NCBI GenBank assembly: GCA_016839605.1
Contig: JAEOTX010000100.1
Span: 1 to 49,224 of the forward strand
Source: Candidatus Thorarchaeota archaeon
Lineage (GTDB): Archaea > Asgardarchaeota > Thorarchaeia > Thorarchaeales > Thorarchaeaceae
Length of the DNA stretch: 49,224 nt
Direction of reading: 5' to 3'
The translations under genes were made by a program, and so were the position numbers. Each line of letters opens with the position of its first letter. Position 1 is the stretch's first letter. The notes under the pieces are model-generated. The model was given only the letters and a program-made list of their open reading frames with translations. It was not told where the DNA came from and did not search any database. Below, in pieces: positions 1-49,224 of the stretch.

Positions 1-75
1 CGAGTCAATAAGGACGGAAGTGTCTTGGATTCCAAGCAAAAGAAGGCTGGCGATTATTACTACATTGGGACATAG
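1..75 (+). CDS. C-terminal fragment of a CDS truncated by the window edge
   Basis: Frame 1 is open from base 1 and reads RVNKDGSVLDSKQKKAGDYYYIGT-stop(73-75). Family not recognisable. Confidence 0.5.
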   Translation, partial: RVNKDGSVLDSKQKKAGDYYYIGT

Positions 76-150
76 TTCTTTCCGTTTTCTTCAAGCAATC
101 TAGGAAGATTCAAGATATCGTTTCAGTCGAGCTATGCTTGAGGCAGAAAC

Positions 151-792
151 ATGGTCAAATGCACTAGCTGTGGAAAGTGGAGCTGTAGAACAGGAGACCT
201 GGACAAGCTCCCAACCCAAGGGTTCTGTCCAATGGTAGAGCATGAAGACGCCTTGGTACGTGCGCGGAATCTCTACGATGATCCAACTACAAGAAGAATA
301 TCACAAGAAGCAGCGAGGGTCGAGGCCATTGGTTATTGCGAGTGGTCACGCGTGGAAGAAACAATGGAGTTCGCAAAGCGTATAGGTGCTAAGAAACTCG
401 GGATTGCATACTGCATCGGTTTGAAGCGTGAAGCAGCAATTTTAGCCAGAATCTACGAAAAGAACGGATTTGAGGCGGCATCGGTCTGTTGCAAGACTGG
501 CAGTATTCCTAAGGAGGAGGTTGGTCTTAAGGACGAGGATAAAATCCGGCCCGGCACCTATGAAACGGTCTGTAATCCAATAGGACAAGCAGAGGTGTTG
601 AACGCTGAAGAGACAGACTTGAATGTTATCGTGGGTCTCTGTGTAGGTCATGATTCCCTTTTCATTAAGCACTCCAACGCACTTGTTACATGTCTTGTCA
701 CTAAAGATCGTGTCTTGGCTCACAATCCAGTTGGAGCACTGTATACCTCGGAGTCATATTACAGAAAGAAGGTTTTCGAGAGGGACACGTGA
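151..792 (+). CDS. DUF1847-like cysteine-rich (putative metal-binding) protein
   Basis: 213 aa; N-terminal CTSCGKWSC, conserved Cys motifs (YCIGLKREA, CCKTG, CNPIGQAE, GLCVGHDSLF) typical of DUF1847. Confidence 0.75.
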   Translation: MVKCTSCGKWSCRTGDLDKLPTQGFCPMVEHEDALVRARNLYDDPTTRRISQEAARVEAIGYCEWSRVEETMEFAKRIGAKKLGIAYCIGLKREAAILARIYEKNGFEAASVCCKTGSIPKEEVGLKDEDKIRPGTYETVCNPIGQAEVLNAEETDLNVIVGLCVGHDSLFIKHSNALVTCLVTKDRVLAHNPVGALYTSESYYRKKVFERDT

Positions 793-796
793 CATT

Positions 797-1630
797 CTAC
801 CGCTTGTGGCCACGCATCCAGTAGTCCTTACCTGCGATTGCCTTTTCCTCGTCCATCTCTGCTAGTATCTTCACAGCTTCATTCCCACAGGCAATTACAT
901 CTTCTTCTCCTGCGACTGCAAACTTATCCCTGATCCTATTGGCATACACCGCACAAACAACACCTGATCTGAAACCAAAGATGTTTGTTAGAGTGAAGAT
1001 GGTAGCAGCCTCCATCTCAAAATTCGCCACGTTCGCCTTTTGGAGGTCTTCAATCAGAGTTTCGCTGAAGCTCTGTGTATAGCCATTGAAGCCTGGCCGA
1101 GACTGGCCAAGATAGAACGAGTCTGTTGAGGCTGATATTCCTAGGTGATACTTCATACCTAGAGTGTCCGCAGCTTCTACCAGCGCCATGACCACCTCAT
1201 ATGATGCGCTTGCAGGGAACTCAGGTCTAACATATTGCCTACTCGTGCCATCAAGTCTGACAGCACCTGTAGAAATAATCAAGTCCCCTATCTCTATCTC
1301 CTCTTTGAGAGTGGCACACGATCCCACACGGATGAAGTTCTTGACACCTACGTTTGCCAGTTCTTCAACAGCAATCGCTGTGCCTGGACCCCCAATGCCC
1401 GTTGAACAGGCTGAGATTGGTGTCCCCTTAAACACCCCTGTGTGAGTCACGTACTGCCTATGAGCTGCAACTTCCTGAAATGAGTCCCAATTAGAGCTTA
1501 TCTTTGCCACTCGTTGAGGGTCTCCAGGGAGCAGCACGGTCTCTGCAACCTCTCCTGGTTTCACCTCGATATGGTATTGCTCGCGCTCAGCAGTTTCAGG
1601 TCTTCGTGCAGAAACTGTGTCTTTCGGCAT
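797..1630 (-). CDS. udp: Uridine phosphorylase / PNP-family nucleoside phosphorylase
   Basis: 277 aa; LPGDPQRV, GTGIGGPGTAIAVEEL, IRVGSCATL, NFEMEAATIFTL motifs. Confidence 0.9.
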   Translation of the reverse strand: MPKDTVSARRPETAEREQYHIEVKPGEVAETVLLPGDPQRVAKISSNWDSFQEVAAHRQYVTHTGVFKGTPISACSTGIGGPGTAIAVEELANVGVKNFIRVGSCATLKEEIEIGDLIISTGAVRLDGTSRQYVRPEFPASASYEVVMALVEAADTLGMKYHLGISASTDSFYLGQSRPGFNGYTQSFSETLIEDLQKANVANFEMEAATIFTLTNIFGFRSGVVCAVYANRIRDKFAVAGEEDVIACGNEAVKILAEMDEEKAIAGKDYWMRGHKR

Positions 1631-1847
1631 GATTATCCCTTCTGTCTCATCATTACTAGGCTATTTGAGTTTCGGGCCTTCCAACACATCATTTACACTA
1701 CCAACAAACTATTATACGTCCATAGAATATTTGCTCTTCGTTCGGGATAGGGTTTCCGAAACATCTATTACAAACTCCAAAGGGGCCCAATCCTGTCAGA
1801 GGGTAACTGATGCCCTCTAAACAATCTGGAAACGGAGCGAGAATAGA

Positions 1848-2996
1848 TTGGTTGAAACCACCATTAGCGTGATCAAAGCCGACATTGGTTCGTTGGCTGG
1901 TCATGTTGTAGTACCCGATTTCCTGCTTGAGTTCGCTAGAAAGGAGCTAAAGGCAGGTGTGGAAAAGAAGATCATCAACGACTTTCATGTAACACATGCT
2001 GGAGATGATTTAGAGCTAATTATGACCCACTTCAAGGGTGAGAATAACGAAGAGGTCCACCGCTTAGCTTTTGACACATTCATGAAGGGAACCGAGCTGG
2101 CTCGTGAGAAGAAGATCTATGCTGCGGGACAAGACATCCTTTCAGACACCTTCAGTGGTAATGTCAAAGGGATGGGCCCTGGTTCAGCAGAGATGACTAT
2201 CGAGGAACGAAAGTCTGAGCCTTTTGCAATCTTCATGGCCGATAAGACCGAGCCTGGGGCATTCAATCTACCCCTGTTCAAGATATTCGCTGACCCGTTC
2301 AATACTGCAGGACTCATTATTGATCCAAACCTTCACGATGGCTTCACATTCGTGGTCCAAGACATCATGAAGGATGTACCATGCTTCGTTGACATGAAAT
2401 GTCCTGAGGAGATGTACGACTTGCTTGCTCTTCTCGGGAGTACTGGAACCTTTACAATAAAGAAGATCTATCGTGCAGACGGTATGGTCTGTGCGTCTGT
2501 CAGTACAGACAAACTTCACGCCGTAGCAGGCAAGTATGTTGGAAAAGACGACCCTGTTGCAATTATCCGGGCACACTCAGGTCTTCCAGCGATGGGAGAA
2601 GTGCTTGAAGCCTTCACAATTCCTCATCTAGTCGCTGGTTGGATGCGCGGCTCACATGCTGGGCCCTTGCTTCCTGTTGCACTAAAGGACTCAAGGTGTA
2701 CCAGATTTGATGGCCCGCCTCGTGTTATCGGTCTGGGCTTCCAGGTTTCTAATGGAATGCTTGTTGGTCCCATTGATCTATTTGACGACATTGCGTTTGA
2801 CATCACTCGCCAGCGTGGAATGGAGATTGCAGACTATCTTCGGCAACATGGACCATTCGAGTTCCATCGGCTATCATCGGATCGGATGGAGTATAGTACA
2901 CTGCCAAAGGTGCTCGACAAGTGTAGTACTCGTTTCACCGAAGAAGAGATAGTCCCAACAGGCAAAGCCAAGGATACTTCTGACTCTGCAGAGTAG
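1848..2996 (+). CDS. fbp: Fructose-1,6-bisphosphate aldolase/phosphatase (archaeal bifunctional type)
   Basis: 382 aa with TTG start; SVIKADIGSLAGH N-terminus, DDLELIMTH, ARRKDAKS-class architecture replaced by the usual FBPA/P blocks (GMGPGSAEM, EPGAFNLPLFKIFADPFNTAGLIIDP). Confidence 0.93.
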   Translation: MVETTISVIKADIGSLAGHVVVPDFLLEFARKELKAGVEKKIINDFHVTHAGDDLELIMTHFKGENNEEVHRLAFDTFMKGTELAREKKIYAAGQDILSDTFSGNVKGMGPGSAEMTIEERKSEPFAIFMADKTEPGAFNLPLFKIFADPFNTAGLIIDPNLHDGFTFVVQDIMKDVPCFVDMKCPEEMYDLLALLGSTGTFTIKKIYRADGMVCASVSTDKLHAVAGKYVGKDDPVAIIRAHSGLPAMGEVLEAFTIPHLVAGWMRGSHAGPLLPVALKDSRCTRFDGPPRVIGLGFQVSNGMLVGPIDLFDDIAFDITRQRGMEIADYLRQHGPFEFHRLSSDRMEYSTLPKVLDKCSTRFTEEEIVPTGKAKDTSDSAE

Positions 2997-2998
2997 AT

Positions 2999-3025
2999 GC
3001 GGGACAGAAGTCCCGCTTTCTCTTT
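2999..3025 (+). terminator. Stem-loop plus T-rich tract downstream of FBP aldolase/phosphatase
   Basis: GCGGGAC-agaa-GTCCCGC (7 bp perfect stem) followed by tttctcttt, starting just after the stop codon at 2996. Confidence 0.6.
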
Positions 3026-3037
3026 GATTCCCGAGAA

Positions 3038-3355
3038 TCAACCTGTTCTCTTGATTATATGATAACCAAATTCAGTTTTGACTGGATCTGTGGTCATAGC
3101 TCCAATATTGAGAGCATAGACCGCCTTTTCAAACTCTTTCACCATCTCTCCTCTACCAAAGCAACCAAGGTTCCCACCACGCTTCTTCGAAGAACAATCA
3201 CTGTATTGCTTACAGAGAGCTGCGAAGTCTTCTCCCTCCCTAATTCTGCTGATTATCTCAAGCGCCTGACTATGCTTCTTAACCAGAATATGGCTGGCAC
3301 ATACCTTGCCTCCTCCACCGCCCTTCTTCTTCTTGGCTTTGCTCTTCTTGCCCAT
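3038..3355 (-). CDS. Parvulin-type peptidyl-prolyl isomerase with Lys/Gly-rich N-terminal tail
   Basis: 105 aa; ASHILVKKHSQAL, GGNLGCFGRGEMVKEFEKAVYAL, TEFGYHIIKR rotamase motifs; N-terminus MGKKSKAKKKKGGGGGK. Confidence 0.9.
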   Translation of the reverse strand: MGKKSKAKKKKGGGGGKVCASHILVKKHSQALEIISRIREGEDFAALCKQYSDCSSKKRGGNLGCFGRGEMVKEFEKAVYALNIGAMTTDPVKTEFGYHIIKRTG

Positions 3356-3614
3356 GTGTCACACCACAAAAGCCCTTGGAAAACATCGCAATAAGCACTA
3401 CGATACTGGATGTCAGTTGTAGACAGGGTTCTGCCTCTCTCCTCGACAAAAGAGGCACATGAGATTCTGGAATGTGGAGAGCAATTTGGGAAGATTGTTC
3501 TAGTTCAATAGAACGCGGCTTTCATTCTGGATAGAGAGCGAGTAATACCGTGGTGTCAATCTGGAAATGACACGCTTTCATTAGCGTGTTTGCCACCTAC
3601 ATGGTTGGTCAAGA

Positions 3615-3845
3615 ATGAAAGTAGTTACGATTTGCCTGCCTGAATCTTATGTCGATGGCTTGGACAAGCTCATTGGCCAAAGCAAATACCCTAACCGCTC
3701 TGAGGTAATCAGAATTGCTATTCGCGACCTCCTTGTGGATGAGTTGTGGGGAGACCGAACCCAATCGAAATCTATTCCACTAATTGCCCAACTGCAAGAA
3801 CTAGCCTCTGCCCAAAAGATGACTCCTGCTGATCCATCGACCTAG
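3615..3845 (+). CDS. Ribbon-helix-helix (CopG/NikR-like) transcriptional regulator
   Basis: 76 aa; MKVVTICLPESYVDGLDKLIGQSKYPNRSEVIRIAIRDLL is a classic RHH motif. Confidence 0.88.
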   Translation: MKVVTICLPESYVDGLDKLIGQSKYPNRSEVIRIAIRDLLVDELWGDRTQSKSIPLIAQLQELASAQKMTPADPST

Positions 3846-3960
3846 TTGTACAATCAAATTACCTTTTTCTGTAAGTACTGTCTTTCGAACTCTGTCGACT
3901 TATTTCAGCGACAAAGGGAACTAATCGTGAATTTAGAAAGTCGACCTTTCAAAGGAGACC

Positions 3961-4554
3961 GTGCGCAAGATGGAAAGAATCAAGAAACTATTTGGTCGTG
4001 ACGAAGAGGAAGAAGAAGTAAAAGAAGCTCCTGCTGCTGAGGAAGCTGCTCCAGAGGAAGCAGCAGCACCTGCTGAGGTTATTGAGGAAGTAGCTGAGCC
4101 TGAGCCAGAAGTAGCTGCAGAGCCAGATGAACCATTCCCAGTTGATGGAGCTGCTACAATTCCATACCATTCAGAGATCACAGACCGATTGCAGTATATG
4201 TTCAATGATTCTAACATCGCCGCGAATATAGAGGGGACTGATAAGTTCACAATCGAATTCATGGCTATGGGTGAACGATTCAATTTCATCAAAGAAGCTC
4301 TGAGCGAAGTCAAGTATGGAATAGGGTCAGCGTCTGATGAGGATGTCTTCATACGTATCTCAAATGATGCTGTAGCGGAGTTGCTGAGTGCGCCTAACTT
4401 TGAGGAGTTCAGAAAAATATACATGAAATATTATAGGAGTCCTGATGCTGGGAAATTCGTCAAGATTGAGCTTCGCAAGGACCTTGTTTGGATGAACCGC
4501 CATGGATATGCTCGGGTTCCTCTTCTGAAGCTCTTAGTTGGTCAGGTCCGATAA
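3961..4554 (+). CDS. Conserved hypothetical protein with acidic Glu/Ala-rich N-terminus; C-terminal domain possibly SCP2-like
   Basis: 197 aa, GTG start, with an RBS-like aaaggag just upstream. SCP2-like call is tentative (DEDVFIRISNDAVAELLSAPNFEEF pattern). Confidence 0.6.
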   Translation: MRKMERIKKLFGRDEEEEEVKEAPAAEEAAPEEAAAPAEVIEEVAEPEPEVAAEPDEPFPVDGAATIPYHSEITDRLQYMFNDSNIAANIEGTDKFTIEFMAMGERFNFIKEALSEVKYGIGSASDEDVFIRISNDAVAELLSAPNFEEFRKIYMKYYRSPDAGKFVKIELRKDLVWMNRHGYARVPLLKLLVGQVR

Positions 4555-4623
4555 ATCTCCGATCAATAAGCAACACAACTTATTAGCGGTTGCTACTCGA
4601 ATCCTCTGCCCAAGGCGCCATAG

Positions 4624-5334
<711 letters not shown>

Positions 5335-5390
5335 TCCATTCCGGTTCATTTTTCACGGGATCCCTTGCCATCCAGACTTGGCGATTGTAG

Positions 5391-6272
5391 GTGAAAGTGA
5401 CACTAGAATGCGCTCATTGTTTGCTTGAGAGAGCAATAAATCAGGTGAAGTTAGCAACAGATGATCCAGAAATGCAGATGAATGTGACTACGGCCATGCT
5501 TGATTTCCTTAGTAAGAGCTTCAATATGGACGCTGTTCCTAGTCATATTGGCACTGACCGTGACCTCTTGGTCCAAGAAATGACTGGAAAAGACCCCTAT
5601 GCAGAGCTCAAACGCGTTTCGAATGCTATGGCACTGGAAATCTTTCCAGATCTAAGGCAGCTTGTGGACGAATTTTCTGGTACTGCAGGTAGGTTCAGGA
5701 GAGCCACGCTCATTGCAGCAGCAGCTAATGCAATCGAATTCGATGTGTCTGGACGGGACTTTGATTTGGATGAACTCAGAGGAATCATTGAGCGTGTTGA
5801 ATCTGATCTTGCGGTCGATGAAGTGGATGATTTCATGCACCTTTGTCAGGACACAAAAGAAGTCCTATACCTGTTGGACAATGCAGGAGAAGTTGTCCTA
5901 GATATGATTCTGATTTCTGAGATCAAGAAACTCGGACCGAAAGTGGTTGCAGTAGCAAAGGGGGGACCTATTCTAAATGATGCCACTATGATTGATGCCG
6001 AGGAGGTTGGTCTCGATGGATGCGCGGACAAGGTGATTCATACTGGTGCCGCGGCAATCGGAGTCAATCTTGAAAGAAACTCCGAAGAGTTCCTTTCAGT
6101 TTTCCGTAATGCCGAACTGATAGTGGCTAAGGGGATGGGCAACTTTGAGTCGTTAACAGAAATGAAGCCTCATTGCCCAATTGTACATATCCTCAGAACA
6201 AAATGTCCTCCAGTAGCCCAACATGTAGGAACAGGTCTCAATCGGAATGTTGTTCTTGTGAGAAGACCTTGA
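5391..6272 (+). CDS. DUF89 / damage-control phosphatase (ARMT1-like) family
   Basis: 293 aa, GTG start; CAHCLLERA, YLLDNAGEVVLD, VAVAKGGPILNDAT, VAKGMGNFESL, RTKCPPVA. Confidence 0.88.
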   Translation: MKVTLECAHCLLERAINQVKLATDDPEMQMNVTTAMLDFLSKSFNMDAVPSHIGTDRDLLVQEMTGKDPYAELKRVSNAMALEIFPDLRQLVDEFSGTAGRFRRATLIAAAANAIEFDVSGRDFDLDELRGIIERVESDLAVDEVDDFMHLCQDTKEVLYLLDNAGEVVLDMILISEIKKLGPKVVAVAKGGPILNDATMIDAEEVGLDGCADKVIHTGAAAIGVNLERNSEEFLSVFRNAELIVAKGMGNFESLTEMKPHCPIVHILRTKCPPVAQHVGTGLNRNVVLVRRP

Positions 6273-6290
6273 TGGACGCACTTTCTAGGA

Positions 6291-7115
6291 TTAGCCCTTT
6301 GAGAGAGTCTTAGTTACAGAATCTGATTTTGTATACTCGATTTTAAGATCGGGAAATTGCAGGCTGAGTTGATGTTTCAAGCGGTTCATACCCGGCTCTT
6401 CAGTGACAAATGCTCCTGCTTCATAGATTTGCAATCCTTCTTCAGCAGCCAATAGTCTTACCTCAGGAGATAGCTCACCGGTGACTACTGTAGTGATGTT
6501 TTGCTTTTTAGCAGCCAAAATCTCTGGAACATCCAAAAGACTTCCTGGAAAAACCAGAGTCCGACCCACCTCTTCATCAAGGTCTCCTGAGAACTTGACG
6601 AATTCAATACCAAGTTTTTCAGTCAGTTGATTCGCAAACAGTGAATGATTCATGCTGCTTTTGGGTTGGAATATTCGACCTGCAGGAACAAGATCTCCTG
6701 TGTCTCCCATTACTAAGAACTCGTCAGTCTTGCTATATCCTAAGGCTTCGACAAGCGCGTCCGCAATTCCGTCTCGGGCGCAGATCCATGAACTTCCAAG
6801 TATGTAGCTCGAGATGTAGTTCTTAGTCAGAAGACGTACTCGGATCAGATCAAGACCTGAAAGCCTGTCAATCGCGAATGGGAATAGTGGGCAATGAGTC
6901 ACAAGCAGATTCGCCTTGTCTTGAGTGGCCTTAGCTACCACTCTTCCAGAGGGATATGTGGCTATGATGACTCTGTTGACCGTCGTTTTCTCCTGTTCAT
7001 TTTCTGTCTGGGGGCCAATCTCAACTCTCGAAGGAAGACCACCGAATACTAGATGCGGTGGGGCAATCATCTCGAGATGCTTCACGATTGTCAGTAGAGT
7101 AGTCACTTGCAACAC
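6291..7115 (-). CDS. NIF3 / GTP cyclohydrolase I type 2 homolog family
   Basis: 274 aa; KANLLVTHCPLFPF, LTKNYISSYILGSSWICARDGIADALVEALG, VVTGELSPEVRLLAAEEGLQIYEAGAFVTEEPGM. Confidence 0.8.
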   Translation of the reverse strand: MLQVTTLLTIVKHLEMIAPPHLVFGGLPSRVEIGPQTENEQEKTTVNRVIIATYPSGRVVAKATQDKANLLVTHCPLFPFAIDRLSGLDLIRVRLLTKNYISSYILGSSWICARDGIADALVEALGYSKTDEFLVMGDTGDLVPAGRIFQPKSSMNHSLFANQLTEKLGIEFVKFSGDLDEEVGRTLVFPGSLLDVPEILAAKKQNITTVVTGELSPEVRLLAAEEGLQIYEAGAFVTEEPGMNRLKHQLSLQFPDLKIEYTKSDSVTKTLSKG

Positions 7116-7202
7116 CTGATTAGATTGTTAGATGCACAACATGCTAGTTCAGGGATACCCCTGTCTTATTCTTTGTCATGAATAGGAGTAACAGACTAGA
7201 AT

Positions 7203-7646
7203 CTATTCCTCTATATCCTCGTCGTCTATTATCTCATCATCATAGGAATAGAGGTCTTCGAGTTCTTTGTCAATAGCTTCGGGTTCCGGCTCATCCTCAA
7301 TGACCTCAAGTTCCGGCTCTTTTTCAGGCGCTTCCTCAACGACTTCCAGTTCTGGCTCCTCGTCAATGACCTCAAGTTCAGGTTCTTCTTCCATGACCTC
7401 AATTTCGGGTTCCTGATCGATGACTTCCAGCTCTGGTTCTTTCTTCTTCTTTGGAGCCTTCTTCTTAGGCTTGGCCTTCTCCTTCTTCTCGGTCACAACC
7501 TGTGCGGAGGGCTTCTTCTTGAATGACCAGTATTCTGTTCGTGCTTTGCGATGCTTACGCAATTTTCTGAAGTCTACCTGCTGTGGATTCTGAGTCTTTC
7601 TAATACGTATCAGGTTTCGCTTTGCAGTCTTCTCTTTGTTGACCAT
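7203..7646 (-). CDS. Bipartite basic/acidic protein with tandem EPELEVIDE-type nonapeptide repeats
   Basis: 147 aa; strongly basic N-terminus (KRNLIRIRKTQNPQQVDFRKLRKHRKARTEYWSFKKK) then about six degenerate EPELEVIxx repeats. Confidence 0.65.
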   Translation of the reverse strand: MVNKEKTAKRNLIRIRKTQNPQQVDFRKLRKHRKARTEYWSFKKKPSAQVVTEKKEKAKPKKKAPKKKKEPELEVIDQEPEIEVMEEEPELEVIDEEPELEVVEEAPEKEPELEVIEDEPEPEAIDKELEDLYSYDDEIIDDEDIEE

Positions 7647-7770
7647 CAGAAACTCACCGTCGCTTCTTCAGCGTGCTCCGCTGCGGCTGTTGTTATAACT
7701 GTGTCGGAGAATTATATCGGCTAGAGGAAGGCTTTTTGTTCCGGTATTGAGTGAAGTCTACTCGGAATAG

Positions 7771-8304
7771 GTGAATATCGAGATGAACCCCGCACGCAAG
7801 GATCAGACAGTCAGTATTCGAGTAAGGCTTGATAGAGCGACCCTTGATAGAATTGATGGAATCGTTGGTGAGCGGGGCCGCCAGAGATTCATCAAGGATG
7901 CCATATTCTGGAAACTTGATCAGGAGATTCCTCCTATAGTATTCGAGTTGAAAGAAAGTGTGGAGCAACTACAGGAAAGAGTTGATCATCTTGAGGGTAC
8001 TCGCTCTACCAGTGTCTATATTGGAGGTATGTCTGACACATTCAAGATGCAGGTCTGTAGAGATGATTTGGACAGGAAGATTATCGCCTACTTTCTCCAG
8101 CATGAGGGTGCATCAACACCTGAATTAGCCAAGAAGCTCCTGAATGACCCCTCAAAGCGCAAGACAATTCATGTGCGAATTCGAAAACTGAATGAGCGTT
8201 CAGAGGACATGCTCGGAAAGCGGATTCTACGGTACGAGAAGGGTGAGGTCAAGGAGAAGCGTGGTGCTTGGTGGCTTGTTGAGCCTGATCTTGTTCGGGA
8301 GTAA
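7771..8304 (+). CDS. DNA-binding protein: ribbon-helix-helix-like N-terminus plus winged-helix-like C-terminus
   Basis: 177 aa, GTG start; VSIRVRLDRATLDRIDGIVGERGRQRFIKDAI, then STPELAKKLLNDPSKRKTIHVRIRKLNE. Confidence 0.65.
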   Translation: MNIEMNPARKDQTVSIRVRLDRATLDRIDGIVGERGRQRFIKDAIFWKLDQEIPPIVFELKESVEQLQERVDHLEGTRSTSVYIGGMSDTFKMQVCRDDLDRKIIAYFLQHEGASTPELAKKLLNDPSKRKTIHVRIRKLNERSEDMLGKRILRYEKGEVKEKRGAWWLVEPDLVRE

Positions 8305-8325
8305 TCAATATCGCCTGCAGCAAAT

Positions 8326-8333
8326 CTATAAAG
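8326..8333 (+). promoter_or_regulatory. Archaeal TATA-box candidate for tRNA-Arg(CCG)
   Basis: ctataaag centred about 25 nt upstream of the tRNA 5' end. Confidence 0.6.
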
Positions 8334-8353
8334 AGCCGCCCTCGAGGAGTCTT

Positions 8354-8431
8354 GGGGCCGTAGTCTAGCCTGGATAAGGCACCAGCCTCCGGAGTTGGTA
8401 ATCCCCGGTTCGAATCCGGGCGGTCCCGCCA
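8354..8431 (+). tRNA. tRNA-Arg (anticodon CCG), CCA encoded
   Basis: GGGGCCG/CGGTCCC acceptor stem; anticodon arm CCAGC-CTCCGGA-GTTGG; T arm CCCGG-TTCGAAT-CCGGG; G73 then CCA. Confidence 0.95.
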
Positions 8432-8509
8432 CTATTTGTGTTCAAATCAAATCGATTGGAGTTTAAAAGCCCGGCTAAGACACACTTGTCTGACGCGAGG
8501 TCGAAATCG

Positions 8510-8716
8510 ATGAGCATATTGAAGGGCTTACGTTCACATCCTGAAAGAGTGGTTGAACGTTTCACCAGATACCTTAATGGTCCAATGGGACGTACGGTCC
8601 TGGAAACTTTGGATGAAGGTGAAAGCTTCATTTTACAAACATCAGAGCATACTTTCAGGGTCACAAGGAAGAGGGGCAAAGCAGTAGTAGAACTGATTTC
8701 GGTGTCATTGCTTTGA
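8510..8716 (+). CDS. Small hypothetical protein between two tRNA-Arg genes
   Basis: Internal ATG at 8510 in the 8438-8716 ORF; MSILKGLRSHPERVVERFTRYLNGPMGRTVLETLDEGESFILQTSEHTFRVTRKRGKAVVELISVSLL. Confidence 0.5.
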   Translation: MSILKGLRSHPERVVERFTRYLNGPMGRTVLETLDEGESFILQTSEHTFRVTRKRGKAVVELISVSLL

Positions 8717-8760
8717 ACCAGCATCTTGTCTGACTCTATTACAGATTTGCAACGAAGAGT

Positions 8761-8768
8761 CTATAAGC
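8761..8768 (+). promoter_or_regulatory. Archaeal TATA-box candidate for tRNA-Arg(GCG)
   Basis: ctataagc centred about 25 nt upstream of the tRNA 5' end, same spacing as for the first tRNA. Confidence 0.55.
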
Positions 8769-8788
8769 CGACTGAGGCCTCATCCGTT

Positions 8789-8866
8789 GGGGCCGTAGTC
8801 TAGCCTGGATAAGGCACCAGCCTGCGGAGTTGGTAATCCCCGGTTCGAATCCGGGCGGTCCCGCCA
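8789..8866 (+). tRNA. tRNA-Arg (anticodon GCG), CCA encoded
   Basis: Same 78 nt as the first tRNA except the wobble base (CTGCGGA loop instead of CTCCGGA). Confidence 0.95.
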
Positions 8867-8951
8867 CTGTTTTTCATTACTTTTATCATCGGCGTGAAGC
8901 TTAAATGAGCGGGAAATTCGACAAATATGCTAGTCTTGTTCTGGAAAGACA

Positions 8952-10103
8952 GTGATGCTAGTTGAGATGCGTGTAATGCAGTTCACTCCCCAGAGAATTG
9001 AACGAGTTCATCGGGCCATGAAGAGCGAGAACGTGGAGGCTCTTCTAGTGACAAGAAGGCAGGACGTTCGATATCTGACAGGCTATGAGAGTCCTACCAA
9101 TACACTTCCTACGGGGTGCGTTGTGATTATCGATGAACAGCCTCAGCTAGTGATGTCCAGCCTACAGCATGAAGCACTTGGGCAGAATTCCATAATGGCT
9201 CGAGTTCATCCACTGGACGACAAGCCCTTCGATGAGTGGGGTCTCTATCGCAGCGCGATGTTCTGGGACTCAATAGTCAAGATCCTTGAGGATGCCAGCG
9301 TAGAGAATGGCATGATAGGTCTCCAGCAGGAACGCCTCTCTGTAAAGGAGTTCGAGTATCTCAAGACGAAGGTTCCCGGCGCTGGTTTCAAAGACCTCTC
9401 TTCCTTGCTCTGGAGGCTAAGACAGGTCAAAGATGATGCAGAAATTGAGGCAATCCGCAAAGCAGTCAAAGTGGCTGAGATCGGGATTCGAACGGCTCTT
9501 GAGATCATCGCCCCAGGAAAGACAGAGGCTGATGCATCCATCGAAATAGAAGCAGCAATGAGGGCGGCTGGTGGCCAACTGAGAGGTATCAGGGCTGCAG
9601 TCTTATCAGGGAAACGAGGAAGATTTCCTTTCGCTCAACCAACAGCCAACAGGATTGGTGGAAACGAGCCAGTCGTTATTGATGTTACCGTCAGCGAATC
9701 AGGATACTTTGCTGAAGTTGCTAGAACATTACATACCGGTGTGCCAAAAGAGACTCAACAAAAGGCATACGATGCAGTCTTGCGAGCCTGCAAAGCTGCT
9801 GAGGATAAAATGTCAGCGGGCACAGGAGTTTCGGACGTCTATGGAAGAGTAGCAAAGAAACTAGGCAAGAAGACCCCTATCGGAAGTTTCCTACAGCCAT
9901 TGGGGAACTCGATCGGCCTTGATCTTCAGGAACCTCCTCTAATGGTATCATTCAGCAAAGCCTCACTCAGAGAGGGAATGGTCCTTTCACTTCACCCTAC
10001 ATATTATCACGAGGGAGTAGGTGCTGCGAAGATCGGTGATATGTTTCTTATTACCTCTGATGGTTATGAGAATCTGTCAACTATATCTAGAGAAACAATG
10101 TGA
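8952..10103 (+). CDS. M24-family metallopeptidase (Xaa-Pro dipeptidase/aminopeptidase-like)
   Basis: 383 aa; creatinase-like N-domain (ALLVTRRQDVRYLTGYESP) and M24 C-domain (KDDAEIEAIRKAVKVAE, EGMVLSLHPTYYHEG, IGDMFLITSDGYENLS). Confidence 0.85.
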   Translation: MMLVEMRVMQFTPQRIERVHRAMKSENVEALLVTRRQDVRYLTGYESPTNTLPTGCVVIIDEQPQLVMSSLQHEALGQNSIMARVHPLDDKPFDEWGLYRSAMFWDSIVKILEDASVENGMIGLQQERLSVKEFEYLKTKVPGAGFKDLSSLLWRLRQVKDDAEIEAIRKAVKVAEIGIRTALEIIAPGKTEADASIEIEAAMRAAGGQLRGIRAAVLSGKRGRFPFAQPTANRIGGNEPVVIDVTVSESGYFAEVARTLHTGVPKETQQKAYDAVLRACKAAEDKMSAGTGVSDVYGRVAKKLGKKTPIGSFLQPLGNSIGLDLQEPPLMVSFSKASLREGMVLSLHPTYYHEGVGAAKIGDMFLITSDGYENLSTISRETM

Positions 10104-10104
10104 T

Positions 10105-10716
10105 TTAGGGTGAGATTTGCCATCGCTTTAGTTTCCGGAAGACCTGCGAGATAGTTTCTGCTCTTTCAGATTGCTTTTCCACTTCTTCCCGCGAGAGTTC
10201 TCGAATCTGAGATGCTGGTACTCCTGAATTGAGGCTCCTAGGAGGGATAACCACATTGGCGGGAACAATGCTACCTGGTGCTAGCCTAATTCCCTCGCCG
10301 AGTGTAGCTCCATCAAAGATTACACATCCTTCGCCCACGTTTGTACTGTCTCCAATGTATACTCCATGAATGACTGAAGCGCTCCCAATTGTGCTCAGAC
10401 TCCCGATGATTGTAGGATTCTCTTCTGAGTGGGCATGAATCACAACACTGTCCTGAACACATGTATTCGCTCCAATGCGGACTGCAGCTTGATCGCCTCG
10501 TATCACAGCTCCTGGCCAAATGCTTGCACCAGAATCGATTTCAACATCGCCAACTATTGTGGCCTGCTCACTAACATAGGCATTAGGATCAATTTTTGGG
10601 TTCTTATCAGCAAATGGAAGAATAGGCAGGATATCCACCTCATCGGACTGTATTCTAGCATTGTTGTTGATTAGACGAATATAAAACATCACATGACATT
10701 GGCCAGTGGAATTCAC
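10105..10716 (-). CDS. Gamma-carbonic-anhydrase-family left-handed beta-helix protein
   Basis: 203 aa (start may be internal); ASIWPGAVIRGDQAAVRIGANTCVQDSVVIHAH, TIGSASVIHGVYIGDSTNVGEG. Confidence 0.88.
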   Translation of the reverse strand: MNSTGQCHVMFYIRLINNNARIQSDEVDILPILPFADKNPKIDPNAYVSEQATIVGDVEIDSGASIWPGAVIRGDQAAVRIGANTCVQDSVVIHAHSEENPTIIGSLSTIGSASVIHGVYIGDSTNVGEGCVIFDGATLGEGIRLAPGSIVPANVVIPPRSLNSGVPASQIRELSREEVEKQSERAETISQVFRKLKRWQISP

Positions 10717-11102
10717 TGCGGGAAGAATTGCTGGATTACTGCTTCAAAGTGCTCTGCTGGTCTCTTGCCAAATAATCGATTAGTCTTCTTCTTGAGGCGG
10801 CCACTTGGATCATCAAATTCTGCGGGCTCTCCATCAAGGAATACCAATATACAAGGCAATCCAGAGATGTCGTGCTTTCGACTGTAATTCGGAAACTTTT
10901 GCACGTTTATCTGGATGAATGAAACCTCAGGATTGTCACTGTATTTTTCGTCAAGCTCAACCAGTGTGGTCGTAAGAGCCTTGCAGGGTTCACACCATGG
11001 TGCCCAGCAGTCCACGAAAGTTAGACGTGCTTCATTTATGGTGTAATCAATGTCATCGATGGTGACCTCGCGAAGCAACAATATCTCTCCGATCATTGCC
11101 AT
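10713..11102 (-). CDS. Thioredoxin-fold protein with CEPC active site
   Basis: 129 aa; VDCWAPWCEPCKALTTTLVELDEKY, GLPCILVFLDGE (cis-Pro loop). Confidence 0.9.
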   Translation of the reverse strand: MAMIGEILLLREVTIDDIDYTINEARLTFVDCWAPWCEPCKALTTTLVELDEKYSDNPEVSFIQINVQKFPNYSRKHDISGLPCILVFLDGEPAEFDDPSGRLKKKTNRLFGKRPAEHFEAVIQQFFPQ

Positions 11103-11204
11103 CAGTCAATGAAATCCCTATGAATCTTGCTGCAACTGATGTGATTAGAAATAGAAGAAGTAGCCCGGTAGACCCCATAAGGTCAGACTGGGTATATGGT
11201 TTTT

Positions 11205-11612
11205 CTAAGCTTCAGCAAGTAGCTCTTCTACAATCTGCGTGTACACTTCTGGCGGCATGACTCCCACAAGTCTGTCGATCTTCTTTCCTGCGCCATCATC
11301 AAATACGACACGCTTACCCTCACTGTAGACGAACACGCTTGGAACCCCTGTGACACGATTGCTCATGCTGAACTCCCTGTTTTGATCCACATCCAGCTTG
11401 ACAACCTTGAGCCCCTTGCCCGCGTACTTCTCATCTAGCTCTTCGAGAATCGGGGATAGGGTCCTGCAAGGACCACACCATACTGCGTGACAATCCAGAA
11501 AAACAACCTTGTGGTCGCTTACAACCTTATCTAATTCGTCAGATTTTATCTCTTTAACCATGTAACTGTCATCTCCCTGCGAACGGAGCGATTGTGCGTT
11601 CTCTCTGAACAA
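11205..11612 (-). CDS. Thioredoxin with CGPC active site
   Basis: 135 aa; FLDCHAVWCGPCRTLSPILEELDEKY, VTGVPSVFVYSEGK. Confidence 0.93.
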   Translation of the reverse strand: MFRENAQSLRSQGDDSYMVKEIKSDELDKVVSDHKVVFLDCHAVWCGPCRTLSPILEELDEKYAGKGLKVVKLDVDQNREFSMSNRVTGVPSVFVYSEGKRVVFDDGAGKKIDRLVGVMPPEVYTQIVEELLAEA

Positions 11613-11695
11613 CCGTTAAAAGTCTTGCTGTATTTGCAGAAGACCGTCCTCCTGCCAAACTTTGATAAGTTCAACAAAGTGAGGTCGCAGGAACG

Positions 11696-14347
11696 GTGGT
11701 CATCGTGCCTGTACTTCACTGCCCAAAGTGTGGCTCAAAGCTGTACATCAAGAAGGGCGGCCACATATGGACAGTAAGATGCTCAACCTGCCAAGTAGAG
11801 ATTCTAGAGGATGGTCAGAGGAAGGACCTCTTTGATGCTTATGATGCATATTCAAGGGCTCTGAAGGAAGGGACAATCACACCATCTTCTGGGACCAAAT
11901 CCAGAGCAAGAGTCTCGGCGAGCACTGAATCCCCACCCAGTTCAGTCCGAGCCAGACGTACTAGAGGCATGCGGGTTCAGTCTGAAGAGGAGATTACACG
12001 ACTTGTAGAAGATGGTGGAGCTCTGCTAGACACGATTACTGATTCAGTGAAATCGATTGTTGGGAGCGGGCAAGACTATCTTGTGAAGTACAGGTTCATA
12101 CCATCCTCTGACGCGGAATACGGCCGAGACCTCGAAGCAGTAAAGATACCCACAAGACTGAGAGAGTTGCTGGCTAGAAAGGGAATAACACAGCTTTACA
12201 GATTTCAGGATGAATCATTCGAAGCCATACTTGCTGGGGAGGATGTTGTCATTGCAGCTCCAACGGCACAGGGCAAGACTGAGGCGTTCATACTCCCAAT
12301 TATCCGAAAGCTGCTCATAACAATTAAAGACTCATTCATGGACTCAGGAATCAGAGCACTTCTAATCTATCCCACAAAGGCATTAGCTCGGGATCAGTAC
12401 GACAAGATCATTGAGATGTGCAAAGCATCCGGTGTGAGCGTGGGTATCTTTGATGGTGATGTGTCTCAGAGTCAGAGACAAAAAATCTATTCAGCCCCCC
12501 CAGATATACTTCTCACTAATCCGGATGTTCTCCACTATCATCTTGGGTGGACAAGCTCACGTCTAGTTCCACTCCTGCACACCGTGAGATATGTGGTCCT
12601 AGATGAAATCCATCTATACACAGGATCAATGGGTGCTAATGTCTACTACATCCTGAAACGTCTTGAGCTTGAAGCTGGTGCGTTTCAGAAGATTGGAGCG
12701 TCAGCCACAATATCAAATCCAAAGGAGTTCGCTGACCAATTATTCGACAACGAAGTGCGCTTAATCGAGTCTGAGAGCGCAAAACGAGGTCCAATTCACT
12801 TCACAATGTTCTACCCTGGTAATCGAAGCAAATATACCATGATTGTTGACATAGTGAGGAGGCTACAAGAGGGCGGGTTCAAGACGCTGGTGTTTGGGAA
12901 CACCCACTCTGAGGCTGAAGTCCTAAACATGCTCATCAGAGATACCGGTGTTAGATCTATGGTACATAGAGCAGGACTCACCAAGAAGTATCGTAGTGAA
13001 GTCGAATCTCAGTTCAAATCAGGCGACCTTCATTGTCTGGTGTCAACTCCCACTCTTGAGCTTGGAATAGACATTGGCGACCTCGACAGTGTCGTGAGTA
13101 TGATTGTGTCGATAACACGACTGACTCAAAGGATTGGTCGGGCAGGGAGAAAGGGTCAGGAAAGTGTCGCAGTGTTGGCTCTCCGCGAAAACGACCCTAT
13201 TTCCTCATTCTACAGGCATGAACCAGAGAAATACTTCACAGACATTGATGCAGCCTACATGGAGCCTGAAAATGAGGTGGTCGGGTTTTATCAGCTCATT
13301 GCTGCGGCCATGAGTGGCAAGTTGAACGTTTCGATGCTCCCTCGGCAGGAGAAGATCATTGATACTCTAGTAGAGGAGGGTCTCGTTCGTGTAGAGGATG
13401 ATGGTAGGGTACGTATTGCAGACTTTGAGTCAGCTCAAAGGAAATGGAGAGGCTACAGTATACGCGGAATCGGCGACACAATCCAGATCAAGCTGGATAA
13501 GAAGACCCTCGGTCAAAGATCAATGCCAATGGCTGCACAAGAATTGCATCCGGGTGCGATCTATCTCCATGGCGGCCGGAATTACATGTCGGTAGACTTC
13601 CGGTACACCCCAGGCTTTGGAAGAGCCAAAGTGGTCCCATTTACAGACCGAAGTGTGCACACAAAGCCGCTTTACTCTACCATGCCTAAGATAATGGACA
13701 TTTTAGAAGAGCAGAAGACTCTCGGCATGAACGTCATCTATTGCACCCTTGAGATGACTCAGACAGTATACGGTTTTGTAAAGAAAGAAACCAGGTCCGG
13801 AAAGGTGGTTGGGCGGTCCGATTTAGCCACCCCTCTCACTTACAAGTATACAACTCGAGGGCTTGCATTTGGTGCGCCAGAGCCTGTGAGAACAGTCAAT
13901 GATTACATTGATGGTAAACTCCTGGGTGCCAAAGGAACACGTATGGGCCCCGCGGAGCTGTATGGTGGGTCTTTCCATGCACTTGAACACGTTGTGATTG
14001 AGTCAAGTGACATGCTAACCGGAGGAAGCACAAGAGAGATTGGCGGAGTATCCATGGGTGACTCTGGTATCATTTTTGTCTATGATGGTAGTCCTGGAGG
14101 AAATGGTGCCTCAAAGCTATTATTCACTCGGCTAGATGAGGCATTCAAACGAACAAAAACGATACTGGAGAAATGTGACTGCAAGACTATTGACGGATGT
14201 CCTCTCTGCACCTACTCATATCAATGTGGGAATAACAACCGACCTCTCTTTAAGCTCGGTGCACTAGAAAGTGTGAATCTCATTCTTGGAAACGCCAAGA
14301 CAGAGGTCGACACAAAGGGGTATGCGGGATATGAACCACTTGTCTAG
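11696..14347 (+). CDS. DEAD/DEAH-box helicase with C-terminal DUF1998-like Cys cluster (MrfA/YprA-like)
   Basis: 883 aa; N-terminal CPKC/CSTC zinc ribbon, APTAQGKTEAF, VVLDEIHLYTGSMGANVYYILKRL, TPTLELGIDIGDLD, QRIGRAGRKG, C-terminal CDCKTIDGCPLCTYSYQCGNNNRPLFK. Confidence 0.92.
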   Translation: MVIVPVLHCPKCGSKLYIKKGGHIWTVRCSTCQVEILEDGQRKDLFDAYDAYSRALKEGTITPSSGTKSRARVSASTESPPSSVRARRTRGMRVQSEEEITRLVEDGGALLDTITDSVKSIVGSGQDYLVKYRFIPSSDAEYGRDLEAVKIPTRLRELLARKGITQLYRFQDESFEAILAGEDVVIAAPTAQGKTEAFILPIIRKLLITIKDSFMDSGIRALLIYPTKALARDQYDKIIEMCKASGVSVGIFDGDVSQSQRQKIYSAPPDILLTNPDVLHYHLGWTSSRLVPLLHTVRYVVLDEIHLYTGSMGANVYYILKRLELEAGAFQKIGASATISNPKEFADQLFDNEVRLIESESAKRGPIHFTMFYPGNRSKYTMIVDIVRRLQEGGFKTLVFGNTHSEAEVLNMLIRDTGVRSMVHRAGLTKKYRSEVESQFKSGDLHCLVSTPTLELGIDIGDLDSVVSMIVSITRLTQRIGRAGRKGQESVAVLALRENDPISSFYRHEPEKYFTDIDAAYMEPENEVVGFYQLIAAAMSGKLNVSMLPRQEKIIDTLVEEGLVRVEDDGRVRIADFESAQRKWRGYSIRGIGDTIQIKLDKKTLGQRSMPMAAQELHPGAIYLHGGRNYMSVDFRYTPGFGRAKVVPFTDRSVHTKPLYSTMPKIMDILEEQKTLGMNVIYCTLEMTQTVYGFVKKETRSGKVVGRSDLATPLTYKYTTRGLAFGAPEPVRTVNDYIDGKLLGAKGTRMGPAELYGGSFHALEHVVIESSDMLTGGSTREIGGVSMGDSGIIFVYDGSPGGNGASKLLFTRLDEAFKRTKTILEKCDCKTIDGCPLCTYSYQCGNNNRPLFKLGALESVNLILGNAKTEVDTKGYAGYEPLV

Positions 14348-14355
14348 AAAATGAG

Positions 14356-16305
14356 ATGATTGAAATGACGAAGTTCTTGATTGCCAGAGGTCATGACGGA
14401 CCGGCTCGCGTAGGTTCCTATTCGATGGGTGAGATGGCAATCAGCACACCAGTCCTAATAGGACCCTCTCAAGCAGAATCTCTTGCTCTGCGCTACAACA
14501 CCTATGAGAGGTCCGAACTTCTCAAAGACACCCCTATGGTTGTAGCAATACCAGGCATCAAAGACATTCTGCTCACTAACCTACGTGAGTATGATTCAAT
14601 ATTGCTTCCTTCTTTGATAGGTGATGAGATTCTTGGCGTAGAGGCTGGGAAGCTCCTACTGCAGCAGCAAATGTCTTTCATTAAGGAACAGGAGATTACA
14701 CCATCAAGTGCTATAGTACGAGTGCCAGCATCTCTTGATTCAGAGTCGCTTCGTCAGGGATTGCAGCAATTCAGTCAAGCTGGAGTGAGAGCCGCTGCCT
14801 TTCGATTCACTGGAGCCCTCGGCCCTACTGATTTCCAAATGCTCATTCTTCGGAGTCAAATCCCCCGTAATTGGTTCGCACTAGCGATTGGTCGTATTGA
14901 TCCTCACTCACTACCGTTGATGCATTACCTCGGGTTCGACGCCATTGATTCGAGCCGTGCATTTGAAGCAGCTACACAAGGAATCAGATTATGGCGCATG
15001 GGTTCAGAGCAGCTGACTGATGGGGAGAGTGCTAGACATTGTTCCTGTTCAGCTTGCACATCACATTCGGACATCAATAGCTTGGACAATGACCGCCTAA
15101 TCGAAACTCTGATGAAACACAATCTATCGACATATCAGATGCTGCTCTCTGAGAGTATTCAGGCAATGCGGTCGGGGCGGTTGCGATGGCTAGTTGAATC
15201 GTTTACGCATGCTACGCCTTCTATGGCATCTATTCTTAGAAAGATCGATAGAGATCTGTATTCATTCTTGGAGGAATTTACGCCTACCGTGGGAAAATCC
15301 CTGATGCCTCTCATCGGTCCGGAATCGTACAATTCCCCTGCAATCAGACGTTTTCGTGATAAAGTGGCTTCGCGCTTCAAGCCGCCAGTTCATAAGAAGC
15401 TCGTCTTGCTTCTGCCATGTTCAGCAAGGAAGCCCTACTCTGACTCAAAATCGCACAAGCGATTTGCCAGAACAATGGATTATGCAATTGGAACTGCAAG
15501 GTATGGTATTGCTGAAACAATTCTGACATCGCCACTAGGAGTCATTCCGAGGGAGTTGGAACGGATTCATCCAGTAGCGCAGTATGATATTCCCGTGACC
15601 GGAGATTGGGACAGTGAAGAGACCGCTATTGCAGTCCGAGCACTCACAACGCATATGGGAAAATTCGAAGAGTCTGTCGTTGTTGTAGCACATGTATCTG
15701 GTGGTTATCTCGATATTGTGAAGAACGCAGAAGACAATCTCAAACAGACACTGATCTATACCTCTTCAAATGACCGAGCTACAAGTGGAGCCTCACTTGA
15801 CCTACTTGATGAGACGCTTAGAGATATGCGCGAATTAGTCCTTGATGGTGAACATCGGCGTAGCGACCTCGAAGACACACTTCGTGCCACGGCTGATTAT
15901 CAGTTTGGTTCAGGTGCAGGTGGGTTACTTATTCCAGAGGGTGCTGGCCTAAGAGGTAAGCTGTATAGAACGGTCATCTGCCAGATTGATAGAGAGCAGA
16001 TATGTGCTTACAACGCCGCTTCTGGAATGCTGTCACTAACCCTTGCAGGCGCGCGAAGAATCGCAGACTTGGGTCAAAGCTGGATTCGCTTTGAAGGGCA
16101 GGAGGTCAAGGGTGGGTCGATTTTTGCGGTTGGAGTGAAAGAGGCAGACTCTGGCATTCGCCCCGGAGATGAGGTCATTATCATTGACCGGGGTGAAAAT
16201 GTAGTTGCAGTCGGTCGAAGTGAAATGTCTGGCAGTGAGATGTGCGAGTTTGAGAAAGGCAGGGCAGTGACAGTTCGCCACAAGTTGGGGGTGACACCAA
16301 AATGA
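14356..16305 (+). CDS. arcS: Archaeosine synthase ArcS-like protein (TGT-like domain, DUF5591-like core, PUA)
   Basis: 649 aa; HCSCSACTSH zinc motif, LLLPCSARKPYSDSKSHKRF signature, C-terminal PUA-like region. Next gene is a RaSEA-like radical SAM protein. Confidence 0.88.
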   Translation: MIEMTKFLIARGHDGPARVGSYSMGEMAISTPVLIGPSQAESLALRYNTYERSELLKDTPMVVAIPGIKDILLTNLREYDSILLPSLIGDEILGVEAGKLLLQQQMSFIKEQEITPSSAIVRVPASLDSESLRQGLQQFSQAGVRAAAFRFTGALGPTDFQMLILRSQIPRNWFALAIGRIDPHSLPLMHYLGFDAIDSSRAFEAATQGIRLWRMGSEQLTDGESARHCSCSACTSHSDINSLDNDRLIETLMKHNLSTYQMLLSESIQAMRSGRLRWLVESFTHATPSMASILRKIDRDLYSFLEEFTPTVGKSLMPLIGPESYNSPAIRRFRDKVASRFKPPVHKKLVLLLPCSARKPYSDSKSHKRFARTMDYAIGTARYGIAETILTSPLGVIPRELERIHPVAQYDIPVTGDWDSEETAIAVRALTTHMGKFEESVVVVAHVSGGYLDIVKNAEDNLKQTLIYTSSNDRATSGASLDLLDETLRDMRELVLDGEHRRSDLEDTLRATADYQFGSGAGGLLIPEGAGLRGKLYRTVICQIDREQICAYNAASGMLSLTLAGARRIADLGQSWIRFEGQEVKGGSIFAVGVKEADSGIRPGDEVIIIDRGENVVAVGRSEMSGSEMCEFEKGRAVTVRHKLGVTPK

Positions 16306-17402
16306 GCAGGATGCCTGAAGGGCTCAAGGAAATAATCACAAAGGCTAGCCTGAGCGCACGAGGTAGTTCTCTTTCACGAATTCGCAAGAAAGCTCTGTCA
16401 GAACCCGCAGCCAAATGGGTGGCTCAAAGTCGCATAGGCGATGAGGTGGGTCAAGCACTATCTGTAGTACTGGCCACCCCGGGGTGTACTCATGCTCGAG
16501 GTGAGAAAGGTGGCTGTACCATGTGCAGCTATATTTTGGATGGTGCAAGTCAAAAGGTGTCATCAGAAAACCTCATTCTGCAATTCCAGCATGCTATGGC
16601 TTCACTAGAGGGACTCTCCGGGCCAATCTCGGTTAAGGTGTATACGAGTGGTAGCTTTCTAGATCCCGATGAAGTTTCTTTGGAAGCAAGAGTTGAGATT
16701 CTGAAAGATATAGCTATAGACGACCGTGTTCGTCAAGTGGTAATTGAGTCACGTCCTGAGTTCGTGACTGATGAAGCAGCGGAGCTTGTTCGTGAGAGTC
16801 TAGGCGATAGAGAGATCGAGATGGCAATTGGCCTTGAGAGTATTGATGATGAAGTACGGTCTTTCTGTATCAACAAGGGCTTCTCACTTAGCGAGTTCGA
16901 AAAGGCAGTGAGAACTGCATCAGCTCATGACATTGGAACTAGGGCATATGTGCTAATCAAGCCTCCCTTTCTCACAGAACGTGATGCTCTTCTTGATTCG
17001 ATTCGGACAATCATTGATGCAGCAAAATTAGGTGTCACATCAATCTCTGCTAATCCTGTAAATATCCAGAAGCATACCCTCGTAGAGCGCATGTGGTCTA
17101 GAGGCACCTACAGACCTCCTTGGCTATGGACTGTGACGGAGATTCTCAAACAATCAAGAGATCAGGTGTCATCCAAAGTGAATATTGTCTGTGATCCTGT
17201 GGCAGCTGGCAAACCAAGAGGCACTCACAACTGCGGAAAATGTGACAGTGCATTCATCAAAGCCATTCGTCAGTTTTCGCTCGACCAGAATAGCAGGCAT
17301 TTAGAAGAACTCGAATGCGGCTGCAAGGCACAATGGAGTCATGTTCTAGATCATGAGGACTTTTCACAACTGGTGCATTCCTCTAGGTTCCGTATGCATT
17401 AG
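16302..17402 (+). CDS. Radical SAM protein, archaeosine synthase subunit RaSEA-like
   Basis: 366 aa, ATG overlaps the arcS stop; CTHARGEKGGCTMCSYILD Cys cluster, VKVYTSGSFLDPDEV, IGLESIDDEVRSFCINKGFSLSEFEKAV. Confidence 0.88.
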   Translation: MSRMPEGLKEIITKASLSARGSSLSRIRKKALSEPAAKWVAQSRIGDEVGQALSVVLATPGCTHARGEKGGCTMCSYILDGASQKVSSENLILQFQHAMASLEGLSGPISVKVYTSGSFLDPDEVSLEARVEILKDIAIDDRVRQVVIESRPEFVTDEAAELVRESLGDREIEMAIGLESIDDEVRSFCINKGFSLSEFEKAVRTASAHDIGTRAYVLIKPPFLTERDALLDSIRTIIDAAKLGVTSISANPVNIQKHTLVERMWSRGTYRPPWLWTVTEILKQSRDQVSSKVNIVCDPVAAGKPRGTHNCGKCDSAFIKAIRQFSLDQNSRHLEELECGCKAQWSHVLDHEDFSQLVHSSRFRMH

Positions 17403-17462
17403 AAAACCCTTAAGAGAAACATATAGCGGTCCGTTCTATTCGGAAGTGACGAGGTCGTATCA

Positions 17463-17804
17463 ATGGCTGAGTATATTACTAGAGTTTCTGTCTGGTTCAA
17501 TAGTGAGGGTGCCTCTCCAAGTATTGTGATTAGCAAAATGCTTGAGTTGGGATTCATTCCTGTACGTGGAGCATATGATTTTGTTTACGAACATAAACAG
17601 GAAGACATGAGCGAATCTGATCTCAGCGAGTCGATTCTTGAGATTGCTGATGCTTTGCATAAAGCCCTGACGGGTTTCCGAGTCTTCTACACTCTTGACA
17701 CGCATTCCAGAGAAGATACCGAATACGTTCCTCTGGCTGATATTGATGCCGAACTAGATGCAACACGCAAAGAGTTAGCAGAGATGGAAAAAGAAGTAGA
17801 GTGA
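17463..17804 (+). CDS. Conserved hypothetical archaeal protein
   Basis: 113 aa complete ORF starting ATG; no clear family. Confidence 0.6.
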   Translation: MAEYITRVSVWFNSEGASPSIVISKMLELGFIPVRGAYDFVYEHKQEDMSESDLSESILEIADALHKALTGFRVFYTLDTHSREDTEYVPLADIDAELDATRKELAEMEKEVE

Positions 17805-17808
17805 CCTA

Positions 17809-17836
17809 CTAGGCAAGGGGATTGCCCCCTGCCTAG
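17809..17836. terminator. Stem-loop between convergent genes (candidate terminator)
   Basis: CTAGGC-(A bulge)-AGGGG-attgc-CCCCT-GCCTAG, 11 bp stem with one bulge, between stops at 17804 (+) and 17855 (-). No T-tract on either side. Confidence 0.45.
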
Positions 17837-17854
17837 CGGGAGGGTGGGTGAGTT

Positions 17855-19645
17855 CTAATCTGAGGTCACTTGTGGTTCACGACGCTCGTATTCACCAGCA
17901 TCTTCGCCAGCCTGAACGCCAACATTGATTCTCTTCTTGTCACCAGGATTCATTCTAGCCCATGACCAGACAAGATTAGTACCATCGTCAACAGGCTTCT
18001 CCATAGGGGCTTCCTCGACGGGATCCGTGGATACATATTCGAAGCCGGCTGGTATCCAGTCAGTCACTTCGACGTTCTCCACAGTCACTTCGCCTTTGTT
18101 CTCAATTACGAGTACAACCATAAATTGACCCGGATCAGATCCCTTGTTGATGCCTTTCTTGGTCGAGATGCTTCTCTTCTTATAGAGAATGCCAATTTTA
18201 TGACCATCCTCTGCACTCGCAGACTCTGCTGCAAGTCCTTCAGGATAGGTGTGTGCTTCACAGCAAATGGGAGATGGATATTCCTTCTCAGGTCTGTTCC
18301 TCCATGCCATTATTGCATAGTTGATTTTAACTGTCTCACCAGGCTCAACCTCGCCCACTGAGTCCTTGAGATTCAGGATCTTGAAGGTCATCTTATGTGG
18401 TACTTCGGGATTCTGGTCCTCTGGGTCTATGGCTACTTCGAGCTCGCCGCTGTATTCCCTTCCTTTAACCCAGGCAGTAACATGCTCAGGTTTTGGGGGC
18501 ATCACATCGTCTGGCAAGCTGTCCTCAACCGTGAACGAGTTGAGGCGGGCTGATCCCACATTCTTGACCTCGATTGTTACCTCCACCGGAGTCTTGTCGA
18601 AACTACCGACCTCTGGAGGATCGAACTCCTTAGTGTAGTCTATGCGTGCAACAGGTAGTTTCTGAGGCGTTTTCTCAATGGTGCCCAAGACGCGCTTTGC
18701 AATGACTCTCATTGGAGTGTAGACCACTTCTTGGTTGCATTTAGGAGGCGACTTGCTACCTATTTCGAATTTCGAGCTCCACTCTTGGTTTGGAAACATC
18801 TCCATTCTAGGCGCATCATCAATCATTTTCTGTTTCTCTCCATCATCCTCAGGTGTAAGATAGACTTCTGCTTTGTCTAGCCGAACCATTAGGTCGCTCT
18901 CATTTGAACACTCCAAGATGCATTCCCATTGATTAGGTTCTGTTTCAGCTGTTTCTATGCCAGTTAGGAACTCGGTCAGTGCGGTCATATCAGGAGTAAG
19001 GCCAGACCTTTGCTGGTCCTCACCTCGGTAAGTGACCACTATTTCGCCAGCGCTCCTGCTGTCAGTGTCTTCAACATTTCCAGTTGCTGATATAACAAGT
19101 GTCGATTCCTCTCTTGGATATACGACAAAGTCCTTCCAGATGATAGTCCTTGTCCCCTCATCGAACTCTGTAGCCCCTGAGCTCGTGGATTCAACGTTCA
19201 TCATTGTGAGCTCTGGTGGAATGGTCTTGTTGAGTACGATGTTGTCAAGCTGACCATCTGTTTCATTCTTCACTTTGATTGTGATTTTTACAGGGTTCTC
19301 CTTTCCGTATACATATGCCCAGTGTGGTTTGTCAGTTGGAACTGTGCCACAAGTATCAAATCTCTCTGTGAGAGTAAGAATCGGCTTTCTGATGTCGACC
19401 TTATAATCAGTTTCCCACTTCGCACCAGCATCAATCTCGCCGGCAGATAGGGTGTCTTCAGAGAAGCTTGTACCCCCAGCGCTTTCTTCAAGCAACACGC
19501 GGACATTCCAGATGCGTGATCTATCTGAAACATTATTTACGGATAGGATCCCTCTAGCCTCGGCGCTCTTTAGACCACTTAGCTCGCCGATGGCTGCTTT
19601 TTCGGTTTCCTCTAAGTCGATTACGACAGTTTTTCGTTCACTCAA
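17855..19645 (-). CDS. Multi-domain beta-sandwich (DUF11/CARDB-like) protein without signal peptide or TM segment
   Basis: 596 aa; repeated modules such as PVKITIKVKNETDGQLDNIVLNKTIPPELTMMNVES, PVEVTIEVKNVGSARLNSFTVEDSLPDDV, VVLVIENKGEVTVENVEVTDWIPAGFEYVS. Confidence 0.75.
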   Translation of the reverse strand: MSERKTVVIDLEETEKAAIGELSGLKSAEARGILSVNNVSDRSRIWNVRVLLEESAGGTSFSEDTLSAGEIDAGAKWETDYKVDIRKPILTLTERFDTCGTVPTDKPHWAYVYGKENPVKITIKVKNETDGQLDNIVLNKTIPPELTMMNVESTSSGATEFDEGTRTIIWKDFVVYPREESTLVISATGNVEDTDSRSAGEIVVTYRGEDQQRSGLTPDMTALTEFLTGIETAETEPNQWECILECSNESDLMVRLDKAEVYLTPEDDGEKQKMIDDAPRMEMFPNQEWSSKFEIGSKSPPKCNQEVVYTPMRVIAKRVLGTIEKTPQKLPVARIDYTKEFDPPEVGSFDKTPVEVTIEVKNVGSARLNSFTVEDSLPDDVMPPKPEHVTAWVKGREYSGELEVAIDPEDQNPEVPHKMTFKILNLKDSVGEVEPGETVKINYAIMAWRNRPEKEYPSPICCEAHTYPEGLAAESASAEDGHKIGILYKKRSISTKKGINKGSDPGQFMVVLVIENKGEVTVENVEVTDWIPAGFEYVSTDPVEEAPMEKPVDDGTNLVWSWARMNPGDKKRINVGVQAGEDAGEYERREPQVTSD

Positions 19646-19687
19646 TTAGAACTCACCCATTGTGTATCTGATCACCCTCCCGGGTGA

Positions 19688-20404
19688 CTATTCTGGCTCT
19701 GGTGACTCAGAACTTACTGAATGCCTGAATTCATGTCCAGCAGCCCACTGTACTTCCAGTGTCTGTCCAGGTTCCATCAGGAGAGGTGTTGTCTTCTGCC
19801 CAAACTGTTCGATGTATTTGGCGAATTTCTTGGGCTGATCCTCTGAGGTCCATCTAACAGGAATGCCTACTTGGGGTAATGCATCAATGCAAAGACTGAC
19901 TGCATCCTTTACAGGAAATGCATGTTCGCCTCCCACTGGTACAATCATCACATTGGTTTCCAGATGTCCGAAAGGACCACGTACTAGGCTATCACCGAGA
20001 TATGACACCTTCATAGTCGACATCTCGATATGAAGACCCAGATTCTCGATGTTCTCGCCTGTTTCCACACTCCGTTTCTGGAGGGAGAATGGTGTAACTT
20101 TCAGTCCTGGAATCTCGTAAGGCACTTCCGGTTTGAGAGTGTGTAAAAGCCAGGCTTTTGCGCCCCGCTCTCGAGCTCTCTCAATCGTGGATTCATTACC
20201 GAGAATCCATGCCTTGGAGTTCACAGCGATTTCTGCAGCATTACCTAGTGCATCATCTTCATGGTTTGTCACAATGATGACTCGGCAGTCAAAATCATCC
20301 GGGACAGCTGACTCTCCGTCCCATGTCCCTGGATTAAGTAGAACTGTGGTTTCCTTCGTTTCCAATGCGAATGATGTCTTTCCAAAGTACGCTATCTTGA
20401 GCAC
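19688..20404 (-). CDS. UPF0173/MBL-fold protein with degenerate metal site (likely pseudoenzyme)
   Basis: 238 aa; overall UPF0173-like order (IAYFGKTSFAL, IIVTNHEDDALGNA, VSYLGDS, IVPVGGEHAF, VGIPVRW), with expected His ligands replaced. Confidence 0.7.
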   Translation of the reverse strand: MLKIAYFGKTSFALETKETTVLLNPGTWDGESAVPDDFDCRVIIVTNHEDDALGNAAEIAVNSKAWILGNESTIERARERGAKAWLLHTLKPEVPYEIPGLKVTPFSLQKRSVETGENIENLGLHIEMSTMKVSYLGDSLVRGPFGHLETNVMIVPVGGEHAFPVKDAVSLCIDALPQVGIPVRWTSEDQPKKFAKYIEQFGQKTTPLLMEPGQTLEVQWAAGHEFRHSVSSESPEPE

Positions 20405-20673
20405 TGGACCACTTCCCGTAGTTCCGCTTGGTCACCAACTTGCCAGAATCCTTGCGGTCAAAAAATCGTAGGTTCAGTTCCTTTTAAGAAAATCTCAGAG
20501 GAACGGCTGAAATTCCGAATTACAAAGCAATTCAGGCTCTCTGAGGTAAATTAAGACACCCATCAGGCTTTCCGTTCAACCTGTAGCGCCAACTCCGAAT
20601 ATCCGAGTGCTATGTTTTTATGACTCAGCCAAGAGAATCTATTGAGGTTGACCTAGGTTTACCAATCGGCTGA

Positions 20674-21981
20674 TTGAGAGAGGGTTCCATGCTAGAGAAG
20701 ATACTCACAGACAAGTTCAGAGAAATCCTGAAACTGGTCTTTACAGACATAACCAATCAACAAGACCGGCGCGATGCAGAGGAGTTCTCAAAGGATGAGG
20801 TCCGGATAAAAGAGCATCTTCTCGATGTTGTTGAACCCTATCCCCCGGACACAATCCTTGACGATGACTTTCTCATAGCTGCTGTTGACGGTTCAGGCAC
20901 AGATAATCTGATGCTCTTAGATGATATACGGGTACATCTACTGAGTACTGCCACAACTGTGCTGGATACCAATACTAGATCTGAGAAGTTGTTTGACCCA
21001 ATCAGTACAAAGGCCTTGGAAGAACGTCTTGGAGGCCAACCGCATCTCGATGTTCACTGGCACTCAGGGGTACGAAATGACGCTCAGAAGAAGATGGCTG
21101 AGACCCTCGAATCAATCTATCCCCTCAAAGATGTGGTCGACATCATTCTACCCTTCTTTAAAGACGATTCTAGTGGAGTCATCTCCTCTGTTTCTGGCTT
21201 CACAGGGACTGATTATGAGAAGCATCTTCCTGAACTGAGAGAGATGGAAACCCTCATCTCAAGAGCACAGATACTTACGAACCCAGTAGTTCATGATGAA
21301 TTGCGCAAGGTGTCAGAATACGCAGCCGCCAGAAATGTATTGACAAGTGACATTCGTCCCAAGTATCTGCTTCTTGATGGAGCATTGTCAATCTTCATGC
21401 ACTTTGTAAAGAAGTACCCCTCCATGCCCAGCGGGTTCATGCTTCGAGAGCTCGCCTCATTGGCAAGAAAGGAGGGGGTTGTTCTCTGCGCAGTGAGCAA
21501 GAACCACACAATCCCTTTCGCACATCGGATTGCAAAGATGGCGCAGGATGCCTTTGGTGAAGGCACGAAGTGGTTTTGTCAGCTGCCATGTAGAGACGAT
21601 CCAGGAGGAGGTCTTCATATCACAGAGGACCGGACCTATATTCCTCCACGATTAGCGGTTCCATATCTGTTCAGTTTTTCCCAAGACAACCGCCCATCTA
21701 GAATAGACTTTGACAGAGTCTGGTGGCTTGAGAATGTATTTGTACGAAGTGACCCTGTAGCTACTAGGCAGAATGAGAAGGCACTCTTTCGTGATCTCGA
21801 ATTCATGTCACGCGACGCACGGTGGTACGGTTACCCTGTGCCTCTGGCACTGGCACATGAGGCCTGCAAGCTTAGTTACGAAGACTTACGACTTGCCCGA
21901 GAGATATGCAAAGATGTCCGACATGAGATTGGACTGGATACAAGAAAGACCGAGCCGCTTAGAGCGGACTACAACCTATAA
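20674..21981 (+). CDS. nurA: NurA-like 5'-3' nuclease
   Basis: 435 aa; IAAVDGSGTDNLMLL motif, YLLLDGALS, GVVLCAVSKNH; immediately upstream of herA. Confidence 0.88.
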   Translation: MREGSMLEKILTDKFREILKLVFTDITNQQDRRDAEEFSKDEVRIKEHLLDVVEPYPPDTILDDDFLIAAVDGSGTDNLMLLDDIRVHLLSTATTVLDTNTRSEKLFDPISTKALEERLGGQPHLDVHWHSGVRNDAQKKMAETLESIYPLKDVVDIILPFFKDDSSGVISSVSGFTGTDYEKHLPELREMETLISRAQILTNPVVHDELRKVSEYAAARNVLTSDIRPKYLLLDGALSIFMHFVKKYPSMPSGFMLRELASLARKEGVVLCAVSKNHTIPFAHRIAKMAQDAFGEGTKWFCQLPCRDDPGGGLHITEDRTYIPPRLAVPYLFSFSQDNRPSRIDFDRVWWLENVFVRSDPVATRQNEKALFRDLEFMSRDARWYGYPVPLALAHEACKLSYEDLRLAREICKDVRHEIGLDTRKTEPLRADYNL

Positions 21982-21998
21982 AATTGAGGTAGTGAAAA

Positions 21999-23759
21999 AT
22001 GTTAGACAGAGACAGTCTTGGTGAACTCTTCGGAAAGGTAGGCGTGGGCAATCAGACCATGCTGGGTATTATGGGAAACAACCGCGATGTGAGTGTTGGA
22101 GAGATATTCATGATATATTCTCAGAGAGACGGTCATGAAAGGGTCTTCTTCTTCAGAGTACTTGGATTGGAGAACTACCTAAGACAGGTCGATGATATGG
22201 CCCGAGTCGCTGGTACATTGATGGTCGAGGGCGATTCATATCTCTCAGGCATTGAAAGAAACATGCTGCTCTCTGTAGATGGAAGGATGCTAGGATATGC
22301 GGAGGAGACTGGAGAAGGATGGCGTTTCAGGTCTCCACGACGACTACCAGACCACTTAGCGAGCGTCTATCGCCCAATCCCAGGCACATCCGACAAGCCT
22401 GTTAGGGAGATGTTGAGTTCGCAGACAGATGGGAGTGTGCGTGTTGGCGATCTTCAGATTGGAGAGGCAACTCTTGATGTTCCAGTTATGATTCCTACGG
22501 ATAAATTGCCCATGCATGTGGGCATCTTTGGCTCCACAGGTTCAGGCAAGAGCAACCTGATGATGGTTCTTATCAAATCAATTATCGACTCCAACTTAGA
22601 TTATCTTCGTGAACATGACAGTGAACATCCACGAGTTTCAGCATTCTGCATAGATCCCCATGATGAGTTCGCCAGGGGTGTTGACAAGTATGGAATTCAG
22701 AGTGTGATTGAGGCAATGGATGCTACTACTAGGGCCGACGTAATCAAGGATTTCTATTATCTCACTACGCACAAGAGAGCCACGAAACGGGAGATCAAAC
22801 GATACACAAAGGAGATTCGTGTGCTATGGGAGGAGATTCGTCCTCGGGATCTCTATTCTATTATGGAGTTCACTCCACAGATGTATTCATTCATCGACTC
22901 ACAATTCAGCCGGCATCAAGAGGAATGGGTTGAGAAAATCCTGAATATGACGGAAGACGATACTCCCGAAGGAACGCCAAAAGGCACGCTGAAGGCGGTA
23001 CAACGTCGTCTTCGTTTCTTGGAGCGGTCTCCTATCTTCGTAGAGTCCGGCAGCTCAATCCTTGGCGAGATCTTCGAGGCAATGGAAACTGGACGCATCT
23101 TAGTCGTAAATACGAGTCTCATGAGTGATATGGAGCAATTCCTTCTCACGACAATAGTGACAAGAACTCTATCTGATATGAGACGTGCCCTCAAGAGTAG
23201 TGGAAACCTTGGTGACTTCGTTCGCCAAGGCGAAATGCGCCTTCCAAAGCCCTTCTTTGGAAAAGTGAAAGCACAAGCAAAGGCGTTCTATGGTAAGGGC
23301 GGAGTTGATGATGAGTCACCTGTACGTGATCCACGCGAACTTCCTGTGATTCTTGTTACAGTTGAAGAGGCTCCATCCATCCTCAATCCTGAGCTAATGC
23401 GCGGACAGTCAGTATTCAAGGACATATCCCGACAAGGGCGTAAGTTCAATATAGGTCTCCTCGTGGTAAGCCAGCAGGTCAGTGTACTAGACAACGTCAT
23501 CCTGAGTCAGATGAATACGGAGGTCAATCTCCGCTTGGGCAATGAACGTGAGATCCGCGCATGCATAGAGAATGCGAGTATCAACATATCTGGATTTGAG
23601 AACGAGTTCAGGGTGATGGCTCAAGGCGAAGGGATAGTCACAGCCTCATATCGAGAAATGCCATTGCCAGTTAAGATACCACTATTTGACACGGTGTTTG
23701 AACGAGATAAAGCAAGGTACAAAGCAAAGGGGCCTCCAAGAAAGGAACGCACACTCTGA
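21999..23759 (+). CDS. herA: HerA-like bipolar DNA helicase
   Basis: 586 aa; HVGIFGSTGSGKSNLMMVLIKSI Walker A, FCIDPHDEFA, VILVTVEEAPSIL Walker B, DISRQGRKFNIGLLVVSQQ. Confidence 0.94.
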   Translation: MLDRDSLGELFGKVGVGNQTMLGIMGNNRDVSVGEIFMIYSQRDGHERVFFFRVLGLENYLRQVDDMARVAGTLMVEGDSYLSGIERNMLLSVDGRMLGYAEETGEGWRFRSPRRLPDHLASVYRPIPGTSDKPVREMLSSQTDGSVRVGDLQIGEATLDVPVMIPTDKLPMHVGIFGSTGSGKSNLMMVLIKSIIDSNLDYLREHDSEHPRVSAFCIDPHDEFARGVDKYGIQSVIEAMDATTRADVIKDFYYLTTHKRATKREIKRYTKEIRVLWEEIRPRDLYSIMEFTPQMYSFIDSQFSRHQEEWVEKILNMTEDDTPEGTPKGTLKAVQRRLRFLERSPIFVESGSSILGEIFEAMETGRILVVNTSLMSDMEQFLLTTIVTRTLSDMRRALKSSGNLGDFVRQGEMRLPKPFFGKVKAQAKAFYGKGGVDDESPVRDPRELPVILVTVEEAPSILNPELMRGQSVFKDISRQGRKFNIGLLVVSQQVSVLDNVILSQMNTEVNLRLGNEREIRACIENASINISGFENEFRVMAQGEGIVTASYREMPLPVKIPLFDTVFERDKARYKAKGPPRKERTL

Positions 23760-23769
23760 GGAACGAAGT

Positions 23770-25077
23770 ATGACTGTACGCATTGCTCACATCTCCGATA
23801 CGCATCTCGGTTCTCGTCCACGACAGGGAGTCAAGCATAATGTCTGGGGTGAGGAGATGCGCAGCCGTCTTCTGGAGAATGACTTCTACGAACGGTTTGC
23901 TGAGCTGTTTGATAGAATTTCCGAAATGGACCCGCCAGTAGACCTAGTGATTCATTCAGGAGACCTCTACAATTCCCCATGGGAGAACAATCCCTCCCAG
24001 CCTCCTGTTGTCGCCCAGGAGACCGCAATGAGAGTCCTCAAAGATTTCATCGACAAGACAGGTATACCTGTTTTGATACTAGAGGGAAATCATGGTCTCT
24101 ATCGTTCACTTGATGTTTCTCTGCTTGACACACTCAAAATGGCTGTTGCAGGACTGGATGTCGCAACTCAAGTTGATCTGAAGCGCGCTTTCAGTGATAA
24201 CACACCTCTGATGTTCTCATATGACAAGCTGGATGTATTTTGCTTTCCATTCATGGACCACGCAGTCCTCACATCAACAGGCCTTGTCGGCGACTTCAAC
24301 GAATGGATTTCTACATCACAGTCTCCGAGTTCGTCGAAGGTGTCTGTAGGTGTTGCTCATGGCATGGATATAGACAGGTCGCTCCACACAGCTATCTTTG
24401 AGATGGGCTATGACTACATTGCATTGGGTCATGACCATCACTTACACAAGCACTCGAAAAACGCATGGTATGCGGGGTCTCCCGAAAGGTGGAGATTCGA
24501 TGAGATTCGTCATGAGAAGGGCTTCTTAATTGTGGATATGATATCGGGTGCGGCTCCGAAAGTCACACCGGTTCATCTGGAATTCGAAAGATCAATGTTC
24601 AATGAGAAGATCGCCATCGATCCTGATGACACTGAGTCAACGGTCATAGAGAAGGTTGAAGCCTGGTTAGAAGCTAATCGATTGAAAGGCCCATGGGAGC
24701 CTGCCTCTGCAAGTCGCATCAGGCTCAAATTGGAGGGCAAGGCACCTCGTGTCAGCGGCTTCGAGCTCACAATGGCCTTGGAAACTCTGCGAGCCAAGCT
24801 ACTAGCTGCTGAATCAGAATACAACATCGCACAGTTTGTCTGGGAGATTCGGCAAGCTGAAACAGATCATAGTCCCTCTGCATACCCCGAGATTGACTCT
24901 GAATTTCTAATTGAAGATCCTGAGGAGGATTTTCGAGCCTATTTGGAAACACTCGAAGTTGATGAGAAGTACAAAGAGGAAACTCTCACCAAGATTGCTG
25001 TTAAAGCGCTAAGAATCTCAGTGAGTCACAACGAAGAGACTCTTACATTGGAGAATCTATCGGAGGGTGAGGATTGA
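23770..25077 (+). CDS. mre11: Mre11 nuclease (SbcD-like)
   Basis: Start re-set to ATG 23770; RIAHISDTHLGSR, DLVIHSGDLYN, LILEGNHGL, VGVAHGMD, IALGHDHHLH, YAGSPERW. Confidence 0.93.
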   Translation: MTVRIAHISDTHLGSRPRQGVKHNVWGEEMRSRLLENDFYERFAELFDRISEMDPPVDLVIHSGDLYNSPWENNPSQPPVVAQETAMRVLKDFIDKTGIPVLILEGNHGLYRSLDVSLLDTLKMAVAGLDVATQVDLKRAFSDNTPLMFSYDKLDVFCFPFMDHAVLTSTGLVGDFNEWISTSQSPSSSKVSVGVAHGMDIDRSLHTAIFEMGYDYIALGHDHHLHKHSKNAWYAGSPERWRFDEIRHEKGFLIVDMISGAAPKVTPVHLEFERSMFNEKIAIDPDDTESTVIEKVEAWLEANRLKGPWEPASASRIRLKLEGKAPRVSGFELTMALETLRAKLLAAESEYNIAQFVWEIRQAETDHSPSAYPEIDSEFLIEDPEEDFRAYLETLEVDEKYKEETLTKIAVKALRISVSHNEETLTLENLSEGED

Positions 25078-27152
25078 AGATCATACGCATGGAGATACAG
25101 AACTTCAAGCCTTTTCGGAAGCTTACTCTCCCTGAAACAGATGAGGAGTTGCCTAATGGGCTTATCATTGTTCGAGGCCCCAATTCAACAGGGAAATCCT
25201 CTATTTTCGAAGCCATTCTTTGGGCTCTATGGGGCCCCGTAGCTGTTGAGCCAACTAATGACGAGCTCATTAATTTCGCATCATCATTCTGTGAAGTAAG
25301 GCTCGAGTTTGATATTGCAGGCACTCGATATGAGATCAACCGCTCTTATGATTCTGCAAAGGGAATGATCGTAGTCCTTTCAGAAGAGAAGAAGGGCAAA
25401 TGGAAGAGAATTGCTGATAAGAGCCAGACCGTTAGTAGAAAGATGGAGGAGATTCTCCATCTAGAGCCTCAGCAAGCATTGCAGACTCTTCTTGTTCGGC
25501 AAGGAGAAGTCGCATTGATCGCAAATGCAACGCCGTCTGTCCTAAGAGACTTACTTGTCAAAGTCTACAACATAGAGCTACTTGGTGAGATGACTAAGCA
25601 GCTCGATAACTTGGAAAAGAATCTTAGTACCCAGATAGGCGTTAAACGAGAAGAATATCGACCTCCAGAATATATCCGTGAACAGATAACAACTACAAAA
25701 GAGCGAATCAGACAAGATGAAAAAGAGCTCAAGAAGGTGAAAGATGAGAGTGGAAAGGCTGAGAAGGACCTTGAAAACTTGCCCAATCCTAAGGACCTCA
25801 AGACAGCGAGTGAACTTCTTGAAAAGCTCAAAATGAAAGAGCAGGAACATAACAAGAGTGTCCGGAGTCGGGACAAAGAACAGCGGATGGCAGGAATAGT
25901 CGGCGCTGACTCAAGGATTATTGGCGCACGCTTAGATTCTCTCAAGAAAGAAAACGCTCGCTTGGAATCAGAAAAGGAAATTATCATACAGAAGTCCTTT
26001 GGGATTGAGAGGGATATTGGTACACATGAGGGCCTTGTGAGGGATATTGAAGACAAAACTGCGAAGCTGAACGATGACGATGCTCTATGCCCTACATGTC
26101 AAAAGCCGCTTTCAAATCATGACTGTGAACGATTGGTCACAGAATACAAGGAGCTTGCTGATAGTCATAAAACCAAGATAAGCGAATTAGAGCATGACCG
26201 AGATGCTGTTCCAGCGGAGGTCAAGGAGCTTGATGATCGCCTTAGAGCTATTCCTCGTGCGCTTGATGCAGCAACGCGTTTGGCTGAGCAACAGGAAGAA
26301 GTTGAGAAACTCGCCGCTGAGGTTGAGGCAATAGCGAAGAAATTGGGTTCAGTTCTTGAGAAGATGAATGTAGACAGCGTTGAAAAGCTGTTGAAGAAAC
26401 ACAAGGTCAAGGACATTGTTGATCTTCAGACCTACATTCGAACACTCAGTAAAACACTGATCTCGAATAAGACACACATTGAGTCTGCTGTTAAGAGGAT
26501 AGAGAAGGACAAGAGCCAGGTAAAGGACCTCGAAGAAACAGAAGTGAAGATGAAGGACCTGGGCGCCGAAATTGAATCCCTTGAGGAGCTTAAAGAGCAT
26601 ACGAGATATGTTCGACGAAAACTTGTAAGCGGCTTCATAGCAGATTATGTCTTTCAGAAGAGACTGATTGGTATAATCAGAAAAGCCACCAACCGCTATG
26701 TAGACGCGTTCACCAACGGTCAGTACACATCGATTGACCTCGAGCCGACTCCAGCAAAGGGACGTGCTGGTCCCGGCCTGCTTCTTAGAATCTGGGATGA
26801 GCGCGATAAGGCGAAGAAACGGACAGCCCAGCTGAGCTTCGGCGATCGAACAGCTATAAGCTTGGGTCTTCGCCTCGGAATTAGCCGAACCATGAGCAGC
26901 ATTCGACCTTTCAAGGACAGTCCGGCTATAGCACCGCGTGTCAGAAGCGTCCTTCTCGACGAGCCTCTTGGAGGATTAGACAGCGAACGAAGAACCTCAG
27001 TGGTCAAGAACCTAGTGGGCGATGAGAGCTTCGAGCAGATCTTTCTCATAACACACACTGATGTGAGGGGTTGGGAGGGTGTTCCAGTCATAGAAGTGAG
27101 CAAGAGCGGAAGTGCTAGTGATGCAGTTCTGGCCCTATCGCCTGACACCTGA
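25074..27152 (+). CDS. rad50: Rad50 ATPase, short coiled-coil form
   Basis: 692 aa, TTG start overlapping the mre11 stop; GPNSTGKSSIFEAILWALWG Walker A, CPTCQKPL zinc hook, LSFGDRTAISLGLRL signature, VLLDEPLGGLD Walker B. Confidence 0.93.
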   Translation: MKIIRMEIQNFKPFRKLTLPETDEELPNGLIIVRGPNSTGKSSIFEAILWALWGPVAVEPTNDELINFASSFCEVRLEFDIAGTRYEINRSYDSAKGMIVVLSEEKKGKWKRIADKSQTVSRKMEEILHLEPQQALQTLLVRQGEVALIANATPSVLRDLLVKVYNIELLGEMTKQLDNLEKNLSTQIGVKREEYRPPEYIREQITTTKERIRQDEKELKKVKDESGKAEKDLENLPNPKDLKTASELLEKLKMKEQEHNKSVRSRDKEQRMAGIVGADSRIIGARLDSLKKENARLESEKEIIIQKSFGIERDIGTHEGLVRDIEDKTAKLNDDDALCPTCQKPLSNHDCERLVTEYKELADSHKTKISELEHDRDAVPAEVKELDDRLRAIPRALDAATRLAEQQEEVEKLAAEVEAIAKKLGSVLEKMNVDSVEKLLKKHKVKDIVDLQTYIRTLSKTLISNKTHIESAVKRIEKDKSQVKDLEETEVKMKDLGAEIESLEELKEHTRYVRRKLVSGFIADYVFQKRLIGIIRKATNRYVDAFTNGQYTSIDLEPTPAKGRAGPGLLLRIWDERDKAKKRTAQLSFGDRTAISLGLRLGISRTMSSIRPFKDSPAIAPRVRSVLLDEPLGGLDSERRTSVVKNLVGDESFEQIFLITHTDVRGWEGVPVIEVSKSGSASDAVLALSPDT

Positions 27153-27210
27153 TCAGTCAAATATGTTGATGAGGACAAATATAAGGGGTCGACTCTGAAG
27201 GCCAATCACA

Positions 27211-28863
27211 ATGGCTTTGAAAGACATCAGACGACGCATCCTGAGGTTCCTACTCGAGTATGGCATACTCATAGCTATCCTCACGGTTGGTCTCTATGTC
27301 TGGGTTTCAGTATTTCAGGCCGCGGTGGTGGATTACCTAGATTCAGATACCTGGATTTCTAGACATGTATGGCTCGGACCAGGTGTGAATCCAGGAGATT
27401 TCGATTTCTTTGGGATTACCCTCCACTATCAGTTCGAGGGGTACAGTGACTATTCCTTCTACTATGTCCATTGGGGACATAACATGCTCAATGGTGTCAT
27501 GCCCTACGATGGGGATTTTGGTTTCTTAGAGATTGACGGAATTACGAACCGGAATGGAGCATACATGTTTCCTCCCCTCACGGCATACCTATACGCCATT
27601 GGAATTCTGATCCCTGTTACTGAATGGGGAATTGGACTGCTATTGGCTGCATTCGGGTATCTGACTATTCTTCCAGTCTATGGTCTAGGGAAGGAGCTCT
27701 CAGGAAATAGGCATGTGGGTGAGGTAGCTGCATTCACCTACATCTTCGCCCCGAATGTCCTCTATCATACCACATTCCTTTGGATGAATCCCGCACCTTT
27801 CATTTTCTTCTTTTTCTCTGGGTTCTACATGCTTGTGGTAGGAAAACGGCACACAGGCACGCTCCTCATTGTGACTTCTGCTCTTTTCAAACAGACTGCA
27901 TGGTTTCTTGGAATCCCTCTTGTTATCTTTCTCCTACTGAAAGCGCGACCCCCGAAGACTGAAGAGAAAGAATCCTCTACTAATTCAACAGCGACGTCTG
28001 AAGGAAGTAAAGAGGCATCTGACGAAGATAAATCGAGACGTTTGGATAATGTGATCTCATTCATCAATGAATATGTAGACTATCGAGGATTTGCCTTTAG
28101 TGTGTTGCTGGTTCTGGGATTTGCTGGAGCCATAATGTTCCCATTTCTAGTAGCGCAACCAAACCTCTGGAACTTCCTTCGATTAGCTATGGGCGCATTT
28201 CCACTAGAGTCATTCACCGAGCTTCCTGGCTATGGTGGTCCTATTCGTCTACAGGTGCTCCTTGTTGTTGCAGGACTTCCGACTCTTGCAGAAATCGTGG
28301 ATGTCTTCGTCTATTCCGGCGGACTTCTGATTTTGGGAGTCCTGGTCTTTTGGGGTGTCATGATGATTGAGCCTAAGTATAAGGGCCAAAGACGAGTTTT
28401 TCTACGTCGTCTTCTATTTTTCACACTGCTCATGATGCTATGGGTGAATATAGCTGGACCCAGAGGAGTCTTCAAGTACTATTTCACGTTGTTTGCTCCT
28501 TTCTTCTCAATCTTTTCTTCAACAACAATGTGCACGAGTATGGAAGAGAACGTGAAGTTCTCCACATCTATGATTTGGCTGCCGTTCTTGTTCAGCCTTA
28601 TGATTCTCATTCCTTCTCGAAACATATATCTCGCCTATGTCATAGTCATTTTCGTTGGATATCTGCTGTCAAAGAAGGTGGGTTGGACGTGGTATGCTGC
28701 CACCTATCCAATTCGTTTTGTCAAGAGGAGGCTTTCTCCTCGACTCGGTTCCCATAAGGCACGACTAGGTCTTCGTAAACAGAGGATTCTTGACTACGCC
28801 TATGCAGTTCCGGAGGCATCAGCTCCTAATAATCAGGGCAATGTGGCGAAGGCAGAGGTATAG
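27211..28863 (+). CDS. Multi-pass membrane protein, GT-C glycosyltransferase-like (paralog A)
   Basis: 550 aa, many TM segments; FPPLTAYLYAIGIL, WMNPAPFIFFFFSGFYML, SALFKQTAWFLGIPL, GPRGVFKYYFTLFAPFFSIFSS. Confidence 0.75.
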   Translation: MALKDIRRRILRFLLEYGILIAILTVGLYVWVSVFQAAVVDYLDSDTWISRHVWLGPGVNPGDFDFFGITLHYQFEGYSDYSFYYVHWGHNMLNGVMPYDGDFGFLEIDGITNRNGAYMFPPLTAYLYAIGILIPVTEWGIGLLLAAFGYLTILPVYGLGKELSGNRHVGEVAAFTYIFAPNVLYHTTFLWMNPAPFIFFFFSGFYMLVVGKRHTGTLLIVTSALFKQTAWFLGIPLVIFLLLKARPPKTEEKESSTNSTATSEGSKEASDEDKSRRLDNVISFINEYVDYRGFAFSVLLVLGFAGAIMFPFLVAQPNLWNFLRLAMGAFPLESFTELPGYGGPIRLQVLLVVAGLPTLAEIVDVFVYSGGLLILGVLVFWGVMMIEPKYKGQRRVFLRRLLFFTLLMMLWVNIAGPRGVFKYYFTLFAPFFSIFSSTTMCTSMEENVKFSTSMIWLPFLFSLMILIPSRNIYLAYVIVIFVGYLLSKKVGWTWYAATYPIRFVKRRLSPRLGSHKARLGLRKQRILDYAYAVPEASAPNNQGNVAKAEV

Positions 28864-28866
28864 ACA

Positions 28867-30363
28867 ATGGATGTTCCGAATGTAACACGGAGTGCTCTTG
28901 TAGCAAATCTCAAGAAACATCGCTTGTTCATCATTGTACTTCTATTAGCTGCAATAGTCTGGACATGGGTGTTTATTCAGTCGGCAATAGATTTCGTAAC
29001 TAGCACAAGTTGGCCTAGAGCTGTCTGGAACGGTTATGGGTCCATCAATCTTTTCGGCTTCCCCATTAGATTCGCATACGAGGGCTGGGCTGATCATGAC
29101 TATTTCTATCACAGCTGGGCCAATCAGTTTCTTAGTGGTCTTCTGCCGTATACGCCAGAATTTGACCTCTTATTTCAGAATGAAGCTTACTATAATGTAC
29201 CATACTTCTTCCCGCCTCTCTATCTCTATGCTTGCGTCATTGGCAAGTTGCTTCATTCAGACCTAGGCATAGGTCTAGTTCTCACTGTATTTGGTTTCAT
29301 TACAGCGTTCCCAATCTACGGCATTTCCACCTATCTCTCTGGGAATAGAAATGTGGGAGCCGTTGCAGCTGCAACCTATTTATTCAGCCCCATAATACTC
29401 TATCATACCGTCTTCGAGTGGTTGAACCCTGCTCCGTTTGTCTTTTTCTCAATGCTCTCCTTCTACCTTCTAATGCACAACCGAAGACTCTCCGGAGTTC
29501 TCGCTATGACAACAGCCGCTCTTTTCAAGCAGACCGCCTTCTTCTTTGCTCTACCCCTAATTGCATTCGTATTGAAACGCGCCCCGCAGCCTATTTCCGA
29601 CGAAGAAACACCCCCAGAAGAAGAGGAACAAAATAAGCGGCCGGCGAGTGATGAACTAGATTTGAAAGGATTCGCGAAAATAGCACTTGTTGTATGTGGA
29701 TATGCCGCTGTCCTCTCTTTGCCTTACATTCTGGACCCTTTCAACTATGGAAATGCGATTTTCTCAAGAGCAGGCGGGACCTATCTGACCGATCTGACAT
29801 CGCCGCCACCCATCAGCTTTCCTATAACCCTCGCTGTTCTCTTCATCATGATTGGTGCTCCTGAATGGGTTTCTGAACTTGTCAATCTGACGACTTTTTA
29901 CTCAATAGGAATTATCATTGCTATTGTTCCGCTATTAGCTTTGATGCTGCTGGAGGTGAAGAAAGACCAGGATCTTCAGGCATACTGGCGGAGAATCATT
30001 TTCTTGACTTTGCTCTTGATGCTCTGCGTCCACATATTATCGCCACGTGGAATTTACAAATACTACACTGTTGCACTAGTACCATTCTTCTCAATTCTAT
30101 CAACATCTAGTCTCTGCCAGAGGACCTCTGAAAACGTTCGTGTATCTTTTCCCATGCTACTTGTTCCGATGGTTTGCAGTTTCGCAATAATGATTCCTGC
30201 AAGAACTACCTACCTGCTTTACCTAATCTTGATACTTGCTGGATATATTCTGCATAAAGCATTCTCATATACATATGAATTGGGAGCAGGACCAGCCAGA
30301 AAATTAGGCCAGCGGCTGATGGCCTCGGTACGTGGAGATTCGTCGCTGAAGGTTACTGAATGA
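28867..30363 (+). CDS. Multi-pass membrane protein, GT-C glycosyltransferase-like (paralog B)
   Basis: 498 aa; collinear motifs with the upstream gene (FPPLYLYACVIGKL, WLNPAPFVFFSMLSFYLL, AALFKQTAFFFALPL, SPRGIYKYYTVALVPFFSILST). Confidence 0.75.
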   Translation: MDVPNVTRSALVANLKKHRLFIIVLLLAAIVWTWVFIQSAIDFVTSTSWPRAVWNGYGSINLFGFPIRFAYEGWADHDYFYHSWANQFLSGLLPYTPEFDLLFQNEAYYNVPYFFPPLYLYACVIGKLLHSDLGIGLVLTVFGFITAFPIYGISTYLSGNRNVGAVAAATYLFSPIILYHTVFEWLNPAPFVFFSMLSFYLLMHNRRLSGVLAMTTAALFKQTAFFFALPLIAFVLKRAPQPISDEETPPEEEEQNKRPASDELDLKGFAKIALVVCGYAAVLSLPYILDPFNYGNAIFSRAGGTYLTDLTSPPPISFPITLAVLFIMIGAPEWVSELVNLTTFYSIGIIIAIVPLLALMLLEVKKDQDLQAYWRRIIFLTLLLMLCVHILSPRGIYKYYTVALVPFFSILSTSSLCQRTSENVRVSFPMLLVPMVCSFAIMIPARTTYLLYLILILAGYILHKAFSYTYELGAGPARKLGQRLMASVRGDSSLKVTE

Positions 30364-31603
30364 GCTTCTCCAGCTCTTTCTTCTTCTTCTCCAGATTCTT
30401 ATTCAGCGTCTTCAGACGTGTATCTAGCTTCTCAACTTGCTCAGTGTAGGTGTCTTTAGGCATCGCACCGGACGAGTGTCTTTCTTCAATGTGGTCCCGC
30501 AGCTGTTGGACCGACTTGATCTCTTTCTCCAATGCCTTTGCGTCTGCTTCAATTTCTGCTGCCTGATTTTCTTCATCAGTCTGGAATTGCCTTGATGGAA
30601 TCATGACGCCAAGCTGTGACTGTGTTTTTTCTGCAAAGTCCTGAAATTGATCACGAAGCATCTCAATGTTTTTGTCCACGTTGGCTAACTTCTTGTCCAA
30701 TTTGCCGATGTCTTTCTGTAGGTCGAAAACAGCATTGACTAGTCTACGCATTGTCTTCTCCATCTCGGCGCTAGCTTCTACAGAAGCCTTTAGCTGTTTC
30801 TTTTCTTCCTTCTTCTCTTGGTCCTTTACAACCTCACTTGGCTTAGCAGTCCTTATCTCTCCGCTCAGCCATTTGATGGCATTTACTGCGAACGCTTGGT
30901 TGCCCTTATGCTTCATTCCCCCGCCTTTGCGAAATACCTCGTAGCTACCAACACAGAGTACACGTCCCTTGCCTGCCTCTGCAATCGCAATAACTGGCTT
31001 ATTCGGTGGGTCTGCCGTGTCTGATGTACTCGCTATTGTTGTTGCCTTAGTGGTCACATTGAGAGTACACCCAGAAGGAACAAGTATGTCTTGTACATCC
31101 TCCGTGACGGGATGAACTACCACGTTGGTGATGATAGGCATTGTCGGAAGGCCTGCATTGTTTCTCTCGTCTCGTACAGCTGTGTTCTCGAAGCTAATTC
31201 CAAAACCTTTCGACACTTGGCTCAAGTTATTCATCAGACCACGGTCTCCCCCCGACAGTGAGAGCAGCATCAGACCGCCTCCTTTCTTTACGTATCGCTT
31301 CAGAATATCAATCTCAGCTGGTCGCAGTTTTGAGCTGTTAGGACAACCGAAAACTATGGCATCTGCCCTTTCCAGATTCTTTGCGAGTATCATGTACTCA
31401 GTGTAGGGCTCGACATCGAAGTCATTGTCCTGCAAAATCTTAGCGAGTTGCGAATATGTCGTGTCGAGTCGGCCACGTTCATTTTGGGTCTGGTCAAAGA
31501 GAATGAGCTTCCTTCTTCCGCTCAATGGTATATCCCCCTGTCTAGAGGTAGTAGGATGAGATGGTGAAAGAGAACTAATGAGAGTTGTGTAGGTGTTATC
31601 CAT
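30353..31603 (-). CDS. GIFT-domain (IFT52/GldG-like) protein with C-terminal coiled coil
   Basis: 416 aa; ADAIVFGCPNSSKLRPAEIDILKRYVKKGGGLMLLSLSGGDRGLMNNLSQVSKGFGISFENTAVRD ... GCTLNVTTKATTIASTSDTADPPNKPVIAIAEAGKGRVLCVGSYEVFRKGG ... NAIKWLSGEI. No TM segment apparent. Confidence 0.65.
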   Translation of the reverse strand: MDNTYTTLISSLSPSHPTTSRQGDIPLSGRRKLILFDQTQNERGRLDTTYSQLAKILQDNDFDVEPYTEYMILAKNLERADAIVFGCPNSSKLRPAEIDILKRYVKKGGGLMLLSLSGGDRGLMNNLSQVSKGFGISFENTAVRDERNNAGLPTMPIITNVVVHPVTEDVQDILVPSGCTLNVTTKATTIASTSDTADPPNKPVIAIAEAGKGRVLCVGSYEVFRKGGGMKHKGNQAFAVNAIKWLSGEIRTAKPSEVVKDQEKKEEKKQLKASVEASAEMEKTMRRLVNAVFDLQKDIGKLDKKLANVDKNIEMLRDQFQDFAEKTQSQLGVMIPSRQFQTDEENQAAEIEADAKALEKEIKSVQQLRDHIEERHSSGAMPKDTYTEQVEKLDTRLKTLNKNLEKKKKELEKLIQ

Positions 31604-31676
31604 ATGCCTTCTATCTTACGGAAGACTGAAAACTCACTCACGAATACAGCTGGAAAAAAGAGTTGGAGGTTTCAAT

Positions 31677-32123
31677 ATGTCAGATGAATGTTTGTTCTGT
31701 AAAATTGCCAATGGTGAGGTCCCTTCTTCATTAGTCTTTGAGGATGACATTTCGATGGCCTTCATGGATATATTCCCGATCAACAGAGGTCATTGTCTCC
31801 TAATCCCTAAGAAGCACTATGTCAACCTCCTTGACATAGACCTTGACTTGCTCGGCGTAATGAGCAAACGGCTAGCAGTCCTTACACGGAAGGTGTTCAA
31901 CAGCCTAGAACCTGCAGGCATTCTGAATGCTATTACTAATGGCGAGGGTGCTGGTCAGGAAGTCTTCCACTTGCACTTTCATATAATACCTCGTGAGCCG
32001 GATGATGCGTTCGTAACAAGGATGATGCCGGGTACCCGCGGTGAAATGGCCCCGCGAGAAGAGCTCGATAAGTTGGCGCAGCTAATCAGCGAGGCTGACC
32101 CGCAAATTACCGATATTACTTGA
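31677..32123 (+). CDS. HIT-family protein (histidine triad hydrolase)
   Basis: Start at ATG 31677 (MSDECLFCKIANGEVPSSLVFED); GQEVFHLHFHIIPRE carries the HxHxH triad. Confidence 0.93.
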   Translation: MSDECLFCKIANGEVPSSLVFEDDISMAFMDIFPINRGHCLLIPKKHYVNLLDIDLDLLGVMSKRLAVLTRKVFNSLEPAGILNAITNGEGAGQEVFHLHFHIIPREPDDAFVTRMMPGTRGEMAPREELDKLAQLISEADPQITDIT

Positions 32124-32598
32124 TATCCAGTAGGTTAAGTCCAGTAATTTCATCCTTCGCACGACGCAGGTCCACATCCGTTTCAATGATCACTAGCTCA
32201 ATGGTGACCGAAACCTCACAGCCCTCCATGAGATGACCACCCCAACATCTTCCTTCCTCATCTGAAACAACTAGGTGCGCATGGACCACAACACTCTCAT
32301 CATCAAGACGCGATATATTGCCCATACCGGATACAACCTCAAGATCACGCTCGATCAAGAAGTCCTTGTACTCTCCTGACTCTCTGTCAAAGTACCCTAG
32401 CTTCGCGCCTGAAACAGCACCAATCAGTGTGATCTGTCCTGATTTCACATTATGCTCCAGAGCGACTCGCTGAATGGTCTTCAGAATATCGTCGCCAGGC
32501 TCCATCCTAGAGATGATGACTCCTTTCTGCCTAGTTTCTATTGAACGAACCATGCAGGAGTTCGACGTGTTCTGGCTAATGAAGGGTTCGCTCTGCAT
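32116..32598 (-). CDS. PPC/DUF296-domain protein
   Basis: 160 aa; SGQITLIGAVSGAKLGYFD, EVVSGMGNISRLDDESVVVHAHLVVSDEEGRCWGGHLMEGCEVSVTIELVI. Confidence 0.88.
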   Translation of the reverse strand: MQSEPFISQNTSNSCMVRSIETRQKGVIISRMEPGDDILKTIQRVALEHNVKSGQITLIGAVSGAKLGYFDRESGEYKDFLIERDLEVVSGMGNISRLDDESVVVHAHLVVSDEEGRCWGGHLMEGCEVSVTIELVIIETDVDLRRAKDEITGLNLLDIK

Positions 32599-32644
32599 GT
32601 TCTTTGGAAGTGCTTATCAGGAGTAATCAGCCCTGATAGTGTGA

Positions 32645-35446
32645 GTGGAACTGGTGAAAGACAAGAGGCCTACTGATGACCAACAGGCATCGCTCGAGGA
32701 CTTCTTTGGATCTGATGAAGAAGAAGAGCCAGAGATAGTAGAACCTCCGCAAGAAGTACCACCCGAATCTTCTTCCAATGAACAATCGATTGATGAGAAC
32801 GAATCAACTGAAAATGACTCAGATGTAGATGATGAAGAGATACCGCCTGATGACACTGAGGAAATGGTCACTGAAATCCAGGTAGGTGAGAGAGAGACTC
32901 CTTCAAACTTGCCGCCCTCCTATCTTCTTTCTGTAGACTATGCTGGCGCTCAGAGAAAGGCATTTGCTCGTTTGTATAATCCAAACGACAAGAAGATCTA
33001 CTTCTGGTTTGATAACACTGGTCACAAGCCTTACTGCTATACCGACTATCCTCCTGATGTAGCAGAAACGAAGATTGGCCGTCATCGAGGATTCGTCCGT
33101 TCCGAACGTGTGGAACTCACTGATCTTTTACGTGATGAGCCTGTGAAGATGACGAAGATCATTGCCAGCGACCCTCTCTCCATTGGCGGTTCTGCTGGAG
33201 CAATTAGGGAACGGCTTGTAGATCGCTCTGGCGCAACAAATGTGAGCCATGCATGGGAAGCGAATATTCGCTATCGCAACTGCTACACATATGATACGAA
33301 TATTGTTTCGGGCTTGCCATACAAGATTGAGGATGGCAATCTTATCCCAAGTGCTCCCAAACTGGACAAGAAGATGCTTGATGAATTCAAGAGCACGTTC
33401 GAAGCCGATGAAGACCTCGAAAAGATAATCACAGAGTATGCCCCGATGTTCTTCACCGAAGTGCCCGACATTCGACGGATAGCTCTGGACATTGAAGTAT
33501 ATACGCCAGTAAAGAATAGAATACCTGATGCACGGACGGCTCCTTATCAGGTAACGGCGATTGGACTTTCAGATAACGAAGGATACAACAAGTGCTTCGT
33601 ATTGAAGAGACCAGAGATTAAGGAAGGCAAGAAAGGGGCAGATTATCCGAAAGAAATGGAACTCGTATATTTTGAAGACGAGAAGGCTATGCTGATTGAA
33701 GCTTTCAGAATAATTGATGCCTATCCCATCGTTCTCACCTTCGTGGGTGATGCTTTTGACTTGCAGTATCTACATAACCGTGCTGAAAAACTGGGAGTCA
33801 ACATGAATCGCCATTGCCCAATCTATCTAGCCAGAGACCTGGCACTCCTGCAGAGAGGAATTCATGTCGATCTCTATCGTTTTCTGAAGAATCCATCAAT
33901 CCGCCTCTATGCACTCTCCGGAGCCTACGAGCAGTTCAACCTGGAGTCTATTGCCAAGGGGCTCTTGGGTGTTGGCAAGCTCGACTTGAGTGACGATATT
34001 TCAGCTCTCAACTACTTCGAATTGGCTCATTATTGCTGGCGAGATGCAAATCTGACGCTTCGACTTACTACCTTTGATGACAATCTCCTTCTTCGCCTTA
34101 TCGTTCTCTTGATGCGTGTATCTAGATTATCAATGGAGGATGTCACTAGGCTATACATCTCTTCGTGGATTCAGTCATTGTTTAGGCAAGAGCATCGTTC
34201 TCAGAAATATATCATACCACGCAGAATTGATATTGATAGCAGCAAGTCTGTTGAAGCTCAGACTGAAGCAATGATCAAGGACAAGAGCTTCAAAGGAGCC
34301 ATTGTGATTGACCCTGTCGCAGGAGTCCACTTCAAAGCCACCGTGCTTGACTTTGCAAGCCTGTACCCGACCATAATGAAACAACACAATATCAGCTACG
34401 AAACCATTGACTGCCCTCACGAGTCATGTCAAATGGATCCTGACAATCGTGTACCCGAAACAGATCATTGGGTCTGTACTGAACGGAAAGGAATGATTAG
34501 CCAGACAATAGGCTTCTTCAGAGATACACGAGTAAAATGGTTCAAACCTAAAAGCAAGGACAAGGCTCTTGATGAACAGACACAGGAATGGTATGGAGTA
34601 GTCGAGAAAGCACTCAAGGTCTTTGTCAATGCAGCATACGGGGTCACTGGCGCTCAGCATTTCGAGCTCTTCTGTATGCCAGCGGCAGAGAGCGTTACTG
34701 CGTACGGTCGCAACGCGATTATCAAGACCAAGGAAAAGGCTGAGGAGATGGGTGTTCGTGTTCTTTATGGGGATACTGATTCAGTCTTCCTAGATAATCC
34801 AAGCGAAGAGCAACAGAAGGAGCTAGTTCGTTGGTCAACCGAGGAATTAGGTATTGACCTTGAAGTTGAGAAGACATACAAATATGTCGCACTATCGGAT
34901 AGAAAGAAGAACTACATTGGAGTCTATGAGTCTGGATACGTTGAAGTAAAAGGCCTGAGTGGAAAGAAGAGAAACACTCCTGACTTTGTCCAAGATGCAT
35001 TCCGAGAGATGCTTGATGTATTGAGCAAGGTGGACACTGTAGAGGGCTTTGAGGCTGCGAAAGAGGAGATTCGAGAGATCGTCAACTCTGTCATAGATCG
35101 TCTTGAAGGCAAAGCCGAGGCCTACACTCCTGAAGAGCTGGCTTTCAGAGTCCAGATTACGAAACGGATTGGAGATTATGGGCTGTCCAAACCACAACAT
35201 GTTCGTGCTGCAGAGATGCTGCAGAAAGCTGGCTATGATGTCCCACCAGGAACAATCGTGGAATACATCAAGATCAAAGGTGGAGATGGCCTCCTTCCAG
35301 TTCAGATGGCCGGAGAGAAGAGCTATTGGCTCGACAAGGACAAATACCTCGACACACTGCGCTCAGTTTTTGGACAGGTTCTGGACTCGGTCGGAATCAA
35401 TTTTGAGGAATTATTAGGTTTTACAACCCTTGACCAGTTCTTCTGA
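32645..35446 (+). CDS. polB: Family-B DNA polymerase with N- and C-terminal PIP-box-like motifs
   Basis: 933 aa, GTG start; Exo I (RRIALDIEVYTP), Exo II (LTFVGDAFDLQYL), Exo III (YCWRDANLTLRL), Pol A (DFASLYPTIMKQHNIS), Pol B (KVFVNAAYGVTG), Pol C (YGDTDSVF). Confidence 0.95.
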   Translation: MELVKDKRPTDDQQASLEDFFGSDEEEEPEIVEPPQEVPPESSSNEQSIDENESTENDSDVDDEEIPPDDTEEMVTEIQVGERETPSNLPPSYLLSVDYAGAQRKAFARLYNPNDKKIYFWFDNTGHKPYCYTDYPPDVAETKIGRHRGFVRSERVELTDLLRDEPVKMTKIIASDPLSIGGSAGAIRERLVDRSGATNVSHAWEANIRYRNCYTYDTNIVSGLPYKIEDGNLIPSAPKLDKKMLDEFKSTFEADEDLEKIITEYAPMFFTEVPDIRRIALDIEVYTPVKNRIPDARTAPYQVTAIGLSDNEGYNKCFVLKRPEIKEGKKGADYPKEMELVYFEDEKAMLIEAFRIIDAYPIVLTFVGDAFDLQYLHNRAEKLGVNMNRHCPIYLARDLALLQRGIHVDLYRFLKNPSIRLYALSGAYEQFNLESIAKGLLGVGKLDLSDDISALNYFELAHYCWRDANLTLRLTTFDDNLLLRLIVLLMRVSRLSMEDVTRLYISSWIQSLFRQEHRSQKYIIPRRIDIDSSKSVEAQTEAMIKDKSFKGAIVIDPVAGVHFKATVLDFASLYPTIMKQHNISYETIDCPHESCQMDPDNRVPETDHWVCTERKGMISQTIGFFRDTRVKWFKPKSKDKALDEQTQEWYGVVEKALKVFVNAAYGVTGAQHFELFCMPAAESVTAYGRNAIIKTKEKAEEMGVRVLYGDTDSVFLDNPSEEQQKELVRWSTEELGIDLEVEKTYKYVALSDRKKNYIGVYESGYVEVKGLSGKKRNTPDFVQDAFREMLDVLSKVDTVEGFEAAKEEIREIVNSVIDRLEGKAEAYTPEELAFRVQITKRIGDYGLSKPQHVRAAEMLQKAGYDVPPGTIVEYIKIKGGDGLLPVQMAGEKSYWLDKDKYLDTLRSVFGQVLDSVGINFEELLGFTTLDQFF

Positions 35447-35551
35447 AAACTTAAAGGGCGGGGGGAAAGTCGAAGAAACTCTTAAAGCGTACACACGCTA
35501 CAAACGCTAAAGGGAATCTGCAGACTGACCAATGCTTGCGGAGTTGAAAAA

Positions 35552-36583
35552 ATGTCAAACTTCAGGGAATTCTTCATGCAGAAACTCCTCATCCTATTGA
35601 GGCCAACTGACCTTGACATGCCTGCGAAGGACTTTATTTCTACTTACGCCTCTTACATGGAATCTATCGGCATAGTTGGCAAAGGCCCAACTGGTCATGT
35701 TATCTACCCAAGTAGAACAGCTCCGGTCGATGCAGAATATACCCAGCTCTTCGAGGACCTCGTAGGCTTGACGAGTGCCCTGGATATTCATACTGTAGCT
35801 AGCATGGACTTCTATACAGACGCATGGTTCGCCAAGGATCCAAAGTATCACACTGTATCTCCAAGAGGAGAACCGATGCCTCACCAGATCTGTCCCAACA
35901 GAGAAGAGTTCTGGCAGTATGGTGCAGAAATAGTTGGTGAGCTCGCTGCCTATCCAATTGATGAAATCTTGCTCTTTGGTGCTGGTTTTATTCGTGATCA
36001 CTTCTGCTTTTGTGAACGTTGCAGGAATGATTTTGCACCATTGGTAGACCAAGAACCCAATCGGCTCACGTACGAGTACATAATCGAAAATCCTGACCAT
36101 CATGCTAAGTGGCATGAATGGCGTTCAGGCAAAGTGAGCGAGGGTCTGAAGTATTTACAGGCATCTGCACGGGATGCAGATGAAAAAGTCGGTCGAGAGA
36201 ACCCACTCAGCATCTCTGTTGAGGTGCTATTAGATCCCGAAACAGGCTTTTCTGAAGGGGGCAAGGGCCAGTATGGATATGACTATTCCAGTATCCTCGA
36301 AATCACTGGCAATGTCATGATTAACATGTATCCCTGGAGTCCAATCCTCCCATCAAAGGGTTCGAGTGAATACGACGAATTAATTGAGTCACTATATTAT
36401 ACGAGCGAGTTCCAGCGTCGAGGTGGCACAGCGTCACTCTTCCGCTGGGGTGTGACTACAATAGACCAACTACGTGAGCTAAAAGCTATCGGTAAGGACG
36501 CCAACATTGACCGAATCGTGACAACTTTCAGTTATCCAAGTGATTATTCAACTCGTCGTGAGAGTGCAATTGGTAACTACTAG
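35552..36583 (+). CDS. Putative TIM-barrel glycoside-hydrolase-like protein (cytoplasmic)
   Basis: 343 aa; EILLFGAGFIRDHFCFCERCRNDFAPL (CxCxxC motif seen in uncharacterised GH-like proteins), no signal peptide. Confidence 0.5.
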   Translation: MSNFREFFMQKLLILLRPTDLDMPAKDFISTYASYMESIGIVGKGPTGHVIYPSRTAPVDAEYTQLFEDLVGLTSALDIHTVASMDFYTDAWFAKDPKYHTVSPRGEPMPHQICPNREEFWQYGAEIVGELAAYPIDEILLFGAGFIRDHFCFCERCRNDFAPLVDQEPNRLTYEYIIENPDHHAKWHEWRSGKVSEGLKYLQASARDADEKVGRENPLSISVEVLLDPETGFSEGGKGQYGYDYSSILEITGNVMINMYPWSPILPSKGSSEYDELIESLYYTSEFQRRGGTASLFRWGVTTIDQLRELKAIGKDANIDRIVTTFSYPSDYSTRRESAIGNY

Positions 36584-36591
36584 ACCTGCTT

Positions 36592-37446
36592 TTATTGAGG
36601 TACGCCACACCATGGACACACCTTGGTGCCAGCTCTAAATGTTCTGCCGCAAGAGAAACAAAACGTTCTATCTTCTCGGCTATCTGAACTCTCACTGAAT
36701 GGACTGAGTTCTCCCTGAGCAAACAAGGAACCAACACCTTCTGCATCGCCTGAACGAATACTACATGTTGAGCCAGTTGCCCCTTCCCCTTCTCCGAATA
36801 GATTGCTCAGGTCTGCATAGGAGTCGGATCTTTCGGGCTCTCCAAAGGATGAGGCTGTTTCTATAGGTGTGGATGCTTCATGACGTCCCCACGGACTTGG
36901 GTCACGCTCAGGATAACTTCTCGGTTGCAAGCTTCGATCTAGTGAATCGAAATCTTTGCGGTAATCATCTCCACCATACCCTCTATCAACAGCGGGTTGG
37001 TTTGCTAGGGACGAACCATAGCTATCATACTCACCTCGAGAGCCTCTGTCTGCGTAGCCCCTCGCGGATTCGATGAACCTGATGTGCGCATCACCCTTCA
37101 AACGCTCATATTCGTCTGGTGTTAGACCCAGCATTTCCAGCGCACGATCTCTCTCAGCGCATCTTTTTGACATTGGACAACAGAAAGAAAGGCTTGCGTG
37201 GCAAAGTGATGCCATCGCTCTGTCTTGTCGAGACTTAAAGATAGGAGTTATTCGGCGTCTACCAAGGACAAGTGAATCGCCACTTGAACGAAGTTCTGCG
37301 TAACCACTCTGAGCAAGTGCCTCCACTATCTCCCTCGCTGGATATGCCCTCCCTTCAATCACTATATGTCCTTCAGTCTTATCTAATCGTACAGGACGTT
37401 CCACGTCTCTGTCATCTTCACGGCTTGGGTATCTCGTGATAGCCAC
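36592..37446 (-). CDS. Zinc-ribbon protein with disordered linker and internal Cys cluster
   Basis: 284 aa; C-terminal CFSCGRTFRAGTKVCPWCGVPQ; internal SLCHASLSFCCPMSKRCAERD; Gly/Tyr/Ser-rich middle. Confidence 0.65.
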   Translation of the reverse strand: MAITRYPSREDDRDVERPVRLDKTEGHIVIEGRAYPAREIVEALAQSGYAELRSSGDSLVLGRRRITPIFKSRQDRAMASLCHASLSFCCPMSKRCAERDRALEMLGLTPDEYERLKGDAHIRFIESARGYADRGSRGEYDSYGSSLANQPAVDRGYGGDDYRKDFDSLDRSLQPRSYPERDPSPWGRHEASTPIETASSFGEPERSDSYADLSNLFGEGEGATGSTCSIRSGDAEGVGSLFAQGELSPFSESSDSREDRTFCFSCGRTFRAGTKVCPWCGVPQ

Positions 37447-37465
37447 CTCTAGGAATTATGACTAA

Positions 37466-37951
37466 GTGTCATATCCTAATGCCCTCTGTGCAATACAGGT
37501 GTATGTATTATCTGGGTCTGATACGGGATGGTTATATACTAGCATGAAGTCAATAGGGTTCAGCGGTTCTTATGGAGGAAAAGCAGTTATGGGTTACAAA
37601 GCTGAAGGTGCTGCACAGGGGTTCACTGTGTTAGGTGGCATTGTACTTGTAGTGATTGCAGTCCAGATGATAAACAGCGGTATCAATTCTCTTGGCGGAG
37701 ATGGCTTGATTGATGTCATTGTAGGCATTGTGCTAATCCTAATGGTTGCTCTTTCCTACGATGCATGCGGTCTTATTCTTTGGAAGATGCGTCGAAACGG
37801 GGCATATCTGACAATATTCGGATTGTTCTCGATTTTCATTGTTCTTCGTAACTTCAGTTTCGACCCCCTTGGATGGTTGATGAATTCCGGAACATTGGCT
37901 GGATTCATGATTTTGATAGCTGGAATTCTTCTTCTCACAAGATCACAATAA
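37466..37951 (+). CDS. Small multi-pass membrane protein
   Basis: 161 aa (likely start ATG 37544 or 37589); several hydrophobic segments (FTVLGGIVLVVIAVQMI, IVGIVLILMVALSY, LTIFGLFSIFIVL, FMILIAGILLL). Confidence 0.65.
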   Translation: MSYPNALCAIQVYVLSGSDTGWLYTSMKSIGFSGSYGGKAVMGYKAEGAAQGFTVLGGIVLVVIAVQMINSGINSLGGDGLIDVIVGIVLILMVALSYDACGLILWKMRRNGAYLTIFGLFSIFIVLRNFSFDPLGWLMNSGTLAGFMILIAGILLLTRSQ

Positions 37952-38085
37952 CAAGAACGAACGAGCCTGTCTTTGGCTCGCTTATCTCTACTTTTCAATA
38001 GACGCCTTTCACTCAGACCGGCATCGCAAATTACATAATGGAGAAGATATCGCTCGCTAGATATAGTCCAAGGACAGTGTAAGCT

Positions 38086-39435
38086 ATGGATGAAAAGCAT
38101 ATACGAATTCTTCGAGACCTCGGTTTCGATGACATTAGCGAGAAGAACATGACAAACAAGTACTGGAAGAGTAGGGGGGCAGATGCCCTTGCTCTGACCA
38201 CCCAAGACCGCGATGTCTACGGTTGTGTAGACCACACAAGAGGAGAAGGAGTCCGAATATTCGATGTAGAAGGCACCGAATATCTTGATGTGACAGGTGG
38301 CGTTGCTGTACGTGCTTTTGGACTAAGGTACAAACCATACCTGGACTTCCAGGAAAGTATCATTGATGTTGTACATGAGTTACCCGGAATGGACTTTGAT
38401 GCGATTCCCCAGACACTTCTGGCTGAAAAAGTGGCTTCAATAACTCCAGGAAACCACAAGAAGCGAGTTGTATTTACCACGTCCGGAGGTCGTGCAGTAG
38501 AGGGATGCATGAAGTCGGCGATGGACCTTTCTGGTCGCAGAAGATTCGTAGCATTTCGTCCTGCATTCCATGGACGTACAGGTTATGCCCTTGCACTAAC
38601 ATCTTCCAACTCGAAACACAAGTCTGGTTTTCCACAGGGTGTAGATGTCATCCGCATAGCCTATCCTTATTGTTATCGCTGTCCATACGGTCAGGATGTT
38701 GAAGACTGCAACTTGGAGTGCGTGGAGCATCTTCGATATGCACTACAGGTTGAAGGAGATGACATTGCTGCCTTTGTGATGGAAGCACTTTCCGGAGAAG
38801 GAGGGCTCATTGTTCCTCCTGCTAAAGCAGTGCAGGGATTCTACGAGTTGGCAAAGGAAGTCGGTGCATACTTCATGTCAGATGAAGTTCAGGCAGGAAT
38901 GGGACGAACTGGCAAATGGTGCGCTATAGAGAATCATGGAGTTGTACCTGATTACGTTTCAATGGGCAAAGCAATAGGCGGGGGATACCCAATGGGCGCC
39001 TCTATTGGCCCAGCTCCAATGTTTACTGGCGGTTCTCGCCACTCCGAAACGTTCTCAGCAGAGCCTAAGATGGGCCTCCTCTCCCTCTGGATACTCAAAC
39101 ACATTGAGGATGGTGGATATCTCAAAAAGAATGCAGAGCATGGTGCCTATTTCCTCAAGTTGCTCAATGAATTGAAAGACAAGCATCAGGTCGTTGGCGA
39201 TGTACGAGGAATGGGTCTCATGATGGGTATTGAGTTTGTTAAGGACAAGAAATCCAAGGAGAAGGCTCCCAAGCTGAGAAATGCCATTGTGAAGAACGCT
39301 GTTCAGAAACAACAGCTCTGGGTATTGGGTGCAGGACAGAACGTAATGCGTCTGACACCAAGCTATGTGATTACAAAAGAGAACATAGACGAAGCTGTTG
39401 ACCGTATTGACAAGGCTATCAAAGAATCGGTTTGA
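38086..39435 (+). CDS. Class III PLP-dependent aminotransferase (4-aminobutyrate/acetylornithine type)
   Basis: 449 aa; FTTSGGRAVEGCMKSAM, FRPAFHGRTGYALALTS, MSDEVQAGMGRTGKW, VSMGKAIGGGYPMGA (PLP Lys). Confidence 0.92.
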   Translation: MDEKHIRILRDLGFDDISEKNMTNKYWKSRGADALALTTQDRDVYGCVDHTRGEGVRIFDVEGTEYLDVTGGVAVRAFGLRYKPYLDFQESIIDVVHELPGMDFDAIPQTLLAEKVASITPGNHKKRVVFTTSGGRAVEGCMKSAMDLSGRRRFVAFRPAFHGRTGYALALTSSNSKHKSGFPQGVDVIRIAYPYCYRCPYGQDVEDCNLECVEHLRYALQVEGDDIAAFVMEALSGEGGLIVPPAKAVQGFYELAKEVGAYFMSDEVQAGMGRTGKWCAIENHGVVPDYVSMGKAIGGGYPMGASIGPAPMFTGGSRHSETFSAEPKMGLLSLWILKHIEDGGYLKKNAEHGAYFLKLLNELKDKHQVVGDVRGMGLMMGIEFVKDKKSKEKAPKLRNAIVKNAVQKQQLWVLGAGQNVMRLTPSYVITKENIDEAVDRIDKAIKESV

Positions 39436-39445
39436 TAGTTTCAGC

Positions 39446-39492
39446 AAAAAAGAAAGAAAACTCATCTCCAGACTTCATGAGCTGGAGATGAG
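39446..39492 (-). terminator. Rho-independent-like terminator for the 39503-39835 minus-strand gene
   Basis: CTCATCTCCAG-acttcatgag-CTGGAGATGAG (11 bp perfect stem, 39461-39492); minus-strand transcript then reads TTTTCTTTCTTTTTT. Confidence 0.65.
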
Positions 39493-39502
39493 AATCATTT
39501 GC

Positions 39503-39835
39503 TTATAGAAACCAGAGAATTGCACCCAGAATGACTAGAATGCCACCTAGGTCACTGGCGAACAAGACCATCAAGATGCCCATGAGCAGGACAATAATGA
39601 ACTTGTTAGTCTTTCCAAAGTCAAGTGCACTGATTTTCAGGAAGCCGCTGTTCACCAATGCGATAAGTGAAAACAATATTGCTAGAATTCCCAAAATCAA
39701 ACCGTCTGCGAAAAAGCCGCCAAGTGGATTAACGAATCCAAAAGGTATATTCAGAATCAATAGGATTCCTTGGATTAACCCAATTAGTGCACCCAGGAGG
39801 ACCAGAAGGTCTCCGATTTTATCCATGTCTGCCAT
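39503..39835 (-). CDS. Small membrane protein
   Basis: 110 aa; GDLLVLLGALIGLIQGILLIL, GLILGILAILFSLIALV, FIIVLLMGILMVLFAS, GGILVILGAILWFL. Confidence 0.65.
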   Translation of the reverse strand: MADMDKIGDLLVLLGALIGLIQGILLILNIPFGFVNPLGGFFADGLILGILAILFSLIALVNSGFLKISALDFGKTNKFIIVLLMGILMVLFASDLGGILVILGAILWFL

Positions 39836-39939
39836 TGCATATTACTCCTTCAATGTACCTCCCAGCAACTCACATAGAAACTCAGTTCTGCTGTGCGAAT
39901 AACAACCAACCATCATTGATTCTTCATCATGATGGCGTC

Positions 39940-39959
39940 TTTAGGGTGCATGCCCTAAA
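39940..39959. promoter_or_regulatory. Perfect inverted repeat, candidate operator
   Basis: TTTAGGG-tgcatg-CCCTAAA in the divergent intergenic region between 39835 and 40100. Confidence 0.35.
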
Positions 39960-40111
39960 TTCACCCAGCATTACCTCACTCCATATGGTTAGGGATAGTC
40001 AAGTCCGCTTTCATGCGTCTATTTAACCTAACCGGATTAGTTGTTCTGACTACCTTAATATGGTATGAACTGGCATGAGTTTCTGCTCTTGGTGCAAGAG
40101 TGTGTTGCTCT

Positions 40112-41464
40112 ATGGTTGAAGCGCCTGAAGAAAAAGGTGAAATATCCACCGAAACCGCATCAGGAATTTTGAAGTACTCTGGCGATATTGAAGCAAGCAT
40201 CGAGATTCCAAACGGCGCCGATATTCTCATCTATAGCAAAGATCAGTCCTACCTAACTCATGGCATTCACAAGTTTCCTGCAAAGTTCTTTCCTGAATTG
40301 CCACGCTATCTAATTGACCACTACTCAAAGAAGGGTGAAACAGTACTAGACCCAATGTGTGGTAGTGGAACTGTTGTTCTTGAGGCGTATCTAAGGAGTC
40401 GTGCAGCCATAGGTATTGACATTGATCCAATGGCCAGACTAATCACCAAAGTAAAGACAACTCCAATTGACGTTTCAGTCCTAGACGATGTTCGAGATTG
40501 GCTTCTGGGTCGGCTGATACAAAGTCAATCCGATTCAAGATATTGTCCCGAGATTCCCGAGTTCAATTATAGAGATAACTGGTTCCGCGATTTTGTGCTC
40601 CATGAACTCGGTATCATCAGAGATGGAATTTACCAATTCAGGGAGTCATCATTGTCGGAAGCACTCCCCTCGCATTCAGCATCTGCTGTTTATGATTTCC
40701 TCAGGATAGTATTCTCTTCGATAATCAGAGATGTATCAAATGCAGATCCTCATTGCACACGAACTGTGATACGGCAAAAGCTGCAAAAGAAAATCGAGCC
40801 TGGAGAAACAGTAGAGAAATTTCGTGAAACACTAGAGCAGCAATTGAAGGGGATGCGGGATCTTTTCATAATAACAAAGGCTCTGAATCTTATGAAGCCG
40901 GTCCTACCAGAGTCCAACGCTGCATCCACAGGATTGGAGTCCGAATCTGTGGACTTGGCAGTCACCTCACCTCCCTACATCAATGCGGTTGACTATCCTA
41001 GAACTCATCAACTGGAGATGTATTGGCTTGGGCTTGTTGAGGATGGGCCACTCTCGAAAATGAAGCGGAGATACATCGGAACTGAGACCGTCTACAAGAA
41101 AGAATATGCTCAATTAAGGACAACTGGAATCACTTCATTAGATTCACTCTTGGCCAAAATCTTCGACATAGATCCACGCCGGTCCTACATTGTATTCAAG
41201 TTTTTTGAAGACATGAAGCAGCAATTTATCGAAACATATCGAATACTACGCCCTGGGGGTTATTACTGTGTAGCAATAGGGAATAACCTGATTCGGGGTT
41301 ATCCTGTTCACTCACACAGTATTCTGACTGAGATTGCCACGTCGGAGGAAGTGGGTTTCACTCTTACGAAGTCATTCTTCTCTGGTGTCATCCGACACTT
41401 CATCAAGATTCCGCGAAAGGAACGCATGGCGGGAGAATGGGTCCTAGTTCTAAGGAAACCCTAA
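40112..41464 (+). CDS. N4/N6 DNA-methylase-like SAM methyltransferase (orphan)
   Basis: THGIHKFPAKFFPELPRYLI...TVLDPMCGSGTVVLEAYLRSRAAIGIDIDPMA (motif X/I) and LAVTSPPYINAVDYPRTHQLE (motif IV). ATG 40112 preferred over the GTG at 40100. Confidence 0.8.
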   Translation: MVEAPEEKGEISTETASGILKYSGDIEASIEIPNGADILIYSKDQSYLTHGIHKFPAKFFPELPRYLIDHYSKKGETVLDPMCGSGTVVLEAYLRSRAAIGIDIDPMARLITKVKTTPIDVSVLDDVRDWLLGRLIQSQSDSRYCPEIPEFNYRDNWFRDFVLHELGIIRDGIYQFRESSLSEALPSHSASAVYDFLRIVFSSIIRDVSNADPHCTRTVIRQKLQKKIEPGETVEKFRETLEQQLKGMRDLFIITKALNLMKPVLPESNAASTGLESESVDLAVTSPPYINAVDYPRTHQLEMYWLGLVEDGPLSKMKRRYIGTETVYKKEYAQLRTTGITSLDSLLAKIFDIDPRRSYIVFKFFEDMKQQFIETYRILRPGGYYCVAIGNNLIRGYPVHSHSILTEIATSEEVGFTLTKSFFSGVIRHFIKIPRKERMAGEWVLVLRKP

Positions 41465-41477
41465 TCATTGAGTGCAT

Positions 41478-42146
41478 CTACTTGTCAACTGGCCACAGGA
41501 ATTGCCGAATGCCCTTCATGATGTCTGTCATCACTTTGAGGGAATCCTCAACACCGCCAGGGACTTCCATACTATGGTTTGCATCATCAACGACTATCAA
41601 TTTTCCACTAGATGCAGCCTTGACCTGGTCTAGGAGATCCTTGTCATAGTGCGGGTCGGATGTACCTATGACAAATAGAGAATGGGGTTGATGTTTAGCA
41701 ATCTGTTTGACAAGATGAGGCATTTTGATGAGGGGTGTATGCCAGATTACTGTGCTTCTTCTTGTGTTGGAGAATGTGTCAAGTAGTTGGCCAATGGCAA
41801 GAGTGCCAAGGGACTTTCCAACAAGAATTCTGAGTTCCGCGTCTATGAACTCCGTAGCTACTTTGAAAGCTTCTTCAACATCCGCATAGAGCCATTTTTG
41901 TTTATCCCCCCACTCAAGACTGCCAAACTCTGAAATGTTCATGTAGTTGTAATCCACACTTAGCACGTTGATACGATTCTCGAGCAAGAGATTGATTGTG
42001 TAATGAAGCAGTGGTCCTTGGGAGGTATAGCCCCTCCCAGGAAAAACAATAGCCAGCTTTTCACTGGGTGCTTTGAGTCTCAGATAGGTATTCGGAACGG
42101 ACTTACCATCATAACCCATTATGTCAATGCTCTCAAACGAATACAT
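41478..42146 (-). CDS. Alpha/beta-hydrolase-fold protein
   Basis: Internal Met start (MYSFESIDIMGYDG) at 42146; LAIVFPGRGYTSQGPL, ILVGKSLGTLAIGQL (nucleophile elbow GKSLG), IGTSDPHYD, VVDDANHSME. Confidence 0.75.
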   Translation of the reverse strand: MYSFESIDIMGYDGKSVPNTYLRLKAPSEKLAIVFPGRGYTSQGPLLHYTINLLLENRINVLSVDYNYMNISEFGSLEWGDKQKWLYADVEEAFKVATEFIDAELRILVGKSLGTLAIGQLLDTFSNTRRSTVIWHTPLIKMPHLVKQIAKHQPHSLFVIGTSDPHYDKDLLDQVKAASSGKLIVVDDANHSMEVPGGVEDSLKVMTDIMKGIRQFLWPVDK

Positions 42147-42218
42147 GGGATGCTGCTTCTCTCTATAGTTGATAAGAACTACGTATGAACGCGCCAAAGA
42201 TGAAATACGAATCCTTAT

Positions 42219-42527
42219 TTGGGGATACCCTGGGTGAATTCCAGAACAATCAGGAGGTATGATAAAACATGGTATCAACATTCAGGTGGGATCGTGTTTG
42301 CACAGCGCTCATTCTTAGCTCTACCTCCGTCTGCGAAGTTCTTGTACGTGCTGCTTAAGAACAGGCGCCGGATGTCCCGGCAGGACCTGATCAGCAACAC
42401 CTTCTTGCCTCCCAGGACTGTGAACTACGGCCTCAGTCGACTGAAGGACCTTGGTTTAATCCGGGAGCATAAACATGGCATGGATAAGCGGATGGCGGTC
42501 TACGAGCTAATTTCGGCGCCGATGTAG
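42219..42527 (+). CDS. Winged-helix (MarR-like) DNA-binding protein; start uncertain
   Basis: LPPSAKFLYVLLKNRRRMSRQDLISNTFLPPRTVNYGLSRLKDLGLIREHKHGMDKRMAVYEL. Confidence 0.75.
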   Translation: MGIPWVNSRTIRRYDKTWYQHSGGIVFAQRSFLALPPSAKFLYVLLKNRRRMSRQDLISNTFLPPRTVNYGLSRLKDLGLIREHKHGMDKRMAVYELISAPM

Positions 42528-42541
42528 TCTAGTATGTACAA

Positions 42542-42580
42542 GAAACGATATCTCTGGGCTTATCTCAGGGATGTCGTTTC
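42542..42580 (+). terminator. Long stem-loop between the wHTH gene and aspS (terminator or leader element)
   Basis: GAAACGATATCTCTGG / TCAGGGATGTCGTTTC arms form a 16-bp uninterrupted stem including three G-T(U) pairs. Confidence 0.5.
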
Positions 42581-42673
42581 AATGTTTATTGAACTGCCTT
42601 TCAGCGGCTTGTGCCAAAAGCCTCATAATGAAATCAGGGGGGATTCTGTTCTGGAATACTGAGGCGAAATCAG

Positions 42674-44032
42674 ATGGACTTCTATAGCGATGCAGGTGTC
42701 GAGCCAATCGGCGAAGGAATCCGAACTCACTTCAGCAGTGAGATTACTGCGGAGATTGCAGGCACTGATGTCATCATAATGGGCTGGGTCCACATTCTGC
42801 GTGACAAGGGGAAGATAAAGTTCCTCGTTCTCCGAGATGAACAAGGTCAGTGCCAAGTTACTATTCCTCAAGCCAAGGTCTCTGAGGAAGTCTTCGAGGT
42901 TTCTGGACAACTAAAGCCAGAGTATGCTGTGGCTGTTAAGGGCAAAGTTGTAGCTGCTAAGCAAGTCGCCTCTGGTGCTGAGATAATTCCTACTCAGATT
43001 CGAATAATCAATACTGCTCAGCGTCTTCCCATCGATGTTGTCGAGGGTAAGGTGGACATTGATTTGGATACTCGTCTAAATCACAGAGTTCTTGATCTTC
43101 GTAAGCCGTCCATCAATGCCATCTTTCGAATCCAACACTCTCTAGTAAGATTCGCACGCGAGTATCTAGAGTCAAATGGATTTGTGGAGATTCACACTCC
43201 CAAGATCGTAGCTGAGGCCACAGAGGGTGGGGCAAATCTGTTTGAAATCAAGTACTTCGATAAGAAGGCCTACCTGGCTCAGAGTCCACAATTCTACAAG
43301 CAGTTGATGATTCTTGCAGGGTTTGGTAGGGTCTTTGAGATTGCTCCAGTCTTCAGAGCTGAGAAACACAACACCAGACGGCATGTCAACGAATATACGT
43401 CGTTTGACTACGAGATGGCATGGATATCGAGTGTGGATGATGTAATGAAGATGGAAGAACAAATGCTCGTCCATGCATTTCAGAAGACCTCGGAAGTAGC
43501 AGCAAATGAACTAGAGGTGCTTGGTGTTGAGCTAATAGTTCCCAAATTACCCTTCAAGAGAATCAAGTACGACAAGGCCATTGACCTGCTTAACAGTGAA
43601 GGGAAGGAGCTAGCCATCACTGACGACATTGACCCTGAGGCTGAGCGTCTTCTCGGGACGATATTCCCTGAGAAATTCGGAACAGACATGGTCTTTCTCA
43701 CACACTATCCATTAGAGCTGAGACCAGCTTACACTATGCCCAGCATGACTGACGAAGGAATGACTGAGAGCTTCGATTTGACATACAAGGGCATGGAGAT
43801 CACAACTGGTAGTCAGAGAATACATCTCTATGACCTTCTGGTTGAGAGGTTCAAAGCAAAGGGATTCAACCCAAACCACTTTGCGTTCTATCTTGATCCT
43901 TTCAAGTATGGCGCACCGCCTCATGGCGGTCTAGGCTTAGGAGTGGAACGATTAACAATGCAACTACTAGGTATTGAGAATGTCCGAGAGGCTACACTCC
44001 TTCCTCGGGACAGAGACCGAATAACACCATAA
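42674..44032 (+). CDS. aspS: Aspartyl-tRNA synthetase (archaeal/eukaryotic type)
   Basis: 452 aa; VIIMGWVHILRDKGKIKFLVLRDEQG, LAQSPQFYKQLMILAGFGRVFEIAPVFRAE, FDYEMAW, GGLGLGVERLTMQLLGIENVREATLLPRDRDRITP. Confidence 0.95.
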   Translation: MDFYSDAGVEPIGEGIRTHFSSEITAEIAGTDVIIMGWVHILRDKGKIKFLVLRDEQGQCQVTIPQAKVSEEVFEVSGQLKPEYAVAVKGKVVAAKQVASGAEIIPTQIRIINTAQRLPIDVVEGKVDIDLDTRLNHRVLDLRKPSINAIFRIQHSLVRFAREYLESNGFVEIHTPKIVAEATEGGANLFEIKYFDKKAYLAQSPQFYKQLMILAGFGRVFEIAPVFRAEKHNTRRHVNEYTSFDYEMAWISSVDDVMKMEEQMLVHAFQKTSEVAANELEVLGVELIVPKLPFKRIKYDKAIDLLNSEGKELAITDDIDPEAERLLGTIFPEKFGTDMVFLTHYPLELRPAYTMPSMTDEGMTESFDLTYKGMEITTGSQRIHLYDLLVERFKAKGFNPNHFAFYLDPFKYGAPPHGGLGLGVERLTMQLLGIENVREATLLPRDRDRITP

Positions 44033-44114
44033 TAATGGTGAGCCAATAATACTCTCTCTTATAGTAGCAATCGACTATTCTCAAGTCGCAGTCCAGTCTG
44101 GGCTATACACTTGT

Positions 44115-44888
44115 ATGAAGGTCTCTGTGATGCAAGAACGTCTTCAATCTGAACTCTTTGCCTCAATAGCCACACTTGACCAACTGAAGAAGATGTTCGA
44201 TATGGGAATTGTCGACATTGGGTCATATCAGAGGGAGTCTGAAGCATTGGCGAGTGAAGTCAAGGCTAACATCGCGGACTTGAAGCGAATCGGTCTCGAT
44301 TTTGGTACTTTCATTCAGACTGAACGTGTAGCAGAGCGGTTTCCTGATGCTGTTATGCTTCTTGATCTCTCCCGACGTGAAAATCGCTTCCGCGGCGACA
44401 ATATGACTATGGACGAATACTATGACCACATTGGCCTTGCGATTCTTGATGTGGCAACAGCACATGCCTCAAAGGGTCTCATGGGCTTAGCCGAGCTCAT
44501 TGTAGAAGTTGTGAAGCGCATGCCTGAGCTAAAGGCTATCAGTTATAGCGACGTGATTGAGGCGGTCAATCGTGTAGCTGAACATGGGCTTATTCCTGGA
44601 ATTCGAACGCTTCGCGGGGGTGTGAAAGTTGTCGAGCTCCGCCCACTCGAGCTTAGAAGGGACCAAGCGGATGTGGTCAATCTTGCAGCATCAAAGGGAT
44701 ATGTTTCCGTAGAGGAAGTAATGATGCTCATGAAGTGGTCCGAGGATCATGCACGACAAGTGCTCTCTAGTCTAGTAGATGCTGGAATGGCTGTGGCGGA
44801 TATTCGATTCTCCACAGGCGGAAGGTATTACTTCCCAGGTCTACGCGCCAGAGAAAGCAGCGATGGTAGGGCTACGCCCTCTCGTTAG
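44115..44888 (+). CDS. ESCRT-II EAP30-domain protein (Vps22/Vps36-like)
   Basis: 257 aa; FATFI-like LDFGTFIQTE, MTMDEYYDHIGLAILDVATAHASKGLMGLAELIVEVVKRM, then tandem winged-helix-like segments. Confidence 0.82.
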   Translation: MKVSVMQERLQSELFASIATLDQLKKMFDMGIVDIGSYQRESEALASEVKANIADLKRIGLDFGTFIQTERVAERFPDAVMLLDLSRRENRFRGDNMTMDEYYDHIGLAILDVATAHASKGLMGLAELIVEVVKRMPELKAISYSDVIEAVNRVAEHGLIPGIRTLRGGVKVVELRPLELRRDQADVVNLAASKGYVSVEEVMMLMKWSEDHARQVLSSLVDAGMAVADIRFSTGGRYYFPGLRARESSDGRATPSR

Positions 44889-45619
44889 ACGATAATCTTA
44901 ATCGCACCTTTCTTCTTATCCACCCAACTAGCAAGACCCTTTTCTACCATGATAAGAAGAACCCGGTGAAGGTCTTTTTCTGGAAGTTTCGCGAAGCTGT
45001 AGTCCTCTTCCTGAATCACGATTGACTTCACGTCTAGTCTCTGCTTTCCTGACTTCAATGCCCAATCATAGATGATGTCGACCCAATCCTCTAGGAATCT
45101 CCAGTAGACTCGTAATTGCCTTCGGTTCCTGTCCAACCACTCTGCAATCTCTTTCTGTACAAGCACCCCACAAATCAACTTGAATGAGTCGACCTTGTTT
45201 GTGATATCATTGAATGGGGGCTCTTTGATGAAGGCGGTTACTGATAAGACGTGAACATCCCGAGCTTCCATCCAACGAAGGACAAAATCTGACCACTCCT
45301 CGGCCCACATATCCCTATCTTCTTCGCGAGGAGGTATGCCGTACATCCACTCTGTCTGTCTGAGGTCTCCCCAAGGGGGCATCAGAATGACTTCTTCTGG
45401 CTCAACTAAAGCTTCCTCAATCTTGACCGCTACATCCTCAGTTTCCTCAACGGTTGTCGTTTCCTTATGCTTTACTACTACCTCTGGCTTATGGGTTGAT
45501 TCAACTTCCGCTTCGTTTTCCTTAACTGGAGTAGGTTCTTCCACCTTGGATTCTGTTTCTGTGGTTTCAGGGGCAGATTTGGTCTTCTCTTTCTCTCTGC
45601 GCCGTTCTCTGACCCCCAC
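44885..45619 (-). CDS. ESCRT-II Vps25-like protein with charged disordered N-terminal extension
   Basis: 244 aa; MPPWGDLRQTEWM, EEWSDFVLRWMEARDVHVLSVTAFIKEPPFNDI, IAEWLDRNRRQLRVYWRFLEDWVDIIYDWALKSGKQ, second winged helix at C-terminus. Confidence 0.8.
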   Translation of the reverse strand: MGVRERRREKEKTKSAPETTETESKVEEPTPVKENEAEVESTHKPEVVVKHKETTTVEETEDVAVKIEEALVEPEEVILMPPWGDLRQTEWMYGIPPREEDRDMWAEEWSDFVLRWMEARDVHVLSVTAFIKEPPFNDITNKVDSFKLICGVLVQKEIAEWLDRNRRQLRVYWRFLEDWVDIIYDWALKSGKQRLDVKSIVIQEEDYSFAKLPEKDLHRVLLIMVEKGLASWVDKKKGAIKIIV

Positions 45620-45622
45620 TCC

Positions 45623-46840
45623 CTAGGACCCCTCCGCCCAATCGATATACCTCTTCACATCCTCTGGAGCTGTTGCAGGCCTGATATTCTCAATGGCTTG
45701 CAGCAAGTCTTCTCTTGATACTGGTCGAACATCTAGAATCTCTTCCTCTTCATCCATTCTTCCAGTCCGTTGTAAGTCCCTGATAGGCTCCATAGCTGCC
45801 TCTCTGCAGACGACACTTATGTCGCGTCCACTGTAGCCCTCACTGAGGTCTGCAAGCTCCTCATAGTCTACATCGGGGGCAACCTCGATGTCTTCCATGT
45901 GTATCTCAAAGATTTTCTTCCTTGCAGGTCTGTCTGGTAGTGGCACGTGGATCTTCTTCTCAAATCTGGACCGAAGTGCAAAGTCCAACTCCCATGGGAG
46001 ATTGGTCGCACCAATCACCGTGACTCTGTCTTCCAAATCACTCGCGAGTCCCTGTAGTTCGGTGAGGAGCTGAGTCTTTAGTCTTCTTTCTCCTCCCACA
46101 TCATCGCCAGACCTAGAAACTCCTACAGAATCAAGTTCATCCATGAAGACTATAGCAGGTTGATTTCGTCTGGCCAAGGTGAAGAGATTCATGACCAGCT
46201 TCTCAGACTCTCCAAGCCACTTGCTTACAATGTTGCCAGCAGACACATTGAAGAACGTGGCATTCACTTCTGCCGCGACTGCCTTTGCAATCAAGGTCTT
46301 TCCGCAGCCTGCAGGTCCGTAGAACAGTATCCCCCTCCAAGGTTGACGGGACTTTCCTTTGAAGAGCTCTGGGTGCTTCATCGGTGCCACAATTGCGTCA
46401 TGAATTGCCTGCTTTGCATCTTCCAAGCCTGCAACATCACTCATCTTGACACTGGGTTTCTCAGTAATGATTGTATCAGCTATCATCTCCTGAAGTCTTC
46501 GTGTGTCTTCATCCACCTCTGCTTCGGCTTCTGCTGTCTTCTCCATTGCGGGTTCTGACTCCGCACTTGGGCTGAAGACAGGTGGTGTTGTCAGTCCCTC
46601 TGGAGGTCCTCTAGCCTTCTTCTTAATTCCAGAGATGTAGCGAACTCTGTCAACGCATTCCTGTGCCCTGTCAAGATAGTGTTTCTGGACTGAGGGCAGA
46701 GATGCGGCATTTGACAGTTTGATCAGAATCTTGCTTGCTTTCAGATAATACTGAGCAGCTTCTTTCTTCATTCCTCTCTGATCCAATTCTATGGCCTTAT
46801 CTAGGAGATTTCTCAGGCCTTGGTCTACTCTATCAGACAT
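45623..46840 (-). CDS. Vps4/CdvC-like MIT + AAA ATPase
   Basis: 405 aa; MIT-like N-terminus (AIELDQRGMKKEAAQYYLKASKILIKL), VKMSDVAGLEDAKQAIHDAIVAPMKHPELF, YGPAGCGKTLIAKAVAAE, IVFMDELDSV, Vps4-type C-terminus. Confidence 0.95.
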   Translation of the reverse strand: MSDRVDQGLRNLLDKAIELDQRGMKKEAAQYYLKASKILIKLSNAASLPSVQKHYLDRAQECVDRVRYISGIKKKARGPPEGLTTPPVFSPSAESEPAMEKTAEAEAEVDEDTRRLQEMIADTIITEKPSVKMSDVAGLEDAKQAIHDAIVAPMKHPELFKGKSRQPWRGILFYGPAGCGKTLIAKAVAAEVNATFFNVSAGNIVSKWLGESEKLVMNLFTLARRNQPAIVFMDELDSVGVSRSGDDVGGERRLKTQLLTELQGLASDLEDRVTVIGATNLPWELDFALRSRFEKKIHVPLPDRPARKKIFEIHMEDIEVAPDVDYEELADLSEGYSGRDISVVCREAAMEPIRDLQRTGRMDEEEEILDVRPVSREDLLQAIENIRPATAPEDVKRYIDWAEGS

Positions 46841-46981
46841 CCCGATTCAGGTCTAACTGGAACCTGTGATGATAATAAGTTCTGTGTGACCTATCACTAT
46901 ACGCTCTTAACACCGAGATTCCTAGATTATGAATAAGGAAGGCCGCACCTTGTTCTACGAAGGTTTAAACGTTGAGCAATC

Positions 46982-47635
46982 ATGCTAGTCTTGCAGGGCG
47001 AAGTCCCTGACGAAGTGGTGAGGCCGTTGGATTCACTTAGAAAGGCATTCAAATGGGGTCGGAAGAAACCCGACATTGGAGAGGTTTCCAGCCAACTCAG
47101 AATTCTAACCAAACAGCTTGCTCGTGAGAGAAACAAGCTAGAGAAGGAAGAGCGGGACACAAGAGCTCGCGCCATAAAGGCTCGCAAGGCTGGACAGACG
47201 GATGCCTTCAAGACTTACGCCACTGAAATGGTGCGCTTCCGAAGATACGCTCTTTCAACAGACAAAGCACGTCTTCAAATCCTCAAGATATTGGCTCATC
47301 TCAATCGCGCGCAGACTTCGGCAAGAACCGGCCGCGCACTTGAGCAAGTTGCAAAGATACTAGGAATGCTGGGTGACACAAGCGATACCCGGAAACTGGT
47401 GGAAAATGTTGATGAAATCACTCGCCGCCTAGATGAGTTTGAGATTGAAAGTGAAATATCTGCAGATGCACTTGATGCAAGTATGGAAGTAAGCTCAGAT
47501 GACCTGACCGCTGCTATGCAGGAAATTGACGTGGAGGTCGGACTGGCTGATGCAACTGTGGCTGCTAAGCCTGCTTCTGAATCAGACACCCTTGAGAAAG
47601 ACATCAAGGATCTGGAGCGCGAACTGGGTATCTAG
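46982..47635 (+). CDS. ESCRT-III (Snf7-domain) protein, Vps2/24/46-like
   Basis: 217 aa; basic N-terminal helices (LRKAFKWGRKK, LRILTKQLARERNKLEKEERDTRARAIKARKAGQTDAFKTYATEMVRFRRYAL), acidic C-terminal half ending in DTLEKDIKDLERELGI. Confidence 0.88.
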   Translation: MLVLQGEVPDEVVRPLDSLRKAFKWGRKKPDIGEVSSQLRILTKQLARERNKLEKEERDTRARAIKARKAGQTDAFKTYATEMVRFRRYALSTDKARLQILKILAHLNRAQTSARTGRALEQVAKILGMLGDTSDTRKLVENVDEITRRLDEFEIESEISADALDASMEVSSDDLTAAMQEIDVEVGLADATVAAKPASESDTLEKDIKDLERELGI

Positions 47636-49195
47636 CTACCATCTATATCCTTGACCGTAACGAGATGAACGTTCGATTTCGCGTTTAGTGTGATACGAAT
47701 CACGCATCAGACCTCTATATCTTCTGATGAAGTCTTCGGGGACCAGATGGCCATTTCTCATCAGATGGACTGTTTCATTGATTGCATTCTGAATCTCCAT
47801 AGCGTTTCTTCTGAGATACTCCATATCAAATCCAGTGCCTCCATATGGCACCCCCTGCCTGTAGTCCACTCGTCCAATAGTGTTCTCAAGATGCTCTTTG
47901 AAAGCCCTTGGATGGTCATATGGGTTCTCATTTCTGCCATATCCTGATGGCATCGTTCTTGAATGGAAAAATTCTGATCTCCCTGGGTAACGCTGCGGTG
48001 CTTCTACGGCTGTGTTGCTTGTTGAAAGGAGTGAATACACTAAACCCTCTATCTTCAATCTGACGTCGCTAATGTTGAGGTTCTTCTGTTCGATTTTCCT
48101 AACCCTTTGTAAGTCGCTCTGCATATACTTCTCAAACTTTCTCGCAATCTCAAAATAATCTGGCATGACCTTCTTTGTATCCTCACTGCAGGAGATTTTA
48201 AGGTCGCCCTGTTTGAGTCGCAATACAAGCTTCTTTCGAAGCCGACCATATTCCTCAATCCCTTTCAAATACATTAATGGGAATTGGAATACAATCTCTG
48301 TCTTCTTGCGTAATCTTCCTGTTTCAGCTACTAGGAATAACCTCTTGTTTGTGATGAAGAGAGTGCCATAGGCCTTGTCATTCTTCAAGAAGTTACTACC
48401 TACCACCCTAATGTCTGGCAATGCAGCCACGGGCAATTCATTGACAGAGAGTTCGCCATGTTCATAGAAGTCAGCGAATTCTTTCCTGTGATAGCTCAAG
48501 CCGTCAAGTTGTGCCATCACCTCTTTGAGCCTCGGTCTAACCTCATTTAGGCTGTCATCCACATGCTGCTTGTAGTAGTTGCCTAGCTCCATCACCCTAT
48601 TCCTGACACCTTCGATGAACGGGAACTGAGCCGGAGTCCATTTGCTATAGTCGAGTAATCCCTTTGTTTCAGCGGCAATCTGCTTCGCAACTATTTCTGC
48701 TTGATTTCCTATTCGACTCTTAATTGCAGGCATCTCATCCTGTACGGACTCCACTTTCTCCTCAATCCAATGATAATGCAGGAAGTTTGCCATTCTGAGA
48801 GATACAAGCGTCCTCTTGGCATTGTCAAGTTTGGTCGTGAATTCTCTCAGTTTGGTATGGCCATATTGGATACTCATGATGGAATGTCTAAGCTCTTGAG
48901 CCAGAGTTCGCCTTCTCTCTTCCAGCAGGACAATCCGACTAGAGTGACACCGAGGGCATATGTCTGCCGTTCGTTTACCAGCATCAATATTCTCAGATTC
49001 ACACTCAGGACATGTGTCCAACGCCTCGTCCTGTGACAGAGTCAATGTTGCATGACAGTCGCGGCACATATGATACTCTTTGGTCCGAGAATCGAGGCAA
49101 TCGGAACACAGCACTGTACCACAATCTTCACACATGTGACTAGCTCTGTTTCTTTGACAGACAGGGCACCGATGAGATGAGGAATCTAGAGTCAA
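47636..49195 (-). CDS. Composite ESCRT-associated protein: multi-zinc-knuckle N-terminus, helical region, PH/GRAM/GLUE-like domain, steadiness-box-like C-terminus
   Basis: 519 aa; six CxxC knuckles (CPVC, CEDC, CSDC, CRDC, CPEC, CPRC); YGTLFITNKRLFLVAETGRLRKKTEIVFQFPLMYLKGIEE PH-like strand pattern; C-terminal INETVHLMRNGHLVPEDFIRRYRGLMRDSYHTKREIERSSR. Confidence 0.7.
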   Translation of the reverse strand: MTLDSSSHRCPVCQRNRASHMCEDCGTVLCSDCLDSRTKEYHMCRDCHATLTLSQDEALDTCPECESENIDAGKRTADICPRCHSSRIVLLEERRRTLAQELRHSIMSIQYGHTKLREFTTKLDNAKRTLVSLRMANFLHYHWIEEKVESVQDEMPAIKSRIGNQAEIVAKQIAAETKGLLDYSKWTPAQFPFIEGVRNRVMELGNYYKQHVDDSLNEVRPRLKEVMAQLDGLSYHRKEFADFYEHGELSVNELPVAALPDIRVVGSNFLKNDKAYGTLFITNKRLFLVAETGRLRKKTEIVFQFPLMYLKGIEEYGRLRKKLVLRLKQGDLKISCSEDTKKVMPDYFEIARKFEKYMQSDLQRVRKIEQKNLNISDVRLKIEGLVYSLLSTSNTAVEAPQRYPGRSEFFHSRTMPSGYGRNENPYDHPRAFKEHLENTIGRVDYRQGVPYGGTGFDMEYLRRNAMEIQNAINETVHLMRNGHLVPEDFIRRYRGLMRDSYHTKREIERSSRYGQGYRW

Positions 49196-49224
49196 GTGTA
49201 TACCTCCTGCAGCCTATGGAGTAA

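Follow-up and report, generated by a model that had tools for sequence, protein, structure and literature searches.

A soluble Asgard archaeal protein with an IFT52-like GIFT domain followed, in most classes, by a helical hairpin

The window (the whole stretch of DNA that was analysed, 49,224 nucleotides, which is an entire contig of a Candidatus Thorarchaeota draft genome) carries on its minus strand an open reading frame at 30353..31603; in the same frame, the plus strand is interrupted by many stops. The reading frame for a GIFT-domain protein is real; all the motifs quoted in the initial annotation are present in the minus-strand translation, and the gene is single-copy in its draft genome. 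The version described initially starts at an ATG at 31603 and comprises 416 residues. Translation probably starts at TTG 31525, because nearly all the Thor orthologues inspected have a start codon at the matching position, an AGGGGG sequence precedes the TTG, and in a relative with 86% identity (L077) a stop codon interrupts the frame just before the equivalent position. The real protein is therefore probably 390 residues long instead of 416. Residue numbers refer throughout to the 416-residue reading, of which residues 1-26 are disordered in the AlphaFold2 model.

The coordinates of the gene, of the parts of its product and of the other genes considered here are collected in Table 1. The product had been described as a soluble protein ending in a single coiled coil of about 170 residues. 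The first point was borne out: there is no transmembrane segment, the maximum 19-residue hydropathy being 0.99 in the window protein and at most 1.67 in its orthologues. As for the tail, it is indeed helical, but the model shows a long helix and a separate hairpin (arms 343-377 and 383-415, with an SGAM....Y..Q motif at the turn) instead of one continuous coiled coil. Beside the GIFT gene, and conserved there in Thor, lie two tandem genes for related membrane proteins; a DUF11 gene is found in the same neighbourhood of the window, as is a counterpart in that of a Sigyn GIFT gene.

Table 1. Positions of the features discussed (window coordinates unless a locus is named)
Feature	Position	Strand	Basis or remark
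Probable coding sequence, TTG start, 390 aa, stop codon included in coordinates	30353..31525	-	Open reading frame and start-position conservation
AGGGGG, Shine-Dalgarno-like, 8 bases before TTG	31534..31539	-	Read from sequence
GIFT domain, residues 30-252	30848..31516	-	Pfam IFT52_GIFT; pLDDT mostly >90; Foldseek to 5fms/5fmr/8bd7
Long helix, residues 278-331	30611..30772	-	AlphaFold/DSSP, pLDDT about 65-80
C-terminal helical hairpin, residues 343-415, VPS28-hairpin-like	30359..30577	-	AlphaFold pLDDT about 92-97; conserved Thor/Jord/Sigyn/Loki
Tandem multi-pass membrane proteins, about 500-550 aa	27211-28860, 28867-30360	+	No Pfam match
DUF11 protein	17858-19645	-	
ESCRT cluster: EAP30/Vps22-36 (+), Vps25-type ESCRT-II (-), MIT-AAA Vps4 (-), Snf7 (+)	44025-47632	+/-	
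ARPC4-like gene directly beside GIFT gene, six Jord/Sigyn/Frey/L041 loci	L041:6272-7039, L117:9353-10036, L118:9391-10008		PF05856 about 31 bits, cut-off 22.2
Rag/Arf-like GTPase directly upstream of GIFT gene, Prometheoarchaeum	L126:1156-2307, L155:1980-3098		Gtr1_RagA 79 bits
Sigyn DUF11 counterpart	L117:10983-12776		Weak adaptor-complex medium subunit match
Subtilisin-type peptidase and GIFT domain fusion, 1244 aa	L174:251-3982	+	43 bits to IFT52_GIFT

Asgard archaea are the closest known prokaryotic relatives of eukaryotes, and IFT52 belongs to the core (IFT-B1) of the machinery by which cilia are built. The homology to the IFT52 GIFT domain suggested initially is backed by family models, a sequence search of the PDB, fold comparison and reverse profile ranking. 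Indeed, Pfam model PF23355 (IFT52_GIFT) matches the window protein with an E-value of 4e-19 (69.1 bits, cut-off 27.2), well outside what chance would give, and matches 44 out of 44 Asgard orthologues. When the single sequence was searched against all PDB chains with phmmer, the top three matches were IFT52 (1.8e-11, 8e-11 and 4.2e-7), the next one standing at 0.048. A profile of the Asgard family retrieved IFT52 from the PDB at 3.7e-25, with an alignment that spans both GIFT halves and leaves the remainder of the 454-aa Chlamydomonas IFT52 chain unmatched; a profile limited to the GIFT domain gave 3.8e-20 for IFT52 and 0.021 for the following match. Structure comparison agreed: in a Foldseek search of the PDB with the AlphaFold2 model (44 Asgard sequences, mean pLDDT 84, GIFT domain confident), ranks 1-6 were all IFT52 (E from 1e-17 to 4e-10), with TM-scores by target length of 0.79-0.90 for isolated IFT52 N-terminal domains, and were followed by GH42-associated and ThuA-like proteins (E about 1e-8). 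As no GldG structure is among the PDB matches listed, Foldseek cannot tell IFT52 and GldG apart here, which the sequence models can.

For the reverse ranking we used an IFT52 profile made of two sequences, reduced to the stretches aligned to the Asgard family and biased towards the shared region; it placed Asgard orthologues at the top, with 82 bits to L042, from a Heimdall-type lineage, 57.6 to the window protein and 41.8 to the best other archaeal protein, as against 24.5 for an actinobacterial protein, 15.4 for GldG and at most 11.1 for haloarchaeal DUF4350 proteins. With PF23355, L042 scores 100 bits. Of the known families compared, eukaryotic IFT52 has the GIFT domain closest to that of the Asgard protein, and the protein very probably belongs to the IFT52-like GIFT group.

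The other GIFT-like families are further away. The window protein scores 23.1 bits with ABC_transp_aux (PF09822; cut-off 34.7), 26.5 with ThuA (cut-off 33.4) and below the cut-off with DUF4350 (PF14258), and it neither falls into an unrelated family such as ThuA nor groups only with GldG, the two outcomes that would have counted against the initial annotation. ThuA, GATase1-like and GH42-associated domains share the overall flavodoxin-like fold, but the TM-score by target is about 0.6 for ThuA-like proteins, compared with 0.8-0.9 for IFT52, and the sequence match is sub-threshold. The GldG/ABC_transp_aux and DUF4350 proteins have in common with the Asgard orthologues the superfamily fold, the GG at 108-109, P88, E97 and often D37 and D145; the examples read are membrane-linked or lie beside ABC or MoxR genes. 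OST48/WBP1 (PF03345) shows a weak N-domain likeness: OST48_N reaches 25.4 bits in the Heimdall protein L127, which has 51 bits with IFT52_GIFT, and 19.5 in L118 (cut-off 36). A GldG-like identity was rejected on account of scores, the lack of a transmembrane segment and gene context, and an OST48 or ThuA identity on account of scores. OST48/WBP1 homologues have been reported in Heimdallarchaeia (PMC10307638).

Orthologues are found in Thor, Jord/Frey, Sigyn, Loki, Hel and Heimdall, usually one per genome, and full-length relatives have 53-87% identity within the family of the window protein and about 30% in other Asgard families. The best 80 loci from the GTDB collection are Asgard by name, except two titled 'archaeon' and one (L145) titled Bathyarchaeota; the latter is probably misnamed, because it stands beside Loki and Prometheoarchaeum sequences in trees. 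Of 99 Asgard genomes, 94 have an IFT52_GIFT match over the cut-off, some of these matches being paralogues; the 14 controls have none. None of 80 other archaeal genomes searched with the GIFT profile gave a score comparable to those of the Asgard orthologues (177-342 bits where measured); 17 of them had weaker matches, the best being 77 bits in a frame of about 717 aa. No viral relatives were found, and a tblastn search of plasmids returned weak haloarchaeal DUF4350 matches, a few bacterial matches, one Bradyrhizobium GldG and nothing else. The protein is thus soluble, mostly single-copy and Asgard-wide; behind its GIFT domain, most classes have a linker or helix and then a conserved hairpin.

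This hairpin, with the motif L..hiekrhsSGam.k..Y.eQ..KL, is kept in Thor, Jord, Frey, Sigyn, Loki and Prometheoarchaeum; the Heimdall and Helarchaeota orthologues have other tails, which lack it. The best natural matches of the hairpin profile in the PDB are yeast VPS28 (E=0.035-0.056). With hhalign, the hairpin gave 87.5% against an alignment of Asgard VPS28 over 56 columns without gaps, among them the (S/N)G....Y..Q turn of the VPS28 core hairpin (ESCRT-I), compared with at most 31% for coiled-coil controls (segments of Rad50 and others), at most 39% for segments of Asgard Vps23-like proteins and at most 2.6% for 60 column shuffles. The curated VPS28 model found no match in the tails, one Loki tail reached 19.9 bits with Vps23_core (cut-off 26.8), and its match to CdvA also remained below the cut-off. 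VPS28 differs by its C-terminal domain, which is absent from the Asgard tail, and the PDB-wide E-value is only 0.035. These comparisons support a putative ESCRT-I-like hairpin in the tail, the likeness being moderate, weak in absolute terms and perhaps local; helical hairpins match many folds.

As regards ancestry, the Asgard orthologues form one clade in a first tree (99/98), where IFT52 falls in a larger group with these orthologues and soluble Asgard paralogues (88/91). In a second tree, with more lineages, the group containing IFT52 is split from the outgroup at 91/74; in a tree with more archaeal outgroups, IFT52 has no settled position and the outgroup is not one clade. AU tests rejected none of the placements of IFT52 compared, i.e. 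with the orthologues (p=0.235), with GldG/DUF4350 (0.121) or with the actinobacterial protein (0.458). As IFT52 is represented by just two partial sequences and bacteria, poorly sampled, by another two, the trees do not demonstrate IFT52 ancestry.

IFT52 and the Asgard orthologues are alike in GIFT sequence over both halves and in predicted fold, in the GG(D/E)..N motif, K92 and P199, and in being soluble proteins with the GIFT domain first and a flexible or helical part thereafter. By contrast, residues that vary little or not at all among the Asgard orthologues (D37, R43, D145, C179, Y221 and N241) are changed in IFT52, and most Asgard orthologues have the hairpin tail in place of the C-terminal half of IFT52. 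In IFT52, the C-terminal domain pairs with IFT46 and the central region threads IFT88/IFT70 (PMC10191852). IFT46 is over the cut-off in none of 99 Asgard genomes and the IFT81 CH domain in none of 59, so that an IFT-B complex of the known type is unlikely. Homology of the GIFT domains is supported; a specific evolutionary tie to IFT52 may exist, but the AU tests left every placement tried standing, and the orthologues have no recognisable IFT52 C-terminus. The protein was rightly called a candidate relative of an IFT component; an IFT-like function would be conjecture. It is not an IFT protein by the usual definition.

Among the neighbourhoods compared, we found no partner gene conserved across all Asgard classes. 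In Thor, HIT, PCC-domain and PolB genes lie near the GIFT gene, with PolB two genes off and transcribed from the other strand; altogether, PolB is near in 43 loci (Thor, Jord and L041), and in Jord, Sigyn, Frey and L041 it lies on one side of the GIFT gene with the ARPC4-like gene on the other. About 5 kb from the GIFT gene are E2/E1/RING genes in L117 and a VPS28 gene in L041. In Loki, genes for a GPN-loop GTPase and a nucleotidyltransferase precede the GIFT gene on one strand (the GPN-loop gene is upstream in 23 loci), while in two Prometheoarchaeum loci a few dozen bases separate the end of the Rag/Arf-like GTPase gene from the GIFT gene that follows. In at least 10 Heimdall-type loci, a DNA ligase gene adjoins it on the same strand. 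Three families of neighbouring genes (groups 11, 0 and 118) had no match in Pfam. The window further contains an ESCRT cluster, whose EAP30 protein has a VPS28-type hairpin at its N-terminus (hhalign 98% to Asgard VPS28) and could possibly be an ESCRT-I/ESCRT-II fusion; the ESCRT link is a lead only, because the cluster is 13 kb from the GIFT gene, too far for an operon.

What the protein does can be proposed tentatively. It may act as a cytosolic scaffold or adaptor, a reading that we favour while giving it somewhat less than an even chance: the VPS28-like hairpin would self-assemble or pair with a helical partner, the GIFT domain would use D37, R43, D145, H164, C179, Y221 and N241 to bind a protein or ligand, and the resulting complex would function in membrane remodelling or in a process linked to small GTPases. 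A scaffold is suggested by the lack of a transmembrane segment, by a well-folded hairpin kept between classes, by a likeness to VPS28 above controls and shuffles, and by the lack of a constant enzyme neighbour; the membrane- or GTPase-linked process is suggested by the Rag/Arf-like, GPN-loop, ARPC4-like, E2/E1/RING, VPS28 and ESCRT-II/Vps4/Snf7 genes nearby. Against it stand the lack of a partner in all classes, the PolB and ligase neighbours, the distance of the ESCRT genes, the weakness of the VPS28 likeness and the hairpin-less Heimdall and Helarchaeota proteins.

The main rival, only slightly less probable than the scaffold, stems from the same polar residues, all seven of which (H164 included) are invariant or nearly so in the orthologues and would also fit ligand binding or catalysis: the protein would be GATase/ThuA-like, perhaps acting in sugar or nucleotide-sugar metabolism, with a tail that only oligomerises. 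The next fold family after IFT52 is the GH42-associated and ThuA-like one, GIFT-like OST48 is part of oligosaccharyltransferase and its OST48_N model weakly matches 8 of the 44 orthologues, and the nucleotidyltransferase gene, directly upstream in Loki, is nearby in L045 and Prometheoarchaeum; but it is no neighbour in Thor, Jord or Heimdall loci, no known catalytic motif was recognised, and ThuA scores far below IFT52_GIFT. A role in DNA replication or repair, evoked by the PolB and ligase genes, is improbable given the orientation and distance of PolB in Thor, Loki loci with neither gene, and the fact that no such role is known for IFT52-like GIFT domains. Least probable by far is a GldG-type ABC transporter auxiliary protein that lost its membrane anchor, for although 32 of 44 orthologues give weak ABC_transp_aux matches, the window protein has 23 bits against 69 for IFT52_GIFT and no transmembrane segment, no ABC ATPase or permease was recognised among annotated GIFT neighbours (one plasmid GldG sits beside both), and the GG(D/E)..N motif, carried by nearly all soluble Asgard GIFT proteins, is mostly missing from the far weaker-scoring GldG/DUF4350-like set.

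If the scaffold reading holds, IFT52 would be the eukaryotic relative that lost the invariant polar residues and gained the parts binding IFT88, IFT70 and IFT46. A bolder reading, about as probable as the scaffold, is that the GIFT domain of IFT52 has its direct prokaryotic orthologue in the Asgard protein, vertically inherited from the Asgard ancestor, that the IFT-B core began around an ESCRT- or GTPase-linked cytosolic scaffold, and that the Heimdall-type L042 is the most IFT52-like surviving form.

The Asgard-wide IFT52-like GIFT protein is real and its architecture is new. To our knowledge, the earlier link of IFT52 to prokaryotes was only GldG, via its domain name. In the open literature (subscription papers, preprints and supplementary tables being outside the search), we found no paper that connects Asgard archaea to IFT52 or to the GIFT domain, and no description of the Asgard protein; IFT is not mentioned in the main text of the heimdallarchaeial-ancestry paper (PMC10307638), nor IFT or cilia in a 2026 review (PMC12993045). 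Databases using PF23355 may already label Asgard GIFT proteins. Coat-like (protocoatomer) precursors are often invoked for the origin of IFT (PMC6141808), and IFT52 has been called the cornerstone of IFT-B (PMC10191852). With the Asgard protein, a pre-ciliary relative is at hand that can be expressed, solved structurally and screened for partners; it opens the origin of one IFT-B subunit to direct tests and may reveal what one part of the cilium machine looked like before cilia.

Further soluble GIFT paralogues exist in Loki and other Asgards (L067, L068, L070, L072, L073 and L074). Most are over the IFT52_GIFT cut-off and some have other C-terminal parts, L067 and L068 ending in a ribbon-helix-helix-looking tail; at another locus, a GIFT domain is fused to a subtilisin-type peptidase (Table 1).

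Follow-up and report, generated by a model that had tools for sequence, protein, structure and literature searches.

A zinc-finger, PH and steadiness-box protein in a thorarchaeal ESCRT locus and its possible role as an ESCRT-I-like adaptor

The locus and its conservation

The window, by which we mean the whole 49,224-nucleotide stretch of Candidatus Thorarchaeota DNA that was analysed, has at its right end, which is also that of contig C22, the gene of a protein which we call ZPS (Table 1). From the N-terminus on, this protein has six CxxC pairs, a stalk of four helices, a PH domain and, as its C-terminal part, a helical hairpin. Its TTG start codon has an AGGAGG 7 nt upstream and an in-frame stop just upstream, and the start falls at the same position in all 13 thorarchaeal orthologues checked (11 TTG, one ATG and one GTG), each of which has a Shine-Dalgarno-like site before it; the open reading frame, its coordinates and its frame are therefore sound. 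The contig shares exactly its last 127 nt with contig C136 (window 49098-49224 and L188 1-127), an assembly overlap from which the sequence continues. Beyond it, C136 carries tldD/pmbA-like, arginyl-tRNA synthetase-like and TFIIB-like genes, named by eye.

The neighbours of ZPS are ESCRT genes, as the preliminary description of this DNA had proposed, and the EAP30 part does sit in a separate, Vps22-like protein. ZPS and the ESCRT-III gene snf7 converge in 32/32 named thorarchaeal loci with enough flanking sequence, the gap between them being about 15 nt at most; in 31 of these 32 loci Vps4 lies within 10 kb. For other Asgard archaea, Snf7 is encoded within 3 kb on that side of ZPS in 15 of 23 loci. 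As the two genes converge, this arrangement does not imply co-expression.

By protein search, ZPS is present in 46 of the 47 genomes of the class Thorarchaeia and in 171 of 232 Asgard genomes. When a profile was used on 39 Asgard entries whose matches had mostly been poor or missing, most tested members of families f5-f8 gave full-length or long ZPS matches, whereas in families f2, f9, f10, f24, f26 and f29 it was mostly the tail alone that matched, possibly in other steadiness-box proteins. One compact Asgard ESCRT cluster (L058 of genome G048, 1515-8915) contains UEV-Vps23, Vps28, EAP30, Vps25, Vps4 and ZPS, and also holds two Snf7 genes and a separate Vps28-C-like ORF (7869-8162).

Table 1 Features of ZPS and of the neighbouring ESCRT genes in the window.
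Feature	Residues	Window positions	Strand	Remarks
Whole ZPS gene (thorarchaeal Znr_CC_PH_SB)		47636..49195	-	519 aa, TTG start
Shine-Dalgarno-like AGGAGG		49203..49208	-	upstream of the ZPS TTG start
Four CxxC pairs	aa 10-47	49055..49168	-	probably one two-zinc B-box/FYVE/RING-like module
Last two CxxC pairs	aa 62-83	48947..49012	-	zinc ribbon
Four long helices	aa 91-243	48467..48925	-	stalk / helical bundle (AlphaFold2)
PH domain	aa 255-352	48140..48433	-	GRAM/GLUE/bacterial-PH type
Linker	aa 353-453	47837..48139	-	short helices, then poorly conserved and mostly disordered
Steadiness-box helical hairpin	aa 454-515	47651..47836	-	
ESCRT-III (Snf7) gene		46982..47635	+	convergent with ZPS, 0 nt between stop codons
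Vps4 ATPase		45623..46840	-	MIT, AAA, Vps4_C
Vps25-like ESCRT-II subunit		44885..45619	-	
Vps22-like EAP30 ESCRT-II subunit		44115..44888	+	fused N-terminal hairpin
Vps28-N-type hairpin	aa 1-85 of Vps22-like protein	44115..44369	+	putative partner for the steadiness box of ZPS

Domains of ZPS and related systems

When the single protein was compared with Pfam, NCBIfam and the PDB, only weak zinc and bacterial-PH matches were obtained and a steadiness box was not found. Family alignments of 22, 45 and 71 sequences were used, and in all three the six CxxC pairs, the PH core and the C-terminal hairpin are kept; the region between PH domain and hairpin varies in both sequence and length among homologues. 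With the 71-sequence alignment, AlphaFold2 gave a model of mean pLDDT 87.1 consisting of a zinc module (5-90), helices (91-243), a PH domain (255-352) of seven strands plus a C-terminal helix, and two long helices (454-480 and 486-515), the PH domain and these two helices mostly at pLDDT of about 90-97. The preliminary description had named a middle domain unlike PH and a tail without a hairpin as observations that would speak against it; the model has PH strands in the one place and two long helices in the other. The hairpin starts about 20 aa before the string that had been quoted for it. RhoGEF DH-PH proteins, which the full-length model matched in Foldseek at an rmsd of close to 20 A, were not taken as kin, since such matches mirror the combination of helices with a PH domain.

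The six CxxC knuckles that had been noticed near the N-terminus are confirmed at aa 10-83. In 20,000 shuffles of the protein, six CxxC pairs never fell within 78 aa, and every one of the 12 cysteines is shared by no fewer than 66 of the 71 homologues, whose identity goes down to about 15%, all 12 being invariant in the 18 thorarchaeal sequences checked. The first four pairs are spaced 8/9-4-10 in most members, and the distance from these to the final two pairs lies anywhere between 8 and 22; this pattern points to a single cross-brace module with two zincs, of B-box, FYVE or RING-like kind, and a ribbon apart from it, as opposed to the three equal ribbons that have been published. The fingers had also been compared with the NZF type, but none of the 71 homologues fits the NZF signature, nor does any of them contain the R(R/K)HHC-type PI3P motif of FYVE domains.

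The model supports a middle domain of PH fold and of GRAM/GLUE/bacterial-PH type. Compared alone by Foldseek, it had as its top two matches the MTMR2 GRAM domain (1.2e-4) and the GLUE domain of human EAP45/Vps36 (1.4e-4), with BBS5 (2.8e-4) and yeast Vps36 (7e-4) among the others, a target TM of 0.64 for mouse EAP45 GLUE, and a Foldseek probability of 1.00 shared by many PH folds. PH folds are common to many proteins that do not bind lipid. When a sequence profile is used instead, bacterial PH domains (0.0022) come out as the closest solved structures, with BBS5 matched weakly (0.18); among Pfam models GRAM is also matched in homologues, and Vps36_ESCRT-II is matched by 6 of 45 members, more weakly than bPH_3 or GRAM. 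Of the earlier GLUE-like reading, the PH fold and the presence of GLUE domains among the best matches are supported; as GRAM domains match equally well or better, the name GLUE says more than these matches allow.

The identification of the tail as a steadiness box was made through homologues, as the tail of the window protein alone falls below the Pfam steadiness-box model and a PF09454 search of its own genome at E 0.001 gave no match. A family profile of 71 ZPS sequences searched against 177,635 PDB sequences had its best C-terminal matches in the yeast STP22/Vps23 ESCRT-I core (3.2e-5, 7.9e-5 and 3.1e-4) and in human TSG101 (0.0024). Pfam Vps23_core was matched by 23 of 45 members (best 4.8e-6), three non-thorarchaeal copies passing its curated cut-off. 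Because iteration led a Vps28 HMM to pick up EAP30 and steadiness-box proteins, that HMM was replaced by separate non-iterated profiles, compared by hhalign with four controls; for the tails, these controls, which included coiled coils, reached at most 25%. On this scale the ZPS tails of other Asgards match Asgard Vps23 steadiness boxes at 98.8% (E 7e-17), thorarchaeal tails match other-Asgard tails at 95.8%, and the thorarchaeal tail matches the Vps23 steadiness box directly at 51-71%; it is divergent and retains the pattern E(D)F.RRY..L, in which F489, R491, R492, Y493 and L496 are invariant.

This architecture is already on record. The main text of Makarova et al. (2024, mBio; PMC10936438) describes it as Znr_CC_PH_SB (also printed Znr_PH_CC_SB), Asgard cog.011556, and proposes that the protein belongs to ESCRT-I and that its PH domain associates with membranes. 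Both of these proposals, like the architecture itself, are thus prior work. ZPS shares with that description the three zinc sites (all Cys4 in ZPS), the coiled coil (helices at aa 91-243), the PH domain, the steadiness box and an ESCRT gene neighbourhood, with no architectural difference from the main-text account; we place it there by architecture. That main text does not use the words Thorarchaeota or Thorarchaeia, and its passages considered here do not link Znr_CC_PH_SB to the absence of ubiquitin or to a Vps28N-Vps22 partner in this class.

ZPS resembles Vps23/TSG101 in having a C-terminal steadiness-box hairpin of Vps23-type sequence behind a helical stalk, and differs in lacking a UEV domain, in place of which it has the zinc module and the PH domain. 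With Vps36/EAP45 it shares a PH fold, which in Vps36 is a GLUE domain, and zinc fingers in one protein, as in yeast Vps36; unlike Vps36, it has neither EAP30 winged helices, which belong to the separate Vps22-like protein, nor the NZF signature, its zinc module is N-terminal and not inserted in the PH domain, and its PH domain is matched equally well by GRAM. The earlier idea that ZPS joins ESCRT-I and ESCRT-II modules survives for the steadiness box and for a PH domain with GLUE among its best matches, but not for NZF fingers. CdvA of TACK archaea, a membrane-recruiting ESCRT-III partner as ZPS may be, also has a hairpin of this kindred; its link to the steadiness box is noted in the main text of PMC10936438, and the ZPS profile matched CdvA at 0.0044 (PDB 9s9i_A); CdvA has a different N-terminal domain and no PH domain.

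Partner proteins in Thorarchaeia

The N-terminus of the thorarchaeal Vps22-like protein (an 80-aa segment) matches the Asgard Vps28 N-domain at 99.1% by hhalign (E 1e-18; controls below 4%), and PDB Vps28 chains weakly (0.64-0.75). In a phylum-wide search with the window protein, these N-terminal residues align, among the matches listed, solely within Thorarchaeia, and the listed matches from other Asgards begin at residue 56 or later. That Asgard proteins of the Vps22 family are fused to a steadiness box is already stated in the main text of Makarova et al. (PMC10936438); what is new here, judged by sequence comparison, is the Vps28 type of the hairpin, its restriction to one class among the matches listed, and its coupling with missing genes.

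The missing genes are those for ubiquitin, UEV and Vps28 above the cut-off, each found in none of the 47 thorarchaeial genomes, compared with 171, 56 and 147, respectively, of the 185 other Asgard genomes searched, all of these counts being drawn from incomplete metagenome genomes. For ubiquitin this extends the report of Hatano 2022 (PMC9192718). A divergent Vps28 may exist elsewhere in thorarchaeial genomes, and thorarchaeial BAR-Vps28 fusions were reported by Eme 2023. One ORF with a sub-threshold Pfam VPS28 match (contig C117 of genome G000; L187 6699-7934) reached 1.4% in hhalign and was not counted as Vps28; the 411-aa helical protein that it encodes, whose first 190 aa weakly match Pfam VPS28 and which occurs in several thorarchaeial genomes, is perhaps the BAR-type protein described as a Vps28 fusion by Eme 2023.

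Possible roles of ZPS

We consider it rather likely that ZPS is a membrane-reading, ESCRT-I-like adaptor which acts independently of ubiquitin and whose steadiness box docks on the Vps28-type hairpin of the Vps22-like protein. In such a mechanism the PH domain would bind a membrane lipid or a membrane protein, the zinc module would bind a protein that marks a site or a cargo, presumably not ubiquitin in Thorarchaeia, and the helical stalk and flexible linker would carry the steadiness box. Pairing of this box with the hairpin of its neighbour, for which yeast two-hybrid contacts between steadiness box and Vps28 and between steadiness box and Vps22 (PMC9192718) offer a precedent, would place ESCRT-II (Vps22 and Vps25) on the membrane, after which Vps25 would start the assembly of ESCRT-III (Snf7) and Vps4 would recycle Snf7.

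The best-surviving alternative, which we nonetheless regard as unlikely, is that ZPS, instead of substituting for Vps23, occupies the place that Vps37 has in eukaryotes as the third subunit of ESCRT-I. In Asgards that have Vps23 and Vps28 it would complete a three-hairpin headpiece with them, and in Thorarchaeia it would keep this place with reduced partners. Asgards have been reported to lack Vps37 (PMC9192718), and the L058 cluster encodes three separate steadiness-box proteins (UEV-Vps23, Vps28 and ZPS) within about 7.4 kb. Against this, the usual partners were not found in Thorarchaeia, and the ZPS tail is nearest to the Vps23 steadiness box (hhalign score 74, vs 53 for Vps28-N), Vps23 and Vps28 being the profiles compared.

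A role in reading ubiquitin, through zinc fingers or a GLUE-like face that would bind ubiquitylated cargo, had also been suggested for this gene, and the PH model does resemble the ubiquitin-binding EAP45 GLUE domain (2hth, 2dx5). For the thorarchaeal lineage the suggestion is unlikely to hold, because ubiquitin, UEV and free Vps28 above the cut-off were found in none of the 47 genomes while the zinc cysteines are invariant, and the NZF signature is missing from all 71 homologues; whatever conserved task the zinc module has in Thorarchaeia is thus unlikely to depend on canonical ubiquitin. As most other Asgard genomes searched do encode ubiquitin, such a role could hold outside Thorarchaeia, and for ZPS in general we think it quite improbable.

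Still less probable is a ligase or scaffold function of RING/B-box-like type for the N-terminal module, which would make ZPS an E3-like factor tethered to ESCRT. The ZPS profile matched the RNF4 RING (2.5e-6) and TRIM B-boxes (about 5e-4) among PDB sequences, and Pfam B-box and ANCHR B-box models matched 23/45 and 15/45 members; the RNF4 match, however, relies on two repeats in that chain, with the second half of the module alone aligning, the pattern is all-cysteine (C2-C2-C2-C2), and ubiquitin was not found in Thorarchaeia. We give equally little credence to a chance association with ESCRT genes, in which ZPS would be a general membrane protein of zinc-ribbon/PH type whose tail is SHOCT-like or a plain coiled coil. 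In favour of this, bPH_3 is the most widely matched PH model (25/45 members), and hairpins can be imitated by plain coiled coils. The reading is already disfavoured, since Vps23_core is matched by 23/45 members, SHOCT is absent from their 25 most-matched Pfam families, the coiled-coil controls stay low, and ESCRT neighbours recur in thorarchaeal and other Asgard loci alike.

To return to the ubiquitin-independent adaptor, ESCRT-I and ESCRT-II seem to be partly merged in Thorarchaeia, and this class-specific merger is the part worth following. A bolder version, which we put forward tentatively and think rather unlikely, is that Thorarchaeia have a ubiquitin-free ESCRT system in which ESCRT-I has collapsed onto ESCRT-II, with the Vps28 hairpin fused to the Vps22-like protein, UEV-Vps23 and ubiquitin gone, and ZPS alone providing membrane and cargo recognition and the second hairpin; in other Asgards ZPS would be the third headpiece subunit, filling in for the 'missing' Vps37, and in the form of its PH domain a GLUE-like domain would have served ESCRT-I before there was a Vps36. 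If the steadiness box does bind the Vps28-type hairpin, one archaeal class would have a stripped-down ESCRT-I/II unit that works without ubiquitin, and the membrane-remodelling core would be separable from the ubiquitin-sorting role. The likeness of the PH domain to both GRAM and Vps36 GLUE may reveal an earlier use of such domains by ESCRT. Together these proposals offer a concrete, testable view of ESCRT near the origin of eukaryotes.

Two further genes of the window were noted. The product of 36592-37446 (minus strand; 284 aa) has a middle that is probably disordered and a C-terminal CxxC-type zinc ribbon, with no clear Pfam family. That of 30353-31603 (minus strand; 416 aa) has an IFT52 GIFT domain (Pfam 4e-19), a coiled coil and a C-terminal hairpin which resembles steadiness boxes. 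Against the ZPS tails of other Asgards this hairpin reached 88% in hhalign, where controls stayed at or below about 5%, and hmmsearch gave 7.5e-7 for this one sequence; on these sequence matches the protein is a possible further ESCRT-I headpiece partner within the window.
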